DNA of 64,000 nt from Deltaproteobacteria bacterium (GTDB taxonomy: Bacteria; Desulfobacterota_D; UBA1144; Nemesobacterales; JAJCZQ01): the NCBI GenBank assembly GCA_029262335.1, contig JAJCZQ010000031.1, positions 1-64,000 on the forward strand. Reading direction: 5' to 3'. Below the pieces are notes generated by a model. That model had not been told where the DNA came from and searched no databases. It worked only from the letters and a program-made list of their open reading frames with translations. This document shows, piece after piece, positions 1-64,000 of the stretch. Numbering within the stretch: position 1 is the stretch's first letter; each line of letters opens with the position of its first letter. The position numbers and the translations under genes were made by a program.

Positions 1-1
1 G

Positions 2-3000
2 GGATTCGAAAAAATACAAGTCCAGGGCGTAGAATTTTACCAGATGGGCCAGGGTGGAAGGCTGGGGCGCTACCCGGTCAATTTCCGTCTTGCCAGAAAA
101 ACACCTTCAGATACTTACTTAAAAGACAACTCAATACACGACTCAATGACACGCTGGATCACGCTCCAGGGTACTCATGGGGTCTTACTGGAACGTAATG
201 TTGGATATAAATCAATCGGGCACGGATATTTCCTTAAAGACGCAACAGAAATAGATAATAAGTTTTACTCAAACATCGGAATATTGGCCCGTGCTGCAGT
301 TCAGAATGATGTTCAAAATCCAAGAAAGGTCCCTGGAATATATTCTTCATTTATAAATGATCCAAGAGTAGAAAATGTACCATTTCAGACTGATTATCAT
401 CATCCAACAATCTTCTGGATATCAAATGGGTGGAACGATTTTCAGTACAATATGGCTGCCGGAGCCACTACATGCGGTACATGCTATTGGCTTGTCCCGG
501 CCGCCAACAGCACTTTATCTCGAAACCAATTGTGGAATTCATACGCATCTGTACAGGCTGATTTTGGTAATGCAGGAACGACACCTCTAAAGAAATTCAA
601 AGGTAACTACTGTACATCTGCTATGAACTCATTCAACACTGTTGGTAATGTTGCTGTATGCACAGGTGTCGGTGGCCCGAACGGTGATCTTAACAATCCA
701 AACGACCCGGCAAGGGACAAATTTATTGCTGTTATACCAAATGACAATGCTGCAAACCTTGGGGATTTAAATTATTTTCCCTCTGTCGCTGGTGCCGCAT
801 CCAGAATTGCAACCAGATGTGCAGTGGGTGCAAAAACTATTGATAATACAACAATTGGTTCTGACCTCGATTGTACAAGGGTGGCAAGGTGTGCAGAAAA
901 TAATACTGATACAAACTGCAACGTGACTACAATTGAAGAATACACAACTTCATTTCATTTTACTGAAACCAATTTTTCGGCATTATGGCTAAGGCCCCAA
1001 TGGTTCCTTGTAGTTAACAGTTTTATTTCGGATGTTCAGAATGCAGGCCTGACTTTTGTAACAGGTGGAGATTACACTCGTTCTTCATCCATAGGCGGAA
1101 ACTGGCTTGTTGCATTAAAAAACGTATTTGTGGGGAACACACAGGAAAATAATCCTCTTGCGTCTAATGCAGGGCCCGTGGTCCCAGGCGGGCTTTCATG
1201 TGATACAAGAGACAACACAGTAAATTACTGTCTTCTAGAGAAGGAAGGAATTAGTATTCCATTATCAAATTTTGCAAATAACCAAAGACTGTTCAATATC
1301 TATGACGGTCCTGCCCAGCAGGCGGACAATGCCTATTTGGATATAACCGAGACAGAAATTGGAGACTGTAATTTAAACAATGGGAACTGTCAGAATAGTC
1401 CGTATATGTACGGCAAGGTGACGGGCATGCCGTTTAACCAGGAAAAAATAAGCTGTGTTTTACCGAATGCAGCAATCGCATGGAAACAGCCAAATGGGTT
1501 TTATTATCCTCCTTCGTTCCATTCCACAAATTTATTTTTTGATAAAGTTGATATCAGACATTTTATTATTAACCCATTATTTTTACCTGGAACAAGGACA
1601 ACTGATTTTGCTCAGGTACAGAAACAGTACTGTACTCATACCGGAACAGGGACTTTTAACGATTTTACAGAGGTGGACAGGCAGACTGTACTGAATGACG
1701 ACGATGGGTCTCTTACGGGATACCAAAGGACAATTTCAGTTAATGAAGACCCGTTTTTTAATGCACCAATAGAAGCTTTCGAATGTGAAAGTAATGAGAC
1801 TGCCAAAGTAAGCCCATATGAGTATGTAACAACTGCGATTTTTCCTCAGTGTGGCTCAATTACTGAGCCTTCCCCATGTTCTTCAAATGATGCGGACTGC
1901 GGCCCAATATGCTCGGGTAGGGCAGGTTGTCTACCATGCTGTGAAACCTGCGAAGACTGGAATGCCTCGGCATCAGATCCAACAACTTATGGTGTGCCTA
2001 TGTACAGGCAGTGCCTTACAGGTTCGGAAATGGATAATAATGAAAACCCGAGTATCAGGCTTATGGGCCAGGCGATACATCAGAGGAGTAACCTGACACC
2101 AAACAATGCAAATTTCTATATTGATACAACTGTAAGTAAAGAAACCCAATTGAAAAATTTAAATACAGGTATTAAACGAGTAAATGTCTTTAAGCCCGGT
2201 GATACATACTATGTATACCTTGTTTATGCAACTGAAAATACCAACCAGGAATACCAGATATATGTAGGAAAGGGGTTTAATGTTGAAAATGACCTTCAGG
2301 CTGTAAGGACCCCGCTTCTTACCAAGACATTGCAGTTTAATGATGTCCCATGGCCTGAAACATGGAGTAATAAGGAAGAAACCTATGATCCTTCAACTGG
2401 CATACTAAAGGTTAGAATGAAAATGAATTTCGATGAATTTAGAAATGGAATTTCTGAGGCCAAGGAAAATAGCTGCAGGCCCAGCAGTTTCTGCGAGTGG
2501 AACAAATCCGTTTCACAGTGCCAGTGCTCTGATACTTTAAAAAACGAAGACCCGGAACTGTATGAAATTTGTAAGCAGGATAACGGGCAGGGTGAGCACC
2601 AGGTATGCAGGTGGTCTGGAATTGACGTTGACTGTCCCGAAGGAGGCTGTTACGGATTTTCATTCACACTTCCTTCCTCTCCTTCCCAATTTCAAACGGA
2701 AGACTGTGATGAAACACCAGGTTCGGCAAACGAGTGCGGAAGGACTATAAGCCAGGGCGGAAAAAGACCCGATATTGAGTGTTTTCCTACAAATACACTA
2801 TGGAAAATACCGTGGATTAAAGCAGTGAATGGTAAAAATGGTAATAGTGTTGCAGGCGCATGTGAACTATCCCCGGTATTTGACAATAACTTCTGTGACT
2901 TACGCATAGGACAGCCTGATATTGCCTGTAACCTTATAGAAGGTACAGCTCGTAATGATTATCTTTCCGGAACATCTGAAAGCGATGTAATAAGAGGCCT

Positions 3001-3250
3001 AGGCGGGGATGACCTCATTTTTGGCTTAGAAGGTAATGATTTTATACAGGGTGGGCCGGGTGATGACCTTATATTTGGCGGAAGAGACAATGATACTATC
3101 CACGGTAATAGTGGTGATGATAACATTGACGGCCATACTGGAGACGATACCTTAAACGGCGGCGAAGGTTTTGATATTGTTGACGGAGGTTCTGATAACG
3201 ACACCTGCGAAAATCACGAAGATTCTTTTGACTGTGAAGTGCAGAATTAA
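2..3250 (+). CDS. Giant exported G8/TMEM2-like protein with C-terminal RTX repeats (5' partial)
   Basis: The reading frame is open to the first base of the window, so the start lies upstream; the first Met (base 44) is internal. The first ~65 residues (GVEFYQMGQ, LGRYPVNF, LQGTHGVLLERNVGY, GHGYFLKDATE) match the parallel beta-helix segment of G8-domain proteins such as CEMIP/TMEM2. A long Asn/Cys-rich middle follows, with a dense cysteine cluster near bases 1850-1970. The last ~90 residues (bases ~2950-3210) carry glycine/aspartate nonapeptide repeats such as GGPGDDLIF and GNSGDDNID, typical of RTX calcium-binding beta-rolls, which are usually exported by type I secretion. No type I exporter lies in the window. 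The role is probably extracellular or surface carbohydrate/matrix interaction; this is inference. Confidence 0.7.
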   Translation, partial: GFEKIQVQGVEFYQMGQGGRLGRYPVNFRLARKTPSDTYLKDNSIHDSMTRWITLQGTHGVLLERNVGYKSIGHGYFLKDATEIDNKFYSNIGILARAAVQNDVQNPRKVPGIYSSFINDPRVENVPFQTDYHHPTIFWISNGWNDFQYNMAAGATTCGTCYWLVPAANSTLSRNQLWNSYASVQADFGNAGTTPLKKFKGNYCTSAMNSFNTVGNVAVCTGVGGPNGDLNNPNDPARDKFIAVIPNDNAANLGDLNYFPSVAGAASRIATRCAVGAKTIDNTTIGSDLDCTRVARCAENNTDTNCNVTTIEEYTTSFHFTETNFSALWLRPQWFLVVNSFISDVQNAGLTFVTGGDYTRSSSIGGNWLVALKNVFVGNTQENNPLASNAGPVVPGGLSCDTRDNTVNYCLLEKEGISIPLSNFANNQRLFNIYDGPAQQADNAYLDITETEIGDCNLNNGNCQNSPYMYGKVTGMPFNQEKISCVLPNAAIAWKQPNGFYYPPSFHSTNLFFDKVDIRHFIINPLFLPGTRTTDFAQVQKQYCTHTGTGTFNDFTEVDRQTVLNDDDGSLTGYQRTISVNEDPFFNAPIEAFECESNETAKVSPYEYVTTAIFPQCGSITEPSPCSSNDADCGPICSGRAGCLPCCETCEDWNASASDPTTYGVPMYRQCLTGSEMDNNENPSIRLMGQAIHQRSNLTPNNANFYIDTTVSKETQLKNLNTGIKRVNVFKPGDTYYVYLVYATENTNQEYQIYVGKGFNVENDLQAVRTPLLTKTLQFNDVPWPETWSNKEETYDPSTGILKVRMKMNFDEFRNGISEAKENSCRPSSFCEWNKSVSQCQCSDTLKNEDPELYEICKQDNGQGEHQVCRWSGIDVDCPEGGCYGFSFTLPSSPSQFQTEDCDETPGSANECGRTISQGGKRPDIECFPTNTLWKIPWIKAVNGKNGNSVAGACELSPVFDNNFCDLRIGQPDIACNLIEGTARNDYLSGTSESDVIRGLGGDDLIFGLEGNDFIQGGPGDDLIFGGRDNDTIHGNSGDDNIDGHTGDDTLNGGEGFDIVDGGSDNDTCENHEDSFDCEVQN

Positions 3251-3267
3251 AATATAAACTCAATAAT

Positions 3268-3292
3268 TTCCTCCCCTATCCATGGGGAGGAA
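3268..3292. repeat. GC-rich palindrome downstream of the RTX protein
   Basis: A perfect 9-bp inverted repeat (TTCCTCCCC / GGGGAGGAA) flanks a 7-base loop just after the stop codon at 3250. No T-run follows, so it is not a canonical intrinsic terminator. A similar CCCTCCCC/GGGGAGGG palindrome occurs at 19694-19716, which suggests a dispersed element. Confidence 0.6.
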
Positions 3293-3343
3293 GATGGTAT
3301 GGGTTGTTGTCATACTCGACTACGATCGGGAATCTAGAAAAAT

Positions 3344-3409
3344 GTCATCTCGAATGTAGTGAGAGATCTGATTTTAGATTTCTCAGTCATTTCATTCCTT
3401 CGAAATGAC
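3344..3409. repeat. Dispersed palindromic repeat, full copy
   Basis: The outer arms GTCATCTCGAA (3344-3354) and TTCGAAATGAC (3399-3409) form an imperfect inverted repeat. Inside it, GAGAGATCT and AGATTTCTC pair. The same left half recurs at 19582 and 26572. It is intergenic. Confidence 0.75.
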
Positions 3410-3457
3410 TTAAGAAATCCTCACCCTAGCAGGAGGAGGATTAAGGTGGGGGTATTT

Positions 3458-3537
3458 GTCATTCCCGTGAAAACGGGAATCCAGATAAAAGCATTAAAAT
3501 TTTTAAAACCTGGATCCCCAAACAAGTTGGGGATGAC
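3458..3537. repeat. Dispersed palindromic repeat, full copy (GTCATTCCCG type)
   Basis: The left half starts GTCATTCCCGTGAAAACGGG and reaches CCAG; the right half runs CTGGATCCCC to GGGGATGAC. Each half is itself a small hairpin and the two halves are inverted. This is the same family as 12352-12424. Confidence 0.75.
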
Positions 3538-3560
3538 AATATTAGAAAACTACAAAATTT

Positions 3561-3590
3561 GGATCCCCTATAGATACATTCGGGGATGAC
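3561..3590. repeat. Dispersed palindromic repeat, half copy
   Basis: GGATCCCC...CGGGGATGAC repeats the right half of the element immediately to its left. It lies just before the mepA stop codon. Confidence 0.65.
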
Positions 3591-3596
3591 AACTGG

Positions 3597-4412
3597 TTAG
3601 AGTATCTCCAAACACTCTTTGGGCAGTTTTACTTCCTCTTTTTTCTTAGGGGAACTTAATTTCTTCTTATAATGCTCATCACGGGCTTTTTTGGAAAACC
3701 ACCAGTTAAGGTCACTGCCGCAGCCTGTCCCATCCGGTAGGGCAGGGCTTGAAATGCATTTGTTATCACCTTCAGGACATTTTATTCTTACATGAAAATG
3801 TCCGTCATGGCCCCACCACGGCCTTAGCTTTTGGAGCCAGTCCTCTTTTTTGTATTTATCACAAAGATCTTTCTTAATTGCGGGGTTTACGAATATACGG
3901 TCAACTGATTTATCATTTGCCGCAATTTTTAATACTTCGCCGTTTATCCAGCTCCATTTATTGGGATTTACGTCAGTTTTTGAGTTGTTAAGTAATGATT
4001 TAGGAGAAAGATGTTCTCTTTCACTTATAGATAGGTATTGGTTATTGCCGTTTCCTTTCTTTAAATAAAGGATGTCTATATCAAGACCAGTCTGGTGGCT
4101 GGAGTGGTCATCGAGCATAGGGCCGCCGTTTCGTTTGGTAATATCAGCGATTAATAATTTTGCTGAATAATTACTTCTTACCTTTGTAGAAAGCCTTTCC
4201 GTAAACTGGATTAGCTCTTTATGCCCGTAATACCTGTTCCTGCTTGTACGGATTACCTGGTAGCCGAACCCGTCCACGGGAAGCTGGCGGGGATTTAGTA
4301 CACAGCCTGCGGTATATTTTCCAATTGCCTCCGAATCCTCAAAGGGGTTCTGTGCAACAGATAAAGTATAAAAAGATAAAAACAAAACAGGTATAAGTAT
4401 CGTATATTTCAT
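3597..4412 (-). CDS. mepA: Penicillin-insensitive murein endopeptidase (MepA, peptidase M74)
   Basis: MepA is a periplasmic zinc peptidase of the LAS group that cuts D-Ala-mDAP cross-links in murein. The visible metal and active-site motifs are HQTGLDID (H-x-x-G-x-D) and WWGHDGHFHVRIKCP near the C-terminus; a DGTGCG segment follows, as in the family. The frame extends upstream to 4643, but that would overlap msrA. The Met at 4412 begins a clear signal peptide (MKYTILIPVLFLSFYTLSVAQ), giving 271 residues, the usual family size, so I use that start. It is divergent from msrA across a 94-bp gap. Confidence 0.9.
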   Translation of the reverse strand: MKYTILIPVLFLSFYTLSVAQNPFEDSEAIGKYTAGCVLNPRQLPVDGFGYQVIRTSRNRYYGHKELIQFTERLSTKVRSNYSAKLLIADITKRNGGPMLDDHSSHQTGLDIDILYLKKGNGNNQYLSISEREHLSPKSLLNNSKTDVNPNKWSWINGEVLKIAANDKSVDRIFVNPAIKKDLCDKYKKEDWLQKLRPWWGHDGHFHVRIKCPEGDNKCISSPALPDGTGCGSDLNWWFSKKARDEHYKKKLSSPKKKEEVKLPKECLEIL

Positions 4413-4421
4413 AAATTTCGA

Positions 4422-4475
4422 ATTAATGATAAATAGGGTTGAAAACCTAAATCTGGTTAATAATCTATCATTAAT
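4422..4475. promoter_or_regulatory. Inverted repeat between divergent mepA and msrA
   Basis: ATTAATGATA (4422-4431) and TATCATTAAT (4466-4475) are perfect inverted copies separated by 34 bases, lying in the only space available for both promoters. It could be an operator or a stem-loop in either leader; nothing seen distinguishes these. Confidence 0.35.
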
Positions 4476-4506
4476 GTTAAACTGATCAAATGATCGGAGG
4501 GATAAA

Positions 4507-5166
4507 TTGAAAAAAGTTATATATGTTTTGTTATTTTTAAGCAGTATGGCACTCACAATCTGGGTGATGAGTGGTAACAATAATGCTGAAAGTAAAGCAG
4601 AAACCAAAGAGAAGGAGAAAATGATGACCATTGACAGGGACAAGTACAGCGTAGCAACAGTGGCAGGGGGATGTTTTTGGTGTATGGAGCCTCCGTTTGA
4701 AAGATTGGACGGTGTTGTAAGCGTGGTTTCGGGTTATTCAGGTGGGACCGAGGTTAACCCAACATATGAGCAGGTGGCCGGGGGCAGGACCAGCCACACA
4801 GAATCGGTAGAAATTTTGTTTGACCCAAAAGTAATTTCCTACGATAAAATACTCGAGGTTTTCTGGATGAATATTGACCCCACTCAGGTAGACGGGCAGT
4901 TTGCAGACAGGGGCAAGCAGTACAGGACTGCTATTTTTTACCATAACGAAGAACAAAAAGCACAGGCGGAGGCTTCAAAAAAGAAACTTGAGGAGTCCGG
5001 AAAATTTGATAAACCAGTTGTAACTGAGATTAAGGCATTTACGGCGTTTTACCGGGCTGAGAATTATCACCAGGACTACTACCTGAAAAACTCCATGCAT
5101 TATAAGATGTACAGAAAAGGTTCAGGCAGAGAAGGGTACCTCGAACGTACATGGGGTAAAAAATAA
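4507..5166 (+). CDS. msrA: Peptide methionine sulfoxide reductase A, exported form
   Basis: MsrA reduces methionine-S-sulfoxide in proteins. The catalytic motif GGCFWCMEPPFERLDGV is present, with the family signatures GYSGGTEVNPTYEQV and the C-terminal AENYHQDYY. An N-terminal hydrophobic segment (residues 3-21) precedes a Lys/Glu linker, so the enzyme is probably exported or membrane-anchored and acts in the periplasm. It starts with TTG, supported by GGAGG seven bases upstream. No MsrB domain is fused and none lies nearby. Confidence 0.93.
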   Translation: MKKVIYVLLFLSSMALTIWVMSGNNNAESKAETKEKEKMMTIDRDKYSVATVAGGCFWCMEPPFERLDGVVSVVSGYSGGTEVNPTYEQVAGGRTSHTESVEILFDPKVISYDKILEVFWMNIDPTQVDGQFADRGKQYRTAIFYHNEEQKAQAEASKKKLEESGKFDKPVVTEIKAFTAFYRAENYHQDYYLKNSMHYKMYRKGSGREGYLERTWGKK

Positions 5167-5214
5167 GTTTTATATATTTGCTTATTAATTTTATTTAAAG
5201 GTTTATCTATATAA

Positions 5215-5242
5215 TTGACAACTGTAGAAAAATGATTAAAAT
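5215..5242 (+). promoter_or_regulatory. Sigma-70 type promoter of the c-di-GMP riboswitch transcript
   Basis: TTGACA (5215-5220), a 16-base spacer and TAAAAT (5237-5242) are present. A start about 7-9 bases downstream falls at ~5249-5251, exactly at the first base of riboswitch P1, which supports both calls. Confidence 0.65.
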
Positions 5243-5250
5243 TCTTGTAT

Positions 5251-5363
5251 AACTATCAGACAAGGGCATACCGGTTCGAAAGGCCGGGACGCAAAGCCAC
5301 AGGCCTAAGACCTCCATTCACCCATCTTAGATAAAGGTTAAGGCAGCTGGGTTCCCGATAGTT
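5251..5363 (+). ncRNA. Cyclic-di-GMP-I (GEMM-I) riboswitch
   Basis: The aptamer core follows the GEMM-I pattern: a P1 helix with perfect 7-bp arms (AACTATC 5251-5257, GATAGTT 5357-5363), then AGGGCATACCGG, a GAAA tetraloop, GGGACGCAAAGCC, the CCTAAG tetraloop-receptor strand, a second arm, and GCTGGGTTCCCG closing P1. The G in GGGCA, the A-run of CGCAAAG and the C of the final TTCCCG correspond to the ligand-contacting positions of the family. It lies in the leader of the C25 protease, 187 bases before its ATG. Ligand binding is inferred from the motif. Confidence 0.93.
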
Positions 5364-5416
5364 GTTTCAATTATGCTTAGTTTAGGGATGGACTGGTTTT
5401 ACATAGTTGAAGCAAC
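5361..5416 (+). promoter_or_regulatory. 15-bp hairpin abutting riboswitch P1 (possible expression platform)
   Basis: Bases 5361-5375 pair with 5402-5416 over 15 consecutive positions, including two G-U pairs. The first three bases (5361-5363) are also the end of riboswitch P1, so the two helices compete at the junction. No T-run follows, so it is not a simple terminator. It could be a switching, RNA-processing or stability element. Confidence 0.5.
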
Positions 5417-5550
5417 AAACCAATAAATACAATAATTACTGCATGTTAGATGATTTGGCATCATAATTGCATGTTTATAATATAGATATAAAGATAGATT
5501 TAAGAAAACTTTTTAATTAAAAATAATTTAAAAATCTGGAGAGTCTTTTA

Positions 5551-8500
5551 ATGAATTTTACAAATATCAGAAAAACTTTATTAATCGCTTTATTCTTTGT
5601 ATTTACCTTTTATTCTGGCAATTATAATGCATTTTCACAGCCGGGAGAGCTTCAATGGGGCCCTGCAGGAACCCAGTGTACAACAAATACAGTGCCACCA
5701 AATGGTAATCTTGGTGTACAACCTGTTTGTACCGGTGGACCAGGTGGTAATGCAACATTACAAAATGGTGTAGATGCAACTGTAACATTAGCATTTCCGG
5801 GTACAACAACCCCGGGAGCAGTTGCCCCAATTGCAAATGCTGCCTGTTCCACAGATCCAACTCTCATGCAAAATTGCCCGGGAGTAATGCCTTCTGTGCC
5901 GGGACTTGGAAATAATTTTCAGTATTTGTCAATGACTTCAGGCTCGGATGACTGTAGTGCACAGCAATCAGTAACAATTGATTTTGATCCCCCGATTACA
6001 AATCCGTCTTTTACTTTGGGTGATATTGATAATGGGAGTGCTGCATCACCGCCTGCAAACTGGCAGGACCTTGTAATTGTTACAGCTGTTCCTGATGGGG
6101 GAGGTAATGTATCTGCAAATAGTGTAGTTCTTGGCGGGGCAAATGTAGCCCAGGTTACTGCCGGGACTAATTTCCCGGGAACTGCATGTTCCACCGGGAC
6201 TTTATCATGTCCGAATAATACAACCTGTTTCAGGGGATTAAGCAGTACTAATAGTAACAGTGCAGCATCAAATGCTACTTTAAGCTACTCAGGAGATATT
6301 GAGAGTATTACTGTTACATATTACGCAGGTGATGTTACTAATACTATATCTGCACAGTTTGTTACGCTTGGCCCAATCAGCTGGACGGACACACTACCCG
6401 TGACCTTATCATCATTTAGCTCGGATTACGGATCAGGCGGAGTGGTATTGGACTGGAGCACATCAACAGAAACAATAAACATAGGATTTAATATCTACGC
6501 CCACATAGACGGGGAAAGAGTAATAATAAACGACCAAATGATAGAGAGCCACATGGGAGACAGCGTTATTCCCCAGTACTACGAAGCAGTGGTTGATGTT
6601 CCTGAAGGTGCTACGGAGCTTAGCATCTCTTCTGTGGATATATACGGCGCTGAAGAGTTTTTTGGCCCCTATGAAATAGGGAAGAGCTTCGGAGAGGAGC
6701 CTGTTGTAAGTAAAATCAACTGGAAAAACATAAAAGAACAATATAATCAAAAGATGGCAGGAAAGGGCTTTGAGATGAGGGGCGGCAAGATGAGGGCCCC
6801 AGCCGAAGAAAGCGGCCTTGTATCAAACTTCATAGCAAGAGTCGGCGCAGCTGATTCCCCTGTGTGTAACGTAGCAGTAAGCGAAGAGGGAATGCACCGC
6901 GTAAGGGCTCGTGATCTTAGAAATGCGGGATGCGATTTTAGGGGAGAGGATATAGATGATATAGCCGTAACCTTTAAGGGAGAGCCCGTATCAAGAAGAA
7001 TTAAAAGCAATAGCGGCAAAATAAAGAACGGAACAAGCATATACTTCTATGCAGATACCCCGGGCGGAAGGGACTTTTTATACACAACAGAAAACGTATA
7101 CCAGGTAAGTATAGACCCCGGGCTTGCAGATATTCACGAAGATACTTCTAAACCAAAAAGAAATCAGCTCGGCAGTCTTGAGCGAAGCTACATGCATGAA
7201 GTGTTTGTGGAAAGAAACCTAAACTACAACTTCACTAACCCCTACGGGGAAGTGGATGAGTTTGATCCGTGGACAGAAAGAACTATGTCAGCCGCGGAGA
7301 ATTTAACAAACACCTATTCCTATGAAATCCCCGTGCATGATGATGTAGACACCACAAGGGACGGGAAGGTAAAGGCAAGAATAATTGCGGTAACAGATTT
7401 TACCGAGGAAACAATAGACCATAAGCTGGTGCTAAACCTAAACAGCGGAGTTGATAAGGGGCCATTTACCCAGGAAGGAAGGGCAAACTGGTATATAGAA
7501 GCACCTGTGGATGGTAGTGACTTTACCCCGGGAACAAACACCCTTGATATGACAGTAGGTGGACTTCCGGTATTTGATTTTACAAGAACTGATTCCTATG
7601 GGCTTATGTACTGGAGGCCAACTGCATCAATAGACGATGTACTAAACTTTACGGAATACAGTGAAGCCTTGGGCTACAGCGCAACAGGGTACAGCGTAAA
7701 AAATGTACAAGTCTACGGTGAGAAAGAAGGCCAGCTCTATAAACTAAAAACAAGAAAAACAAATGAAGAAGGGAAGTACACCGTATCTTTTAAAAGTCTG
7801 GGAGAAGGGGCAAGGTACTGGGTAAGCCCAATATCCCAGTTTAAAGAGGGAGTAATAACTAAAGCAGATGTTGGTGATATTAAAGACGGTAGCGCAGATG
7901 TACTTATACTAACTCATCCTGCCCTTACGGGATCGGAGCTTGATGCATATGAGAGTTACGTAAGTAACCAGGGCTATACTACAAAGGTAGCAAATGTGCT
8001 TAACGTATATAACTACTTTGGTTACGGTATGCCTACCCCTGAGGGAATAAGAAGTTACTTAGAGTATGCAAAGGATAATCTAAATGTAGAGTACGTAGCA
8101 ATAGTTGGGGGAACAACCACTGAGTACCCTGATCCCGCAACCTCTGAAACAATACAGTACGTGCCAACGGATTTTCAGCTAACACAGGACATACTCTTTT
8201 TTACCCCATGTGACGGATGTATGGCAGACTTTAACGGAGACTTCGTGCCTGAATTAAAAATATTTAGAATCCCATCAAGGCAGGTAAGTGATACGGGAGC
8301 AGTAGCTACTAAATCAGTAAACTACGACCCTGATGCAACGGCGCTGCTGCTTGCAGACCAAACGCAGGAGCAGAACTTCGGCGCTCAGCTTGATGCAGTA
8401 TCAAACAGGCTCGGTGGTTACGGTACGATGAAGTACTACCTGAGTGATATAATGGCAGATAACGGCGTATCGCTAAATGATGCAATATGCATAGCTCAGC

Positions 8501-9048
8501 AGGGAGCAGCGTGTGCCGCATGCCCAACAGGAGGGCCCTGCGAATCAATGACAGGGTTTATAGACGATATAAACAATAACAACAAAAGACTTATAATGTA
8601 TAACGGACACTCAAGTATACTTGGATGGACGTTTAACAACCTTTTAACCAATACAATAGTAGAAAATGATATAACCAACACGGAGCCAACAGTGGTACTG
8701 CCAATGGCATGCTACACAACGTACTACGAAGATCCGGGAACAGCATCCCTTGCGGACCAGCTGCTTTTTAAAGCAACAGGCGGATCAGTAGCAGTGTCAG
8801 GGGCGGCAACGCTTAGCAGCCTGGGAGATAACGGGACGTTTACCGAAAGCATACTGGATAAAATGTGCGACGGTACAACTACTCTTGCAGAAGCAGTGTT
8901 TGAGACAAAGCAGGAGAACTCAGGCCTTACAGACCAGGTAATCAACTGGGACCTTATAGGTAACGGCTTTGTGACAATTGCTGAGTGTGAGGAGCCTGTT
9001 GTGGTTGTGGACCCACCTTCTGGTGAAGAGACACCTGAGGACAATTAA
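5551..9048 (+). CDS. Exported gingipain-like cysteine protease (peptidase C25)
   Basis: A signal peptide covers residues ~1-29. Residues ~30-280 form a Cys/Thr/Asn-rich beta region, and ~283-320 contain an LPVTLSSFSSD...VLDWSTSTE...GFNIY module of the kind found in Bacteroidota and Chlorobi surface proteins. From ~783 the C25 fold begins (DVLILTHPALTGSELDAYESY, YVAIVGG). The catalytic His is in MYNGHSS (His1020) and the Cys in PMACYTTYY (Cys1054). The C-terminus ends in a short Pro/Glu tail with no recognisable type IX sorting domain. The start follows GGAGAG. Expression is probably controlled by the c-di-GMP riboswitch upstream. A role in extracellular proteolysis or surface-protein release is inference. 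Confidence 0.85.
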   Translation: MNFTNIRKTLLIALFFVFTFYSGNYNAFSQPGELQWGPAGTQCTTNTVPPNGNLGVQPVCTGGPGGNATLQNGVDATVTLAFPGTTTPGAVAPIANAACSTDPTLMQNCPGVMPSVPGLGNNFQYLSMTSGSDDCSAQQSVTIDFDPPITNPSFTLGDIDNGSAASPPANWQDLVIVTAVPDGGGNVSANSVVLGGANVAQVTAGTNFPGTACSTGTLSCPNNTTCFRGLSSTNSNSAASNATLSYSGDIESITVTYYAGDVTNTISAQFVTLGPISWTDTLPVTLSSFSSDYGSGGVVLDWSTSTETINIGFNIYAHIDGERVIINDQMIESHMGDSVIPQYYEAVVDVPEGATELSISSVDIYGAEEFFGPYEIGKSFGEEPVVSKINWKNIKEQYNQKMAGKGFEMRGGKMRAPAEESGLVSNFIARVGAADSPVCNVAVSEEGMHRVRARDLRNAGCDFRGEDIDDIAVTFKGEPVSRRIKSNSGKIKNGTSIYFYADTPGGRDFLYTTENVYQVSIDPGLADIHEDTSKPKRNQLGSLERSYMHEVFVERNLNYNFTNPYGEVDEFDPWTERTMSAAENLTNTYSYEIPVHDDVDTTRDGKVKARIIAVTDFTEETIDHKLVLNLNSGVDKGPFTQEGRANWYIEAPVDGSDFTPGTNTLDMTVGGLPVFDFTRTDSYGLMYWRPTASIDDVLNFTEYSEALGYSATGYSVKNVQVYGEKEGQLYKLKTRKTNEEGKYTVSFKSLGEGARYWVSPISQFKEGVITKADVGDIKDGSADVLILTHPALTGSELDAYESYVSNQGYTTKVANVLNVYNYFGYGMPTPEGIRSYLEYAKDNLNVEYVAIVGGTTTEYPDPATSETIQYVPTDFQLTQDILFFTPCDGCMADFNGDFVPELKIFRIPSRQVSDTGAVATKSVNYDPDATALLLADQTQEQNFGAQLDAVSNRLGGYGTMKYYLSDIMADNGVSLNDAICIAQQGAACAACPTGGPCESMTGFIDDINNNNKRLIMYNGHSSILGWTFNNLLTNTIVENDITNTEPTVVLPMACYTTYYEDPGTASLADQLLFKATGGSVAVSGAATLSSLGDNGTFTESILDKMCDGTTTLAEAVFETKQENSGLTDQVINWDLIGNGFVTIAECEEPVVVVDPPSGEETPEDN

Positions 9049-9075
9049 ATATTATTAAAATATAAAAAAAAGAAA

Positions 9076-9105
9076 AAGGGAAGCAATTTTTGCTTCCCTT
9101 TTTTT
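9076..9105 (+). terminator. Rho-independent terminator of the C25 protease gene
   Basis: The stem AAGGGAAGCA / TGCTTCCCTT has a five-base loop and is followed by seven T residues. Confidence 0.9.
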
Positions 9106-9134
9106 ATTCTTTTCTTCTAATAAAATAGTAATAA

Positions 9135-9404
9135 ATGAAACAGGTTAAAATAGTGTATTGTACTCAGTGCGGCTGGCTTCCAAGGACAACCTGGATGTCC
9201 CAGGAACTATTAAACACATTTACCTCGCAGATAGACGAACTGATACTTGTGCCCTCAACTGGTGGAATTTTTGATATATACGTAAATGAAAATTTAATCT
9301 GGTCAAGATCGAAGAACAATGGTTTTCCTGAAATAAAAAAATTAAAACAACTTGTCAGAGATGAGATTGCTCCTGATATGGATTTGGGGCATAGTGACAG
9401 ATAG
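9135..9404 (+). CDS. SelT/SelW/SelH-family (Rdx) protein with CxxC
   Basis: This 89-residue protein has the thioredoxin-like Rdx signature: an N-terminal beta strand (VKIVYCTQCGW) with the redox pair C-T-Q-C, then LLNTFTSQIDELILVPSTGGIFDIYVNENLIWSR and KLKQLVRDEI. In selenoprotein W relatives the second Cys is selenocysteine; here both positions are plain Cys. It probably acts as a small cytosolic thiol redox protein; the substrate is unknown. No good Shine-Dalgarno is visible. It stands alone between a terminator and aat. Confidence 0.8.
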   Translation: MKQVKIVYCTQCGWLPRTTWMSQELLNTFTSQIDELILVPSTGGIFDIYVNENLIWSRSKNNGFPEIKKLKQLVRDEIAPDMDLGHSDR

Positions 9405-9415
9405 ATGTGTTGCTT

Positions 9416-9445
9416 ACTTTTCTTTATCTTGATATAAAGAAAAGT
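9416..9445. repeat. Stem-loop element, copy 1
   Basis: The 12-bp stem ACTTTTCTTTAT / ATAAAGAAAAGT encloses the loop CTTGAT. A second copy in inverted orientation lies at 48818-48841, with the same loop and one compensatory base-pair exchange. Confidence 0.7.
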
Positions 9446-9542
9446 ACCAAAAGAATCATCCAGGCATTACAAAAAATAAAATCAAAAAAGTTTCGGTTGA
9501 TGAATTTGGGTTTAGTAGATTGTTATAGGTATCTTTTAATTT

Positions 9543-10220
9543 ATGCCTGTTTATATGCTTGGAAATGAAAAAGTATTTCCTGACCCAAATGAAGCTGAGG
9601 ACACGGGACTTCTTGCTGTAGGTGGGGACCTTAGCCCTCAAAGACTTTTACTTGCCTATAAATCCGGAATATTTCCGTGGTATTCAGAAGATGATCCTAT
9701 TCTATGGTTTTCTCCCGACCCAAGATTAATATTTGAACTCAAAGAATATAACCCAGGCAGAACTCTCAAAAAATTAATCAACTCAAATAAATATATTGTA
9801 AAAATTGATACAAACTTTGATACCGTAATAAAACAGTGCGCAAAGGTACCAAGGCAGGGCCAGTCAGGGACATGGATTACGGATGAAATGATACAATCCT
9901 ATATTGCTCTTCATAATATTGGTTATGCACACTCATTTGAAACATATTTAAATGATGAACTTGTTGGCGGACTTTACGGTATATCACTCGGCGGAGCGTT
10001 TTTTGGTGAGTCGATGTTTCATCATAAAAAAGATGCATCAAAGATTGCATTCCATCACCTGATTTTAAAATGCAGGGAATTTAATTTTGATTTTATTGAT
10101 TCTCAGGTCCCGACTGATCATATGAAACAGATGGGTTGTATAGAAATCAGCAGAACCTCATTTTTGAAAAAATTAACGAATACTTTGATCAAAGATACTG
10201 TAAAAGGACATTGGACTTAA
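9543..10220 (+). CDS. aat: Leucyl/phenylalanyl-tRNA-protein transferase
   Basis: Aat adds Leu or Phe from charged tRNA to N-terminal Arg/Lys of proteins, marking them for ClpAP by the N-end rule. At 225 residues it is normal length. Family motifs are FPDPNEAEDTGLLAVGGDL, YKSGIFPWYSEDDPILWFSPDPR, HSFETYLNDELVGGLYGISLGGAFFGESMFH and DSQVPTDHMKQMGC. No clp gene is in the window. Confidence 0.96.
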   Translation: MPVYMLGNEKVFPDPNEAEDTGLLAVGGDLSPQRLLLAYKSGIFPWYSEDDPILWFSPDPRLIFELKEYNPGRTLKKLINSNKYIVKIDTNFDTVIKQCAKVPRQGQSGTWITDEMIQSYIALHNIGYAHSFETYLNDELVGGLYGISLGGAFFGESMFHHKKDASKIAFHHLILKCREFNFDFIDSQVPTDHMKQMGCIEISRTSFLKKLTNTLIKDTVKGHWT

Positions 10221-10275
10221 TCTATAAAAAAGAATTTCTTTGGGTATTATTAATTTCCCAATAAAGGTCTTAATT

Positions 10276-11022
10276 ATGCCAAAACTCCTTGTTTTTCAAC
10301 ATGTAGCACATGAAATCTTAGGTACTCTTGATCCGCTTATCAGGGATTCCGGGTGCAGGATAAGGTACGTAAATTTTGGCAGAAAGAACTTCGACATACC
10401 CGAATTAAAAAACTATGACGGTCTGATCGTGCTCGGCGGGCATATGAATGTTGATCAGGTTGATGAATATCCTTATCTTGCCCCAGAGCTTAAAGCTATT
10501 AAAGAGGCCATTACACTTGATATCCCGATTCTAGGAATATGCCTGGGTTCACAGCTTCTTGCCAAAGCACTTGGAGCAGAAATAACAAAAAACGAATGCA
10601 AAGAGATTGGCTGGTATGATGTAATAGCAACTGAAGAAGGACGTAAGGACCCTCTTTTTTCTAAATTTAAAGATGTTGAGAAATTGTTTCAGTGGCATGG
10701 AGATACTTTTTCAATACCTGATGGTGCAGTGCGTCTTGCAAGCTCCGAAAAGTGCGGAAACCAGGCCTTCAGATACGGGGAAAAAATATATGGCCTGCAG
10801 TTTCATCTTGAAGTAGATGAAGCTATGATTCAAAGGTGGCTTGTCGCTCCTACTAATCAGAAAGAACTTGAAGAACTTGTGGGAATAATAGACCCCGACC
10901 AGATCAGAAATGAAACACCGGAATACATAGACGAACTTATGTCTCTTAGTGACAAAACATTTGGTGAGTTTATCAATCTTTTTGAACGTAAAGAGAAAAC
11001 TCATGTCCTGCCGTCAATCTAA
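10276..11022 (+). CDS. Class I glutamine amidotransferase-like protein
   Basis: This is a stand-alone GATase1 domain. The nucleophile elbow is GICLGSQLLAKALG (Cys), with the partner His-Glu in LQFHLEVDE. The extension C-terminal to the His-Glu (residues ~190-248) is the usual length for GMP synthase-like amidotransferase homologues. The frame is open 12 codons further upstream, but the Met at 10276 (MPKLLVFQH) has AAAGG eight bases before it and begins the first beta strand, so I prefer it (248 residues). The acceptor substrate is not apparent. It lies between aat and a nucleotidylyltransferase. Confidence 0.85.
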   Translation: MPKLLVFQHVAHEILGTLDPLIRDSGCRIRYVNFGRKNFDIPELKNYDGLIVLGGHMNVDQVDEYPYLAPELKAIKEAITLDIPILGICLGSQLLAKALGAEITKNECKEIGWYDVIATEEGRKDPLFSKFKDVEKLFQWHGDTFSIPDGAVRLASSEKCGNQAFRYGEKIYGLQFHLEVDEAMIQRWLVAPTNQKELEELVGIIDPDQIRNETPEYIDELMSLSDKTFGEFINLFERKEKTHVLPSI

Positions 11023-11105
11023 CAATTGAAATATTAAATACTGTATGTATAATCAAGTTCCTGATTTTCCAGACTTAAACACAAAAAATTTCAAAGGAGA
11101 TTTAA

Positions 11106-11567
11106 ATGGGCACATGGGAAGTAAAAAAACATGGTCACCCCGGTATAGAGCCAGCGAAAAGTAAAAGGGCTATTTTTATCGGAAGATACCAGCCATATCA
11201 TTTTGGGCATATCAATCTTGTACAGCAGAAGCTTGATAACGGTGTACCCTGCTTAATAATGGTGAGAGATATTCCACCTGATCCAAAAAATCCATTCACA
11301 ACAGAACAGACTGTAAGCATGATTGAGAAATATCATCAGAGTAAAGGCGACGATGTAGTTGTTATGATTATTCCTGATATTGAATCTGTTAACTGGGGAA
11401 GAGGCGTTGGTTATGAAATGAACGAATATATTCCACCTGAGAATATTGGTTTCATATCTGCAACAAGGATCAGAGAATCAATTGCCGAGAGTAATGATGA
11501 GTGGAAAGAATTAGTAGATGAATCCATTCAGGATGATGTTGTAAAGTATTTGACAGAAGCTAATTAA
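11106..11567 (+). CDS. Nucleotidylyltransferase (NadM/cytidylyltransferase-like)
   Basis: This HIGH-superfamily nucleotidylyltransferase has the phosphate-binding motif FIGRYQPYHFGHINLV at residues ~25-40 and the second motif ISATRIRES near 120. The fold and size (153 residues) resemble archaeal-type nicotinamide-mononucleotide adenylyltransferase and related cytidylyltransferase domains. The exact substrate cannot be read from the sequence. The start has AAAGGAG six bases upstream. It ends at a strong bidirectional terminator. Confidence 0.75.
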   Translation: MGTWEVKKHGHPGIEPAKSKRAIFIGRYQPYHFGHINLVQQKLDNGVPCLIMVRDIPPDPKNPFTTEQTVSMIEKYHQSKGDDVVVMIIPDIESVNWGRGVGYEMNEYIPPENIGFISATRIRESIAESNDEWKELVDESIQDDVVKYLTEAN

Positions 11568-11574
11568 AACAAAA

Positions 11575-11604
11575 AAAAGGCATCCAAGTGGATGCCTTTT
11601 TTTT
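11575..11604. terminator. Bidirectional terminator between the nucleotidylyltransferase and rpmE2
   Basis: The stem AAAAGGCATCC / GGATGCCTTTT has loop AAGT, with A-runs on one side and T-runs on the other. It serves both convergent genes; the final codon of rpmE2 touches it. Confidence 0.88.
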
Positions 11605-11881
11605 ACTCTGTATCTTCAGTTGTTTCTTCTTCTTTTTTCTTAGTGCTGTATTTCTTTCTGAAACGTTCAACCCGCCCTTCTTTTTCATAGGACTTGTCTC
11701 TTCCGGTATACAGTGAGTGGGATCCACTCGAGATTTCTACGGTGATTAGCGGGTATTCTTTCCCGTCTTCCCATTTGATCTTGTCTTCCGATGACTTTGT
11801 TGATCTAGTCAAAATTGCAAAATCTGATGACGCGTCTTTAAAAACAACGTAATTATAATCAGGATGTATTTCTTTTTTCAT
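11603..11881 (-). CDS. rpmE2: Ribosomal protein bL31, type B
   Basis: The start [16 protein letters not shown] and the segment [17 protein letters not shown] are characteristic of bL31, followed by RVERFRKKY. The zinc-binding cysteines of the type A protein are absent, so this is the zinc-independent type B (YkgM-like) form. An acidic/basic tail extends it to 92 residues. In other bacteria the type B form is often used under zinc limitation; no Zur site is evident here. Confidence 0.93.
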
Positions 11882-12007
11882 AGTTTTGTACCTTTTTTAA
11901 AATTGTAAAGACAACAGTTTATCAAAATATGTAATATTGTAAAGGAACTTTAATAAAATTATACATACTGTAATGTAAATAATTATAGAAATGTTAAAAT
12001 AAAATTT

Positions 12008-12312
12008 ATGTATGTATATTTTGTTTACATTTTATCAAATAAGAATAGAACAACACTTTATATTGGGGTTACAAATAATTTAATAAAAAGAATTTATCAG
12101 CATAAAAAAATATAGGCTCAAAATTTACAAAAAAGTACAAAATAAAGGATTTAATATATTTTGAACACTGCTCAGATATTTATAGTGCACTTGAAAGAGA
12201 AAAACAACTTAAAAATTGGCACAAAGAGTGGAAATGGGATCTTATTAAATCTAAAAATAAAGAGCTAGTTGATTTATCTCAGGATTGGTATGATTTTCTG
12301 GTTCAGAAATAA
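12008..12312 (+). pseudogene. GIY-YIG endonuclease remnant, frameshifted
   Basis: The first frame reads MYVYFVYILSNKNRTTLYIG then VTNNLIKRIYQHKK and meets a stop at 12113. The following frame continues exactly in register with the family: IGSKFTKKYKIKDLIYFEHC, then ALEREKQLKNWHKEWKWDL, ending at 12312. The break falls in a run of seven A at 12104-12110; eight A would restore a continuous frame. It is related to the small UvrC-type GIY-YIG proteins common in bacteria. It may be a true pseudogene, a slippage-tolerant gene, or a sequencing indel. Confidence 0.85.
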
Positions 12313-12351
12313 AACCATAAAATTGTATAATTGTTACGATATTAATTTTGT

Positions 12352-12424
12352 GTCATCCGGAACTTGATTCAGGATCTATTCTCGATTTCAATATAATTAG
12401 ATTCCGAAACAAGTTCGGAATGAC
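12352..12424. repeat. Dispersed palindromic repeat, full copy
   Basis: It starts GTCATCCGGAACTTGATTC and ends ATTCCGAAACAAGTTCGGAA then TGAC: two inverted halves with internal hairpins, the same family as 3458-3537. It lies between the GIY-YIG remnant and the hemB stop codon. Confidence 0.75.
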
Positions 12425-12439
12425 ATTTGAACGAATATT

Positions 12440-13477
12440 CTAGATTGTATTTTTCTTCAATAATTCAGCTGCCCTGGGTGCAAAATAGGTAATTATCATA
12501 TCTGCTCCTGCCCTTTTTATACTAAGGATGCTTTCCATTATAATTTTATCTTCATCCATCCAGCCTGAAGCAGCTGCTGCTTTTATCATCAGGTATTCAC
12601 CGCTTACCTGGTATGCGGCTACCGGAAGGTCTGTGTTGTCCTTAAAAAGGTATACAACATCAAGGTAGTGGCTGGCAGGTTTTACCATTACAATGTCCGC
12701 ACCTTCTTCTTCATCCATTATCAGCTCTCTTAAAGCTTCGCGAGAGTTTGCCGGGTCCATCTGGTAAGTTTTTTTGTCACCTGCCTTTGGAGCAGAATCC
12801 AGTGCTCCCCTGAAAGGGCCATAGAAAGAGGAAGCATATTTGGCTGTATAAGACATAATGGAAACAGTTGTAAAGCCTTCTTCATCAAGGATTTCTCTTA
12901 TGGCACCAATACGGCCGTCCATCATATCACTTGGTGAAACAATGTCCGCACCCGCGTGGGCATGTGATAAGGCCTGTTTGCAAAGAACATCCACGGTAAA
13001 ATCATTTAGTATTTCACCGGTTGGAGATACAATCCCGTCATGGCCTTCACTGTTATAAGGGTCAAGAGCAATGTCAGTGATCAGTGTCGCATCTGGACAG
13101 CTCTTTTTTAATTCCCTAAGTGCTCTTTGAACGAGTCCCTTTGAATTAAAGGACTCTTCGCATAAAGATGACTTGTATGTTTCTTTAATTGCCGGAAATA
13201 ATACAAATGCAGAAACTCCCAGATCCAATGACCTTTTTACTTCATTAACAAGGCCCCTGATAGAAAACCTTTTGCAACCGGGCATGGATGAAATTTCTTC
13301 GTCTGATTCACCGTCATGTATGAAAACAGGGTAAATTAGGTCACCGGGCTCGAGATAGGTCTCTTTTACAAGTTTTCGTATTGTTTCTGATTTTCTGTTT
13401 CGGCGCGACCTGGCAGATAATTCGAGGCCGGGAATATCTTCGTTTGGTATTATATTTTTAGAATTGTTTTTTTTCAT
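12440..13477 (-). CDS. hemB: Delta-aminolevulinic acid dehydratase (porphobilinogen synthase)
   Basis: HemB condenses two 5-aminolevulinates to porphobilinogen in tetrapyrrole (haem) synthesis. At 345 residues it is normal length. The motifs LITDIALDPYNSEGHDG, MDGRIGAIRE, SYTAKYASSFYGPFRGALDSAP and the Schiff-base lysine in ADIVMVKPASHYLDVV are all present. The DPYNSEGHDG metal segment lacks the Cys triad of zinc enzymes, pointing to the Mg-type. No other hem gene is adjacent; haem is needed for the cytochrome subunits of the act operon. Confidence 0.97.
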   Translation of the reverse strand: MKKNNSKNIIPNEDIPGLELSARSRRNRKSETIRKLVKETYLEPGDLIYPVFIHDGESDEEISSMPGCKRFSIRGLVNEVKRSLDLGVSAFVLFPAIKETYKSSLCEESFNSKGLVQRALRELKKSCPDATLITDIALDPYNSEGHDGIVSPTGEILNDFTVDVLCKQALSHAHAGADIVSPSDMMDGRIGAIREILDEEGFTTVSIMSYTAKYASSFYGPFRGALDSAPKAGDKKTYQMDPANSREALRELIMDEEEGADIVMVKPASHYLDVVYLFKDNTDLPVAAYQVSGEYLMIKAAAASGWMDEDKIIMESILSIKRAGADMIITYFAPRAAELLKKNTI

Positions 13478-13574
13478 ATATTTTTCCTATAAAATTAAGC
13501 ATAGTAGAATACATAATAATATTAAAACATTAAAATTATGAAATAAGGGAAAAAATATCCCAGGAGGCAATAAT

Positions 13575-14435
13575 ATGTACCCTAACAATACCGGCCGGAT
13601 TCTAAACATAGCAGTATTCCTTCTATTTTCAGCACTGATTTTTACCGGATGTAATAAAAATAAAGCAAATCAAAACGATAAGAATTCTAATGCAAAGAAT
13701 GCAGGTTCAAATGAAGTTGCACTATATTCTGTTGAAAGATCACCCCAAATACCTTTTGCCAGGGCAAATATTACTTTCCCGGGCCAGGATGAACTCCTCG
13801 AGGAGGATGATGTTTTTGTTGTGATTGAAGTAGACAATTTTCAATTAGGGGCACAGACCGATACATTGAGGGCAAAAGAGCTTTCAAACTCTCCAAAAGG
13901 GCAGCATGTACATCTTATTGTGGACAATAAACCATATATTGCTGTTTACGATGTGAGCCAGCCGGTAAATGTTGGGAAACTCGGCCCGGGCACTCATACA
14001 GTTTTTGCTTTTCCAAGCCGTTCATATCATGAGAGTGTAAAATCTGCCACAGCATCAGATATAAAAAACTTTGATATTGTTTCTGCCGGAGGCGGTAATG
14101 TTATCAAAAGGAATACCCCTTCAATAATCTACAGCAGGCCAAAGGGCACATATAAGGGAATTGATGCAAAGGAAATAATGCTGGATTTTTATTTAAATGA
14201 TGTTGAACTCAGCCCTGATGGTAATTTTGCAAGGTATACAATATCAAAAAATGGAAGTAAGGGCGGTTCCGGTGATGTTTATACATTGGATGTCCATGAT
14301 TGGAAACCTTCCTTTGTAAGGAATCTAAGCTCAGGAGTTTATACCGTTACTTTGGAACTTTTAGACGATAATGGTAATCCTGTACCGGGGGCCTGGAACA
14401 AAACTACCAGGGAAATTGAAGTAATAGCTGAATAA
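13575..14435 (+). CDS. Predicted lipoprotein of unknown function
   Basis: A signal peptide ends in the lipobox FTGC (Cys26), followed by a low-complexity Asn/Lys linker. The body contains GQHVHLIVDNKPYIAVYDV and GPGTHTVFAFPSRSYHES, and a second beta-rich half with VYTLDVHDWKPSF and GVYTVTLELLDDNGNPVPG, resembling Ig-like beta sandwiches. The Met follows GGAGG. It is divergent from hemB and followed by htpG. A surface or periplasmic role is inferred; no enzyme motif is recognisable. Confidence 0.7.
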   Translation: MYPNNTGRILNIAVFLLFSALIFTGCNKNKANQNDKNSNAKNAGSNEVALYSVERSPQIPFARANITFPGQDELLEEDDVFVVIEVDNFQLGAQTDTLRAKELSNSPKGQHVHLIVDNKPYIAVYDVSQPVNVGKLGPGTHTVFAFPSRSYHESVKSATASDIKNFDIVSAGGGNVIKRNTPSIIYSRPKGTYKGIDAKEIMLDFYLNDVELSPDGNFARYTISKNGSKGGSGDVYTLDVHDWKPSFVRNLSSGVYTVTLELLDDNGNPVPGAWNKTTREIEVIAE

Positions 14436-14544
14436 TTAACCGAAGATACATTTTATACATATTAAATAAACCTTAAAACAGGTATTGAAATTCCTTTTCT
14501 TGGGATTATTTTATAACAAAATTGATTCCGGGAGTACATAGAAA

Positions 14545-16392
14545 ATGACCGAAAATAAATCTGGAAAACATGAATTTCAGGCTGAAGTAAAACAGCTGTT
14601 AGACATAGTTATTCATTCCCTTTATACGGATAAAGAGATTTTTATCAGGGAACTTGTTTCAAATGCTTCTGATGCACTTGAAAAACTGCGTTATATACAG
14701 CAGACAGAAAAAAATATATTTGATGACCAACTTCCGCTGGAGATTGAAGTTAAGACAGACGAAGAGGCAAACACCATTACTATTACCGATTATGGTATCG
14801 GTATGACAAGTGAAGAACTTACTGAAAATTTAGGGACTATCGCCCATTCCGGGTCAAAACAGTTTCTCGAATCAGTGAAAAAGGGTGCTGCAATAAATGA
14901 AAACCTTATAGGACAGTTCGGTGTAGGTTTTTACAGCGTATTCATGGCTGCCGAACGTGTAGAAGTCCTTACTCACAGCTGGCATAAAGATGGTGAAGAC
15001 CTATTGTGGAAGAGTGATGGTTCAGGCACTTATGAAATTGAAAAGGTAAAGGGAAACAGAAGGGGGACTTCAATTGTTGTCTACCTGAAAGAGGATGACA
15101 AGGAGTATTCAAATACCGAAAGGGTCAAATTCATTTTGAAGCAGTATTCAAGCTTTGTTCAGTTTCCATTAAAATTAAACGGTGAGCAGCTTAACACCGT
15201 AGATGCTATTTGGCTCAGAAAACCAAAAGATATCACTGAAGATGAATATAAGGAATTTTATAAGTTCCAGTCAAATTCAATAGACGACCCGTATTATCGA
15301 CTTCATTTTAGTTCCGATGCACCAATTGATATAAATACACTTCTCTTTGTACCTACAGAAAATCCCGAGATACCGGGGTTTGGAAGGATTGAGCCGTCTG
15401 TAAGTCTTTATTGTAAGAAAATCCTGATAGACGATAAACCAAAAGATTTTTTACCTGACTGGTTAAGGTTTCTGAAAGGTGTTGTAGACAGTGCTGACCT
15501 GCCGCTCAATATTTCAAGGGAAAGTATGCAGGACAGTACCCTGACACAGAACCTGGGCAGGGCAATTACAAAGAGATTTATCAAATTTCTGGGTGATGAT
15601 GCAAAGAAAGATAAAAAGAAATATGCAGAATTTTATAATAAATTTGGACTTTATATCAAGGAAGGTGTTTCTTCGGATTTTGTAAACCGCGAACCCCTGC
15701 AAAAACTCATGAGATTTGAAACTTCCAAAACAAAGGAAAGTGAAAAGATCTCCTATGATAAGTATGTATCAAGGATGAATGAGGATCAAAAAGACATATT
15801 TTATATCCTTGGAAACGACAGGGAATTTATAGAAAAAAGCCCCCAAATGGAGGTATTTAAGTCCCGCGATATAGAAGTCATATATGTTTATGAGCCTATT
15901 GATGATTTTGTAATGAACAATGTCAGGGAGTATGATGGCAAAGCCATAGTATCAATAGACAGTACGGACGTAAACCTCGATACCAGCGAAAAGAAAAAGG
16001 GCGGGCTTAAGAAAGAACAGGCCGATCAGCTCTGCAAGTGGTTAAAGGACTCACTTGGTGAGAAAGTAGAGGAAATAGGGGTCAGTAAAAGGCTTGTAAA
16101 CAGCCCTGTTGTGGCTTTGAATGCCGATACGTTGATGACAAACAGTATGAAAAGGCTTATGAAAGCCATGAACAAGGATTCTGCGGATACCACAAAAGTT
16201 AAACTTGAAATAAACGCTTCACATAAATTAATTAAGCAATTAGATGTACTGCGAGAAAAAGATGAAGGATTGGCTAAACTTGTTGCTGAGCAGCTTTTGG
16301 ATAATTCACTGCTTGCAGCCGGATTTATAGAAGACCCGCAGAATATGGTCGGCAGAATTAACGACATTCTCGAACATGTGTCTGCAAAATAA
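14545..16392 (+). CDS. htpG: Molecular chaperone HtpG (Hsp90)
   Basis: HtpG is an ATP-dependent dimeric chaperone. The GHKL ATPase region shows YTDKEIFIRELVSNASDAL, ITDYGIGMTSEEL, GTIAHSGSKQF and GQFGVGFYSVFM. The middle domain has LPLNISRESMQ with the catalytic Arg. The C-terminal dimerisation region ends at residue 615, normal length. It is immediately upstream of an FKBP-type isomerase (15-bp gap), so the two folding factors may be co-transcribed. Confidence 0.97.
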   Translation: MTENKSGKHEFQAEVKQLLDIVIHSLYTDKEIFIRELVSNASDALEKLRYIQQTEKNIFDDQLPLEIEVKTDEEANTITITDYGIGMTSEELTENLGTIAHSGSKQFLESVKKGAAINENLIGQFGVGFYSVFMAAERVEVLTHSWHKDGEDLLWKSDGSGTYEIEKVKGNRRGTSIVVYLKEDDKEYSNTERVKFILKQYSSFVQFPLKLNGEQLNTVDAIWLRKPKDITEDEYKEFYKFQSNSIDDPYYRLHFSSDAPIDINTLLFVPTENPEIPGFGRIEPSVSLYCKKILIDDKPKDFLPDWLRFLKGVVDSADLPLNISRESMQDSTLTQNLGRAITKRFIKFLGDDAKKDKKKYAEFYNKFGLYIKEGVSSDFVNREPLQKLMRFETSKTKESEKISYDKYVSRMNEDQKDIFYILGNDREFIEKSPQMEVFKSRDIEVIYVYEPIDDFVMNNVREYDGKAIVSIDSTDVNLDTSEKKKGGLKKEQADQLCKWLKDSLGEKVEEIGVSKRLVNSPVVALNADTLMTNSMKRLMKAMNKDSADTTKVKLEINASHKLIKQLDVLREKDEGLAKLVAEQLLDNSLLAAGFIEDPQNMVGRINDILEHVSAK

Positions 16393-16407
16393 AACAAGGA
16401 GATTTAT

Positions 16408-16842
16408 ATGCGCAACAGATTATTCCTATTTGGATTTTTATTAGTTATTTCAGCAGTATTTATATCTGCAGACAGTTTTGCGGAGACGGAAAAAAAGAGT
16501 CAGTACACAACAACTGATTCGGGGTTAAGATACAGGATTTTTAAAGAAGGCACGGGGCCTAAACCTGAGAAGGGTGATACAGTGAAAGTGCACTATACCG
16601 GGAAATTAACTGACGGTGCTGTCTTTGATTCATCAAAGGGCAGGGGGCCTTTTACCTTTAAGGTTGGAACCGGCCAGGTAATCAGCGGCTGGGATGAAGG
16701 CGTTATTGACATGAAAGTAGGAGAAGTAAGAGAACTTGTTATACCACCAAATCTTGGCTACGGCTCAAGAGGTGCCGGAAGTCTTATACCACCGGATTCC
16801 ACACTTGTATTCGAAGTTGAGATGCTCGAAATAGTAAAATAA
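16408..16842 (+). CDS. FKBP-type peptidyl-prolyl isomerase, exported
   Basis: A signal peptide (residues 1-26, ending SFAE) leads into one complete FKBP domain: DTVKVHYTGKLTDGAVFDSS, GTGQVISGWDEGVIDMKVGE, IPPNLGYGSRGAG and LIPPDSTLVFEVEML, with the conserved aromatic pocket residues. It catalyses cis-trans isomerisation of prolyl bonds, here in the periplasm. The start has AAGGAG before the ATG. It sits between htpG and acpH with very short gaps. Confidence 0.93.
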   Translation: MRNRLFLFGFLLVISAVFISADSFAETEKKSQYTTTDSGLRYRIFKEGTGPKPEKGDTVKVHYTGKLTDGAVFDSSKGRGPFTFKVGTGQVISGWDEGVIDMKVGEVRELVIPPNLGYGSRGAGSLIPPDSTLVFEVEMLEIVK

Positions 16843-16849
16843 AAGACTG

Positions 16850-17434
16850 ATGAATTACCTCTCTCATCTTTTTCTTGCAGAAGATACCGAAGAGTCGAAG
16901 ATTGGTAATTTGCTTGGTGATTTTGTAAAGGGCTGGTTAAATGATGATTTTACCCCGGAAATAATAAAGGGGATTAAGACTCATCGAAAGGTCGATTCTT
17001 TTACAGACAGCCATGAAATTGTTAAACAGACAAAAAAACTGATCAGCCCCGGGAGAAGAAAATATTCCGGGGTTTTGGTCGATATATTTTTCGACCACTT
17101 CCTGACACTTAAATGGCATGATTATTCCGATGCCGATTTTGATCTGTTTATAGAAAGTACCTATAAGATTTTACTTAAATACCAGGATATCTACCCTCTT
17201 AAGGGAAAAGCCCTTATTCCAAGGATAGTTCAAAAGGACTGGCTTAGAAAATATGGTGATTTTGAAGGCTTATCACTGGTCTTTGAAAGAATGTCCGTCA
17301 GGGTAAAAAGAGAAAACCCACTTGCGGGTTCCGAGGATGAACTTCGTGAGAACTATAATGAAATTGAAGAGAACTTTAATATTTTTTTTCCGGAAGTAAT
17401 AACATATGTTGAAAAAATCAGGGATGAACTTTAA
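16850..17434 (+). CDS. acpH: Acyl carrier protein phosphodiesterase (AcpH family)
   Basis: MNYLSHLFLAEDTEESKIGN and GDFVKG, then GIKTHRKVDSFTDSH and DIFFDHFLTLKW, form the HD-like metal-binding signature of AcpH (DUF479). AcpH removes the 4'-phosphopantetheine arm from holo-ACP. At 194 residues it is normal length. It starts 7 bp after the FKBP gene and is likely co-transcribed. Confidence 0.9.
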   Translation: MNYLSHLFLAEDTEESKIGNLLGDFVKGWLNDDFTPEIIKGIKTHRKVDSFTDSHEIVKQTKKLISPGRRKYSGVLVDIFFDHFLTLKWHDYSDADFDLFIESTYKILLKYQDIYPLKGKALIPRIVQKDWLRKYGDFEGLSLVFERMSVRVKRENPLAGSEDELRENYNEIEENFNIFFPEVITYVEKIRDEL

Positions 17435-17442
17435 AGACTTAT

Positions 17443-17469
17443 GTCATCCCGAACTTGATTCGGGATCTA
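17443..17469. repeat. Dispersed palindromic repeat, half copy
   Basis: GTCATCCCGAACTTGATTCG followed by GGATCTA is the left half of the family seen in full at 12352-12424. It lies directly after acpH. Confidence 0.7.
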
Positions 17470-17521
17470 ACTAGAATAAATATTTCTGAATACTTTTTTA
17501 AAAGTGTTAATCTAATTAACA

Positions 17522-18190
17522 ATGATCGATTTTTATACAGCGGCAACGCCAAATGGAAAAAAAATAGCAATCATGCTCGAAGAAACCGGGCTTGATTACA
17601 CACTTCATAAAATAAACCTCAGGGAAAATGAACAGAAAGAGGACTGGTACCTGAAAATAAATCCCAACGGCAGAATTCCTGCAATTATAGACAGGGACGA
17701 AAATGATTTCAGGGTTTTTGAATCAGGGGCCATTCTTATCTACCTGGCTGAAAAATCAAGAAAATTTCTACCTTCTGATATTAAAAACAGATCTGATGTA
17801 ATTCAGTGGGTCATGTTTCAGATGGCCGGGGTCGGCCCCATGCAGGGGCAGGCTAATGTTTTTTACAGGTATGCTCCCGAAAAAATCCCGTTTGCGATAG
17901 AACGCTACCAGAATGAAACAAACAGGTTGTATGATGTTTTGGACAAGCAGCTTTCCGGGAATGAATATATTGCAGGGGACTATTCAATTGCAGACATTGC
18001 TCACTGGCCGTGGATAGATGCACACGACTGGGCGGGTATTGACCTTGAACAATATTCTAATCTTAAGAGATGGCATGAAGAAGTAGGCAAACGGCCTGCA
18101 GTAATAAAAGGAAAAGACATACCGCCACGAAAGAAAAAAGAGTCATCAGATAAAGAAAGAATAGAAAGTATAAGGAAAATCCTGTCCTGA
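17522..18190 (+). CDS. Glutathione S-transferase family protein (YfcG-like)
   Basis: The N-terminal thioredoxin-like domain reads [20 protein letters not shown], with the glutathione-site segment [11 protein letters not shown] and [17 protein letters not shown]. The all-helical C-terminal domain has the N-capping segment [12 protein letters not shown]. This matches the nu-class/YfcG-type GSTs, which have disulfide reductase activity using glutathione-type thiols. No glutathione synthesis gene lies in the window. Confidence 0.9.
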
Positions 18191-18272
18191 TTTATTAAAT
18201 TCAAAACAATAAATTTCTTTGTTTAACAATTCTGTGCTATCTTCATTTTATTAAAATCATACGGAGGTTGTT

Positions 18273-18905
18273 ATGAGTGAAAATGTGAAAATTGATGTTC
18301 TTGATGACGGGCCCCTTATAGTTGATAACCTTGAAACACTAACTAATTCCCAGGGTGAAAATGTTGAGATAGATGAAAAGATTGCTCTTTGCAGATGTGG
18401 GCACTCACAGAATAAACCTTTTTGTGACGGATCACATAAAAGTGCAGGTTTTTCGGGAAAGAGAGAAACAAACGCTTCTTTTAACAAGGAGCGGGCTTAT
18501 GAAGGTAAGGAAATAACAGTCCATGATAACAGGACTATCTGCTGCCACGCAGGAGAATGTGTATCGGGACTTAATTCCGTATTTGATATTAATACCAACC
18601 CCTGGATTAATCCTGATAACGCTTCGGCAGACGAAGTAATTGCTGTTGTTAAGAAATGCCCTTCCGGTGCATTAAGTTATACGGTCGATGAAGTACATAC
18701 CAGGAATTTTGATGCTGTACCGGCCATTAATATTGCCAAAGACGGCCCGTATAATATTTCGGGAAATATATCTATAAATGTTGAGGATGATATCCAGCCA
18801 CCTTCAAAAGAACATTACAGCCTTTGCAGGTGCGGTGCTTCAAAAAACAAACCATACTGCGATGGTTCCCATAACGATATAAAATTTAAAGACGAAGATA
18901 ATTAG
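18273..18905 (+). CDS. Double CDGSH iron-sulfur protein with a 4Fe-4S mono-cluster domain
   Basis: Two CDGSH zinc-finger-like [2Fe-2S] sites flank a divergent ferredoxin. Site 1 is CRCGHSQNKPFCDGSH (residues ~42-57), the central Fer4_19-type domain has ICCHAGECVSGLN and VVKKCPSGALSY, and site 2 is CRCGASKNKPYCDGSH near the C-terminus. All 3Cys-1His ligands are intact. It is probably an electron carrier or cluster-handling protein in the cytosol. It has a strong GGAGG ribosome-binding site and is 12 bp upstream of a thioredoxin-fold protein, suggesting a redox pair. Confidence 0.9.
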   Translation: MSENVKIDVLDDGPLIVDNLETLTNSQGENVEIDEKIALCRCGHSQNKPFCDGSHKSAGFSGKRETNASFNKERAYEGKEITVHDNRTICCHAGECVSGLNSVFDINTNPWINPDNASADEVIAVVKKCPSGALSYTVDEVHTRNFDAVPAINIAKDGPYNISGNISINVEDDIQPPSKEHYSLCRCGASKNKPYCDGSHNDIKFKDEDN

Positions 18906-18917
18906 AAGGAGATATTA

Positions 18918-19487
18918 ATGGTACTTACACCTTCAACAATGATTCCGCTCGGTTCTGCGGCACCGGATTTTACACTCCCCGATGCGGTTAGCGGACGGAC
19001 ACTATCCTTGAATGAATTAAGATCAGAAACTGCCACTGTAATCATGTTTATTTGTAATCACTGTCCTTACGTTAAGCATATACAAGACGGACTGGTTGAA
19101 CTGGCAAATGACTACCTGCAAAAAGGTGTAGGGTTTATCGCAATAAATTCAAATGATGCCATCAACTATCCGGAAGATTCCTTCGACAAAATGAAGGAAG
19201 TGGCAAAAAGATTTGGTTATCCGTTTCCTTATCTTTTTGACGAGTCGCAGGAAATAGCCAAAACCTACGAAGCTGCATGTACACCTGATTTTTTTATATA
19301 TGATAAAAATTTGAATCTTGCCTATCGGGGTCAAATGGATGATTCGCGACCAGGTAACGGGCAGCCTGTAACAGGCCGTGATATCAGAAATGCTCTTGAT
19401 GAATTAATAAAAGGGAATGATCTTTCTTCAAACCAGGTCCCAAGTATTGGCTGTAATATCAAGTGGAGAACTACGGCACAAGGTTAA
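18918..19487 (+). CDS. Thioredoxin-fold/redoxin family protein
   Basis: This is a 189-residue AhpC/TSA-like thioredoxin fold: APDFTLPDAVSGRTLSLNEL, the redox motif CNHCPYVKHIQ (CxxC), a cis-Pro region CTPDFFIYDKN, and the family C-terminus PSIGCNIKWR. There is no signal peptide. It is found widely as a conserved thioredoxin-like protein; its partner may be the CDGSH protein just upstream. The ATG follows AAGGAG. Confidence 0.88.
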   Translation: MVLTPSTMIPLGSAAPDFTLPDAVSGRTLSLNELRSETATVIMFICNHCPYVKHIQDGLVELANDYLQKGVGFIAINSNDAINYPEDSFDKMKEVAKRFGYPFPYLFDESQEIAKTYEAACTPDFFIYDKNLNLAYRGQMDDSRPGNGQPVTGRDIRNALDELIKGNDLSSNQVPSIGCNIKWRTTAQG

Positions 19488-19581
19488 TAAGGAATCAATA
19501 GTTAATTCAAATTTTTATTTAGGTTTAGTATCCCCATATGCATGGACCCCTACGGCATAAAGATAATAAGGAAACTAAGAA

Positions 19582-19610
19582 GTCATCTCGAACTTAATGT
19601 GAGAGATCTG
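19582..19610. repeat. Dispersed palindromic repeat, half copy
   Basis: GTCATCTCGAACTTAATGTG followed by AGAGATCTG matches the left half at 3344 and 26572. Confidence 0.7.
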
Positions 19611-19619
19611 TTTTTTTTG

Positions 19620-19716
19620 AACCCCCATCTTAATCTTCCCCCATAATTGTATGAGGGAAGAAATTATGAATTTAATATAAATTAAGAATAAGTCCCTCCC
19701 CTCTGATGGGGGAGGG
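19620..19716. repeat. Second repeat family: GC-rich palindromes
   Basis: CTTCCCCCAT...ATGAGGGAAG (19635-19660) and CCCTCCCC...GGGGAGGG (19694-19716) form hairpins. The preceding ACCCCCATCTTAATCTTCCC is also found, inverted and with few changes, at about 3432-3456. Both sites therefore combine the GTCATCTCG element and this element. Confidence 0.55.
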
Positions 19717-19737
19717 GTAGTGTGTTGATGAAATTTT

Positions 19738-20163
19738 TTATCTCTTCAGAAGGTCCCTGATTTCAGTCAGAAGTTTTTCTTCATTTGAAGGTTCAGGAGG
19801 TGTTTCAGGTGCTGCTTCTTCTTCCTTCCTCATATTGTTTATGCCCTTGATTACAAAAAATACTGCTATGGCAACAATGATGAAGCTTATTATGTTGTTA
19901 ATTAATACACCCCAGTTCATAGTGACTGCACCCGCTTCTGCTGCAAGAGCTACAGTTTCATATGGCCCGGGTGTTATACCTTCTTTTAAAACTACAAAAA
20001 GATTTGAAAAATCAACATCTCCCAGCATTAAACCTATCGGCGGCATAAGTACGTCATCGACAAGTGATTTAACAATTGTTCCAAATGCAGCACCAATGAT
20101 AATACCAACTGCCATGTCTACCACATTTCCTTTCATGGCAAACTCTTTAAATTCTTTAAGCAT
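19738..20163 (-). CDS. mscL: Large-conductance mechanosensitive channel MscL
   Basis: MscL opens on membrane tension and protects against osmotic downshock. The start [20 protein letters not shown] then [25 protein letters not shown] is the conserved first helix and pore. A second TM segment lies at residues ~82-106, and the C-terminal helix [14 protein letters not shown] is present. At 141 residues it is normal length. It is convergent with the upstream redoxin gene and divergent from glnS. Confidence 0.97.
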
Positions 20164-20296
20164 GGACTCCTCCCGTAATGTAAAATTAGTTTATTAGGAT
20201 ATCACAGACATATACGAAAAAATATAAAAATTATTTGATATTAACTCCAATATGATGAAAATAGTGTGTGAATAATTTTTATGTGGGCAAAAAACA

Positions 20297-21973
20297 ATGG
20301 ATGAAGCTGTAATAAAAAAGGATTTTATACACGAAATTATCAGGGAAGACCTGAACAATAATAAAAATAACGGGAAAGTTGTAACCAGATTTCCACCTGA
20401 ACCAAATGGCTATCTTCATATCGGCCATGCTAAATCAATCTGCCTTAATTTTGGAATAGCCGATGATTTTAACGGCATTTGTAATCTACGTTTTGATGAT
20501 ACAAATCCCAGCAAGGAAAATGAAGAATATGTGGAGTCAATGAAGCAGGACATTAAATGGCTCGGTTTCGACTGGGAAGACAGGCTTTATTTTACTTCCG
20601 ACTATTTTGGAAAGCTATATGAATATGCAATTACATTTATTGAGAAAGGCATAGCCTATGTCGACAGTTTAAGCATGGAAGAGATCAGGGAATACAGGGG
20701 GACACTCAATACCCCCGGTAAAGACAGTCCTTTTAAATCAAGATCAATTGAAGAAAATCTCGATATGTTTGAAAAAATGAAAAATGGTGATTTCCCAGAA
20801 CATAGTCATGTACTGAGGGCAAAGATTGATATGGCTTCCGGGAATATGAATCTGAGAGACCCTGTGATGTTTAGGATTCTGGATACGCCGCATTACCATA
20901 CAGGGGAAAAATGGCATATCTATCCCATGTATGATTGGGCACATGGGCAGTCCGATTCTATTGAAGGTGTAACGCATTCAATCTGTACCCTTGAATTTGA
21001 AGAGCACAGGCCCCTTTACGACTGGTTTATTGAGCAGTTGGAAATTCCACATCCACAGCAGATAGAGTTCGCAAGGCTTAATCTCACTTACACGGTACTT
21101 AGCAAGAGAAAACTTATTGAACTTGTAGAAAATAATTATGTATCCGGGTGGGATGATCCCAGGATGCCAACTCTCGTGGGATTTAAAAGAAGAGGCTACA
21201 CACCTGATTCAATTAAAAACTTTTGCCGTGAAATAGGTGTTACAAAGAATGAGAGTAATATTGACCTTTCATTGCTGGAGCACAGTCTCCGTGATGATCT
21301 TAATAAAAAAGCCCTGAGGGCAATGGCTGTAATGGACCCGGTAAAGGTAGTAATAACCAACTATCCCGCAGACCTTGAAGATGAGATAGAAGCTATTAAT
21401 AACCCCGAAAACCCTGATGATGGCACCAGGATGGTCCCGTTTACCAAAGAACTGTTTATCGAGCGGGATGATTTTATGGAAGACCCTCCTAAAAAATATT
21501 TCAGGCTTTCTCCCGGCACCGAAGTAAGGCTGCGTTATGCTTACTATATAACCTGTACGGATTTTATAAAAGATGAATCAACAGGAGAAGTTAAAGAAAT
21601 TCACTGCACATATGATCCTGAGTCCAAAGGCGGACAGTCTCCTGACGGAAGGAAAGTCAAAGGTACAATCCACTGGGTTTCTGCAAAACATGCCGTAAAA
21701 GCAGAACTCAGGCTATATGACAGACTTTTTACAGTTGAAGACCCCACACATGCTGAAGAAAAAGACTACAAGGAATACCTGAACCCAGACTCTCTGGAAA
21801 TTAATAATAAGGCACTGCTCGAACCTGGTCTTGCTTCGGCAAGGAAAGGTATTAATTACCAGTTTGAAAGAAAAGGATATTTTATTGTTGATCCTATTGA
21901 TTCCACAGAGAATAAACTTGTATTTAACAGAACTGTTACACTGCGTGATTCATGGGCCAAAAAAAACAAGTAA
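20297..21973 (+). CDS. glnS: Glutaminyl-tRNA synthetase
   Basis: This class I synthetase charges tRNA-Gln directly. The HIGH motif is [16 protein letters not shown], the KMSKS-like motif is VLSKRKL, and GlnRS-specific segments [16 protein letters not shown] and the C-terminal beta-barrel ([13 protein letters not shown]) are present. At 558 residues it matches the bacterial enzyme. Its presence suggests Gln-tRNA is made directly, as in proteobacteria-like lineages, rather than only by GatCAB. Confidence 0.97.
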
Positions 21974-22044
21974 TTTTCTTAAAGTAAATCAGATTTATAT
22001 ATAAAAAATAATTAATAGAATTAAAATTATATTCAGGAGTCATT

Positions 22045-22818
22045 GTGAACTGGCTAATAGAAGAACAAGAAGGCATTGTGATTTTGAAAATGAGTTCCAA
22101 CAAACTCAACCTGATGAACGATGCATTTTTTAAAGACCTTAACTACGCGTTTGATACACTTGATAAAGAATATGCCAACAAACCCGTTGTACTAACCTCT
22201 GTTGGCAATGTATTCTCAGCCGGCCTCGATCTAAACCAGTGCTATGAAATATTTGCAGGCGGTAATACCGATGAAGTATTAAGCTGGTTTAACCAGTTCA
22301 GGGATTCAATGCTTCGTGTCTTTAATTTTAACCGGCCAATTGTAGCAGCTTTAAATGGACATGCTATTGCGGGCGGACTCATATTGGCACTTTGCTGTGA
22401 TACGCGCTATGCAGTTAGTACCAACGCAAAGTTTGGGCTAAATGAGGTTACTATCGGGTTTCCTCTTCCAAGTGTTTTTGCAGAGATTATTAAATATGCC
22501 CTTGGTGCCAGAAGGTCTGAAGAAATACTTTTTAACGGGATGCTTTATAATCCTGATGACTGTATTAAACTCGGAATATTCCATGATATTACCGATCACA
22601 ATAACCTGATTGATATGTCCGTTGCTTATGCCGGGCAGTTTAATTCTGATAATATGTATTCTTACTCCATAGCTAAAAAATCTCTGAGGGCCGAAGCAAA
22701 TCACAGGATTGAGGCCTATTGTAATGATATAGATAAAGATGTTCCGCGTATGTTCACCTCAGACAAAACTAAAAGCAATCTTAAATTGATTCTTGAGAAT
22801 CTTAAAGAGAGGAAGTAA
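22045..22818 (+). CDS. Enoyl-CoA hydratase/isomerase family protein
   Basis: This crotonase fold has the oxyanion-hole segments VFSAGLDLNQCYEIF and ALNGHAIAGGLILALCCDTRYAV. The catalytic glutamates of classical hydratase cannot be placed with certainty, so the reaction (hydration or double-bond isomerisation of acyl-CoA) is open. It starts with GTG preceded by CAGGAG. An 11-bp gap leads to a lipoprotein gene, starting a five-gene same-strand run. Confidence 0.85.
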   Translation: MNWLIEEQEGIVILKMSSNKLNLMNDAFFKDLNYAFDTLDKEYANKPVVLTSVGNVFSAGLDLNQCYEIFAGGNTDEVLSWFNQFRDSMLRVFNFNRPIVAALNGHAIAGGLILALCCDTRYAVSTNAKFGLNEVTIGFPLPSVFAEIIKYALGARRSEEILFNGMLYNPDDCIKLGIFHDITDHNNLIDMSVAYAGQFNSDNMYSYSIAKKSLRAEANHRIEAYCNDIDKDVPRMFTSDKTKSNLKLILENLKERK

Positions 22819-22829
22819 AGGGGACAATT

Positions 22830-23369
22830 ATGCAAACATTTATTTCATTGATCCTGATTATTTCGGCATGCCTTGTCTCATTGGCCTGTGATAAAGAGGT
22901 TGAAAATACAGACAGGACACTCATTGAGATTGATATCGAAAGCATTGCTGATGAAGCGGACCTTGAAGAAGTTGAGATTGACAGGGAGATATTTGCTGAC
23001 GGTAAAGAATCTTTAAAAATAACAACCGATAACCCCCTTGTTATACAGCTTGCAAACACAGGCAATATCGATGTTGAAGATGCGCTTCTTCTTTACAGAG
23101 CAAAAATAAAGACCCGGGACCTTAAGGGCAAGGTTTATCTTGAAATGTGGTGCAGTTTTGGTCAAAAAGGCCAGTATTTCTCAAAGGCAATAGACCATGC
23201 ACTAACGGGAACCAACGACTGGACAGTGCAGGAAGCGCCGTTTTTTCTTAAAAAGGGTGAGAATCCTGACGATATAAAACTAAACCTTGTTGTAAATGGA
23301 AAGGGCACTGTCTGGCTTGACCAGATAGAACTGCTGAGGAAACCTCTAAAAAATAATGTTAAAAATTAG
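22830..23369 (+). CDS. Predicted lipoprotein with carbohydrate-binding-like fold
   Basis: A signal peptide is followed by candidate lipobox cysteines at residue 14 (ISAC) or 20 (SLAC), then an acidic stretch. The body (residues ~60-170) has the jelly-roll pattern of CBM-like domains: ESLKITTDNP, YRAKIKTRDLKGKVYLEMW, GTNDWTVQEAPFFLKKGE, GKGTVWLDQIELLR. Ligand and role are not known. Its last 14 bases overlap the GNAT gene, implying translational coupling. Confidence 0.7.
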   Translation: MQTFISLILIISACLVSLACDKEVENTDRTLIEIDIESIADEADLEEVEIDREIFADGKESLKITTDNPLVIQLANTGNIDVEDALLLYRAKIKTRDLKGKVYLEMWCSFGQKGQYFSKAIDHALTGTNDWTVQEAPFFLKKGENPDDIKLNLVVNGKGTVWLDQIELLRKPLKNNVKN

Positions 23370-23838
23370 AAAAGCTCAAACAAATGACGCTGCATCAATG
23401 GCAGAAATCCTGAGAGAGATAGGCTGGTCCGAGCGTAGAAACTCCATGCCGCTTGAGCAGGTCTCAGGGCCTATTGAAGAGTTGATAGACCATTCTAAAA
23501 AGGACTCTGAAGGCCATACAATTTATGTAGCTGTGAATGAAGAAAATAAGGCCATAGGTTTTATTAATGTTCACTGGGTGCCGTTTGTAATGCTTGGCGG
23601 GGTGGAAGGATATGTCTCAGATGTTTTTGTAAGCCCCGGTGCAAGTGGTATGGGAGCAGGAAGACTACTTATAGATGCAGTTATGCAGGAAGGCAAGGAG
23701 AGGGATGCTTACAGACTTATGCTTACTAACGGAAAGGAAAAACCTTCATATAAAAGAGGTTTTTACAGTAAAGCCGGATGGACCGAAAGGCCTAAAGTAG
23801 CAAACTTTGTTTATTATTACAAAGAGCCCTGGTCCTGA
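23356..23838 (+). CDS. GNAT-family N-acetyltransferase
   Basis: The GNAT fold begins with MLKIRKAQTNDAASMAEILREIGW. The acetyl-CoA site is VSDVFVSPGASGMGAGRLLIDAVMQEGK (Q/R-x-x-G-x-G/A-like loop), and the C-terminus is YKRGFYSKAGWTE. The substrate is unknown. It overlaps the upstream lipoprotein by 14 bases and is followed two to eleven bases later by a secreted thioredoxin-like protein. Confidence 0.88.
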   Translation: MLKIRKAQTNDAASMAEILREIGWSERRNSMPLEQVSGPIEELIDHSKKDSEGHTIYVAVNEENKAIGFINVHWVPFVMLGGVEGYVSDVFVSPGASGMGAGRLLIDAVMQEGKERDAYRLMLTNGKEKPSYKRGFYSKAGWTERPKVANFVYYYKEPWS

Positions 23839-23849
23839 TTATGTTTATT

Positions 23850-24416
23850 ATGAAAATACAATTTACTTTATTTTTATTGTTGTTATTTACTTTCTTTGTC
23901 AGTCATGATGCGTTTGCCAGGGTGTATAAATGCCACGATACAAACGGGAAAGTAGTTTACAAAAATGCACCCTGCTCTGAGGGGCAAAAGAGTGAAACAG
24001 TAATAAATATTGACAGGTCCGGTAAAGAATATGATAAGAGCTATGATTATGAGAATGAGGACTATCTGGAGCCGGTAATTACTCGGGAAAGGAAAGTTGA
24101 GGATGTTAAGAAAATAAGCAGCGGCGAGAGGGTAAATCTAAACAACTATGTGGTAAAGGATAAAATCACAGCCTTTTTGTTTTATGCCGACTGGTGCCAT
24201 GCCTGCGAAAAGATAAGGCCTGGTGTTGAAAATATGGCCCGCAATTCAGACAATTTCATATTAAGAAAAATCGATATTACCGAATTTGAATCCCCGGTAA
24301 CGGACCAGTATCAAATAAAGTCGATACCTTATTTTTATATATATGACGAAAGCGGCGAGTTAAGAGTTAACGGCTCACAAAATAAGGCTTTAAACTATTT
24401 GAATAACAATATTTAG
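23850..24416 (+). CDS. Exported DUF4124-thioredoxin fusion protein
   Basis: A signal peptide (MKIQFTLFLLLLFTFFVSHDAFA) is followed by a DUF4124 domain (RVYKCHDTNGKVVYKNAPCSE) and then a thioredoxin-like domain with the redox site FYADWCHACEKIRPGVENM and the cis-Pro segment IKSIPYFYIYDESGEL. It is probably a periplasmic thiol-disulfide protein. The frame is open three codons further up (23841), but the Met at 23850 directly begins the signal peptide. The fusion of these two domains is the notable point. Confidence 0.8.
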   Translation: MKIQFTLFLLLLFTFFVSHDAFARVYKCHDTNGKVVYKNAPCSEGQKSETVINIDRSGKEYDKSYDYENEDYLEPVITRERKVEDVKKISSGERVNLNNYVVKDKITAFLFYADWCHACEKIRPGVENMARNSDNFILRKIDITEFESPVTDQYQIKSIPYFYIYDESGELRVNGSQNKALNYLNNNI

Positions 24417-24488
24417 GTGTTCTTTGTTTTTTACTTAACATTTCCTGCAAAGTATAATTTTCAGAATATAAAATAAAGAGGAATAAAA

Positions 24489-25325
24489 ATGAAATTTGAA
24501 GGAACAAAAGACTATATTGCAACACGTGACCTGAACCTTGCAGTAAATGCAGCAATAACACTCGAACGGCCACTCCTTATCAAGGGAGAACCCGGCACCG
24601 GTAAGACAATGCTGGCCTTTGAAGTTGCAAAGGCACTTAAGATGGACATCATAACCTGGCATGTAAAGTCAACCACTACAGCACAGCAGGGCCTTTACGA
24701 ATATGATGCAGTGGCAAGGCTCCGTGATTCCCAGCTTGGTGACAAAAGGGTCAATGACATTTCAAACTATATAAATAAGGGAAAGCTCTGGGAAGCATTT
24801 GATGCTAAAAAACAGGTTGTACTGCTTATTGATGAAATTGACAAGGCTGATATTGAGTTTCCAAATGACCTCCTTCTGGAACTCGATAAGATGGAGTTTT
24901 ACTGCTATGAAATTAAAGAAACAATAAAGGCAAAATTACGCCCTATAGTAATTATTACTTCCAACAATGAAAAAGAGCTGCCCGATGCATTCCTGAGAAG
25001 GTGTTTCTTTCACTATATAGCTTTTCCAGAAAGGGAAACACTTGAGGAAATTGTTTTAGTCCATTACCCCAAACTTGAGAAAAAATTGCTCGACCAGGCA
25101 CTGACACTTTTTTATGCCATGAGAGGCGTGGAAGGTTTTAAAAAGATGCCGTCTACCAGTGAACTTATAGACTGGATCAAACTACTGGTTGTTGGCAAAA
25201 TCACTGCCGCAGAACTTAGCAAAGTTGATTTTGAAGAAAATATGCCCCCTTACACAGGTTCACTTCTAAAAAATGAGCAGGACCATGAGCTTATTAACAA
25301 TATAAGATATCGGATCAGAAGGTAA
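24489..25325 (+). CDS. MoxR-type AAA+ ATPase
   Basis: Walker A is IKGEPGTGKTMLAFE (residues ~31-45), Walker B is VVLLIDEIDKAD (~110-121), sensor 1 is IVIITSNNEKELPDAFLRRC (~150-170), and the C-terminal lid follows. MoxR ATPases act as chaperones that help assemble or activate complexes together with a von Willebrand A protein, which is exactly the next gene (2-bp gap). The target of this pair is not evident. Confidence 0.92.
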   Translation: MKFEGTKDYIATRDLNLAVNAAITLERPLLIKGEPGTGKTMLAFEVAKALKMDIITWHVKSTTTAQQGLYEYDAVARLRDSQLGDKRVNDISNYINKGKLWEAFDAKKQVVLLIDEIDKADIEFPNDLLLELDKMEFYCYEIKETIKAKLRPIVIITSNNEKELPDAFLRRCFFHYIAFPERETLEEIVLVHYPKLEKKLLDQALTLFYAMRGVEGFKKMPSTSELIDWIKLLVVGKITAAELSKVDFEENMPPYTGSLLKNEQDHELINNIRYRIRR

Positions 25326-25327
25326 TT

Positions 25328-26530
25328 ATGTTTCTCGATTTTTTTCTTTTATTAAAGAACGATGGAATACCCGTGACTTTGAAAGAGTATCTTACTCTTT
25401 TGGATGCGCTGGATAAAGACGTTGTTGATAAAAGCGTTGAAGATTTTTACTACATTAGCCGTTCCGTAATGATAAAACACGAACAGCACCTTGACCGTTT
25501 TGACCAGCTATTTGGCCATTATTTTAAGGGCATAGAAATGATAGATGATGAACAATTTATGAATATTCCTCCTGAGTGGCTTGAGAAAAACTTTGAGAAT
25601 ATGCTTTCCGATGAAGATAAAGAATATTTAAAATCAATGGGTAATCTTGAAGAACTAATGGAAAGGCTCAAGGAAATTATGGCAGAGCAGAAGAAGAAGC
25701 ACCAGGGCGGAAATAAATGGATGGGTACCGGAGGGACTTCTCCTTTCGGGGCTTATGGATATAACCCGGCGGGAATCAGGGTCGGCCAGGACGGCAGCAG
25801 GCACAGAAGGGCGGTAAAGGTCTGGGACAAGAGAGAATTCAAGGATCTTGATGATTCTGTGGAACTTCAGACACGTAATATGAAGATGGCATTACGAAGA
25901 CTGAGGAGCTTAACCAGGGAAGGCCAGAGAGACGAACTTGACCTTGATAAAACAATCGATAAAACCTCCAGGAATGCAGGCTATCTCGATATCCAAATGG
26001 TCCCGGAAAAAAAGAACAATGTAAAAGTACTTATGTTTTTTGATAACGGCGGGTCTATGGACGACCATGTAGAACTTTGTTCGAGGCTGTTTTCAGCTGC
26101 AAAATACGAGTTTAAACACATGGAATTTTACTATTTTCATAACTGCATTTATGAACGCCTCTGGAAAGACAATATCAGAAGGTGGCAGGAACAGATACCA
26201 ACTTATGAAGTCCTTCATAAATATAACAGCGACTATAAATGCATAATCGTTGGCGATGCCTCAATGTCACCATGGGAACTTATGTACCAGAATGGCAGTG
26301 TTGAACACAATAACGAAGAGCCCGGCCTCAGGTGGCTTGAAAGGCTTAAAGAGCAGTTTCCTTATACGGTCTGGCTTAACCCGGTACCAAAGGAAGACTG
26401 GAAATGGACAGAAAGTATTAATATGGTGAAAGAGTTTTACGAAGACAGGATGTTTCCCCTTACACTTTCCGGTATCAATGATGCCGTGAAAGCCCTTAAA
26501 GACAAAAAGATAAAATACGAATCAAACTAA
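25328..26530 (+). CDS. VWA-domain protein (CoxE-like), partner of the MoxR ATPase
   Basis: The N-terminal ~120 residues are helical (LKNDGIPVTLKEYLTLLDALD), followed by a Gly-rich linker, and then a VWA domain from ~230 with the metal-ion site FFDNGGSMDDH (D239-x-G-x-S243) and a C-terminal segment with IIVGDASMSPWEL. CoxE-like proteins pair with MoxR AAA ATPases. It is translationally close to the ATPase. No target enzyme gene follows; the next gene is a separately transcribed exported protein. Confidence 0.9.
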   Translation: MFLDFFLLLKNDGIPVTLKEYLTLLDALDKDVVDKSVEDFYYISRSVMIKHEQHLDRFDQLFGHYFKGIEMIDDEQFMNIPPEWLEKNFENMLSDEDKEYLKSMGNLEELMERLKEIMAEQKKKHQGGNKWMGTGGTSPFGAYGYNPAGIRVGQDGSRHRRAVKVWDKREFKDLDDSVELQTRNMKMALRRLRSLTREGQRDELDLDKTIDKTSRNAGYLDIQMVPEKKNNVKVLMFFDNGGSMDDHVELCSRLFSAAKYEFKHMEFYYFHNCIYERLWKDNIRRWQEQIPTYEVLHKYNSDYKCIIVGDASMSPWELMYQNGSVEHNNEEPGLRWLERLKEQFPYTVWLNPVPKEDWKWTESINMVKEFYEDRMFPLTLSGINDAVKALKDKKIKYESN

Positions 26531-26571
26531 TCCTGTTTTATTTCCGACTTCGATAGGTGATCCAGGACCAT

Positions 26572-26599
26572 GTCATCTCGAACAAATGTGAGAGATCTA
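26572..26599. repeat. Dispersed palindromic repeat, half copy
   Basis: GTCATCTCGAACAAATGTGA followed by GAGATCT matches the left half of the element at 3344. It lies after the VWA gene. Confidence 0.7.
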
Positions 26600-26756
26600 T
26601 ATTTTTTCATCTTAAAATTGATTCAGAACCTGTGTGATAAAATTCACTAAATATTTTTTATTACTTTACGTCAACTTTATCTTATTTTATACTGTAACTA
26701 TTAAGAATTTTGTATAAGTAACAAACTTTATAAAATTTTCTTTTTGGAGGCATGGA

Positions 26757-28997
26757 ATGTTTAGAATTTTTCTATCTTTTTTATTCTTATTTTTAATCCA
26801 GACCAGTTTTGCTTTTTCACAGTGTATTGTAAGTGATGGTGGAGATGATGGTTCTGCCAACCAACTTAGGGACTGTGTCGAAAACCAGGCTGATGGTGTT
26901 GTCGATGTTCAGGTTAATGTCTTGCTTTCTATGGGGGAAATAACAATATCCAGAGATGTGCAAATTATAGGTGCTGGCGACCCTGGTACAGGACCAACAA
27001 TAGATGCTAATTTTGGGTCCAGGGTGTTTACTATTTCTGCCGGTGGCCATACAGTTTTAATAAGAAATCTAACAATATTAGATGGTCTTGATAATGGTTT
27101 AGGTGGTGGTGTTGGTGTTAGGAATGACGGAGGGGATCTTACGATAGAATTTTGTACAATTTCTGGTAATATGGCTCTTTCCGGATCATTTGGTGGTGGA
27201 ATTTTGTCAATAGGAGCACTTGGTTCTTTAACGATAAGTGATTCAACAATAACAGATAATCTTGCATCTGGTGTAGGTGGTGGAATATATGTTGATGAAC
27301 ATACTGCAATGATTACTGATACTACTTTGGATAATAATACTGCTAGCGATGCTGGTGGTGGTGTTTATAATGATACATCTGGAATAGTAATAATAACAAA
27401 TTCGACAATATCAGGAAATACACAAACTACAGCTCCATCAACACTTGGTGGTGGTGGAATTGCAAATGAAAATACACTAAACATAAATAATTCAACCATT
27501 ACTAATAATAGCGCTGTAGGACCAGTTGGTTCCATTTCTAGTGGTATTAGTAATTTTAATGGTGGTACAGTCACCGTTGATAACTCGATTGTTGCAAACC
27601 AACAGGATGGAAATGATTGTGGTAATTTTGATGGGGGTTCAGCTATTAATTCAACAGGTGGAAATATAGAAAGCGGAACAAGCTGCGGTTTTATGTCAAC
27701 AGGTGATTTGCAGGACACAGATCCCAGAATTGGCCCATTGGCAGATAATGGCGGTCCGACTCAGACACACGCGCTTCTTCCAGGCAGTTTTGCAATTGGT
27801 AATGCCGGAACATGTGGCCTGTCAGATGACCAGCGGGGAGAACCAAGAGAAGCTAATGACTGTGATACTGGTTCTTTTGAAGCACAAAAGGCCTTACTTA
27901 CGATTACCAAGGCTACCGACCCACCGGGCTTATTAGGATTTGATTTTGCAAGTAACATTCCCGACGAAGCATGCAACCCGATGCTAGCAAGTGGTGAATT
28001 TATACTGGACGATGGTGAATCTATAAGCTGTACAATAACTGAGGGAGAGTACGATATTGCTGAAATATTGCCAGTTAACAATACCCTTACAATATCCTGT
28101 TCTACGGAGCCTGTAGACGGTGTAACCATAGACGACTCACTTGGTACTTTAGATTTTACAACACTTCCTGAAGATACTGCAGTGGATTGTACTTTTACAA
28201 ATGTTGATGATTCGGTATTTGCACTTGACGTAGTCCTTGCCGGCCCCGGTACCGGAACTGTAACAGGCCCTGTAGGTGTACCTGATAATGGCGGCATCGA
28301 CTGCCCCGGAGACTGCACAGAATCATATAACCCGGGCACAAATGTAACCCTTGCTGAATCAGCTAATGCAGGATCAGAATTCCAGGGATGGAGCGGTGAC
28401 TGTAATGCCAGCGGCCAGGTTGTAATAAACGGCAACAGGACATGTGTTGCAACTTTTAAATTAGTTGGCGGCGGCGATGTACTTAATCCCGGCGACCCGC
28501 TTGAATTTATCCAGGACAATGTTCCCGAAGTAAATGAAGGCGGCGAAGGTACTTTTATCGTGACTGCAAGAAATGCAACTGATGCCAACCTTACAAATGT
28601 AGAAATTTCAATTGAAGATGAAATTATTGTTTCAAGAGAAATTACAAGTGTCAGACTTGAGCCTTCAACAGCTTTCCTCGAACCTGATATAGGAAATTGT
28701 GTAATCCTGGAAAACTCTGTTGAATGCGATATTGCTACTTTAGCAAATGACGTAGATATCGTAATTGACTTTGTAGCTGAGGATGTGCCTCCGGGAGATG
28801 TAGATATCTTCCTGACAGGGGATGCCGACCAGATTGGCGGCCTGGTAAATGCAATTGCACTTGTAATTATAAGAAGCGACGGCGACAGCGGATGTACAGT
28901 AGCTCCACCTGGGTCTACAAACAGTCCTTCAATGCTGTTGTTTTTATTAATACCGGCAGTAGTACTGACAAGAAAAATATTTAGAATGAGAAGATAA
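26757..28997 (+). CDS. Exported beta-helix adhesin-like protein with CTERM-type tail
   Basis: A signal peptide (to residue ~22) is followed by a right-handed parallel beta-helix of Ser/Thr/Asn-rich turns (GDLTIEFCTISGN, SLTISDSTITDN, GIVIITNSTISGN, LNINNSTITNN). Next come the polymorphic outer-membrane-like closing region DTDPRIGPLADNGGPTQTHAL, an Ig-like domain, a divergent InlB-type repeat (GSEFQGWSGDCNASGQVVI), a DUF11-like domain, and a C-terminal tail: Cys, short linker, TM segment (MLLFLLIPAVVLT) and basic end RKIFRMRR. That tail fits CTERM protein-sorting signals. It is probably surface-displayed; no sorting protease is in the window. Confidence 0.75.
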   Translation: MFRIFLSFLFLFLIQTSFAFSQCIVSDGGDDGSANQLRDCVENQADGVVDVQVNVLLSMGEITISRDVQIIGAGDPGTGPTIDANFGSRVFTISAGGHTVLIRNLTILDGLDNGLGGGVGVRNDGGDLTIEFCTISGNMALSGSFGGGILSIGALGSLTISDSTITDNLASGVGGGIYVDEHTAMITDTTLDNNTASDAGGGVYNDTSGIVIITNSTISGNTQTTAPSTLGGGGIANENTLNINNSTITNNSAVGPVGSISSGISNFNGGTVTVDNSIVANQQDGNDCGNFDGGSAINSTGGNIESGTSCGFMSTGDLQDTDPRIGPLADNGGPTQTHALLPGSFAIGNAGTCGLSDDQRGEPREANDCDTGSFEAQKALLTITKATDPPGLLGFDFASNIPDEACNPMLASGEFILDDGESISCTITEGEYDIAEILPVNNTLTISCSTEPVDGVTIDDSLGTLDFTTLPEDTAVDCTFTNVDDSVFALDVVLAGPGTGTVTGPVGVPDNGGIDCPGDCTESYNPGTNVTLAESANAGSEFQGWSGDCNASGQVVINGNRTCVATFKLVGGGDVLNPGDPLEFIQDNVPEVNEGGEGTFIVTARNATDANLTNVEISIEDEIIVSREITSVRLEPSTAFLEPDIGNCVILENSVECDIATLANDVDIVIDFVAEDVPPGDVDIFLTGDADQIGGLVNAIALVIIRSDGDSGCTVAPPGSTNSPSMLLFLLIPAVVLTRKIFRMRR

Positions 28998-29019
28998 TAA
29001 TTTATAGAATATAGTTGCT

Positions 29020-29054
29020 AAAGGGCAGGAATATTACAATCCTGCCCTTTTTTT
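29020..29054. terminator. Bidirectional terminator after the beta-helix gene
   Basis: The stem AAAGGGCAGGA / TCCTGCCCTTT is followed by T-runs in both directions and ends three bases before the stop codon of the convergent gene. Confidence 0.88.
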
Positions 29055-29056
29055 AA

Positions 29057-30301
29057 CTAAATTTTTAAGACTGGATTTAACTTTTCTATAATCTGATCAT
29101 AATTTTTATTTAAGACTTCTTCGAAAATAAAATTTTCTTCATACTGTTTAAACATATACCGGTGAATATAGTTTTGGCTTTTTGTAAGAATAACAACTGC
29201 AGGTTTGTTCTTTTCACAAAGGTTCATGGTTAACTTTGGTATCATATATTGCTGTTCTGAGCAAAGTATGATGTCGGAGTCAATTGCAGCTCGTATAAGC
29301 AGTTTTAGTTTGTCGCCGGTTTCTCCAATTACACATTCACAGTTTTCAATATTGTTAAAGATCCCAAACTGTTTTTTTTCATAGTTTTCAAAAGAAGAAA
29401 GCAGCAGCTTCTTTTTATTCCGGTCTAAATTTAATTTTTTAATGTTTCTGACAACTATATCAAATGATCTTATGTAACCATCGGAAAACACCCTTATGGA
29501 GAATTTGTGTCCGGGTAATTTTTTGAGGAACCCCTTTATGTAGGTGTGAAATTCAAATGGACAAAATTCTCTTTTTGGAAAATTTCCATAATTATTAATG
29601 TCTTCAACTGAACTGTGTTCTTTCATAAACCCGGGATGATTTTTAGCAACTGGAATAAAGGTGTTCCAGGGTGTTTCAATAATACCTATATCTCCCTGCC
29701 TGATATGAATCAAAATATTTGTTTTTTCATTGTCAGGGAACAAAGATTTAACAGGGTCGGATACCCTTGTTTTATTGTAAATATTTTTAATATCCAGGTA
29801 TTGAGCTGCCGGACCTATCTTTTCCTCAATCCACCAGGTTTGCTTCATTCCTTTTACATGCACAAATTTAATCAGGATATTTTTTTCCTGTGATATAGTC
29901 CCGGCCTGGATTTTCTTTAAAATATATTCTTTTAAATCCTCGAAATTTTTTATATTGTTTTCTTCGATAAAATTTTCAAAAAAATGTATTTCTATAACAT
30001 TTTCGAATTTCTTATTGTTTAATTTATATTCAATGCCATCAAAATATTTATTTATCCCAATATGGTCAAAAATATCCTCTTTTTTTAAAAATTTATTTAA
30101 TACCAGGTAGAAAAGGTTTTTAGTTTTTGAAATAAAAACATAGGGGTTGTAGCGCGGCGTATTGCTTCTGAATGACCTTAGTGGTGTGTGTAAATAGTTA
30201 AATTCCAGAAACATCCCGAGGGCATAGTAAATTGAAAATTGTGAAAGCTGGTCTGTAAAACCGGCCTTGTTAACATTTATTGTAAAATAAATATTATTCA
30301 T
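29057..30301 (-). CDS. Putative fucosyltransferase-like glycosyltransferase
   Basis: This 414-residue protein is rich in Lys, Asn, Ile and Phe and more AT-rich than its neighbours. The recognisable segment is ILIHIRQGDIG near residue 198, resembling the HxRxGD nucleotide-sugar motif of alpha-1,2/1,6 and O-fucosyltransferases. The downstream pattern, with SIRVFSDGY and SDIILCSEQQYMIPKL, is also of the kind seen in those enzymes. The evidence is weak because only the motif is clear. It stands alone, without other glycan genes, and could be horizontally acquired. Confidence 0.45.
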   Translation of the reverse strand: MNNIYFTINVNKAGFTDQLSQFSIYYALGMFLEFNYLHTPLRSFRSNTPRYNPYVFISKTKNLFYLVLNKFLKKEDIFDHIGINKYFDGIEYKLNNKKFENVIEIHFFENFIEENNIKNFEDLKEYILKKIQAGTISQEKNILIKFVHVKGMKQTWWIEEKIGPAAQYLDIKNIYNKTRVSDPVKSLFPDNEKTNILIHIRQGDIGIIETPWNTFIPVAKNHPGFMKEHSSVEDINNYGNFPKREFCPFEFHTYIKGFLKKLPGHKFSIRVFSDGYIRSFDIVVRNIKKLNLDRNKKKLLLSSFENYEKKQFGIFNNIENCECVIGETGDKLKLLIRAAIDSDIILCSEQQYMIPKLTMNLCEKNKPAVVILTKSQNYIHRYMFKQYEENFIFEEVLNKNYDQIIEKLNPVLKI

Positions 30302-30421
30302 TTTTTAGGTTAAGTATTATGGATTGAATAATCAAAATTAAACACTTTGTTATATAATTGAAGTACGTGATATCAATTATTATGACTTTATTATAGTTGA
30401 GCTTATTTAAATATAAAGAAT

Positions 30422-31207
30422 ATGAAATATTTTATAGTACATTCGTTCACAAAGAGACTTGACGCCGGTAATCCTGCTGCTGTTTGCCTGGTTAAGGATA
30501 GACCGTCTGATAAATTAATGCAGAATATTGCTTATGAATTTGGTTTGTCTGAGACTGCATTTGTTGAGAAAAAAGAGGATATTTACGGACTTAGATGGTT
30601 TACTCCAACTATGGAAGTAGATCTTTGCGGCCATGCCACTCTTGCAGCTGCACATATACTTTGGGAACAGGGTCTGGTTAAATCTGATAGTGTAATTAAT
30701 TTTGATACCAATAGCGGCATTTTGAGAGTGAATAAAAAAAATAATCTTATAGTTATGGATTTTCCGAGAGAAGATGCTGTTGAGATTGAATGTCCGGTAG
30801 AATTAAAAAAAGGATTAAAAGTTGACCCCATCTTTACCGGAAAAAACAGTTTTGATTATATAGTGGAAGTTAAATCCGAAGAGATCGTAAGAGCTTTGTC
30901 TCCTGATTTTGAATTGCTTGGTAAACTGGATTCGAGGGGAGTTATCGTTACTTCTGTATCTGATTCCGGGGAATATGATTTTGTATCCAGGTTTTTTGCG
31001 CCAAATGCAGGTATACCTGAAGACCCGGTTACGGGGTCAGCGCACTGCTGCCTTGCACCTTACTGGACAGCAAGGTTAAAAAAAGCTAAATTGACCGGTT
31101 ACCAGGCTTCAGAAAGAGGCGGGTTTGTGTATTTAGAGCATACCGAAAAAAGGGTATTTCTCGGTGGAAATGCCGTAACTTTTTCATCCGGAAAATTAAT
31201 GGATTGA
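30422..31207 (+). CDS. PhzF-family isomerase/epimerase-like protein
   Basis: The diaminopimelate-epimerase-like fold is in two halves: FTKRLDAGNPAAVCLV near the N-terminus, ALAYEFGLSETAF-like (IAYEFGLSETAFVEK), MEVDLCGHATLAAAHIL, and the C-terminal signature GIPEDPVTGSAHCCLAPYW. The catalytic Glu of PhzF is in the SETAFV segment. The natural substrate is unknown; it is not part of a phenazine cluster here. No clear Shine-Dalgarno is seen. Confidence 0.88.
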   Translation: MKYFIVHSFTKRLDAGNPAAVCLVKDRPSDKLMQNIAYEFGLSETAFVEKKEDIYGLRWFTPTMEVDLCGHATLAAAHILWEQGLVKSDSVINFDTNSGILRVNKKNNLIVMDFPREDAVEIECPVELKKGLKVDPIFTGKNSFDYIVEVKSEEIVRALSPDFELLGKLDSRGVIVTSVSDSGEYDFVSRFFAPNAGIPEDPVTGSAHCCLAPYWTARLKKAKLTGYQASERGGFVYLEHTEKRVFLGGNAVTFSSGKLMD

Positions 31208-31258
31208 AATATAGTTTTTTTTCTGGATAATTTATTTGTTAATTTTTTCTAATTTAAC

Positions 31259-31330
31259 GGCGACGTAGCCAAGTGGTAAGGCAATGGTCTGCAAAACCAT
31301 TATACCCCGGTTCGAATCCGGGCGTCGCCT
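31259..31330 (+). tRNA. tRNA-Cys (anticodon GCA)
   Basis: The acceptor stem is GGCGACG / CGTCGCC, the anticodon loop is CTGCAAA with GCA in the middle, and the T-arm is CCCGGTTCGAATCCGGG. The discriminator base is T, as expected for Cys. CCA is not encoded. It is 24 bases upstream of tRNA-Leu. Confidence 0.95.
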
Positions 31331-31354
31331 CACCCAACCTTAAAAATAAAGGTA

Positions 31355-31438
31355 GCCCGGGTGGCGAAATTGGTAGACGCAAGGGACTTAAAATCCCTCG
31401 GGAGCAATCCCATGCCGGTTCAAGTCCGGCCCTGGGCA
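31355..31438 (+). tRNA. tRNA-Leu (anticodon TAA)
   Basis: The acceptor is GCCCGGG / CCTGGGC with one G-U pair, the anticodon loop is CTTAAAA with TAA, and the long variable arm TCGGGAGCAATCCCAT is typical of leucine tRNAs. The discriminator is A and CCA is not encoded. It is in tandem with tRNA-Cys and probably co-transcribed. Confidence 0.95.
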
Positions 31439-31507
31439 CACCTATCCATTCACAATTTTTAACTTAAAACTACAAAAAAAGGGGAAATAAGGAGTTACGG
31501 ATTTAAA

Positions 31508-31699
31508 TCAGTGGAGTAATCTTTCAAATTCTTCTTCTACTTCTTCGTCATCATCGTCAAAGTCGTCATCATCATCGAAATCTTCGTCCCAGTCCTCATC
31601 GTCGAAAAGGTCTTCATCAAATGACTCGTCGTCAGTGTCTTCGAACTCATCTTCATCAAGTTCATCATCATCCTGAAAATCTATGGTGTATTCATACAT
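31508..31699 (-). CDS. Extremely acidic small protein of unknown function
   Basis: This is a 63-residue protein starting MYEYTIDFQDDDELDEDEF; well over half of the residues are Asp or Glu, with aromatic residues spaced through the chain and a basic Arg only near the C-terminus. A good Shine-Dalgarno (GAGGTGAG) precedes the ATG, and the low-complexity codons still vary (GAC/GAT, GAA/GAG), so I regard it as real. Acidic microproteins can act as nucleic-acid mimics, chaperones or metal buffers; none is demonstrated. It is divergent from ribBA. Confidence 0.6.
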   Translation of the reverse strand: MYEYTIDFQDDDELDEDEFEDTDDESFDEDLFDDEDWDEDFDDDDDFDDDDEEVEEEFERLLH

Positions 31700-31881
31700 T
31701 TTTTCTCACCTCAAAGCATTTTACTCAAACGATACATTGCCACTCCTAAAAGTCAAGAATAATCCGGGTGTTTAAATTGTGAAAATAATAGGGTTAGCAT
31801 TATTGTTATTGTGCCCGTAAAAAGGGTGTTTTGTAGCTATTTGCAAAAGAAAAAACTAATTATTATAAGAGCTTATAGAGG

Positions 31882-31909
31882 TTGACAAAAGTAAGGTCTC
31901 GCATATATT
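31882..31909 (+). promoter_or_regulatory. Promoter of the ribBA-ribH-nusB-trp run
   Basis: TTGACA (31882-31887), a 16-base spacer and TATATT (31904-31909) precede ribBA by 54 bases. No FMN riboswitch (RFN element) motif is present in the leader. Confidence 0.65.
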
Positions 31910-31963
31910 AAAGTTGCATTAAAAATTAGGGGTAATACTGCTCACTTAATACAGGTAATAAAA

Positions 31964-33133
31964 ATGGTAAAAATCGAAGAAGCAATTGAAGATATAAAAA
32001 ACGGGAAAATTGTAATATTAGTTGACGACGAGGATAGGGAAAACGAAGGAGATTTTGTAGTTGCAGCTGAGTATGCTACCCCGGAAGCGATTAACTTTAT
32101 GGCCACATACGGCCGTGGATTGATTTGCCTTGCCTTTACAAAGGAATATGCTGACAGACTTGCACTGCAGCCAATGAAGCCGGAAAACAATGACGTACCA
32201 CAACATACTGCGTTTACTATACCAATTGATGCCGTAAAAGATGTAACTACCGGAATTTCCGCATATGACAGAGCAAAAACAATCAGCCAGGCAATATCAG
32301 ATGACTCTAAACCCGAAGATTTTATAAGGCCTGGGCATGTATTTCCTCTTATTGCAAGAAAAGGCGGTGTACTTGTAAGGGCCGGACATACGGAAGGGTC
32401 GGTTGATATTGCAAGAATATCAGGACTCAAACCCGCATCCGTAATTTGTGAAATAATGAAAGACGATGGTGATATGGCCCGCCTTGAAGACCTCGAATCA
32501 ATTGCTAAAAAACATGATATTAAAATAGCAACTATTGCAGACCTCATTAGCTACAGGTTGGAAAATGAAAAATTTGTAAACAGAGTAGCCGAAGCAGAAC
32601 TCCCCACGGAATACGGTACATTTAGATCAATAGTTTATGAGAGTGAAATTAACCCTGTACACCATGTAGCATTGGTTAAGGGAGAAATTGACTCAACAAA
32701 GGACGTACTTGTCAGGGTTCATTCTGAAAGCCTTATTAGTGATGTGTTAAATACAAAAAACTGCGACAGCAGGGCTAAACTTCTAAAATCAATGGAAATG
32801 ATTGAGGAGGAAGGTTCGGGAATCATCCTGTATATTCGGTCCGAAAGTCATGGTAACGGGCTTGTAAATAAAATAAAGGAATATTCCATTAAGGGTAAGA
32901 TTTCTGATCCAATGGACGGAAACGATGATCTTCAGTATAAAAGTGAATTAAGGAACTACGGGGTAGGAGCACAGATCCTGAGAGACCTTAATGTCAGGAA
33001 TATTAAGCTCCTTTCCAATAATAATAAGAAAGTTAAAGGACTTGAGGGATTCGGTCTTAAGATTGTAGAAAAAGTACAGCTCGATATTTCTGAAGATTCA
33101 CCAAATTTTGTAAAATTAAAAAGTATTAGTTAA
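31964..33133 (+). CDS. ribB: DHBP synthase with a degenerate GTP cyclohydrolase II domain (RibBA-like)
   Basis: Residues 1-~200 form an intact 3,4-dihydroxy-2-butanone 4-phosphate synthase: VDDEDRENEGDFVVAAEYA, TTGISAYDRAKTI, RPGHVFPLIA and RAGHTEGSVDIARISGL. The second half (residues ~210-389) has the GTP cyclohydrolase II fold but lacks its key residues. Two of three zinc cysteines are Ser (VHSESLISDV, NCDSRAKL), and the catalytic Arg segment is SESHGNGL instead of QEGRGIGL-like. So it probably provides only the DHBP branch of riboflavin synthesis. It leads the ribH-nusB-trpDC run; a genuine RibA must lie elsewhere. Confidence 0.85.
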   Translation: MVKIEEAIEDIKNGKIVILVDDEDRENEGDFVVAAEYATPEAINFMATYGRGLICLAFTKEYADRLALQPMKPENNDVPQHTAFTIPIDAVKDVTTGISAYDRAKTISQAISDDSKPEDFIRPGHVFPLIARKGGVLVRAGHTEGSVDIARISGLKPASVICEIMKDDGDMARLEDLESIAKKHDIKIATIADLISYRLENEKFVNRVAEAELPTEYGTFRSIVYESEINPVHHVALVKGEIDSTKDVLVRVHSESLISDVLNTKNCDSRAKLLKSMEMIEEEGSGIILYIRSESHGNGLVNKIKEYSIKGKISDPMDGNDDLQYKSELRNYGVGAQILRDLNVRNIKLLSNNNKKVKGLEGFGLKIVEKVQLDISEDSPNFVKLKSIS

Positions 33134-33172
33134 ATACAATAAAATCTTTATAATTATGCTAGAGGTTTAAAA

Positions 33173-33634
33173 ATGGCGACAATTGAAGGTTCACTCAGTG
33201 CAAAAGGATTCAAGTTTGCCCTCGTTTCAAGCAGGGTAAACGAACTTATTACAAACCAGCTTCTTGAAGGTGCAAAAAACACATTGCTCAGGCATGGTGC
33301 GAGTGAATCAAATATTGATATTATAAAAGTACCCGGTTCTTTTGAACTGCCTTTTGCCGTCCAGCAGGCAGCCCGCAAAAAGAAGTACAGCTGCATTGTT
33401 GCAATCGGGTCAATTATTAAAGGCCAGACTTCTCATTATGATTTTCTTTCCACCCAGGTGACAAATGATCTTTCAAAAGTTGCTCTTGATACCGGGGTCC
33501 CGGTTACGCTTGGAGTTCTTACAACTGAAACTGTTGAGCAGGCTATAGACAGGTCAGGTGTAAAAGGCGGAAACAGGGGTAGCGATGCTGCTTTATCGGC
33601 AATAGAGATGGCCAACCTGGTTAAGGTTCTCTAA
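33173..33634 (+). CDS. ribH: 6,7-dimethyl-8-ribityllumazine synthase
   Basis: RibH condenses 5-amino-6-ribitylaminouracil with the DHBP made by the upstream RibB. The signatures are FALVSSRVNELITNQLLEGA, VPGSFELPFAVQQA, IVAIGSIIKGQTSHYDFLS and TLGVLTTETVEQAIDRSG with GNRGSDAALSAIEM. At 153 residues it has the normal length of the icosahedral/pentameric enzyme. The gap to ribBA is 39 bp. Confidence 0.96.
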   Translation: MATIEGSLSAKGFKFALVSSRVNELITNQLLEGAKNTLLRHGASESNIDIIKVPGSFELPFAVQQAARKKKYSCIVAIGSIIKGQTSHYDFLSTQVTNDLSKVALDTGVPVTLGVLTTETVEQAIDRSGVKGGNRGSDAALSAIEMANLVKVL

Positions 33635-33665
33635 ATCATCCAACTTTCTAATTCAATAAAATAAT

Positions 33666-34106
33666 ATGGGAAAGCGAAGACTTTCACGTGAACTTACACT
33701 TAAATTCTTATATCAGTACGATGTATACCTGGAGGAAAAACCCGGGCTAAATAATTTTGAAGAACAGCTCGAAGGGTTTCTAATCACACAGGATAAGATT
33801 AACGATCCCGAAATTAAAGATTTTTTTATTGTCCTGGCAAAGGGCGTATGTGACAACAGGGAAAGTCTTGATGAAATTATTTCTAAATATTCTGACAACT
33901 GGAAAGTATCAAGAATTTCGACAATTGATAAAAATATATTAAGAATAGCAATCTACGAAATGCACAATTTGAGTAATATACCTCACCCTGTTACCATAAA
34001 TGAAGCTGTGGATATAGCTAAAAAATATGGAAATAATGAATCAGGTTCATTTATCAACGGTATTGTCGACAGGGTCAGGATAGCACTGGAAAAAGGTGAA
34101 AATTAA
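33666..34106 (+). CDS. nusB: Transcription antitermination factor NusB
   Basis: This is an all-helical RNA-binding NusB fold: RRLSRELTLKFLYQYDVY, SRISTIDKNILRIAIYEM, HPVTINEAVDIAKKYG and SGSFINGIVDRVRIAL. It joins boxA-RNA with NusE in rRNA antitermination. The ribH-nusB linkage is widespread. Its stop codon overlaps the trpD start by one base. Confidence 0.95.
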   Translation: MGKRRLSRELTLKFLYQYDVYLEEKPGLNNFEEQLEGFLITQDKINDPEIKDFFIVLAKGVCDNRESLDEIISKYSDNWKVSRISTIDKNILRIAIYEMHNLSNIPHPVTINEAVDIAKKYGNNESGSFINGIVDRVRIALEKGEN

Positions 34107-35128
34107 TGATTAATGATGCAATAAAAAAACTTGTTGAAAGAGTTGACCTTGAAGAAAATGAGATTTCCCTTCTTTTTGAACAGATGATGAACGGGAAAAT
34201 CACTGACAGCCAGATTGCAGCTTTTCTTGTCGCACTCAGAATTAAGGGCGAAACCATCCAGGAAATTACCGGCGCTTCCAGGATTATGCTGGATAAAGCG
34301 ACCAAGATAAATCACAATTTTGAAAATGCAGTAGACCTATGCGGCACAGGCGGGGATAATCACGGAACTTTCAATGTTTCTACAACTGCAAGCTTTGTGG
34401 TTGCAGGGGCAGGAATCCCGGTAGCAAAACATGGCAACAGGTCTGTATCAAGCCCCGTGGGTAGTGCAGATGTTCTGGAGGCACTGGGGATTAATATTAA
34501 TCTCGATGTAAAACAGTCTGAACAATGTTTTAACGAAGTTGGACTTGCATTCCTTTTTGCACCTATTTACCATCCTGCCATGAAGAATGTTGCCGTACCG
34601 AGGAAGGAGATTGGTATAAGGACTATCTTTAATCTGCTAGGCCCAATTCTTAATCCGGCTCTTGTTAAGCGCCAGGTCATGGGAGTGTATGCCGAAGCAT
34701 TAATTGAGCCTGTTGCAAAAGTACTCAGAAACCTCGGCTCCGAGCACGCAATGGTTGTGCATGGTTCTGATTCAATGGATGAGATTACGGTTACGGGAAC
34801 AACTTCTGTTGCGGAACTCAGGGACGGAATTGTTAAAACATATCAGTTTGACCCATCACAAATTGGTATACCAAAGTATAAACTCGAAGAGCTTAAGGGT
34901 GGTAAAAACAGTACTGAGAATGCCGAACTGGTGCTATCGGTATTAAAAGGCGAAAAAGAAGGGGCGATGCAGGATATAACATTATTGAATGCCGCTGCAG
35001 CTATTTTTATATCGGGCAGAAGTGAGGATTTTAAAGAAGCATTTGATATTGCAAATGAATCCATAAGTAGTGGAAATGCACTAAAAAAACTTGAAGTATT
35101 AAAAGAATTTACTCAAAGCCGGAATTAA
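34106..35128 (+). CDS. trpD: Anthranilate phosphoribosyltransferase
   Basis: TrpD transfers phosphoribosyl from PRPP to anthranilate in tryptophan synthesis. The signature is DLCGTGGDNHGTFNVSTTAS, followed by GIPVAKHGNRSVSSPVGSAD and TIFNLLGPILNPA. At 340 residues it is normal. The ATG overlaps the nusB stop (ATGA-type coupling), and trpC follows 5 bp later. Confidence 0.96.
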   Translation: MINDAIKKLVERVDLEENEISLLFEQMMNGKITDSQIAAFLVALRIKGETIQEITGASRIMLDKATKINHNFENAVDLCGTGGDNHGTFNVSTTASFVVAGAGIPVAKHGNRSVSSPVGSADVLEALGININLDVKQSEQCFNEVGLAFLFAPIYHPAMKNVAVPRKEIGIRTIFNLLGPILNPALVKRQVMGVYAEALIEPVAKVLRNLGSEHAMVVHGSDSMDEITVTGTTSVAELRDGIVKTYQFDPSQIGIPKYKLEELKGGKNSTENAELVLSVLKGEKEGAMQDITLLNAAAAIFISGRSEDFKEAFDIANESISSGNALKKLEVLKEFTQSRN

Positions 35129-35133
35129 TAGTA

Positions 35134-35919
35134 ATGATTCTTGATGATATCGTTGAATATAAAAAGGGTGAACTCCAAAAATCGTTAGAACTACTACCTC
35201 TAACTGAACTGCAAAACAGGCTGAATGACCAAAAGCCGCCTTTAGATTTTTATACAAGTGCAAATGCGGATAGTTATCCAAAAGTTATTTCTGAAATAAA
35301 AAAAGCTTCACCCTCAAGGGGTGTGATCTGTGAGAACTTCGAACCTGTAAAGATCGCAAAGTCATATGAAGCTAACGGGGCAGCTGCAATATCGGTACTT
35401 ACGGATGAAAAATTTTTTCAGGGCAGTCTTGATTACCTTTCCCGGATCAGAGAGGCGGTAAATATACCGCTCTTAAGAAAGGATTTTACAATTGACCCCT
35501 ACCAGATATTTGAAGCAAGGGCGCATGGGGCAGATATCGTACTGCTGATAGCTGCAATACTTGAAAAGGAAATGATTAAAGAATATCTCGAGGTGGTGGG
35601 TTCATTACAAATGAACGCCATAGTAGAAATACACAATCATGAAGAACTTGAAAAAGTAATAGATACCGGATGTAAAATTATAGGAATAAACAACAGGAAT
35701 TTAAAGACTTTTGAAGTGGACCTTTCCACAACAGTAGAACTGATAAATTACATACCGGAAGATATACTTGTAATAAGTGAAAGCGGTATAAGCAATCCTG
35801 GTGATATAAAGATGCTGCGTAATCTCGGGGTAAATACATTTCTTATTGGAGAGAGTTTTATGAAATCTGATGACCCGGGCGGTATGCTAAGTAATTATAT
35901 AAGTGAGATTGGTGAGTAA
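35134..35919 (+). CDS. trpC: Indole-3-glycerol phosphate synthase
   Basis: This TIM-barrel enzyme converts CdRP to indole-3-glycerol phosphate, two steps after TrpD. The signatures are VISEIKKASPSRGVICENF, ISVLTDEKFFQGSLDYL, LLRKDFTIDPYQIFEARAHG (catalytic Lys), GINNRNLKTFEVDL and ISESGISNPGDIKML. At 261 residues it is a single-domain IGPS, not fused to TrpF. trpE, G, F, B and A are not in the window. Confidence 0.96.
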   Translation: MILDDIVEYKKGELQKSLELLPLTELQNRLNDQKPPLDFYTSANADSYPKVISEIKKASPSRGVICENFEPVKIAKSYEANGAAAISVLTDEKFFQGSLDYLSRIREAVNIPLLRKDFTIDPYQIFEARAHGADIVLLIAAILEKEMIKEYLEVVGSLQMNAIVEIHNHEELEKVIDTGCKIIGINNRNLKTFEVDLSTTVELINYIPEDILVISESGISNPGDIKMLRNLGVNTFLIGESFMKSDDPGGMLSNYISEIGE

Positions 35920-35941
35920 TCCTTATACTTACCCTTAAAAG

Positions 35942-36286
35942 ATGACAGAAGAAAAATCAAAAGAAAAACAGGTAAAAAATCCTCTCCTGGCATTAGTTCT
36001 TTCTGCTATATTGCCGGGGCTAGGACAGGTTTATAATTCACAATATAAAAAGGGACTCTTTTTTATCGGTTTCAACATGATAATTAACTTTCTTATCAGG
36101 GAACCACTTGCCATTGTCCTTGAGAATATTGATGATCTTGATAAAGTAGACGGCCCTACAATGTTTGTGTTTGTTGGCTATTCACTTGCCAGTATGGCTC
36201 TATGGGTTTATGCAATGGTTGATGCCAGGAGAAATGCAGAACTGATAAATTCAGAAGCAAAAAAACAAAATTTTTCGGAGGAATAA
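35942..36286 (+). CDS. Small membrane protein, TM2/DUF5683-like
   Basis: A charged N-terminal segment (1-12) precedes a TM helix with the pattern LALVLSAILPGLGQVYNSQYKKG, then two more hydrophobic segments (~39-58 and ~78-95), and a charged tail. The PGLGQ-x-YN motif resembles TM2-like and related membrane domains of unknown function. It is 22 bp after trpC and 3 bp before tpx, so it is co-transcribed with both. Confidence 0.7.
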   Translation: MTEEKSKEKQVKNPLLALVLSAILPGLGQVYNSQYKKGLFFIGFNMIINFLIREPLAIVLENIDDLDKVDGPTMFVFVGYSLASMALWVYAMVDARRNAELINSEAKKQNFSEE

Positions 36287-36289
36287 ATA

Positions 36290-36808
36290 ATGTCGGAAGA
36301 AAGAACAGGTGTAATTACGCTTCAGGGAAACCCCCTCACATTGTTAGGGCCTGAAATAAAAGTTGGTGATAAAGCCCCTGATTTTAAAGTGCACGAGGGC
36401 CTCGGTAATATTGTAAATCTGGATTCATATGAAGGAAAAATTAAAATTTTTAATGTAATTGTTTCTGTTGATACACCGGTATGTGATATTCAGACCAGGC
36501 GTTTTAGTAAAGAGGCCGAGAATTTCCCTGAAGATGTAGAAATACTGACAGTGAGTATGGACCTTCCTTTTGCTATGTCCAGGTACTGTGGTAATGCTGG
36601 TATAGAAAAATTAAAAAATGTTTCTGATTACCAGTTTGGGTCATTTGGCGAAAGTTACGGGACTCTGATTAAAGAAAACAGACTGCTTGCAAGGGCTATT
36701 TTTGTGGTTGATAAGGACAATATTGTAAGACATGCAGAGTATGTTCCGGAAGTGGCATCTGAGCCTAATTATGATTCTGCCCTTGAAGTTGTAAAAACTC
36801 TGCTTTAA
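36290..36808 (+). CDS. tpx: Thiol peroxidase Tpx (atypical 2-Cys peroxiredoxin)
   Basis: The peroxidatic Cys is in IVSVDTPVCDIQTRRF and the resolving Cys in SRYCGNAG. Tpx reduces alkyl and hydrogen peroxides using thioredoxin. At 172 residues it is normal. The start has a GGAGG ribosome-binding site. A second peroxiredoxin (bcp) lies 0.7 kb downstream in the same run. Confidence 0.96.
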   Translation: MSEERTGVITLQGNPLTLLGPEIKVGDKAPDFKVHEGLGNIVNLDSYEGKIKIFNVIVSVDTPVCDIQTRRFSKEAENFPEDVEILTVSMDLPFAMSRYCGNAGIEKLKNVSDYQFGSFGESYGTLIKENRLLARAIFVVDKDNIVRHAEYVPEVASEPNYDSALEVVKTLL

Positions 36809-36893
36809 AGCAAAACATATTTTGGTTTTATTATAATGTAAATTGGTGTAAAATTATATAAATATTTTTGTTTTGGGTGAGGGTTAAAGAATA

Positions 36894-37160
36894 ATGGGGC
36901 TTAGCAATATGCTTTCCAAACTTTTTAAAAAAGAGAATGCGGATATCGATGTACAGGTTCCCGTGAAATTCAAGGACTTTGATTCTATAATAGTTCCGCC
37001 TGAACCAAAAACAAGAGGGCTGTTTTTGTATAAAACATTAGATCTCGGTCTTGAGTTTGCACCTCAAAGTACAAGGACTGAAAATAAAACAGCCGGCAAT
37101 GAAGAAGATGCAGTACTTCTCACTGATGATATGGTTGAAACAACTAAAGAAGAGGATTAA
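36894..37160 (+). CDS. Hypothetical protein upstream of the DUF59 gene
   Basis: This 88-residue protein begins MGLSNMLSKLFKKENADIDV. Lys-rich at its N-terminus and acidic at the C-terminus, it has no recognised domain. It is probably cytosolic. The next gene starts directly after its stop codon, so they are translated together; a function in iron-sulfur assembly could be guessed from that but is not shown. Confidence 0.6.
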   Translation: MGLSNMLSKLFKKENADIDVQVPVKFKDFDSIIVPPEPKTRGLFLYKTLDLGLEFAPQSTRTENKTAGNEEDAVLLTDDMVETTKEED

Positions 37161-37460
37161 ATGGCTATAACCGAAGAAAGAGTTTATGAAGTACTGGGTG
37201 AAATTTATGACCCGGAAATACCAATAGATATTGTCAACCTGGGACTGGTATACAGTGTTGAAGTTGTTTCAGATGTTCTGAATATTAATATGTCTATGAC
37301 ATCCCCCGGCTGTCCGGCAGCAACGCAGATAGTCACAGAAGCAAAACTTATGCTTGAAGACCTTCCCGAAGTAAAGGAAGCCAATATTGAAATTGTATGG
37401 GACCCTCCCTGGGAACCCAGCATGATGAGCGAAGCAGCAAAAGAAAGTCTTGGAATGTAA
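37161..37460 (+). CDS. DUF59/MIP18-family iron-sulfur assembly protein (SufT-like)
   Basis: This 99-residue protein has the family pattern VLGEIYDPEIPIDIVNLGLVY, then MSMTSPGCPAATQI and IVWDPPWEPSMMSE. DUF59 proteins help insert or repair iron-sulfur clusters in target proteins; the Fe-S-bearing ActB and the CDGSH protein are possible clients (inference). It abuts the upstream hypothetical gene with no gap. Confidence 0.9.
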   Translation: MAITEERVYEVLGEIYDPEIPIDIVNLGLVYSVEVVSDVLNINMSMTSPGCPAATQIVTEAKLMLEDLPEVKEANIEIVWDPPWEPSMMSEAAKESLGM

Positions 37461-37527
37461 TTACCTTACGTTTTTTACGTTACCGTCTATACTAATAAAT
37501 AATACATACAACTGATGGAGGACTTTA

Positions 37528-37986
37528 ATGTCTAAAGTGTTGAATCCCGGGGATACAGCCCCTGATTTCGAAGCAGAAACCTACAGCAGTGAAACAGTAA
37601 AATTAAGTGATGTATATAAGAAGGGCACAGTTGCTCTTTATTTTTATCCAAAAGACAACACACCCGGCTGTACCAAGGAAGCATGTTCACTCCGTGACGG
37701 TATGGATGATTTAAAAGGCCATGGCATCCAGGTGCTGGGGGTTAGTACCGACGGGGTAAAGGCACATGAAAATTTTAGAAATAAATATGACCTAAACTTT
37801 CCGCTCCTTAGTGACAAGAGCAAAGAGATCATTAATCTATATGGGGTAAAAAGTGCTTTTGGATCTGCGAAAAGGGAAACTTTTCTTATTAACAAAAATG
37901 GAGAAATTGTCCATATCTGGACAAAGGTCAATACAAAAAAGCATGCAGAAGAAATTCTGGATAAAGTAAAAGAACTCGGAATATAA
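37528..37986 (+). CDS. bcp: Thioredoxin-dependent peroxiredoxin (BCP/PrxQ)
   Basis: The peroxidatic and resolving cysteines are in PKDNTPGCTKEACSLRDG (Cys five residues apart, alpha-type PrxQ). The C-terminal half has the family segments GVKSAFGSAKRETFLINKNG. At 152 residues it is normal. It reduces peroxides with thioredoxin in the cytosol. The ATG has GGAGG before it. Confidence 0.96.
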   Translation: MSKVLNPGDTAPDFEAETYSSETVKLSDVYKKGTVALYFYPKDNTPGCTKEACSLRDGMDDLKGHGIQVLGVSTDGVKAHENFRNKYDLNFPLLSDKSKEIINLYGVKSAFGSAKRETFLINKNGEIVHIWTKVNTKKHAEEILDKVKELGI

Positions 37987-38009
37987 AATAAATTATAAAG
38001 AGAAAAAGT

Positions 38010-38747
38010 TTGAAACCTAAATTGCCACGGGGGATTTTTGTTACCGGCACTGACACCGATGTCGGTAAAACGGTCGTAACTGCAGCACTTGCCTGCTGTA
38101 TTAAAAACTCCGGCAATGAAGTAACTGCTGTAAAACCTTTCCAGACAGGGACGGAAGATGAAGGCCTGCTTGATATTGAATTTGTTTACAAAGCCCTTGG
38201 AAATACTTTTGATCTTGATGAGGTCTGCCCTGTAAAGCTTGAAAAACCCCTGGCTCCTTATTCTGCAGCGATTATAGAAAAGGTAAAAATAAATATTCCC
38301 GAGGTTGTAAATTCCCTTAAAGAAAAATTTATGAGTTCAGCCGGTACTACATTGTTTGAAGGGGCAGGCGGACTGCTGGTACCGATTACGGCTGACTATT
38401 ACATGAGTGATTTTGCAATAGATATGGGTATTCCTATCATCATTGTATCCCGTCCAGGACTTGGAACAATAAATCACACACTTCTTTCAATTGAATATGC
38501 AAAAAAAAAGGGGCTTCAAATTCTTGGAATAGTTATTTCTAATTATCCTTCAGAACCGGGCCTTGCGGAATCACTAAACATAGGGGCAATCAGGCAGCTG
38601 ACAGATGTTGAGATAATAGGTGTAATACCCAGTATTGAAGGGCTGGATGTCCAGAAGGGGTTGATTGGAATGATAGCCGAAAACAGCATGGATTTCTTTG
38701 CGGAATCACTTGGCGGAAAATTAAATCTTAACAACTTTTTAACATAA
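38010..38747 (+). CDS. bioD: Dethiobiotin synthetase
   Basis: This ATP-dependent enzyme closes the ureido ring of dethiobiotin. The P-loop is GIFVTGTDTDVGKTVVTAAL; further signatures are AVKPFQTG, LFEGAGGLLVPI and VSRPGLGTINHTLLSIEY with LGIVISN. At 245 residues it is normal. The start is TTG with a weak purine-rich site upstream; no alternative ATG precedes the P-loop. No other bio gene is near. Confidence 0.94.
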   Translation: MKPKLPRGIFVTGTDTDVGKTVVTAALACCIKNSGNEVTAVKPFQTGTEDEGLLDIEFVYKALGNTFDLDEVCPVKLEKPLAPYSAAIIEKVKINIPEVVNSLKEKFMSSAGTTLFEGAGGLLVPITADYYMSDFAIDMGIPIIIVSRPGLGTINHTLLSIEYAKKKGLQILGIVISNYPSEPGLAESLNIGAIRQLTDVEIIGVIPSIEGLDVQKGLIGMIAENSMDFFAESLGGKLNLNNFLT

Positions 38748-38760
38748 TATCCCTATTAAC

Positions 38761-38788
38761 TTGACAGATAAATACAACATGATATTAA
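38761..38788 (+). promoter_or_regulatory. Promoter of the act (ACIII) operon
   Basis: TTGACA (38761-38766), a 16-base spacer and TATTAA (38783-38788) are present. It lies in the 117-bp gap between bioD and actA, the only sizeable gap before the operon. Confidence 0.6.
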
Positions 38789-38864
38789 TTATTAGCGTTT
38801 TTGAGGAGCCATAGGTAATCTTCCCTTAAAAATTTACCCAAAAATTGAATATTTAAGGTTAAAA

Positions 38865-39434
38865 ATGGACAATTGGATTAAAGTTACTTCTATATTTGTT
38901 TTAAGTGGGCTGTTCTTATTTGGTCTCTACCATAGTTCCGCTATCAGCGATAGTAAAGGTCCTATGCAGCCAATACTATTTAGTCATAAAATTCACGCAG
39001 GTGAGAACCAGATTCCTTGTCAGTACTGCCACAGTTTTGCAGATGTCTCAACAAACCCGGGTATTCCTTCCGTGCAGAAATGTATCGGTTGCCACAGCCA
39101 GGTTCACGGCAAAGACGAAGACTACAAAACTGACACGGGCAAAGTCATAAATTTCAAAACAGAAATCGATAAAGTAAAAGATTATTGGCAGCGCAAAGAA
39201 CCAATTCCGTGGATCAAAGTTACTGATATGCCGGAATATGTAAGGTTTAACCACAAACGACATATAAAACGTGGTTTTGAATGCCAGACCTGCCATGGGC
39301 AAGTGCAGGAGATGGACGTAGTATATAAAGCAGAAAGAATGAATATGGGATTCTGTATTACATGTCATGAAGAAAATGCAGATAACCAGGAACACTTAAC
39401 TCAATTGAAGGATTGTCTCACTTGCCATTATTGA
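38865..39434 (+). CDS. actA: Alternative complex III subunit ActA, multihaem cytochrome c
   Basis: A single N-terminal membrane anchor (WIKVTSIFVLSGLFLFGLYH) precedes a periplasmic domain with five CxxCH haem sites: CQYCH, CIGCH, CQTCH, CITCH and CLTCH. This pentahaem pattern and the position ahead of ActB define ActA of the quinol-oxidising alternative complex III, which replaces cytochrome bc1. It passes electrons from the Fe-S/haem chain to the acceptor. It is 12 bp before actB. Confidence 0.94.
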   Translation: MDNWIKVTSIFVLSGLFLFGLYHSSAISDSKGPMQPILFSHKIHAGENQIPCQYCHSFADVSTNPGIPSVQKCIGCHSQVHGKDEDYKTDTGKVINFKTEIDKVKDYWQRKEPIPWIKVTDMPEYVRFNHKRHIKRGFECQTCHGQVQEMDVVYKAERMNMGFCITCHEENADNQEHLTQLKDCLTCHY

Positions 39435-39446
39435 TCGGAGGAATTA

Positions 39447-42386
39447 ATGTCTAAAGGTAAGAATGGTGGAATAAACAGAAGGGATTTTTTAAAGGTAATC
39501 GGTGTTGCCGGTGGAACAGCGGCCGTTACAGGTGCGTGTTCAGGAGAACCGGTAGAACAGATTATTCCTTATGTTATACCCCCTGAATCTTATATACCAG
39601 CTATTCCCAAATTCTATTCTTCCACATGCAGGGAGTGTCCTGCAGGTTGCGGCATTATTTTAAAAAACAGGGACGGAAGAGCTATAAAGGTAGAAGGTAA
39701 TCCCAACAGCCCTATAAACGGCGGATCTACTTGTGCAAGGGGCCAGGCTTCACTCCAGGGTTTATACAATCCCGACAGAAACAGGTCACCATTAAAACTA
39801 AACGAATTTGGAAGGCTCGCACCAACATCATGGGAAACCGGTACTAATGATCTTTCCGCAAAAATTAACGAGCTTGTAAGCCAGGGGAAAGGCAGCCGTA
39901 TTGTCTACCTCAGCAACAGCATATCAGGCACATTAAATGAGCTCGTAGACAAATGGACCAACGCCATAGGTGCAAAACACTACACTTACGAATCATTCTC
40001 ATACGACTCTATTAAAGAAGCAAACAGTATTTCTTTTGGAATTGATGAAATTCCAAACTATAAAATTGAAAATGCAGATTATGTTCTGTCCTTTGGTGCT
40101 GATTTTCTTGAAACATGGCTTTCACCGAACCAGTATGCACGTGGTTTTTCAAAACTGAAAACTGTAAAAAACGGTAAGGTCGGAAAATTTGTACAGGTAG
40201 AACCAAGAATGTCTCTTACAGGTGCAAGTGCTGATGACTGGGTAGCAGTAAAACCCGGTACTGAAGTATTTCTGGCCCTTGGGATAGCCAATGCAATAAT
40301 TAAAAACGGCGGAGCAAAAAAGGATGCTGGCCTTGTTTCGGGTATGGTCTCATCTTATACCCCGGAAAAAGTATCACAGCTTACCGATGTACCTGCCGAG
40401 ACCATAAACCAGATTGCAAAAGATTTTACCAAATTTAAAAGTGTTGCCCTTGGGGGCGGTGTTGCCCTTACCGGAACAAACGCTACAGAAACACTTGTTG
40501 CGATTAACATCCTTAACTATATTGCCGGCAATATCGGTAAAACAGTTGATTTTTCAGATACGCAGCTCATTTCAAATGCAAATAATTTTAAAGATATATT
40601 AAAGCTTCTCGAAGACATGAAGAGCGGAGGGGTGGATGTTCTTATTGTGCACGGTGTAAATCCTGTATTTACACTTCCAAAGTCACTTAATGCCGAAGAA
40701 GCAATTAAAAAAGTACCTTATATAGTCAGCTTCGCTTCCTTTATGGATGAAACAACAGAGCTTTCTCAGCTTGTACTTCCAGATAACCATTCAGTGGAAA
40801 GCTGGGGAGATTTTCAGCCGACTAAGAGCTATGTAAGCATCATTCAGCCTGCAATGAGGCCGGTATTTAATACACAGTCCGTAGGTGATACGCTGATATC
40901 ACTTAGTAAGAAAGTAGATTCAACAAAAGAACTTATAAACGAAGAAACATACTATGATTATTTAAGAAGTGCATGGAAAAACGTAGCAAACTACGTAGCA
41001 CCTAATAAACAGTTTGACCTTTTCTGGAATGATACCTTAAGGGACGGTGGAGTTGAGATAAACCTTCCTGAAAGGTCTGTAGAGCTTTCATCTGCAGTAC
41101 AGTCTGTAAAATTTGCAGAGCCGGAATTTAAAGGAGACGGAGAATACTACTTTATTACATATCCCTCTTATAAGTATTATGACGGTTCAGGTGCAAATAA
41201 ACCATGGCTCCAGGAACTTCCCGAAGGCCTTACAACATCCGTTTGGGATTCATATGTAGATATGAACACTGAGACTGCTAAAAAAATGGGTGTGAGGGAA
41301 GGATCATTTATTAATATTCAGTCACCCCAGGGTGAAATAAAAACCCAGGTCTTTACCTATGACGGTATCAGGCCTGACACAATAGCTGTTGCAATCGGAC
41401 AGGGTCACACTGCTTACGGAAGATATGCAAAAGACCGTGGTGTAAACCCTCTTGACCTGCTTCCAAATATGTCTGACAGACTTTCCGGCGGATTTGCTTT
41501 TCTTTCCTCCAAAGTATCTGTTTCAAATGCAGGAAAACACAGCCTTCTTGTAAGAACTCAGTACACAAGGACCCAGCACGAAAGGGGCGTTGCACAGGCA
41601 ATAACGCTTGACCAGCTTAACCATCCTGATGACCATCACGGTGAGCACCATGATGAGCCGGATTTTTATCCTCCAAGAGAGTATCCAAACCACAGATGGG
41701 CAATGAACGTCGACCTCAACAAATGCACCGGCTGCGGGGCATGTGTAACAGCATGTTATGCAGAAAACAACATTCCTTTTGTAGGAAAAGCACAGGTTGC
41801 AAAAAGACGTGATATGTCGTGGATCAGGATTGAAAGGTATTTTGATAAAGACGAAAACGGCAGGATGGACACAAGATTTTTACCAATGATGTGTCAGCAG
41901 TGCGGTAATGCACCTTGTGAACCTGTATGCCCTGTATTTGCCACATACCATAACCCGGAAGGGCTTAACGGAATGATTTACAACAGGTGTGTTGGTACGA
42001 GGTACTGTGCAAACAACTGTACTTATAAAGTAAGAAAATTTAACTGGTATACATATAAATTCCCCGAACCACTTAACTGGCAGCTAAATCCGGACGTAAC
42101 AGTCAGGACCAAAGGTATTATGGAAAAATGTACTTTCTGTGTCCAGAGGATTAAGTACGGAACAGATATTGCCAAAGATGGTGACGGTATAGTAAAAGAC
42201 GGAGATATTCTGACAGCTTGTCAGCAGGCCTGTCCTACTGATGCAATTGTGTTTGGTGATCTGAAAGACACAACCAGCCAGGTAGCAAAACTTTCACACG
42301 ACGATAGAGGCTACAAAGTTTTTGAAGTTATTAATACGAAACCAGGAATTACATATCTAAAAAAAGTAAAGTGGGATAACGCCTAA
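39447..42386 (+). CDS. actB: Alternative complex III subunit ActB, molybdopterin-oxidoreductase-like Fe-S protein
   Basis: A twin-arginine signal is visible (INRRDFLKVIGVAGGTAAVTGAC). Residues ~50-700 follow the molybdopterin oxidoreductase fold (CRECPAGCGIIL, STCARGQ), but in ACIII this half binds no Mo cofactor. Residues ~740-960 form a PsrB-like ferredoxin region with cysteine clusters CTGCGACVTACYAEN, CQQCGNAPCEPVCPV, TFCVQRI and CQQACPTDAIVFGD. It holds the Fe-S chain of the complex. The stop overlaps actC by one base. It is one of the longest genes in the window and fully open. Confidence 0.95.
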   Translation: MSKGKNGGINRRDFLKVIGVAGGTAAVTGACSGEPVEQIIPYVIPPESYIPAIPKFYSSTCRECPAGCGIILKNRDGRAIKVEGNPNSPINGGSTCARGQASLQGLYNPDRNRSPLKLNEFGRLAPTSWETGTNDLSAKINELVSQGKGSRIVYLSNSISGTLNELVDKWTNAIGAKHYTYESFSYDSIKEANSISFGIDEIPNYKIENADYVLSFGADFLETWLSPNQYARGFSKLKTVKNGKVGKFVQVEPRMSLTGASADDWVAVKPGTEVFLALGIANAIIKNGGAKKDAGLVSGMVSSYTPEKVSQLTDVPAETINQIAKDFTKFKSVALGGGVALTGTNATETLVAINILNYIAGNIGKTVDFSDTQLISNANNFKDILKLLEDMKSGGVDVLIVHGVNPVFTLPKSLNAEEAIKKVPYIVSFASFMDETTELSQLVLPDNHSVESWGDFQPTKSYVSIIQPAMRPVFNTQSVGDTLISLSKKVDSTKELINEETYYDYLRSAWKNVANYVAPNKQFDLFWNDTLRDGGVEINLPERSVELSSAVQSVKFAEPEFKGDGEYYFITYPSYKYYDGSGANKPWLQELPEGLTTSVWDSYVDMNTETAKKMGVREGSFINIQSPQGEIKTQVFTYDGIRPDTIAVAIGQGHTAYGRYAKDRGVNPLDLLPNMSDRLSGGFAFLSSKVSVSNAGKHSLLVRTQYTRTQHERGVAQAITLDQLNHPDDHHGEHHDEPDFYPPREYPNHRWAMNVDLNKCTGCGACVTACYAENNIPFVGKAQVAKRRDMSWIRIERYFDKDENGRMDTRFLPMMCQQCGNAPCEPVCPVFATYHNPEGLNGMIYNRCVGTRYCANNCTYKVRKFNWYTYKFPEPLNWQLNPDVTVRTKGIMEKCTFCVQRIKYGTDIAKDGDGIVKDGDILTACQQACPTDAIVFGDLKDTTSQVAKLSHDDRGYKVFEVINTKPGITYLKKVKWDNA

Positions 42387-43714
42387 TGAGTCAAGATACT
42401 AAATTGACATACTCCAGAGTCACTACAGACGTAGTTGCAATGCTTGAAAAGCCTTCCGTAAAGTGGTGGGCACTATTCATGATTTCATTATCTTTTGTAG
42501 GGATTGGTTTAATCTGTTTTATTTACCAGGTTTATGTTGGTCTTGGAGTAGCAGGCTACAGGCACCCGGTATTCTGGGGTACATATATTACCGACTTTGT
42601 ATTCTGGGTTGGTATTGCACATTCAGGAACATTAATTTCAGCAATTTTATACCTTTTCAGGGCACGGTTCAGGATGTCGATTTACAGGATAGCTGAAGGT
42701 ATGACCGTATTTGCGGTGCTTACAGCTGGACTATTCCCAATTATGCACCTTGGTAGGCCCTGGAACTTTTACTGGCTCTTTCCTTATCCGAACCAGAGAG
42801 AGATATGGATCAACTTTAAATCACCACTTGTTTGGGACGTTTTTGCAGTAAGCACGTACCTTACAGTTAGTTCCCTGTTCTTTTTAATCGGTATGATTCC
42901 GGATATTGCGGCAATCAGGGACAAAGTAACAGAAAAACCAAGAAGAATAATATATTCAATACTGTCATTCGGTTGGAAAGGTTCCAACTGGGAATGGCTC
43001 CATTACGGAAGGGCTTATCTATATTTTGCGGCTCTCGCAACACCTCTTGTACTCTCGGTACACTCAGTTGTGTCATGGGATTTTGCAATGGGTAATGTGC
43101 CGGGATGGCACACCACAATATTTGCACCATACTTTGTAGCCGGGGCGATCTTTTCCGGACTTGGCATGGTAATAACTCTTACAATTCCAATCAGAAAGAT
43201 ATTTCATCTTGAAGATTATATAACTCTTGATAACTACGACGGGATGGCAAAGCTGATTATGTTTACATCCGGTATCGTTGGTTATGCATACGCAGTAGAA
43301 TTTTTTATGGCCTGGTACAGCAGCAGCCCGTTTGAATGGCAGCAATTCATGTACAGGGCAGTTGGAGAGTACGCACTGTTTTACTGGATAATGGTAATAT
43401 GTAACGTTGTTATCCCTATTCCTCTGTGGTTTAGTAAAGTAAGAAGAAATCTAAAATGGCTGTTTATTATTTCAATTTTTATTAATATCGGCATGTGGTT
43501 TGAAAGATTTAACATTATTGTAATATCACTATCGAGGGATTTTGATCCTGCTGCCTGGGGTGTTTATAAAATATCATGGGTAGAAGCAGGTATTACTGCT
43601 GGTAGTTTTGCATGGTTCTTTATGTTTTTCCTAATATTCCTGAAAACACTGCCATCAGTATCTATTTCGGAAATAAAAGAAATACTTCCCGTACCCAAAA
43701 GGGGGGATAAGTAA
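42386..43714 (+). CDS. actC: Alternative complex III subunit ActC (NrfD-like, quinol site)
   Basis: This polytopic membrane protein has about ten TM segments in the NrfD/PsrC pattern: FVFWVGIAHSGTLISAILYL, MHLGRPWNFYW, VHSVVSWDFAMGN and PGWHTTIFAPYFVAGAIFSGL. In ACIII, ActC carries the menaquinol/ubiquinol oxidation site facing ActB. At 442 residues it is typical. Single-base overlaps with both neighbours indicate strict co-translation. Confidence 0.95.
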   Translation: MSQDTKLTYSRVTTDVVAMLEKPSVKWWALFMISLSFVGIGLICFIYQVYVGLGVAGYRHPVFWGTYITDFVFWVGIAHSGTLISAILYLFRARFRMSIYRIAEGMTVFAVLTAGLFPIMHLGRPWNFYWLFPYPNQREIWINFKSPLVWDVFAVSTYLTVSSLFFLIGMIPDIAAIRDKVTEKPRRIIYSILSFGWKGSNWEWLHYGRAYLYFAALATPLVLSVHSVVSWDFAMGNVPGWHTTIFAPYFVAGAIFSGLGMVITLTIPIRKIFHLEDYITLDNYDGMAKLIMFTSGIVGYAYAVEFFMAWYSSSPFEWQQFMYRAVGEYALFYWIMVICNVVIPIPLWFSKVRRNLKWLFIISIFINIGMWFERFNIIVISLSRDFDPAAWGVYKISWVEAGITAGSFAWFFMFFLIFLKTLPSVSISEIKEILPVPKRGDK

Positions 43715-44232
43715 TGAGTTTAAATCAAGGCGTAGTTGGAGTTTATTCGTATGTTGATTCTGTACTGGATGCCGTAAGGAAACTTAAGGCTAATGGTTAT
43801 GAAAACCTGAGGGTTTTTTCACCTGTTCCTTTACATGAAGTTGAAGAAGAAATTGATCTTCCCCCAAGCCCCGTAAGGTTTTTTACATTATTTGGAGGAC
43901 TCCTGGGTGCAGCAAGCGGATTTGCATTTACTGTATTAACATCAGCTGCATGGCCTATTTCGGTCAGTGCAAAACCAATAGTATCAATACCGCCTTACAT
44001 GGTAATTGTATTTGAGCTAACTATTCTTTTTGGAGCAATTTTTACACTTGCAGGACTTCTCGTGAATGGCTTTTTGAGAAACAGGGCACCAGTGTCTATG
44101 TACGATAAAAGATTTTCGGATGACAAGTTTGGTGTGATGGTAGTATGTCCAACAGAAAATATAAGCAGTGTGCAGGATATTTTAAATTCGACAGGAGCAG
44201 AAGAAGTTAAAGTTGACAGTATTGACGGTTAA
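43714..44232 (+). CDS. actD: Alternative complex III subunit ActD (DUF3341)
   Basis: This has an N-terminal soluble ACT-like part (VGVYSYVDSVLDAVRKLKANGYEN), then two TM segments (residues ~55-75 and ~97-118), and a C-terminal soluble tail with KFGVMVVCPTENI. This is the DUF3341 architecture of ActD in the complex. It starts on the actC stop codon. Confidence 0.92.
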   Translation: MSLNQGVVGVYSYVDSVLDAVRKLKANGYENLRVFSPVPLHEVEEEIDLPPSPVRFFTLFGGLLGAASGFAFTVLTSAAWPISVSAKPIVSIPPYMVIVFELTILFGAIFTLAGLLVNGFLRNRAPVSMYDKRFSDDKFGVMVVCPTENISSVQDILNSTGAEEVKVDSIDG

Positions 44233-44256
44233 CTGCGGTTCGGAGGTTATATTACT

Positions 44257-44766
44257 TTGAAGAAAATATCGGTCCTATCAGTCATATTATTTTTATTCCT
44301 TTTATCATACAGCAATGATGCCGGCGCATTCCCGTGGAGCTATGATATGTGGATCCAGCCTTCAATTCAGCCTTATGAGCAGCCGATGATATATCCGGAC
44401 AACTCTGTTACAACTGAAGGCAACACTTCTCATCCTGAACCAAGGGAAGAAGTAGAAGCAATTACTGTTAACCCAATACCAGCAACTCCTGAATCAATTA
44501 AAAACGGAGACGAACTTTACCAGATTTACTGTACGGTATGCCACGGGCCGGAAGGATTAGGTGACGGCATAATTGTAAAGACAGGTAAGGGCTTTTACCC
44601 CGTAAACCTCAAGGCAGCCGGGACTGCAGGTAGAACAGATGGTTTTATCTATGCATATATAAGGTACGGCGGCAAGGTAATGATGCCAAGCTACAGGGAA
44701 AGTGTAGATGATAAAGGTGCATGGGACATAGTTAACTACATAAGAAAATTACAGAATAGTCAGTAG
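44257..44766 (+). CDS. actE: Alternative complex III subunit ActE, monohaem cytochrome c
   Basis: A signal peptide (1-~26) is followed by a proline-rich linker (PSIQPYEQPMIYPDN) and one cytochrome c domain with CTVCHGPEGLGDG and the distal Met region VMMPSYRESV. It is the electron exit side of the complex. The start is TTG with GGAGG upstream. Confidence 0.93.
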   Translation: MKKISVLSVILFLFLLSYSNDAGAFPWSYDMWIQPSIQPYEQPMIYPDNSVTTEGNTSHPEPREEVEAITVNPIPATPESIKNGDELYQIYCTVCHGPEGLGDGIIVKTGKGFYPVNLKAAGTAGRTDGFIYAYIRYGGKVMMPSYRESVDDKGAWDIVNYIRKLQNSQ

Positions 44767-44796
44767 CAGGTTCAACATAGGAGAACAGAAGACAGA

Positions 44797-46002
44797 ATGG
44801 ACATTGGTATAAGAGATGAAATTTTAGCAAAGAGGAACCAGATTCCCAAGTGGGTAATCTTCCTGTTTCTTGGAATTGCTATTGTCGGATTCGGTACATT
44901 TGCCTTAAATGCCAGTGGCGAAAATGCTAAAGACATATGGCAGATTTTTCTTGTTAATTTTTTATTCTGGACCGGGGTAGCCCAGGCCGGAATCATATTT
45001 TCCTGTGTTTTAAGGGTAACTGATGCCAGATGGGGTAGAAGCTTTCTGAGGATAAGTGAAGGATTTGGTGCATTTGTACCGGTAGGTTTTATCCTCCTGC
45101 TTGTTCTACTTTTTCTGGGTAAGGACTATGTTCTTCCTTACGCTACCGAACATTATCACCATCCAAAGGACATTTGGCTTAATATGACTTTTGTTCAGGC
45201 AAGGAATATCATTTTGTTTGCCATTTTAATTGTACTGAGCTATGCATACGTAAGAATTTCACTCAACCAGGACCTGGTTGGAAATGACAACACTAAAAAA
45301 GAAAATGGATATTTCCCAAGACTCAGGAAACTCGCTCCTGCGATTGTTATATCTTACGCTATAACTTTCAGCTTCTTTGCATGGGACTTTATGATGTCAC
45401 TAAACCCCCACTGGTTTAGTACTCTTTTTGGCCCGTTTTATTTTATGGGAAGCCTGATTGCGGCAATAGGTGCAACTATTATTTTATCCGTTGTGTTAAA
45501 GAGATACCTTGGGCTTGATGATTATCTTGGCCAGTACCATTACTGGGATATGGGTAAGATACTGCAGGGTTTTTCACTTTTCTGGGTATATCTTATGTTT
45601 TCACAGTTTCTTCCAATCTGGTATGCAAATATGCCTGAAGAAACGGGATTTGTTATAAAGAGGGTTGTTGACGAGCCGTTTAAAACTTTCTCATGGGTAG
45701 TACTTACAAGTTGTTTTATATTCCCCTTTATAGCACTTATACCAAGGACAAATAAGATTGTGACACCAATACTTGTATTCGTTGCAGCTGTGTCGTTTAC
45801 CGGGCTGTTTATGGATAAATTCTTATTGGTTGTTCCTTCATTAACTGACCAGTTAAGTTTCAGCATAAAATATATATTGGTAACACTTGGTTTTCTAAGT
45901 GCATTTCTTACAACCTTTTTGCTATTTATTAACAAGTATCCTATAATTCCTTATGGCGACCCGTTTTTTGATGGCAAGACAGGACATGGAGGGCATCACT
46001 AA
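44797..46002 (+). CDS. actF: Alternative complex III subunit ActF (NrfD-like)
   Basis: This is a second polytopic subunit, with about ten TM segments and the paralogous NrfD-like pattern (FWTGVAQAGIIFSCVLR, FFAWDFMMSLNPHWFST, FGPFYFMGSLIAAIGATI). Unlike ActC it is thought to lack a quinol site. At 401 residues it is normal. It ends in GHGGHH; its stop overlaps the start of a 49-residue ORF. Confidence 0.94.
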   Translation: MDIGIRDEILAKRNQIPKWVIFLFLGIAIVGFGTFALNASGENAKDIWQIFLVNFLFWTGVAQAGIIFSCVLRVTDARWGRSFLRISEGFGAFVPVGFILLLVLLFLGKDYVLPYATEHYHHPKDIWLNMTFVQARNIILFAILIVLSYAYVRISLNQDLVGNDNTKKENGYFPRLRKLAPAIVISYAITFSFFAWDFMMSLNPHWFSTLFGPFYFMGSLIAAIGATIILSVVLKRYLGLDDYLGQYHYWDMGKILQGFSLFWVYLMFSQFLPIWYANMPEETGFVIKRVVDEPFKTFSWVVLTSCFIFPFIALIPRTNKIVTPILVFVAAVSFTGLFMDKFLLVVPSLTDQLSFSIKYILVTLGFLSAFLTTFLLFINKYPIIPYGDPFFDGKTGHGGHH

Positions 46003-46151
46003 TGGATTTAAGTGATCAGCAGTTGGACAAGATATCAAAGTTTGTTGTTATAAATCTACTTGGTGCGATTGTGACTCTTCCATTATTAATTGCAACAGTT
46101 GCTTTCTTTGGGCCGCAGCTTGCCCCATTGATGAACAAACTTCCCTGGTAA
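46002..46151 (+). CDS. Small single-TM protein overlapping actF (possible ACIII small subunit)
   Basis: This 49-residue ORF starts at the last base of the actF stop codon. A charged amphipathic N-terminus (MDLSDQQLDKISKF) is followed by one TM helix (VINLLGAIVTLPLLIATVAFF) and a short tail ending LPW. The one-base overlap repeats the actB/actC/actD coupling, which supports it being a real operon member. Structures of ACIII contain small single-helix subunits of poorly assigned identity; this could be one, but that is inference. Confidence 0.7.
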   Translation: MDLSDQQLDKISKFVVINLLGAIVTLPLLIATVAFFGPQLAPLMNKLPW

Positions 46152-46261
46152 GAATTAAACCCCTTCACTTTTTATACCTGAATTCAGTTTAGAATCTGAT
46201 ATAATTTCTGTAACCTAAAATATTACGTTTATTTTTATATATAAATTATTGGAGATAAAAG

Positions 46262-46606
46262 ATGGCACGAGAAGCTGAAATATTCTTAAGATTTACGCTC
46301 AATGAGGACAACATTCCCGAAGAAATACTTTGGGAGGCCAGTGAAGCAGAGCAGGAAGAACAAAAAAGATGTGATGCTATGTTCCTCTCACTATGGGACA
46401 GAGAAGAAAAAAATACTCTCACTATTGATCTATGGACACGGTCTATGGAAGTAGGGGAGATGAACACCCATTATTACTTTACTCTTATGAAAATGGCTGA
46501 TACCTACGAAAAGGCCACTAATAATGCAGAGATAGCTGAAAAAATCAGGAATTTTGGCAATGAATTTGCCCAGTCAGTTAAAGAGATGATACAAAAAGAA
46601 AGTTAA
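46262..46606 (+). CDS. gldC: GldC-family protein
   Basis: At 114 residues it matches the gliding-motility protein GldC pattern: LNEDNIPEEILWEASE, CDAMFLSLWDREEKNTLTIDLWT, MEVGEMNTHYYFTLMKMADTYEKATNN. GldC occurs in gliding Bacteroidota and also in several non-gliding phyla; its molecular role is unknown. The ATG has GGAG upstream. No other gld gene is near, so motility cannot be claimed. Confidence 0.85.
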   Translation: MAREAEIFLRFTLNEDNIPEEILWEASEAEQEEQKRCDAMFLSLWDREEKNTLTIDLWTRSMEVGEMNTHYYFTLMKMADTYEKATNNAEIAEKIRNFGNEFAQSVKEMIQKES

Positions 46607-46612
46607 TTTAAC

Positions 46613-47356
46613 TTATTCATTATTGTACACTTCATTATCTTCTTTTAGTTTATAACTAACTTCTGTAGCATTTTTCAGGATTTTATCTTCTTCTTTTACC
46701 AGTTTATCAAACTCTTCGGGTAGCAAACATCTCATAGTAATTCCAAGGCTCGATTTATACAGGTGGCAGATTCCGGGTTTATCTTCTGACCTGTCGAGAA
46801 ATTCTGTAAGTTCCAGACCTTTTCCTATAAGGTCATTTGCAATTTTGTTTTGCACATTTTTGTGAACAACAAACTCATGCCTTACATCTCTCAAAATAAG
46901 TTTAGTAAGGCCCTGTTTATCAAGTTCCCTTAGCTCTTTGAGGTGTTCCGAATCCACGGGTTTCTCCTTATACAGTTCAAATTTACCATTATTATACTGT
47001 ATATTTACGGTTTTGACCGTCAATTCGTTAATCTTTGACTGGAGGGTTTCCAGATTATAAGGTTTCATTAAAAAGTCGTCCATACCTTTACTCAGGCATT
47101 CTGTTTTACTGGCATATCCGCTAAGGCCAAGTATCGGGAGGTAAGTAGGGCAGCGCCTGATTCTTTGTGTTGCTTCAATGCCGTCCATCTCGGGCATATT
47201 TATGTCCATTATACAAAGGTCATAATCATACACCTCAGCCATATCAACAGCTTCCCTGCCATTGGATACAATCATTGGGTCAATTCCCCATTGGGCCATT
47301 ATTTTCCCTATTAACACACGGTTAGGATGATAATCTTCCGCGACAAGTATTTTCAA
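46613..47356 (-). CDS. Orphan response regulator with uncharacterised C-terminal domain
   Basis: Residues 1-120 form a REC domain: VAEDYHPNRVL (acidic pocket), the phospho-acceptor Asp in YDLCIMDINMPEMDG, and a Lys in DDFLMKPYNLETL. Residues ~125-247 are Lys/Glu-rich and helical, match no DNA-binding fold I know, and contain DKQGLTKLILRDVRHEF and ICHLYKSSLGITMRCLL. It starts with TTG. No histidine kinase is nearby. It is convergent with gldC with a 6-bp gap. Confidence 0.8.
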   Translation of the reverse strand: MKILVAEDYHPNRVLIGKIMAQWGIDPMIVSNGREAVDMAEVYDYDLCIMDINMPEMDGIEATQRIRRCPTYLPILGLSGYASKTECLSKGMDDFLMKPYNLETLQSKINELTVKTVNIQYNNGKFELYKEKPVDSEHLKELRELDKQGLTKLILRDVRHEFVVHKNVQNKIANDLIGKGLELTEFLDRSEDKPGICHLYKSSLGITMRCLLPEEFDKLVKEEDKILKNATEVSYKLKEDNEVYNNE

Positions 47357-47496
47357 TGTGTTGCCCCAGTATTGCCAAAGTAGTAAATTATAATATTAAT
47401 GAATAATAAAATCAAATAAAATATTCAGGCTTTACTGGATCAGGATGATATTTCGTTTAAACTAAGATAAAAGTTAAATCATTGGAGATAAAAATA

Positions 47497-48333
47497 TTGT
47501 CTGATAAAAAGGTTTGGTTAATTACGGGCTGCTCATCCGGAATAGGGGATTCTATAGCCAGGAAAGCACTGCAAAATGGTTCACTTGTTGCTGCAACAGC
47601 CAGAAATACAGATGATTTAAAAGACCTTAAAGATAATTTTGGTGATTCTGTAATTACTTTAAGACTGGATGTAAACGACAATGAACAGATGCAGGCCGTT
47701 ATAAACAGCGTAATAGATCAGTTTGGAAGAATTGATGTCTTGGTAAATAATGCCGGATACGGGCTGGTAGGAGCGCTTGAGGAGTATACGGAAGAAGAGA
47801 TGCACAATAACTTTAATACAAACTTCTGGTCGGCTATATCCCTTATCAGGAAAGTATTGCCTGTAATGAGGTCTCGGAAATCTGGACATATAATAAATAT
47901 ATCAGCAGGGGCAGCAATCATGAATGAAACGGGGTTCAGCATTTATGCTGCCTCCAAGGCCGCTCTTGACCTTGCGAGTGAGGCCCTTTGCTGGGAACTG
48001 AAACCACTTGGAATAAAAGTTACAAATGTAGTTCCCGGGCCTTTTCGAACCGATTTTATTACCCGTTCCTTAAACAGGGCCTCAAATAATATTGAAGATT
48101 ACGATCAGACTGTGGGAAAATTTGTAAAATTTTTAGAAAAAATAGACGGAAAACAGCCCGGAGATCCTGATAAAGCGGCTGAAGCAATAATTGAAATAAC
48201 TAACTCCGAAAAACCGCCACTATATCTTTACCTGGGAGAATATGCTTATAAATCGGCAAAGAGAAAAACCAAAACTTTACAAAAATATTTAGATGACTGG
48301 GAAGATACGGGTTTACACACTGATTTTGATTAA
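47497..48333 (+). CDS. Short-chain dehydrogenase/reductase
   Basis: The Rossmann nucleotide site is WLITGCSSGIGDSIA (TGxxxGIG), followed by NNAGYG, a catalytic Ser in INISAGAA, and YAASKAAL (YxxxK). The frame opens at a TTG at 47482, but the Shine-Dalgarno GGAG lies inside that extension and places translation at the TTG at 47497 (278 residues). The substrate is unknown. It is divergent from the response regulator and followed after 14 bp by a small conserved protein. Confidence 0.9.
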   Translation: MSDKKVWLITGCSSGIGDSIARKALQNGSLVAATARNTDDLKDLKDNFGDSVITLRLDVNDNEQMQAVINSVIDQFGRIDVLVNNAGYGLVGALEEYTEEEMHNNFNTNFWSAISLIRKVLPVMRSRKSGHIINISAGAAIMNETGFSIYAASKAALDLASEALCWELKPLGIKVTNVVPGPFRTDFITRSLNRASNNIEDYDQTVGKFVKFLEKIDGKQPGDPDKAAEAIIEITNSEKPPLYLYLGEYAYKSAKRKTKTLQKYLDDWEDTGLHTDFD

Positions 48334-48347
48334 AGTAGAATAATTAT

Positions 48348-48593
48348 ATGAATAAAGATGAACTGTTAAAAGCAATTTCATTTGCTGATAATGGAAACTG
48401 GGAAAAAGCGCATTTAACTGTGCAGGATATTGATAATGAGTATGCCTACTGGATTCATGCAAATCTTCACAGGGAAGAGGGTGATATTTCTAACTCAAAA
48501 TACTGGTATAGAAGGGCGGGGAGGGAGTATACAGAGGTTGATTTTAAAGTGGAAAGAGAAAATATATTTAAGGAAATAAAAGGCAATTTATAG
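48348..48593 (+). CDS. Conserved small protein (WIHA...HREEGD...YWYRRAGR type)
   Basis: This 81-residue protein has the conserved segments NWEKAHLTVQDIDNEYAYW, IHANLHREEGDISNSKYWY and RRAGREY, repeated helical hairpins like a single TPR-like unit. It is a conserved family of unknown function in diverse bacteria, often beside SDR or other enzymes. It is probably co-transcribed with the SDR gene. Confidence 0.78.
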   Translation: MNKDELLKAISFADNGNWEKAHLTVQDIDNEYAYWIHANLHREEGDISNSKYWYRRAGREYTEVDFKVERENIFKEIKGNL

Positions 48594-48817
48594 TTTTTTA
48601 TTGGCCTGCAATGAATAGCGTTAAAAAAATCTGATTTTAAATCGTTAAGAAACATAAAGTGGTTGGGGCAGGATTTTATGTTTTAGATTTTAAATTAATG
48701 ACACGTAGTTTATTCCAACTACATCTAAATATAAATTTCAATAAAATTAATCTTTAATTTCTAAATTTCTGCCATAGTTATATTTTTAGTGTATGAAATT
48801 GCCAGCCTTGATTTTTG

Positions 48818-48841
48818 TTTCTTTGTATCAAGACAAAGAAA
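48818..48841. repeat. Stem-loop element, copy 2
   Basis: TTTCTTTGT / ACAAAGAAA with loop ATCAAG; read on the other strand, the loop is CTTGAT as in copy 1 (9416-9445). One stem pair is G-C here and A-T in copy 1. Confidence 0.7.
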
Positions 48842-48863
48842 TAATTAAAAATAATTCAATTAT

Positions 48864-48891
48864 CTGGATTCCCAATCAAGTTGGGAATGAC
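48864..48891. repeat. Dispersed palindromic repeat, half copy
   Basis: CTGGATTCCC...TTGGGAATGAC is the right half of the family found in full at 3458-3537. Confidence 0.7.
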
Positions 48892-48930
48892 AATATGAGA
48901 TTTATAATGCCGACTTTTATCTGTATTCAT

Positions 48931-49863
48931 TTACCTGAATTCTGGTATCACTTCATTGGCAAAGAGTTCGAGGGTCTCTTTCTTCATAACATCTGAAAAG
49001 AAGATCGTGTATTTTGAAATGCCTCTCTCTACATCAGCTTTTATTTTCTCTATGCACTGCTCGGGCGTCCCAACGATACCCAGTTCTCCTACATTACCAA
49101 AAAAGCCATACCTTCTTTGTCCTTTCTCAAGTTTTTCTTCAAGTTCACTTTCATTGTTTACAAGAACGCAGACTGTTTGCTGTGAAATCCTGATATTCTC
49201 AAAATTTCTTCCAACATCTTTGCAGTGATTTTTTAGAGCATTAATCTTGTTGTCATATTCAAGTGCACCTGATGCAGGGCAGTTCCAAACATCAGCATGT
49301 TCGGCTACAACTCTGAGCAGATATTTTTCACCGGAGCCGCCAATTGTAAGAGGTAAAAATGGTTTCTGAAGAGGTTTTGGATTACAAATGGCACCGTTGA
49401 CATTAAAATGTTTTCCCTTAAAAGTAGACTCTTCCTCAGTCCACATTGATTTTATTATCTGTGCTGATTCTCTAAGCTGTTCTATTCTTGTTACTGTATC
49501 AGGGTAGTCGTATCCATAAGTTGTAAATTCCTGTTCAAACCATCCGGCACCTAACGCGAACTCAAGCCTGCCGCTGCTTATATAATCAAGAGTAGCTGCC
49601 ATTTTGGCCAGCAGGGGAGGGTGCCTGAAACCATTGCAAAGGACCATAGTCCCCAGTTTGATTCTTTCTGTTACGGTCGAAAGGGCTGACATTAGCGTCC
49701 AGGGTTCAAGTATGTCTATACCGATAATACCCTGGCCAAGGACATGGTCATAAAACCAGACAGAATCATATCCCAGTTTATCGCAGAGTTGAGCGGCTTC
49801 TTTAATTTCACCAAAATCTATTTTTTGCTGTCTCAGCATTACTCCAAATTCAACTTTACTCAT
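48931..49863 (-). CDS. LLM-class flavin/F420-dependent oxidoreductase
   Basis: This luciferase-like TIM-barrel protein starts MSKVEFGVMLRQQKIDFGEI. Family segments are GYDSVWFYDHVLG, LGTMVLCNGFRHPPLLAKMAATLDYISSGRLEFALGAGWFEQEF and FLPLTIGGSGEKYLLRVVAEHADVWN. Whether it uses FMN or F420 cannot be told from sequence. No F420 biosynthesis gene is in the window. The stop lies 39 bases beyond the nearby half repeat. Confidence 0.9.
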   Translation of the reverse strand: MSKVEFGVMLRQQKIDFGEIKEAAQLCDKLGYDSVWFYDHVLGQGIIGIDILEPWTLMSALSTVTERIKLGTMVLCNGFRHPPLLAKMAATLDYISSGRLEFALGAGWFEQEFTTYGYDYPDTVTRIEQLRESAQIIKSMWTEEESTFKGKHFNVNGAICNPKPLQKPFLPLTIGGSGEKYLLRVVAEHADVWNCPASGALEYDNKINALKNHCKDVGRNFENIRISQQTVCVLVNNESELEEKLEKGQRRYGFFGNVGELGIVGTPEQCIEKIKADVERGISKYTIFFSDVMKKETLELFANEVIPEFR

Positions 49864-49955
49864 TGTGGGTTCCTTTTAAAAAAAATGATTTTTAAAATAT
49901 TCGATTATGATACACTATATGCTTAATTTAAGTAAAAAAAGGAGAATTATTTGTT

Positions 49956-50570
49956 ATGTTTAAATGGTTAAATATTAATATTAAGCAGTTAGCATTAATC
50001 GGTTTAATAACATTACCTTTAATGGTTTCAGCCTGTAACAATTCAGGTACGGATGCATCAAATAAGAGTAAAGGAGACAGTCCAGTGGTACTATTTTCAA
50101 CAAATCATGGTGATATAAAAGTAAAACTAAACAGGGAAAAAGCACCAATTACGGTGGAGAATTTTGTTGGATATGTAAATGATGGATTTTATGACGGGGT
50201 AATTTTCCACAGGGTAATTCCAAATTTTATGATTCAGACCGGCGGATTTACTCCTGACATGAAACAAAAAACACCTAAAGCCCCTATAAAAAATGAAGCA
50301 AACAACGGGCTTCGCAACAGCCGCGGGACTCTTTCAATGGCAAGGACATCCGAGGTAGACAGCGCTTCTTCACAGTTCTTTATTAACGTTAATGATAACA
50401 AGTTTCTTGATAACGGCGAAAGAGATTTTGGTTATGCAGTGTTTGGTGAAGTAATAGAAGGGATGGATATTGTAGATAAGATTGCAGCAGTACCGACCGG
50501 TACAGTAGGCCAGTTCAGAGATGTCCCCCAGGAAACGGTTATAATTAATTCAGCCAAAGTGGTTGAGTAA
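49956..50570 (+). CDS. Cyclophilin-type peptidyl-prolyl isomerase lipoprotein
   Basis: A signal peptide ends in lipobox VSAC (Cys27), followed by a Ser/Lys linker. The cyclophilin domain shows [61 protein letters not shown] and [18 protein letters not shown]. The active-site Arg (FHRV) and QFFI are present. It is probably anchored to a membrane leaflet and folds exported proteins. It precedes purM by 29 bp. Confidence 0.93.
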
Positions 50571-50599
50571 TTAAATACAGTTTCTACAGCTAAACTATA

Positions 50600-51637
50600 G
50601 TGAGTAAAACAACATATAAAAGTTCCGGCGTTGATATTGACGCCGGTAATAAATTTGTAAAACTTATAAAACCTCATGTGGAGTCCACCCGGAATAAATA
50701 CTCCAATACAGGCCTTGGCGGATTTTCAGGAGCATTTTCTTTGCCCGGGAATTATAAAAAACCACTCCTTATTTCTGCTACTGACGGCGTAGGCACAAAG
50801 CTTAAACTTGCAATAGATTCGGATGTCCTAAATACCGTAGGTATAGACCTTGTCGCGATGTCGGTAAATGACCTTATTACATGTGGTGCCAAACCTCTTT
50901 TTTTTCTTGATTACCTTGCAACTTCTAAACTTGTTCTCGAGAAACATGTGGATGTGGTAAAAGGAATTGTTAAAGGCTGCAGGGAAGCAGGATGCGTTTT
51001 AATCGGCGGAGAAACTGCGGAGATGCCGGGATTTTACAATAAAAATGATTTTGACCTTGCAGGGTTTGCAGTTGGAATTGTAGAAAAATCAAAATTTATA
51101 AATGGAAAAAATGTAAAATCAGGTGATGCACTAATAGGACTTGCGTCTTCCGGGCTACATTCCAATGGTTATTCACTTGCAAGAAATGTTTTATTTAATA
51201 AAGCTAAATTAAAACCCGATTCAAAACCCAGAGGATTCAGAAAGCCGTTGTTCAGGGAACTTCTTGAACCCACCAAGATCTATGTAAATAGTGTTATGGA
51301 CCTTGTTTCAAGGTTTAATATAAAAGCTATTGCCCATATCACAGGGGGAGGGCTTCTTGAGAATATTCCAAGGGTGTTGCCTGATAACTGCAAGGTAATA
51401 ATTGATTCCAAAAGCTGGAAAAGGCCGGGGATTATAAATCTAATACAGGAACTTGGTAATGTTGAAGAAGATGAAATGCACAGAACTTTTAACTGCGGTA
51501 TTGGTATGGTACTTATAACTCCTGATAACCAAAAACAGAAGGTCCTGAAAAGGCTTGAAAAACTTAATCAAAAAGCATTTATAATCGGTGAAGTAACAAA
51601 AAGTAAGAAAATATTAAATCAGGTAGAAATTATCTGA
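50600..51637 (+). CDS. purM: Phosphoribosylformylglycinamidine cyclo-ligase (AIR synthetase)
   Basis: PurM performs the fifth step of purine synthesis. Signatures: YKSSGVDIDAGNKFV, SATDGVGTKLKLAID, GIDLVAMSVNDLITCGAKPLFFLDY, GGETAEMPGFY and HITGGGLLENIPRVLP. At 345 residues it is normal. It starts with GTG. No other pur gene is near. Confidence 0.96.
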   Translation: MSKTTYKSSGVDIDAGNKFVKLIKPHVESTRNKYSNTGLGGFSGAFSLPGNYKKPLLISATDGVGTKLKLAIDSDVLNTVGIDLVAMSVNDLITCGAKPLFFLDYLATSKLVLEKHVDVVKGIVKGCREAGCVLIGGETAEMPGFYNKNDFDLAGFAVGIVEKSKFINGKNVKSGDALIGLASSGLHSNGYSLARNVLFNKAKLKPDSKPRGFRKPLFRELLEPTKIYVNSVMDLVSRFNIKAIAHITGGGLLENIPRVLPDNCKVIIDSKSWKRPGIINLIQELGNVEEDEMHRTFNCGIGMVLITPDNQKQKVLKRLEKLNQKAFIIGEVTKSKKILNQVEII

Positions 51638-51644
51638 TACCCAA

Positions 51645-52607
51645 TTATCTGAGAAAATTACGATAAGTATATTCAAATGTAGCTTTAACATTTAATTTTT
51701 CCAGTCCCTGCCAGCTTTTAGGGAAGGGGTGAAAAGGCGCTGCTACTTTTATTGCCCTAAGGGCTTCACCATCAAGAGACTTAAATCCTGTTGAGCTTAC
51801 AATCTGTATTCCCTCAAGGTCACCATTGCTTTTAATGGTAAATATCAGGTTAAGGCTTCCATGTTCTCCCCTCTGGGCAGCATCTTTCGGATAGTGCCAT
51901 ACACCTTCAATTTGTCTCTTTAATCCCAGAAAGTAAGAGTAGTATTTAAACTCAGTTGTGTTCAGATCAACTGTATCTTCACTTTTGGGAACATTCCTCG
52001 CCCCTACTTTTGAAGGCTGCGTAGGGCTATAAGGAGACGGGAATTCAGCCGGGTTACTCTTAACAAGTTCTTTGCCAATCTCATTGAGGTCTTTTTCAGG
52101 TTCTTTTTTTTCTCTCAGCCATTTTTGCTGTGGAAGTTTTGCCAGTTTATGGTCTCTTAGAACTTCATTATTGGTTTTAATTTTCTTTTCAACCGGTTTC
52201 TTTTTCACCGGTTCTTTCTTTACCGGCTCTTTTTTCGGTTGTTCTTTTTTAGCTACCTTTTGCGGTTTCTTTGGAGGCGTGGGTTTCTTAGCAGGACTTG
52301 GTTTTGGAGTCGGAGGCGGCGCTATACGTGTAGTTTTATCCGGTGCAGATTCTTTTACTGCTTTGTGTGATTTTTCTGAAAGCAGTTTGGACTTTTCTGG
52401 TGGTTCGGTTTCCTTGTCTTTGTATTCCGTAATTTCAATATAGTCTTTTTCTTCTTTGGGCGGCGGCTTCTTAGACTGTAGATTTAGAAGGTCAGGGTTG
52501 ATATAGATTGCCAGGAAAAAAAGTAGATGGAGGAGAATTGCAAACAGAAATGCATATAAAATATCATTTCTTCTTTTCTTTCTCTTTTTATAATATGTTT
52601 CGGTCAC
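51645..52607 (-). CDS. TonB-like energy-transducing protein
   Basis: An N-terminal TM anchor (DILYAFLFAILLHLLFFLAIYI, residues ~15-37) is followed by a long Pro/Lys/Glu-rich periplasm-spanning rod (KKPPPKEEKD, repeated KKEPVKKEPVKKKP) and a TonB C-terminal domain (~235-320: RGEHGSLNLIFTIKSNGDLE, SLDGEALRAIKVAAPFHPFP). It would couple the proton motive force to outer-membrane transport. No exbB/exbD or TonB-dependent receptor is in the window. Confidence 0.82.
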   Translation of the reverse strand: MTETYYKKRKKRRNDILYAFLFAILLHLLFFLAIYINPDLLNLQSKKPPPKEEKDYIEITEYKDKETEPPEKSKLLSEKSHKAVKESAPDKTTRIAPPPTPKPSPAKKPTPPKKPQKVAKKEQPKKEPVKKEPVKKKPVEKKIKTNNEVLRDHKLAKLPQQKWLREKKEPEKDLNEIGKELVKSNPAEFPSPYSPTQPSKVGARNVPKSEDTVDLNTTEFKYYSYFLGLKRQIEGVWHYPKDAAQRGEHGSLNLIFTIKSNGDLEGIQIVSSTGFKSLDGEALRAIKVAAPFHPFPKSWQGLEKLNVKATFEYTYRNFLR

Positions 52608-52707
52608 TGTTCTATAATATATATTAAATTTATTTGATTTCTATTATTTAAAATAGATTCAGGTTTTATAAGATTAACAATAAACTACAGATGTTTAGGT
52701 AATACAA

Positions 52708-53286
52708 TTAAAGTATCTTGTAAATTACAACTACCAAAATGATCAATATTGTAGTAATTATTGTTAATAAATTGAAATATTTATCAATAAATACTTTGAT
52801 GCTTGGGCCAAAAAAGTAAAAAAGACCACCTTCAATAAAAAACCTGGCAGACCTTCCTACTGCAGAAGCAATTACTAAATCAAATAAAGATATTTTAAAT
52901 ACCCCTGCGGCTATAGTAAAAACTTTAAAAGGGATTGGTGTAAATGCAGCAGTTAGTACAGCAAGGAATGAGTTGTTGTGATAAAGTTCACCGACGTAAT
53001 TAAATGATGATTCCTTAAAAATGTATTCAAAGAAAAAAGAATGAACTGAGCTCCAGAGGTATAGACCGATATAGTATCCCAGTACTGCTCCCAATACGGA
53101 AAATACTGAACATATTAACGCATACCAAAATGACCTTTTCGGACGGCCAAGACACATGGTCAGAAGGACCGGGTCAGGAGGTATGGGGAAAAAAGATGCT
53201 TCAATAAAAGAAATAAATGCCAGTATATAGATACTGTATTTGTGCTCAGCCCATATAAGCAGTTTGTTGTATAAATCTTTTAACAC
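52708..53286 (-). CDS. yqaA: YqaA-family VTT-domain membrane protein
   Basis: This 192-residue protein has four to five TM segments and the SNARE-associated/VTT pattern FISFIEASFFPIPPDPVLLTMCL and TAAFTPIPFKVFTIAAGVFK. DedA/YqaA relatives are lipid scramblases or transport-related proteins; the precise role is not known. It starts 2 bp after surE. Confidence 0.85.
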   Translation of the reverse strand: MLKDLYNKLLIWAEHKYSIYILAFISFIEASFFPIPPDPVLLTMCLGRPKRSFWYALICSVFSVLGAVLGYYIGLYLWSSVHSFFFEYIFKESSFNYVGELYHNNSFLAVLTAAFTPIPFKVFTIAAGVFKISLFDLVIASAVGRSARFFIEGGLFYFFGPSIKVFIDKYFNLLTIITTILIILVVVIYKIL

Positions 53287-53288
53287 AG

Positions 53289-54041
53289 TCAGAAACCTTC
53301 AAAATCACTGTTCAGTTTTTTTAGATAGCCATGATCTGTAAGATCCAGTTTTATGGGCGTAACTGATACATAACCATCATTTATTGCCATTATGTCGGAG
53401 TCTTTAATATCTACAAAACCAAGTTCGTTTCCACCGATCCAGTAGTACTCTTTGCCCCTTGGGTCTATTTTTTCCACAATAGGGTCTTCGTAGAGGCGCT
53501 TGCCCTGTTTTGTTACCTTCATTCCCTTAACATTTTCAAGTTTAAGGTTAGGGACATTTAAATTCAGAAGAGTATCTTCGGGTAGTCCGTGCTCAAGAAC
53601 ATACACTGCTAAAATCTTTGAGTAATGAGCTGCTGTTTCAAATTTATAGTCCAGCCTGCCGTCAATGGATACTGCAATAGATGGAATCTTTAAAAGTGTT
53701 GCTTCTATAGCGGCACTAACAGTGCCGGAATACGTGATATCATCTCCCAGGTTAGCAGCCATATTTATACCCGAAACAACAAGATCAGGCTTTTTATCCT
53801 TTAGGAGCCCGTTTACCGCAAGGTTAATACAGTCTGTTGGTGTACCATCTATAGCATAAGTATGTGAATTAATTTTTTCTGCTCTAAGGGGTCTGTGAAG
53901 ACTAAGGGAATGACTGGCTGCGCTTTGGTCCCTGTCCGGTGCAACAATAAAAACTTCGCAAGCAAGTTCATCCAGAGTCTTTGCCAGCATCTGCAGGCCT
54001 TCTGAGTTTATGCCATCATCATTTGATATAAGTATTCTCAT
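53289..54041 (-). CDS. surE: 5'/3'-nucleotidase SurE
   Basis: The metal site is MRILISNDDGINSEGLQMLA, followed by APDRDQSAASHSLSL, DGTPTDCINLAVNGLL and VSGINMAANLGDDITYSGTV. SurE dephosphorylates nucleoside monophosphates and short polyphosphates and is associated with survival in stationary phase. At 250 residues it is normal. It follows tRNA-Pro and precedes yqaA in the same direction. Confidence 0.96.
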   Translation of the reverse strand: MRILISNDDGINSEGLQMLAKTLDELACEVFIVAPDRDQSAASHSLSLHRPLRAEKINSHTYAIDGTPTDCINLAVNGLLKDKKPDLVVSGINMAANLGDDITYSGTVSAAIEATLLKIPSIAVSIDGRLDYKFETAAHYSKILAVYVLEHGLPEDTLLNLNVPNLKLENVKGMKVTKQGKRLYEDPIVEKIDPRGKEYYWIGGNELGFVDIKDSDIMAINDGYVSVTPIKLDLTDHGYLKKLNSDFEGF

Positions 54042-54052
54042 ATTTAATTATG

Positions 54053-54129
54053 TGGTCGGGGTGACCGGATTTGAACCGATGACCACTGGTCCCCCAGACC
54101 AGTGCGCTACCAGGCTGCGCTACACCCCG
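54053..54129 (-). tRNA. tRNA-Pro (anticodon GGG)
   Basis: The acceptor is CGGGGTG / CACCCCG, with D-arm GCGCAGCCTGGTAGCGC, anticodon loop CTGGGGG with GGG, and T-arm ATCGGTTCAAATCCGGT. The discriminator is A and CCA is encoded. It lies between the MerR gene and surE. Confidence 0.94.
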
Positions 54130-54185
54130 ACAGGACTGATAGGATAACAAATTTTATATAAACTGGAAAGAAATGGAAGAGGTTT

Positions 54186-54530
54186 TTAACCAAGTAAATC
54201 TTTTAAACTTTTTAGTTCTGTTAAGAGTTCTTCAATTAGATGCTGATCATCACTTTTACTGTCATCTGAAGTAAACTCTTCTTTTAACTTTTTCTTTGCC
54301 CCGGCAATAGTATAGTTTTGCTCGTAGAGCATATTTTTTATCTTTATTATGGTATAGATTGTATCACGGTCATAAAGACGCTGGGACTTTCTTCTGATGG
54401 GTTCAATTTCGCCGAACTCACTTTCCCAATAACGCAGCACGTACGGCTTTATACCGGTGTATTCACTAACTTCCCCAATTCTGAAATATATTTTATCGGG
54501 GAGCCTTATTTCAATCGCTTTTTCTTGCAT
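54186..54530 (-). CDS. MerR-family transcriptional regulator
   Basis: The winged-helix DNA-binding region is YFRIGEVSEYTGIKPYVLRYWESEF, followed by RKSQRLYDRDTIYTIIKIKNMLYEQNYTIAGAKKKL (the typical deltaproteobacterial type placed beside tRNA-Pro). The short C-terminal region contains no metal-binding cysteines. The frame is open four codons further (TTG at 54542), but GAGGG directly adjoins that TTG; the Met at 54530 is better spaced (114 residues). Confidence 0.88.
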   Translation of the reverse strand: MQEKAIEIRLPDKIYFRIGEVSEYTGIKPYVLRYWESEFGEIEPIRRKSQRLYDRDTIYTIIKIKNMLYEQNYTIAGAKKKLKEEFTSDDSKSDDQHLIEELLTELKSLKDLLG

Positions 54531-54618
54531 AATCTGATCCAACCCTCAATTGTTACCTCTCACTCACATTATTATACTATCATTTTTCGGAATATATAAA
54601 ATAATTTTAAAATAATTG

Positions 54619-55221
54619 TTAAATTGTTGATACACCATTAAATGAAAGCCGGTGAACCGGGCAGGGGCCATACTTTATTATAGCCTCGTAGTGTGCTTTT
54701 GTTGGGTAACCCTTGTGTTTTAGAAATCCGTACTGAGGGTAAATTTCATCCATTTTTTCCATAATTCTGTCCCTTGTAACCTTGGCAATTATTGAGGCTG
54801 CAGCGATGGACTGACACTTTGTGTCACCCTTAACAATTGTTTGCTGTTTGATTTCAAGAGTTGTTGGCCTGTTTCCATCAATGTAAACAAGGTCGGGTTT
54901 TATATTTAATCCGAGGATTGAACTCTCCATAGCTTTAATGGTGGCCTGAAGAATATTAATTTCATCAATAACATCATTTTCGATAATTCCAACGGCAAAT
55001 GAAACAGATTTTTCTGAGATAATATCATAAAGTAAAGACCTCTTACGAGGCGTGAGTGCCTTGGAGTCATTTAGTCCGTCAATGGGGTTTTCTTTTGAAA
55101 GTATTACTGAAGCTGCTACAACAGGGCCTGCAAGTGGCCCCCTGCCTGCCTCATCTACTCCTGCGGGTATTAGCCCCTTATCCCAAAGCTGATTTTCATA
55201 ATCAAGAGTAAGACTGGACAA
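54619..55221 (-). CDS. rnhB: Ribonuclease HII
   Basis: RnhB degrades RNA in RNA-DNA hybrids and removes single ribonucleotides. Signatures: AGVDEAGRGPLAGPVVAASV (DEAGRG), LNDSKALTPRKRSLLYD, DLVYIDGNRPT and SIAAASIIAKVTRDRIM. At 200 residues it is normal. It starts 1 bp after dapA in the minus-strand run. Confidence 0.96.
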   Translation of the reverse strand: MSSLTLDYENQLWDKGLIPAGVDEAGRGPLAGPVVAASVILSKENPIDGLNDSKALTPRKRSLLYDIISEKSVSFAVGIIENDVIDEINILQATIKAMESSILGLNIKPDLVYIDGNRPTTLEIKQQTIVKGDTKCQSIAAASIIAKVTRDRIMEKMDEIYPQYGFLKHKGYPTKAHYEAIIKYGPCPVHRLSFNGVSTI

Positions 55222-55222
55222 T

Positions 55223-56107
55223 TTAGTCGGTTAATCCATAAGTTTTTAATACAGTTTTGAGTTTGTCGAGATGATTTTTCGACATTTCACAAAGTGGAAG
55301 CCTGCATCCCATCTCAATTCTGTTCATTAGGGCAAGTGCCCTCTTAACAGGGATGGGATTGGTCTCAAGGAACAGTGCCTCGTTAAGGGGCAGCAGTTTG
55401 TAATGAAGATCCCTGCATGCCGCGTAGTCACCTTCAACAAATTTATTATATAGCTCTGCAACATCATTTGGGACTATATTCGCGGTAACTGTTATAAATC
55501 CCCTTGCACCAATTGCAAGTAACGGAAAATTCAGTGCATCTTCTCCTGACAGGAGAAGAAATTCGGTGCCGCACTGGTGAAGTATTTCAGTTGCCTGTGT
55601 TATAGAGCCGCTTGCTTCTTTAATCCCAATAATATTTTTACATTTACTTTTGAGGCGGGCTACCGTTTCGGGAAGCATATTCGATCCGGTCCTTCCTGGA
55701 ACATTGTATAAGATTATAGGTATTTCAGTATTTGAAGCTACGGCTTTAAAATGCTGAAACATCCCTTCCTGCGTCGGCTTGTTGTAATAGGGGACTATTA
55801 CAAGCGCAGCATCAGCTCCTGCCTGCTCGGCATATTTGGTAAGGTTGATCGCCTCTTCCGTGCTGTTTGATCCGGTCCCTGCAATTACAGGAACACGCTT
55901 GTCAACAACTTCCAGAGTATGCTTAATAACTTCCCTGTGTTCGTCATGAGAAAGAGTAGGGGATTCACCTGTAGTGCCGCAGGGCACTATGCCGTGAGTA
56001 CCGCCTGCAATCTGAAACTCTATAAGCTTCGTTAATGCTTCGTAGTCGATTTTATTTTTTTTAAAAGGGGTAATAATTGCTACTAACGATCCGCTAATCA
56101 TTTTCAT
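55223..56107 (-). CDS. dapA: 4-hydroxy-tetrahydrodipicolinate synthase
   Basis: DapA condenses pyruvate with aspartate semialdehyde (made by Asd two genes upstream) in lysine and diaminopimelate synthesis. Signatures: CGTTGESPTLSHDEH, YYNKPTQEGMFQHF, LYNVPGRTGSNMLPETVARL, and the Schiff-base Lys in IIGIKEASGS. At 294 residues it is normal. Confidence 0.97.
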   Translation of the reverse strand: MKMISGSLVAIITPFKKNKIDYEALTKLIEFQIAGGTHGIVPCGTTGESPTLSHDEHREVIKHTLEVVDKRVPVIAGTGSNSTEEAINLTKYAEQAGADAALVIVPYYNKPTQEGMFQHFKAVASNTEIPIILYNVPGRTGSNMLPETVARLKSKCKNIIGIKEASGSITQATEILHQCGTEFLLLSGEDALNFPLLAIGARGFITVTANIVPNDVAELYNKFVEGDYAACRDLHYKLLPLNEALFLETNPIPVKRALALMNRIEMGCRLPLCEMSKNHLDKLKTVLKTYGLTD

Positions 56108-56116
56108 TTCCTGTTT

Positions 56117-56644
56117 CTAAATTTTTGTCCCGCAATTAGAACAATATACACTATTCGATTGGATTTTGTTTCCACACTTGCTGCAAAAATTTTTTCCGGA
56201 TTTTTCGGGTTCAAGTGCTGTATTGAGCAAGTCAAAGAATTTTTTTGCTTCGTCAAATGAACCCGGAGGCATGCTCAGGACATATTTAGAGTTAACATTG
56301 TCAAGATGAATAGTCGGCTTACCGGCAATTTCCTCATATAAAAGGCTGTTTACCTGGTTTAACTGAAACTCCCTGAATATTTTGAGACTGGTGGAATCTT
56401 TTGCCAGGATTAATCTTTTGGTTGTTAGTATTGCAAACGATTTATAGAAGGAGTTGCTGTCTTTCGATAAGCCGGCCCTGTAAATTGCCCGGTCCGTTTT
56501 CATTGAGATAACTATCTCTTCATCTTCTGCAAGGCTAATTGACAAATCTTTCTTTATCTTTTCAGGAAGTGACAGAAGGTCTTTTCCGGAAGGGTCAAGA
56601 AAGTTATTCAGAAAATTTTTAAATACCGTTTGTATTCTGGCCAT
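56117..56644 (-). CDS. PH-like domain protein with C-terminal zinc ribbon
   Basis: Residues ~20-140 form a PH-like beta fold (EEIVISMKTDRAIYRAG, SFAILTTKRLILAKDSTSLK). The C-terminal 30 residues have a zinc ribbon: CSKCGNKIQSNSVYCSNCGTK (two CxxC pairs; shown in part). The role is unknown. Its start codon overlaps the asd coding region by 26 bases, implying coupled translation, and dapA follows 9 bp later, so it is inside a lysine/DAP operon. Confidence 0.7.
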   Translation of the reverse strand: MARIQTVFKNFLNNFLDPSGKDLLSLPEKIKKDLSISLAEDEEIVISMKTDRAIYRAGLSKDSNSFYKSFAILTTKRLILAKDSTSLKIFREFQLNQVNSLLYEEIAGKPTIHLDNVNSKYVLSMPPGSFDEAKKFFDLLNTALEPEKSGKNFCSKCGNKIQSNSVYCSNCGTKI

Positions 56645-57656
56645 TACTTTTAATAAAAAGTTCTGCTATCTGAACTGCATTTAGTGCAGCTCCCTTACGC
56701 AGCTGGTCACCCACGACCCAGAAAGTAAGGCCGTTATCAATGGTGAAATCTTCCCTTATACGGCCAACAATACAGTCGTCTTTACCAGCAGCATCAAGTG
56801 GCATGGGATAGACTGCGTTCTTTGGGTCATCTGAAACCCTCACTCCGGGAAATTTTTCCAATGCTTCCCTGGCCTCGGATGCAGTAATTTTGTCTTCTGT
56901 CTCAATGTTGACCGAAACCGAGTGTGCCCTGAAGACAGGGACCCTTACAGTGGTTGCTGTAAGATTGATCGACTCATCACCAAGAATCTTACGTGTCTCG
57001 TTATGGAGTTTCATTTCTTCCTTTGTGTAATCATTGTCCTGAAATATATCTATCTGAGGAATTACATTAAAAGCAATCGGGTGTGGAAATGTTTCTGATT
57101 CGGATTCCTCTGAATTTGCCCAGGCCCTGGTCTGCTGCTCCAGTTCCCTAAGTCCTCCTGCACCGGCCCCGGAGACTGCCTGGAAACTTGTGGCTATAAC
57201 CCTTTTGATTTTTCCTAAATCATGAAGCGGTTTCAGTGCCATAATAGTTACAGCAGTAGTACAGTTTGGATTAGCAATAATTCCCTTTTGCTTATAGCCG
57301 TTTATAGCCTCGGGATTAATTTCCGGAATAATAAGCGGAACCTCAGGATCAAGCCTGTAGGCAGAGCTGTTGTCTATAACTACAGCGCCCGCTTTTACCG
57401 CTGAGTCAGCATACTCTTTTGTTCTTGAGGAGCCTGCGGAAAATAGTGCTATATCTATTCCTTCAAAGCAGTCGTGGTCAAGTTTCCGGATAGTCAGCTT
57501 ATTGCCCTTAAACTCAATTTCTTTGCCCGCGGACCTTTCTGATGCTAAAAGACGAAGTTCTCCTATCGGGAAATTTCTCTCATCAAGAATGTCCATCATT
57601 TCCTGGCCTACTGCACCGGTAGCACCTACTATTGCAACGTTATATCTGTCTTTCAT
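56619..57656 (-). CDS. asd: Aspartate-semialdehyde dehydrogenase
   Basis: Asd reduces aspartyl phosphate to the semialdehyde used by DapA. The NADPH site is AIVGATGAVGQEMMDILDER, the catalytic Cys is in NPNCTTAVTIMALKPLHD, and FQAVSGAGAGGLRELEQQ follows. At 345 residues it is normal. It overlaps the PH-like gene by 26 bp. Confidence 0.97.
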   Translation of the reverse strand: MKDRYNVAIVGATGAVGQEMMDILDERNFPIGELRLLASERSAGKEIEFKGNKLTIRKLDHDCFEGIDIALFSAGSSRTKEYADSAVKAGAVVIDNSSAYRLDPEVPLIIPEINPEAINGYKQKGIIANPNCTTAVTIMALKPLHDLGKIKRVIATSFQAVSGAGAGGLRELEQQTRAWANSEESESETFPHPIAFNVIPQIDIFQDNDYTKEEMKLHNETRKILGDESINLTATTVRVPVFRAHSVSVNIETEDKITASEAREALEKFPGVRVSDDPKNAVYPMPLDAAGKDDCIVGRIREDFTIDNGLTFWVVGDQLRKGAALNAVQIAELFIKSNGQNTNGI

Positions 57657-57668
57657 TGTTAAACCCGT

Positions 57669-58121
57669 TTATTTTGAATATTTTTTCTCAATTTCACTAA
57701 CTTTTAATATGTTTTCCTTTTCACTGTCTTCGGGGCCTGAACTAAACCAAGCCTCGAGAATTTCACCTGCAACGGCATTTGATGTCGCCCTTAGGCTCAT
57801 TGCCAGAATATTTGCATTGTTCCATTTTCTTGCACCGCTGGCCGTTTCTGCATCACAGCAGAGCGCGGCCCTAATGCCCGGCACCTTGTTTGCAGCTATT
57901 GATACACCGGTTCCTGTCCAGCAGCATACAATGCCCTGCTCACATTCACCTGAAGCAACTTTTTCCGCAACATTCAGTGCAACATCTGTCCATTCGGTTC
58001 CTTCACCGGCAACCGGGCCGTAAAGATCAACTTTATGGTTTCTTTTCTCAAGCTCACTAATAATGAAATCAGCAAGATGATTTTTTTTATCACTTCCAAA
58101 TACAATCTTCATTTCATCCAC
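57669..58121 (-). CDS. rpiB: Ribose-5-phosphate isomerase B
   Basis: This RpiB/LacA/LacB-type isomerase starts MDEMKIVFGSDKKNHLADFI. The active-site Cys region is GIVCCWTGTGVSIAANKVPGIRAAL, and RKWNNANILAMSLRA is the family C-terminal signature. At 150 residues it is normal. In the pentose phosphate pathway it would interconvert ribose and ribulose 5-phosphate. It lies 12 bp before asd. Confidence 0.92.
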   Translation of the reverse strand: MDEMKIVFGSDKKNHLADFIISELEKRNHKVDLYGPVAGEGTEWTDVALNVAEKVASGECEQGIVCCWTGTGVSIAANKVPGIRAALCCDAETASGARKWNNANILAMSLRATSNAVAGEILEAWFSSGPEDSEKENILKVSEIEKKYSK

Positions 58122-58162
58122 TATTTTAATGAGTTAATCCAAGGGATCAACCGGCATTTAGG

Positions 58163-58543
58163 TTATTTTATAAAAAATATTTTGTAGATATTGATACCGG
58201 CAAGTACGAGAACGATTCCAAGAATATTATTTAGGAATATATTTAAAAGAGCTTCTTTCATATAACCGTCTTTAAAAAGGTGAAGGCTCTCAAGCCCAAA
58301 AGTAGAAAAAGTTGTAAATGCTCCGAGAAGCCCTACGAAAAAGAACAGTCTTACATTTTTTTCGATAGAGTAATGTTCAGAAAACTGCCATGCAATCCCG
58401 ATTAAAAAACAACCAAGCAAATTGACGCCAAGCGTTCCCAAAGGGAAATTTGTTTGAAAACTTTTAGAAATCAGATTAGATAATGTATATCTTGAAAGTG
58501 CTCCGATTGCACCTCCAAAACCGATTAATATTAATTGAAGCAT
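58163..58543 (-). CDS. crcB: Fluoride exporter CrcB/Fluc
   Basis: This 126-residue protein has four TM segments with the conserved GGAIGALSRYTLSN, GLLGAFTTFSTFGLES pattern of Fluc channels, which export fluoride as dimers. A fluoride riboswitch was looked for in the 77-bp upstream gap and not recognised. It heads the minus-strand run. Confidence 0.95.
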   Translation of the reverse strand: MLQLILIGFGGAIGALSRYTLSNLISKSFQTNFPLGTLGVNLLGCFLIGIAWQFSEHYSIEKNVRLFFFVGLLGAFTTFSTFGLESLHLFKDGYMKEALLNIFLNNILGIVLVLAGINIYKIFFIK

Positions 58544-58620
58544 TTTTTATAATAACCAATTGAATTTGAAGGGAATAATATAATACAAATTATACTGAAT
58601 TAAATATCTACACATAAATT

Positions 58621-59409
58621 ATGGACTATTTAGAAACAGCAAAAAAAGCAGCAGTAAAAGCCGGTGAAATCCAGCTAAGAAATCTTAATAAGATTAAGAA
58701 TATAAGCTTTAAAGATACTAAGGGTAAAAACAATATTCTGACTGAGATTGATACTGAGTGTGAAGAAGTAATTCTTTCAATCATTAAGGGTAAATTTTCA
58801 ACTCATGATGTACTTGCCGAGGAAAGCGGTAAAAACCTTTCAAACAGTTCGGACTTTATCTGGCTCATCGACCCGCTCGACGGTACGATGAACTATTCAC
58901 ACAGCTATCCATATTTCAGCGTCTCAATTGCGCTGGAATATAAAGGCGAGGTCATCTGCGGCCTTGTATATGACCCTTTTAAAAATGAGATGTTCAGCGC
59001 AGAAAAAGGCAAGGGTGCATATTTAAACAATACTAAGATAAATGTATCGGTGGTTGATTTACTTGAGTATTCGCTTGTTGTATCCGGTACATTCCATCAT
59101 CCGGATGAGAAAATTATGAATAAATTTCTCGATATATTAAAGCAGCTGTCACTTAAAGCCCAGGGAGTAAGGCGTGATGGCTCAGCAGCACTTGATCTTT
59201 GTTATGTCGCCTGCGGGCGGTATGAATCTTTCTGGGAATTCGGCCTTAATGCGTGGGACATGGCAGCGGGCAGCCTGATTCTTGAAGAAGCAGGCGGTAA
59301 GGTCACGGACCTGAAAGGCGGAAAATTTTCAAACTATGACGGCCAGCTTGTAGCATCAAACGGACTAATTCATAATGAGATGCTTGAGCTTCTTGCGCCA
59401 TATTTTTAA
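58621..59409 (+). CDS. suhB: Inositol monophosphatase family protein
   Basis: The metal-site motifs are LAEESG, WLIDPLDGTMNYSHSYPYF and WDMAAGSLILEEAGG, with VRRDGSAALDLCYVACGR. At 262 residues it is normal for SuhB/IMPase. In some bacteria SuhB also acts in rRNA antitermination with NusB, whose gene is elsewhere in this window. It is divergent from crcB and convergent with the DMT transporter (1-bp gap). Confidence 0.93.
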   Translation: MDYLETAKKAAVKAGEIQLRNLNKIKNISFKDTKGKNNILTEIDTECEEVILSIIKGKFSTHDVLAEESGKNLSNSSDFIWLIDPLDGTMNYSHSYPYFSVSIALEYKGEVICGLVYDPFKNEMFSAEKGKGAYLNNTKINVSVVDLLEYSLVVSGTFHHPDEKIMNKFLDILKQLSLKAQGVRRDGSAALDLCYVACGRYESFWEFGLNAWDMAAGSLILEEAGGKVTDLKGGKFSNYDGQLVASNGLIHNEMLELLAPYF

Positions 59410-59410
59410 A

Positions 59411-60274
59411 TTATTTTTTGGATATTTTGTAAATTCCGAGAATTATAAAAATACCCCCGGCAATCAGCCCGTAATCAAAATTTGTTTCAAGTATATACCA
59501 GTCAAACAGCAGTCCGACTACAGGGACAAGAAGTGAAGAGTAGGTTGTGATATTAATATCTATCTTATTAATCAGGTAAAACCAGGCTGAAAAGTTTATT
59601 GCAGAAGCAATAATCCCGGTAAAAAGTACAATATATACTGAATAATAGGTCCAGTTAACTTCAAACATTCCTTCCGTTGTAATCGCCAGTATTATAAGAA
59701 AAACTACACCTATTAGCTGCTGGTAACCGTTAAGAAGAGTAGGGCTCTCACCTTTATGCCGTGTCCTTATCCATATATTGGAAAATGACCATGCAAATGC
59801 AGCCAAAAGAATCAGGAACTCGCCAAATACAATATATATATTCTGATGAACAAGAGTGTCCCAGCCGAGTATGGAAAGAATTCCCATGAACCCAAAAAAT
59901 ACACCCAGCCATTGTCCCCTGCTTAACCTTTCCCTGAGTATAAAATGGAGCATAAAACTTGTCCAGATTGGCATTGTGTAAAGTACAACAGCTGTCTTTC
60001 CGGCCGAAACAAATTTCATGCCGTAAATAATAAAAACAAACATTGCAACTGTCTGGAGAAGGCCCAGAATTATATAGTTTTTCTTAAGAAAATTTGATGG
60101 TTTGAAATCTTTGTTTCTAAGAATAAACGGCAGAATCACAAGGCCGCCAAGCGCAATTCTGAGCGCAACAAAAGTAATTGGCTGCATGTAATCAAGGGAC
60201 TGTTTCATTAGTACCCACGAATAACCCCAGGTTAAAATTACAAATGCCAGCAGCAGTATGTTTACGAGATTCAT
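59411..60274 (-). CDS. EamA/DMT-superfamily transporter
   Basis: Ten predicted TM segments in two EamA repeats are present: LLLAFVILTWGYSWVLMKQS with ALRIALGGLVILPF, and GEFLILLAAFAWSFSNIWIR with GIIASAINFSAWFYLINKI. It is probably a metabolite or amino-acid exporter; the substrate is unknown. At 287 residues it is normal. Confidence 0.9.
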   Translation of the reverse strand: MNLVNILLLAFVILTWGYSWVLMKQSLDYMQPITFVALRIALGGLVILPFILRNKDFKPSNFLKKNYIILGLLQTVAMFVFIIYGMKFVSAGKTAVVLYTMPIWTSFMLHFILRERLSRGQWLGVFFGFMGILSILGWDTLVHQNIYIVFGEFLILLAAFAWSFSNIWIRTRHKGESPTLLNGYQQLIGVVFLIILAITTEGMFEVNWTYYSVYIVLFTGIIASAINFSAWFYLINKIDINITTYSSLLVPVVGLLFDWYILETNFDYGLIAGGIFIILGIYKISKK

Positions 60275-60315
60275 TTTATAGTTAATTTGAATGAATAAGG
60301 GAAGTTAGGTGAGTC

Positions 60316-60343
60316 TTGACAACCTCTATCCACAATATATAAT
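60316..60343 (+). promoter_or_regulatory. Promoter of etfBA
   Basis: TTGACA (60316-60321), a 16-base spacer and a perfect TATAAT (60338-60343) are present. Transcription would begin about 110 bases before the etfB start. Confidence 0.7.
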
Positions 60344-60459
60344 TTCATGTCTTTTGTTTTGGGCGTAATTATAGCAGAATTGTTCTCACACCCAAAGCAT
60401 ACACGGATTATCCTTTCAATTATATCCAGGGGTAAAGAAATTTTAGGAGGTACAATAAA

Positions 60460-61293
60460 TTGAAAATTGTTGTATTCGTAAGTCAGACTCTAGATACTGA
60501 GGCCAGAGTAGCTGTTTCATCAAGCGGTGACAGCGTAGCTACCGATGATGTAAAATGGATACTTAATCCTTATGATGAATTTGCAGTAGAAGAAGCAATA
60601 CAGACCAAGGAAAAACTTGGCGGAGAAGTTATTGTAGTTAGTGCTGGCCCTGCAAGAGGAATTGATGCAATAAGACAGGCACTTGCTATGGGAGCTGATT
60701 CCGGAGTCCATATTAAGGATGATGGTTTCGCAGAAACAGATAACTACACAATTGCTAAAATTGTTGCCAGTGAAATTAAGAAAATAGACGGTGTGGATTT
60801 TGTCTTAACAGGGATGAAAATAATAGATGATGAATCTGTACAGGTTGGAATTCAACTTGCAGAAGAATTAGGCCTTCCACATGTATCACTTGTAAGTAAA
60901 GTGGTTGAAGTAGATGCAAGCAAACTTGTCTGCCAGAAAGAAATTGACGGCGGTAGTGTTGTTGTAGAAGTACCTCTTCCGGCACTTATTACCTGCCCGG
61001 ATGCAATGAACGAACCAAGATATGCATCACTGCCAAATATTATGAAAGCCAAAAAGAAACCGGTAAATGAAGTAACTCTTGATGATATTGATTTTGATAC
61101 ACTTGGCATCTCAAGGGACGCAGTTGGTAAAAGTGGTTCAAAAGTAACAACCGTGAAGATTGAAGTACCGGTAATAGACAGAAAACTAAAAATAATAAAA
61201 GGTTCTGACGATACAACTGTAAAAGGTGAAGAGATTGCCCAGGCAGTTCAGGAACTTGTTCAGTTACTAAGAGATGATGCAAAGGTTCTTTAA
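60460..61293 (+). CDS. etfB: Electron transfer flavoprotein beta subunit
   Basis: EtfB with EtfA accepts electrons from acyl-CoA and other dehydrogenases and passes them to the quinone pool. The adenine-nucleotide region is WILNPYDEFAVEEA, VVSAGPARGIDAIRQALAMGAD, and DFVLTGMKIIDDESVQVGIQLAE. The start is TTG preceded by AGGAGG. At 277 residues it is slightly longer than usual, with a C-terminal extension. Confidence 0.96.
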   Translation: MKIVVFVSQTLDTEARVAVSSSGDSVATDDVKWILNPYDEFAVEEAIQTKEKLGGEVIVVSAGPARGIDAIRQALAMGADSGVHIKDDGFAETDNYTIAKIVASEIKKIDGVDFVLTGMKIIDDESVQVGIQLAEELGLPHVSLVSKVVEVDASKLVCQKEIDGGSVVVEVPLPALITCPDAMNEPRYASLPNIMKAKKKPVNEVTLDDIDFDTLGISRDAVGKSGSKVTTVKIEVPVIDRKLKIIKGSDDTTVKGEEIAQAVQELVQLLRDDAKVL

Positions 61294-61326
61294 CCTTCAT
61301 CTTATTACATTTAGGAGGCATAACAA

Positions 61327-62319
61327 ATGAGTAATGAAATATGGGTAATTGCTGATATGAAAATGGACGGGAGCATCAGGAAGGTATCTTTCGAAGCTCT
61401 TTCAGAAGCCAAAAGATCAATGCAGTCTAAAATCGGGGGACCTCTTTGCGCAGTACTTATGGGTTCAGGTGTTGCAGATAAGGCTGAAGCACTTGGTAAA
61501 TACGGTGCAGAAAAAGTATATGTTGTGGACAATGCACATCTTAAAGATTTTAATCCTGATGGTTATGTAAAAGCACTGTCAGAGCTCGTTGCTAAACACC
61601 AGCCGCACATTGTTTTAGCAGGTAATACTTCATTTACCGAAGATTACATTCCAAGAGTTGCAGCAAGGACTGGTTCCGGGCTGGCAATGGAAGCAATAGA
61701 CATGGGCCTTACGGATGACAACAGATTGACCGTTAAAAGATATTCCCATTCGAGTAAAGCTATTTCAGAAATTGAATTTAAAGCAGGCAACACAATGATG
61801 GCTACAATCAGGCCAAACACCTACAAGGAAGAAGAATCACCTGTAAGTCCGGAGGTAATAAACGAACAGGTCGATATAAGCGATGCAGATATTAAAGTAA
61901 AAGTAGTTAATCTTGAAACAAAAATGTCAGACAGGCCGGAACTTACCGAAGCCGAAAGAGTTGTTGCAGGTGGAAGAGGGCTGGGAAGTGAAGAAAACTT
62001 TAAATACATATATGACCTTGCTGATGTTCTAAGTGCAGCTGCCGGGGCAACAAGGGCCGCTGTAGATGCAGGTTACTGCCCATATGATATGCAGGTTGGA
62101 CAGACAGGTAAAGCGGTATCGCCTACTCTGTACTTTGCGGTTGCTATATCTGGAGCGGTTCAGCATTTCTCAGGTATGGGTACATCAAAGGTAATTGTAT
62201 CAATCAATAAAGACCCTGAAACTCCTATCTTTGCTAAATCAGATTATGCAATTTGTGGTGATCTTTTTGAAGTCCTTCCAGTACTTTCAGAAGAACTGAA
62301 AAAGGCATTAGCTGAATAA
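61327..62319 (+). CDS. etfA: Electron transfer flavoprotein alpha subunit
   Basis: The C-terminal FAD-binding domain is intact: VVAGGRGLGSEENFKYIYDL, AADVLSAAAGATRAAVDAGYC-like, QVGQTGKAVSPTLYFAVAIS, GAVQHFSGMGTSKVIVSINKD and YAICGDLFEVLPVL. At 330 residues it is normal. It starts after GGAGG, 33 bp after etfB. No ETF:quinone oxidoreductase gene is in the window. Confidence 0.96.
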   Translation: MSNEIWVIADMKMDGSIRKVSFEALSEAKRSMQSKIGGPLCAVLMGSGVADKAEALGKYGAEKVYVVDNAHLKDFNPDGYVKALSELVAKHQPHIVLAGNTSFTEDYIPRVAARTGSGLAMEAIDMGLTDDNRLTVKRYSHSSKAISEIEFKAGNTMMATIRPNTYKEEESPVSPEVINEQVDISDADIKVKVVNLETKMSDRPELTEAERVVAGGRGLGSEENFKYIYDLADVLSAAAGATRAAVDAGYCPYDMQVGQTGKAVSPTLYFAVAISGAVQHFSGMGTSKVIVSINKDPETPIFAKSDYAICGDLFEVLPVLSEELKKALAE

Positions 62320-62345
62320 TAATTAAAATAAAAAAGTTATTTGTA

Positions 62346-62378
62346 AGGGCAGGTTTAAAAAACCTGCCTTTTTTTTTT
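62346..62378. terminator. Terminator between etfA and murI
   Basis: The stem GGCAGGTTT / AAACCTGCC with a three-base loop is followed by ten T residues. It can serve etfA; murI ends at its downstream edge from the other strand. Confidence 0.85.
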
Positions 62379-63180
62379 ACAGGTCGGTAAGATTAACTTC
62401 GTTTAACTCTTCCCCGAGGAACGTCCCCGCTATACGAATAAATGATTCGGATACATCGGTCAGATAAAATTCGTTGTTACTGTTTTTTATTTCAGAATTA
62501 TTTTCCTTATTTATGTTATCTCTAATTTCCCGAGCTATCTCTTCGGCTGAATCTACCAGAAGGACACTATTCCCGGTAACTTCCTGTATGGCTGATTTCA
62601 AAAGCGGGTAGTGTGTGCACCCCAGGATCATTACATCAATGTCTTTTTTTAAAATTTCCTCAAGATAGGTCTCTGTAATCTGCTTTGTAATTTCTCCCTT
62701 ATGCCAGCCTTCTTCAGCCAGCGGGACAAACAGCGGGCAGGCCATCGAATAAACCTCTAATTCAGGATTAATATTGTTAATAGCAGTGGTATATGCCTCA
62801 CTCCTTATTGTGGAAGGTGTGCCGATTACGGCTATTTTACCGTTTTTAGTACTAAGGGCTGCTTTTTTTGCTCCGGGTTCTATTACGCCAATTACGGGAA
62901 TGGATAGTTCATCTTTTAAGGTCTCAAGAGAGTAGGCAGAAGCTGTATTACATGCAACTACCAGTATCTTTATACCCTTTGATAAAAGAAATCCGGCATT
63001 GCTCCTCGCATATTTAATTACAGTGTCTTTTGATTTAATTCCATAAGGGACCCTTGCCGTATCACCCAGGTATATAAGCTTTTCATCGGGCAGTAGGTTG
63101 ATAATTTCTTTAACGACCGTTAATCCCCCGACACCGGAATCAAATATCCCAATGGATTTATTGTTGTATTCCATTTGCAT
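62377..63180 (-). CDS. murI: Glutamate racemase
   Basis: MurI makes D-glutamate for peptidoglycan. Signatures: IGIFDSGVGGLTVVKEI, IYLGDTARVPYGIKS, VVACNTASAYSLETL and the second catalytic Cys in MILGCTHYPLLKSAI. At 267 residues it is normal. It follows radA with a 42-bp gap. Confidence 0.96.
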   Translation of the reverse strand: MQMEYNNKSIGIFDSGVGGLTVVKEIINLLPDEKLIYLGDTARVPYGIKSKDTVIKYARSNAGFLLSKGIKILVVACNTASAYSLETLKDELSIPVIGVIEPGAKKAALSTKNGKIAVIGTPSTIRSEAYTTAINNINPELEVYSMACPLFVPLAEEGWHKGEITKQITETYLEEILKKDIDVMILGCTHYPLLKSAIQEVTGNSVLLVDSAEEIAREIRDNINKENNSEIKNSNNEFYLTDVSESFIRIAGTFLGEELNEVNLTDL

Positions 63181-63222
63181 TGCACAATATGTTAGCCGCA
63201 GGCGGTATTATTTCAAAGAAAA

Positions 63223-63999
63223 TCAGAATATTGTTTCTATTGCTTCTTTTACTGTCTTAATACCAATCAGTTGTATAGTTTTGGATTTGGGTTTCTTTTT
63301 ACTCTCAAGATTTATATTGGGCATTAGGCACTTTTTAAAACCAAGTTTTTCAGCCTCGGAAATTCTGATATCAGCCTGAGAAACACCTCTTATTTCACCA
63401 GTAAGTCCAATTTCCCCGAAAACTACTATGTCCGGATCAAGAGGTTTATTTAAAAATGATGATACAAGTGAGATGCAAATACCAAGGTCAAGTGCAGGCT
63501 CGTCTATTGTCACACCTCCGGCTACGTTCATAAATATGTCTTCGCCAATTATATTAATGCCCGCTATTTTATCCAGTACAGCCACAAGGAGGGAGATTCT
63601 GTTTGAATCAATACCCATGCTGGTCCTTCTTGGCATGCCGATACCTCCAGCGGAAACCAATGCCTGAATTTCGATAAGAATAGGCCTCGTTCCTTCTATG
63701 CAGGGGGTTACAACCGAACCCGATGCATTTGTTGGCCGTTCTGAAAGGAATATCTCGGAAGGGTTTTTAACTTCGATGAGGCCTTCTTCCCGCATTTCAA
63801 AAACACCGATCTCGTTAGTAGAGCCAAACCTGTTTTTTATTGACCTTATTATCCTGTATTGATTCCCCTTACCGCCTTCAAAGTAAAGGACAGTGTCAAC
63901 CAGATGTTCGAGTACTTTCGGGCCGGCTATTGTCCCTTCCTTTGTTACATGGCCAATTAGAATAATTGCCACGCTGTTTAATTTGCCATATCTCACAAT
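63223..63999 (-). CDS. radA: DNA repair protein RadA, C-terminal part (5' partial)
   Basis: The frame is open to the window edge, so the N-terminal zinc finger and Walker A lie outside. Visible parts are the end of the RecA-like ATPase (ILIGHVTKEGTIAGPKVLEHLVDTVLYFEG), the RadA-specific KNRFGSTNEIGVFEM, and the Lon-protease-like C-terminal domain. RadA acts in recombination intermediate processing and branch migration. It is in the same direction as murI. Confidence 0.94.
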   Translation of the reverse strand: MVRYGKLNSVAIILIGHVTKEGTIAGPKVLEHLVDTVLYFEGGKGNQYRIIRSIKNRFGSTNEIGVFEMREEGLIEVKNPSEIFLSERPTNASGSVVTPCIEGTRPILIEIQALVSAGGIGMPRRTSMGIDSNRISLLVAVLDKIAGINIIGEDIFMNVAGGVTIDEPALDLGICISLVSSFLNKPLDPDIVVFGEIGLTGEIRGVSQADIRISEAEKLGFKKCLMPNINLESKKKPKSKTIQLIGIKTVKEAIETIF

Positions 64000-64000
64000 C

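Follow-up and report, generated by a model that had tools for sequence, protein, structure and literature searches.

A c-di-GMP-I aptamer and a competing hairpin in the leader of a putative exported C25 cysteine protease gene of an uncultured Desulfobacterota_D bacterium

Results

A c-di-GMP-I aptamer precedes a putative exported C25 protease gene

The window, i.e. the whole 64-kb stretch of DNA that was analysed, contains a gene for a putative exported cysteine protease of family C25, which is preceded by a sigma-70-type promoter, a c-di-GMP-I (GEMM-I) aptamer and a hairpin and is followed by an intrinsic terminator (Table 1). The gene upstream of this unit is msrA and the terminator is strong, so that the transcription unit of the protease looks monocistronic. 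Near the left end of the window, positions 44–3250 encode the last part of a large protein of exported type that the contig start apparently truncates; it bears a CEMIP beta-helix and calcium-binding RTX repeats and is a possible surface protein near the protease. To the right of the protease, a palindromic element (9409–9475, 13-bp arms 9415–9427/9434–9446) lies between the Rdx gene and aat; it is an interspersed repeat, present as a single copy in the window and with related copies at many sites of a genome of the same genus (G001).

Table 1. Features of the protease locus (positions in the window).
Feature	Position	Strand	Basis
Sigma-70-type promoter	5215..5242	+	-35 TTGACA 5215-5220, -10 TAAAAT 5237-5242
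c-di-GMP-I (GEMM-I) aptamer including P1	5249..5365	+	Rfam core 5255-5359 and unconstrained fold
Hairpin after the aptamer	5361..5416	+	5361-5375 with 5402-5416, inner 5377-5384 with 5389-5396; fold energy, z
Shine-Dalgarno-like GGAGAG before ATG 5551	5538..5543	+	Sequence
Putative exported C25 cysteine protease, 1165 aa	5551..9048	+	One open frame; signal-peptide-like N-terminus by eye
Peptidase_C25 domain, aa 785-1124	7903..8922	+	Pfam match
His1020 codon, predicted catalytic (NGHSS)	8608..8610	+	Conserved in G017; aligned with Gly-His of PorU 6za2
Cys1054 codon, predicted catalytic (MACYTTYYED)	8710..8712	+	Conserved in G017; aligned with PorU Cys motif
Intrinsic terminator after the protease	9071..9105	+	16-bp stem, T-run

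An Rfam cmscan of the window returned a plus-strand match to RF01051 (c-di-GMP-I) at 5255–5359 with 69.8 bits (E = 1.3e-11, gathering cut-off 35 bits), the sole riboswitch in the 64 kb, which spans model positions 1–87 of 87 with no non-standard pairs flagged. RNA 5249–5365 folded without constraint into the GEMM-I fold, with a P1 of 9 bp (5249–5257 with 5357–5365) at a probability of about 0.996. In AAGGGCAUACC, the GG before C keeps the consensus GGC at the position equivalent to G20 of Vc2, the equivalence being our own numbering of the alignment. G20 has been described as a factor in selectivity for c-di-GMP versus cGAMP (PMC9262584), and a G at the equivalent position favours c-di-GMP over cGAMP as the predicted ligand. 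The score lies within the range of the three other aptamers of the genome (68–75 bits), and as an RNA the element is a plain member of RF01051 that would be expected to bind c-di-GMP.

The promoter TTGACA-16-TAAAAT, with its 16-nt spacer, matches 11 of 12 consensus positions (p = 0.01, mononucleotide shuffles), and because of its position the RNA is expected to start near 5248–5250, roughly where P1 begins, this being a consensus match and not a mapped start. Promoter-like sites were also found just upstream of 44 of the 64 aptamers of the order at p ≤ 0.1, where about 6 were expected from mononucleotide shuffles, and in the genome itself the -10 ends 11–19 nt upstream of the Rfam start in all four aptamers. 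The first-pass annotation had proposed a complete GEMM-I aptamer at 5251–5363, a promoter with its start at the first base of P1 and a C25 cysteine protease downstream. The Infernal search with RF01051 that it suggested, now run, agreed with the aptamer (69.8 bits against a cut-off of 35), whose Rfam core and P1 lie within two bases of that interval on either side; the promoter was recovered as a consensus match only, with a predicted start at about 5249, and the protease family was confirmed by a Pfam match in ORF 5551–9048.

This match, to PF01364 (Peptidase_C25), covers aa 785–1124 at 136.7 bits (cut-off 23), and the hydrophobic N-terminus of the protein reads, by eye, as a signal peptide. 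A homologue in another genome of the same order (G017) shares 36% identity over about 890 aa, and the neighbourhoods of His1020 and Cys1054 are common to both proteins. When the protein profile was compared with solved structures, the best and only match was the sortase PorU, a weak one (E = 0.19); the alignment, of low significance, places His1020 and Cys1054 opposite its Gly-His and Cys motifs. An AlphaFold2 model made from two sequences had a mean pLDDT of 33.7 and was set aside. With the C25 family (gingipains, PorU) the protein shares the Pfam domain and the His/Cys pair; unlike the gingipains, it comes from a genome in the whole of which the type IX secretion tail Por_Secre_tail (TIGR04183) was not found. 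The earlier label "gingipain-like" therefore holds at the level of the family and not beyond it, given the absent tail and the E value of the PorU match, and the protein is best read as a plain C25 member rather than as a gingipain sensu stricto.

A hairpin downstream of the aptamer competes with P1

The aptamer lies about 190 nt from the start codon. The hairpin at 5361–5416 (15 + 8 bp) has a folding energy of -20.2 kcal/mol (z = -5.9 against dinucleotide shuffles), which is far beyond chance. Bases 5361–5365 are common to the 3' strand of P1 and to the hairpin, so that the two structures compete. In folds of growing transcripts, the predicted probability of P1 fell from 0.996 at 5365 to 0.26–0.31 at 5418–5425, where the hairpin is complete. 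Forcing the complete aptamer to form costs 6.3 kcal/mol relative to the free ensemble and 3.5 kcal/mol relative to P2/P3 plus hairpin. A nanomolar affinity for c-di-GMP has been published (Sudarsan 2008, as cited in PMC3627812), and binding of that strength could pay the 3.5–6.3 kcal/mol cost of the P1 fold. Among the 64 aptamers compared, the hairpin at 5361 forms the longest contiguous arm starting at the 3' side of P1. The possibility that it represents a repeated mobile element was ruled out, as it is present in a single copy in the genome. The hairpin is absent from the first-pass annotation.

No intrinsic terminator was found in the 188-nt leader between the aptamer and the ATG, and there is no U-tract after 5416. 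Folding with either structure enforced revealed no P1-dependent sequestration of the ribosome site: its unpaired probability was 0.05 with the P1 fold versus 0.14–0.18 with the alternative, a modelled difference that appears too small to carry weight. The motif ACUCUCC in an orphan aptamer RNA of the genome (see below), complementary to the ribosome site GGAGAGU, was likewise given no weight, the 7-mer occurring five times in the window.

c-di-GMP-I aptamers in the source genome and its relatives

The source genome (G000; 2.09 Mb, 51 contigs, 92.6% complete) carries four c-di-GMP-I aptamers and encodes PilM. A search for GGDEF and EAL proteins found no EAL protein and one GGDEF protein (C28:39016–39483), whose GGDEF motif is intact and which also carries an RxxD I-site and the canonical GHxxGD. 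The aptamer on contig C29 precedes genes for a short exported protein and a 910-aa exported repeat protein; the latter, behind an aptamer of its own, is a possible substrate of the protease, as a candidate only. The aptamer on C19 (33812–33896) precedes a gene for a TPR protein of >3200 aa. An aptamer is found 190–260 nt before a giant gene in G000:C19, G001:C186 and G017:C4, the product being >3200 aa in two genomes, cut by the contig in G001 and TPR-rich in the one that was scanned.

The fourth aptamer (C39:64012–64096) has no gene downstream and sits between convergent genes. This orphan aptamer is also present in G001 (C240:11784–11868), and the same neighbourhood exists in G017:C66. It has a promoter-like site upstream, a non-coding tract that is well conserved, includes a C-rich segment and holds no ORF, and a strong terminator about 100–140 nt past the aptamer, with a perfect 15-bp stem in G001 and a near-identical one in G000; no such terminator was evident in G017. 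The RNA resembles the riboswitch-bearing non-coding merRNA of Bdellovibrio, which has been reported as not conserved outside the Bdellovibrio lineage (PMC3627812).

Within the order, 17 of 31 genomes carry aptamers, which precede pilM, pilB, genes for a PilZ/aminotransferase protein, an SLT lytic transglycosylase and several exported proteins, as is common for GEMM. Of 58 genomes of the phylum, 2 encode a C25 protease, and the window copy alone has an aptamer, the G017 homologue having none on its 124-kb contig. A scan of named genomes for relatives returned only G017's own contig, and the survey of the pairing covered the phylum. The pairing of aptamer and C25 gene occurs in no other examined genome, so that comparison lends the expression platform no support. 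In G001, contig C21 has the right flank (Rdx, aat) and ends just upstream of Rdx, i.e. at this junction, so that the absence of the protease there is uninformative.

Discussion

We consider it probable that the locus is a monocistronic gene for an exported C25 protease with a leader that starts with a c-di-GMP-I riboswitch, and that the hairpin competing with P1 would alter its output. Transcription would start at about 5249 and the aptamer would fold once 5365 has been made; without ligand, the hairpin would invade the 3' strand of P1 and unfold the end of the aptamer, and with c-di-GMP, P1 would be held and the hairpin shortened. The most likely result would be a change in the amount of protease mRNA completed or translated, and protease output would thereby follow the motile or sessile state of the cell. 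This model is built on computed elements, namely the aptamer, the promoter match, the competing hairpin and the protease family, from which we infer ligand binding, regulation and its direction, and the protease target. The first-pass annotation had tied the protease directly to c-di-GMP: aptamer, promoter and C25 gene stand, no terminator or switchable ribosome site through which the tie would act was found in the leader, and the caution that the role was an inference was right. Control of the protease by c-di-GMP, whatever its mechanism and direction, would be the natural reading of the locus.

Because the topology of hairpin and P1 is pilM-like, we lean slightly towards an ON switch. In the GEMM-I leader of Geobacter pilM, a strand stabilising the aptamer is recruited by a downstream hairpin, the two being mutually exclusive (PMC9262584); aptamer and hairpin exclude each other in both leaders, whereas the pilM hairpin is a terminator and the one described here is not followed by a U-tract. 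An OFF switch like the Cd1/zmpI leader of Clostridioides difficile, with c-di-GMP lowering the amount of a protease made as cells leave the surface, is quite possible but in our view falls short of probable. In the closest functional precedent, ZmpI with its class-I riboswitch, the effect of c-di-GMP is negative (PMC6366702), and the P1-bound fold exposes the ribosome site slightly less; however, this accessibility gap is too small to weigh, no terminator able to coexist with the bound aptamer was found, and the competition between hairpin and P1 resembles pilM and not Cd1 (PMC9262584). That the aptamer folds and may bind its ligand without controlling the gene, the protease being expressed mainly from an internal leader promoter or the platform being inert, appears improbable. 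Weak promoter-like sites do lie past the aptamer (5407, 5455 and 5500, each 9/12, with a TATAAT at 5476–5481), and there is a precedent in Bc1, a class-I aptamer that binds ligand while its genes show no response (PMC11218506), but internal sites are near chance in this AT-rich leader (5 found, 2.5 expected) and the upstream promoter is an 11/12 match with a placement that recurs in the order. That the element is a chance match, or a decayed aptamer left between genes, is extremely improbable, since the match is full length with unbroken pairs, an intact core and a score typical of the genome, even though the pairing is not conserved in the other genomes examined.

Under the preferred reading, a riboswitch-controlled protease, the sensor and the enzyme are both of known kinds and the novelty lies mainly in their pairing, so far in one uncultured genome. 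The protease and ZmpI belong to different clans. ZmpI (PPEP-1, CD2830), a secreted protease negatively regulated through a class-I c-di-GMP riboswitch, releases adhesins under positive control by class-II riboswitches (PMC6366702), and by this precedent the C25 protease may likewise cleave adhesins. Both systems have a class-I aptamer in the leader of a secreted protease gene; ZmpI, however, is a Gram-positive zinc metalloprotease with known adhesin substrates and an OFF switch, whereas here the enzyme is a C25 cysteine protease and no terminator was found, so that the likeness is one of outline at most. The LapD/LapG system also links c-di-GMP to surface proteolysis, but there control is post-translational and acts through a receptor protein rather than an RNA leader (PMC3032545). 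We advance only tentatively, and with some doubt, the wider proposal that the riboswitch controls the exported protease through a non-terminator anti-P1 hairpin, that the network around it is minimal (four aptamers, including the conserved orphan RNA, and a single GGDEF protein found), and that the whole would be an RNA-based equivalent, in a Gram-negative, of the surface-release circuit of ZmpI.

If the leader acts as modelled, an uncultured and poorly studied lineage would tie a secreted protease directly to c-di-GMP through its mRNA. Descriptions of this route have so far concerned a Gram-positive and another class of protease, and C25 proteases would join the list of GEMM-I targets. Our literature search found no paper joining a c-di-GMP riboswitch and a gingipain. 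The leader is also a small, self-contained example in which a class-I aptamer is paired with a competing hairpin but not with a terminator, and this hairpin and the orphan aptamer RNA are most worth attention. Elsewhere in the window, positions 39447–44229 carry Alternative complex III-like genes coding for a molybdopterin/Fe-S protein, NrfD and ActD.
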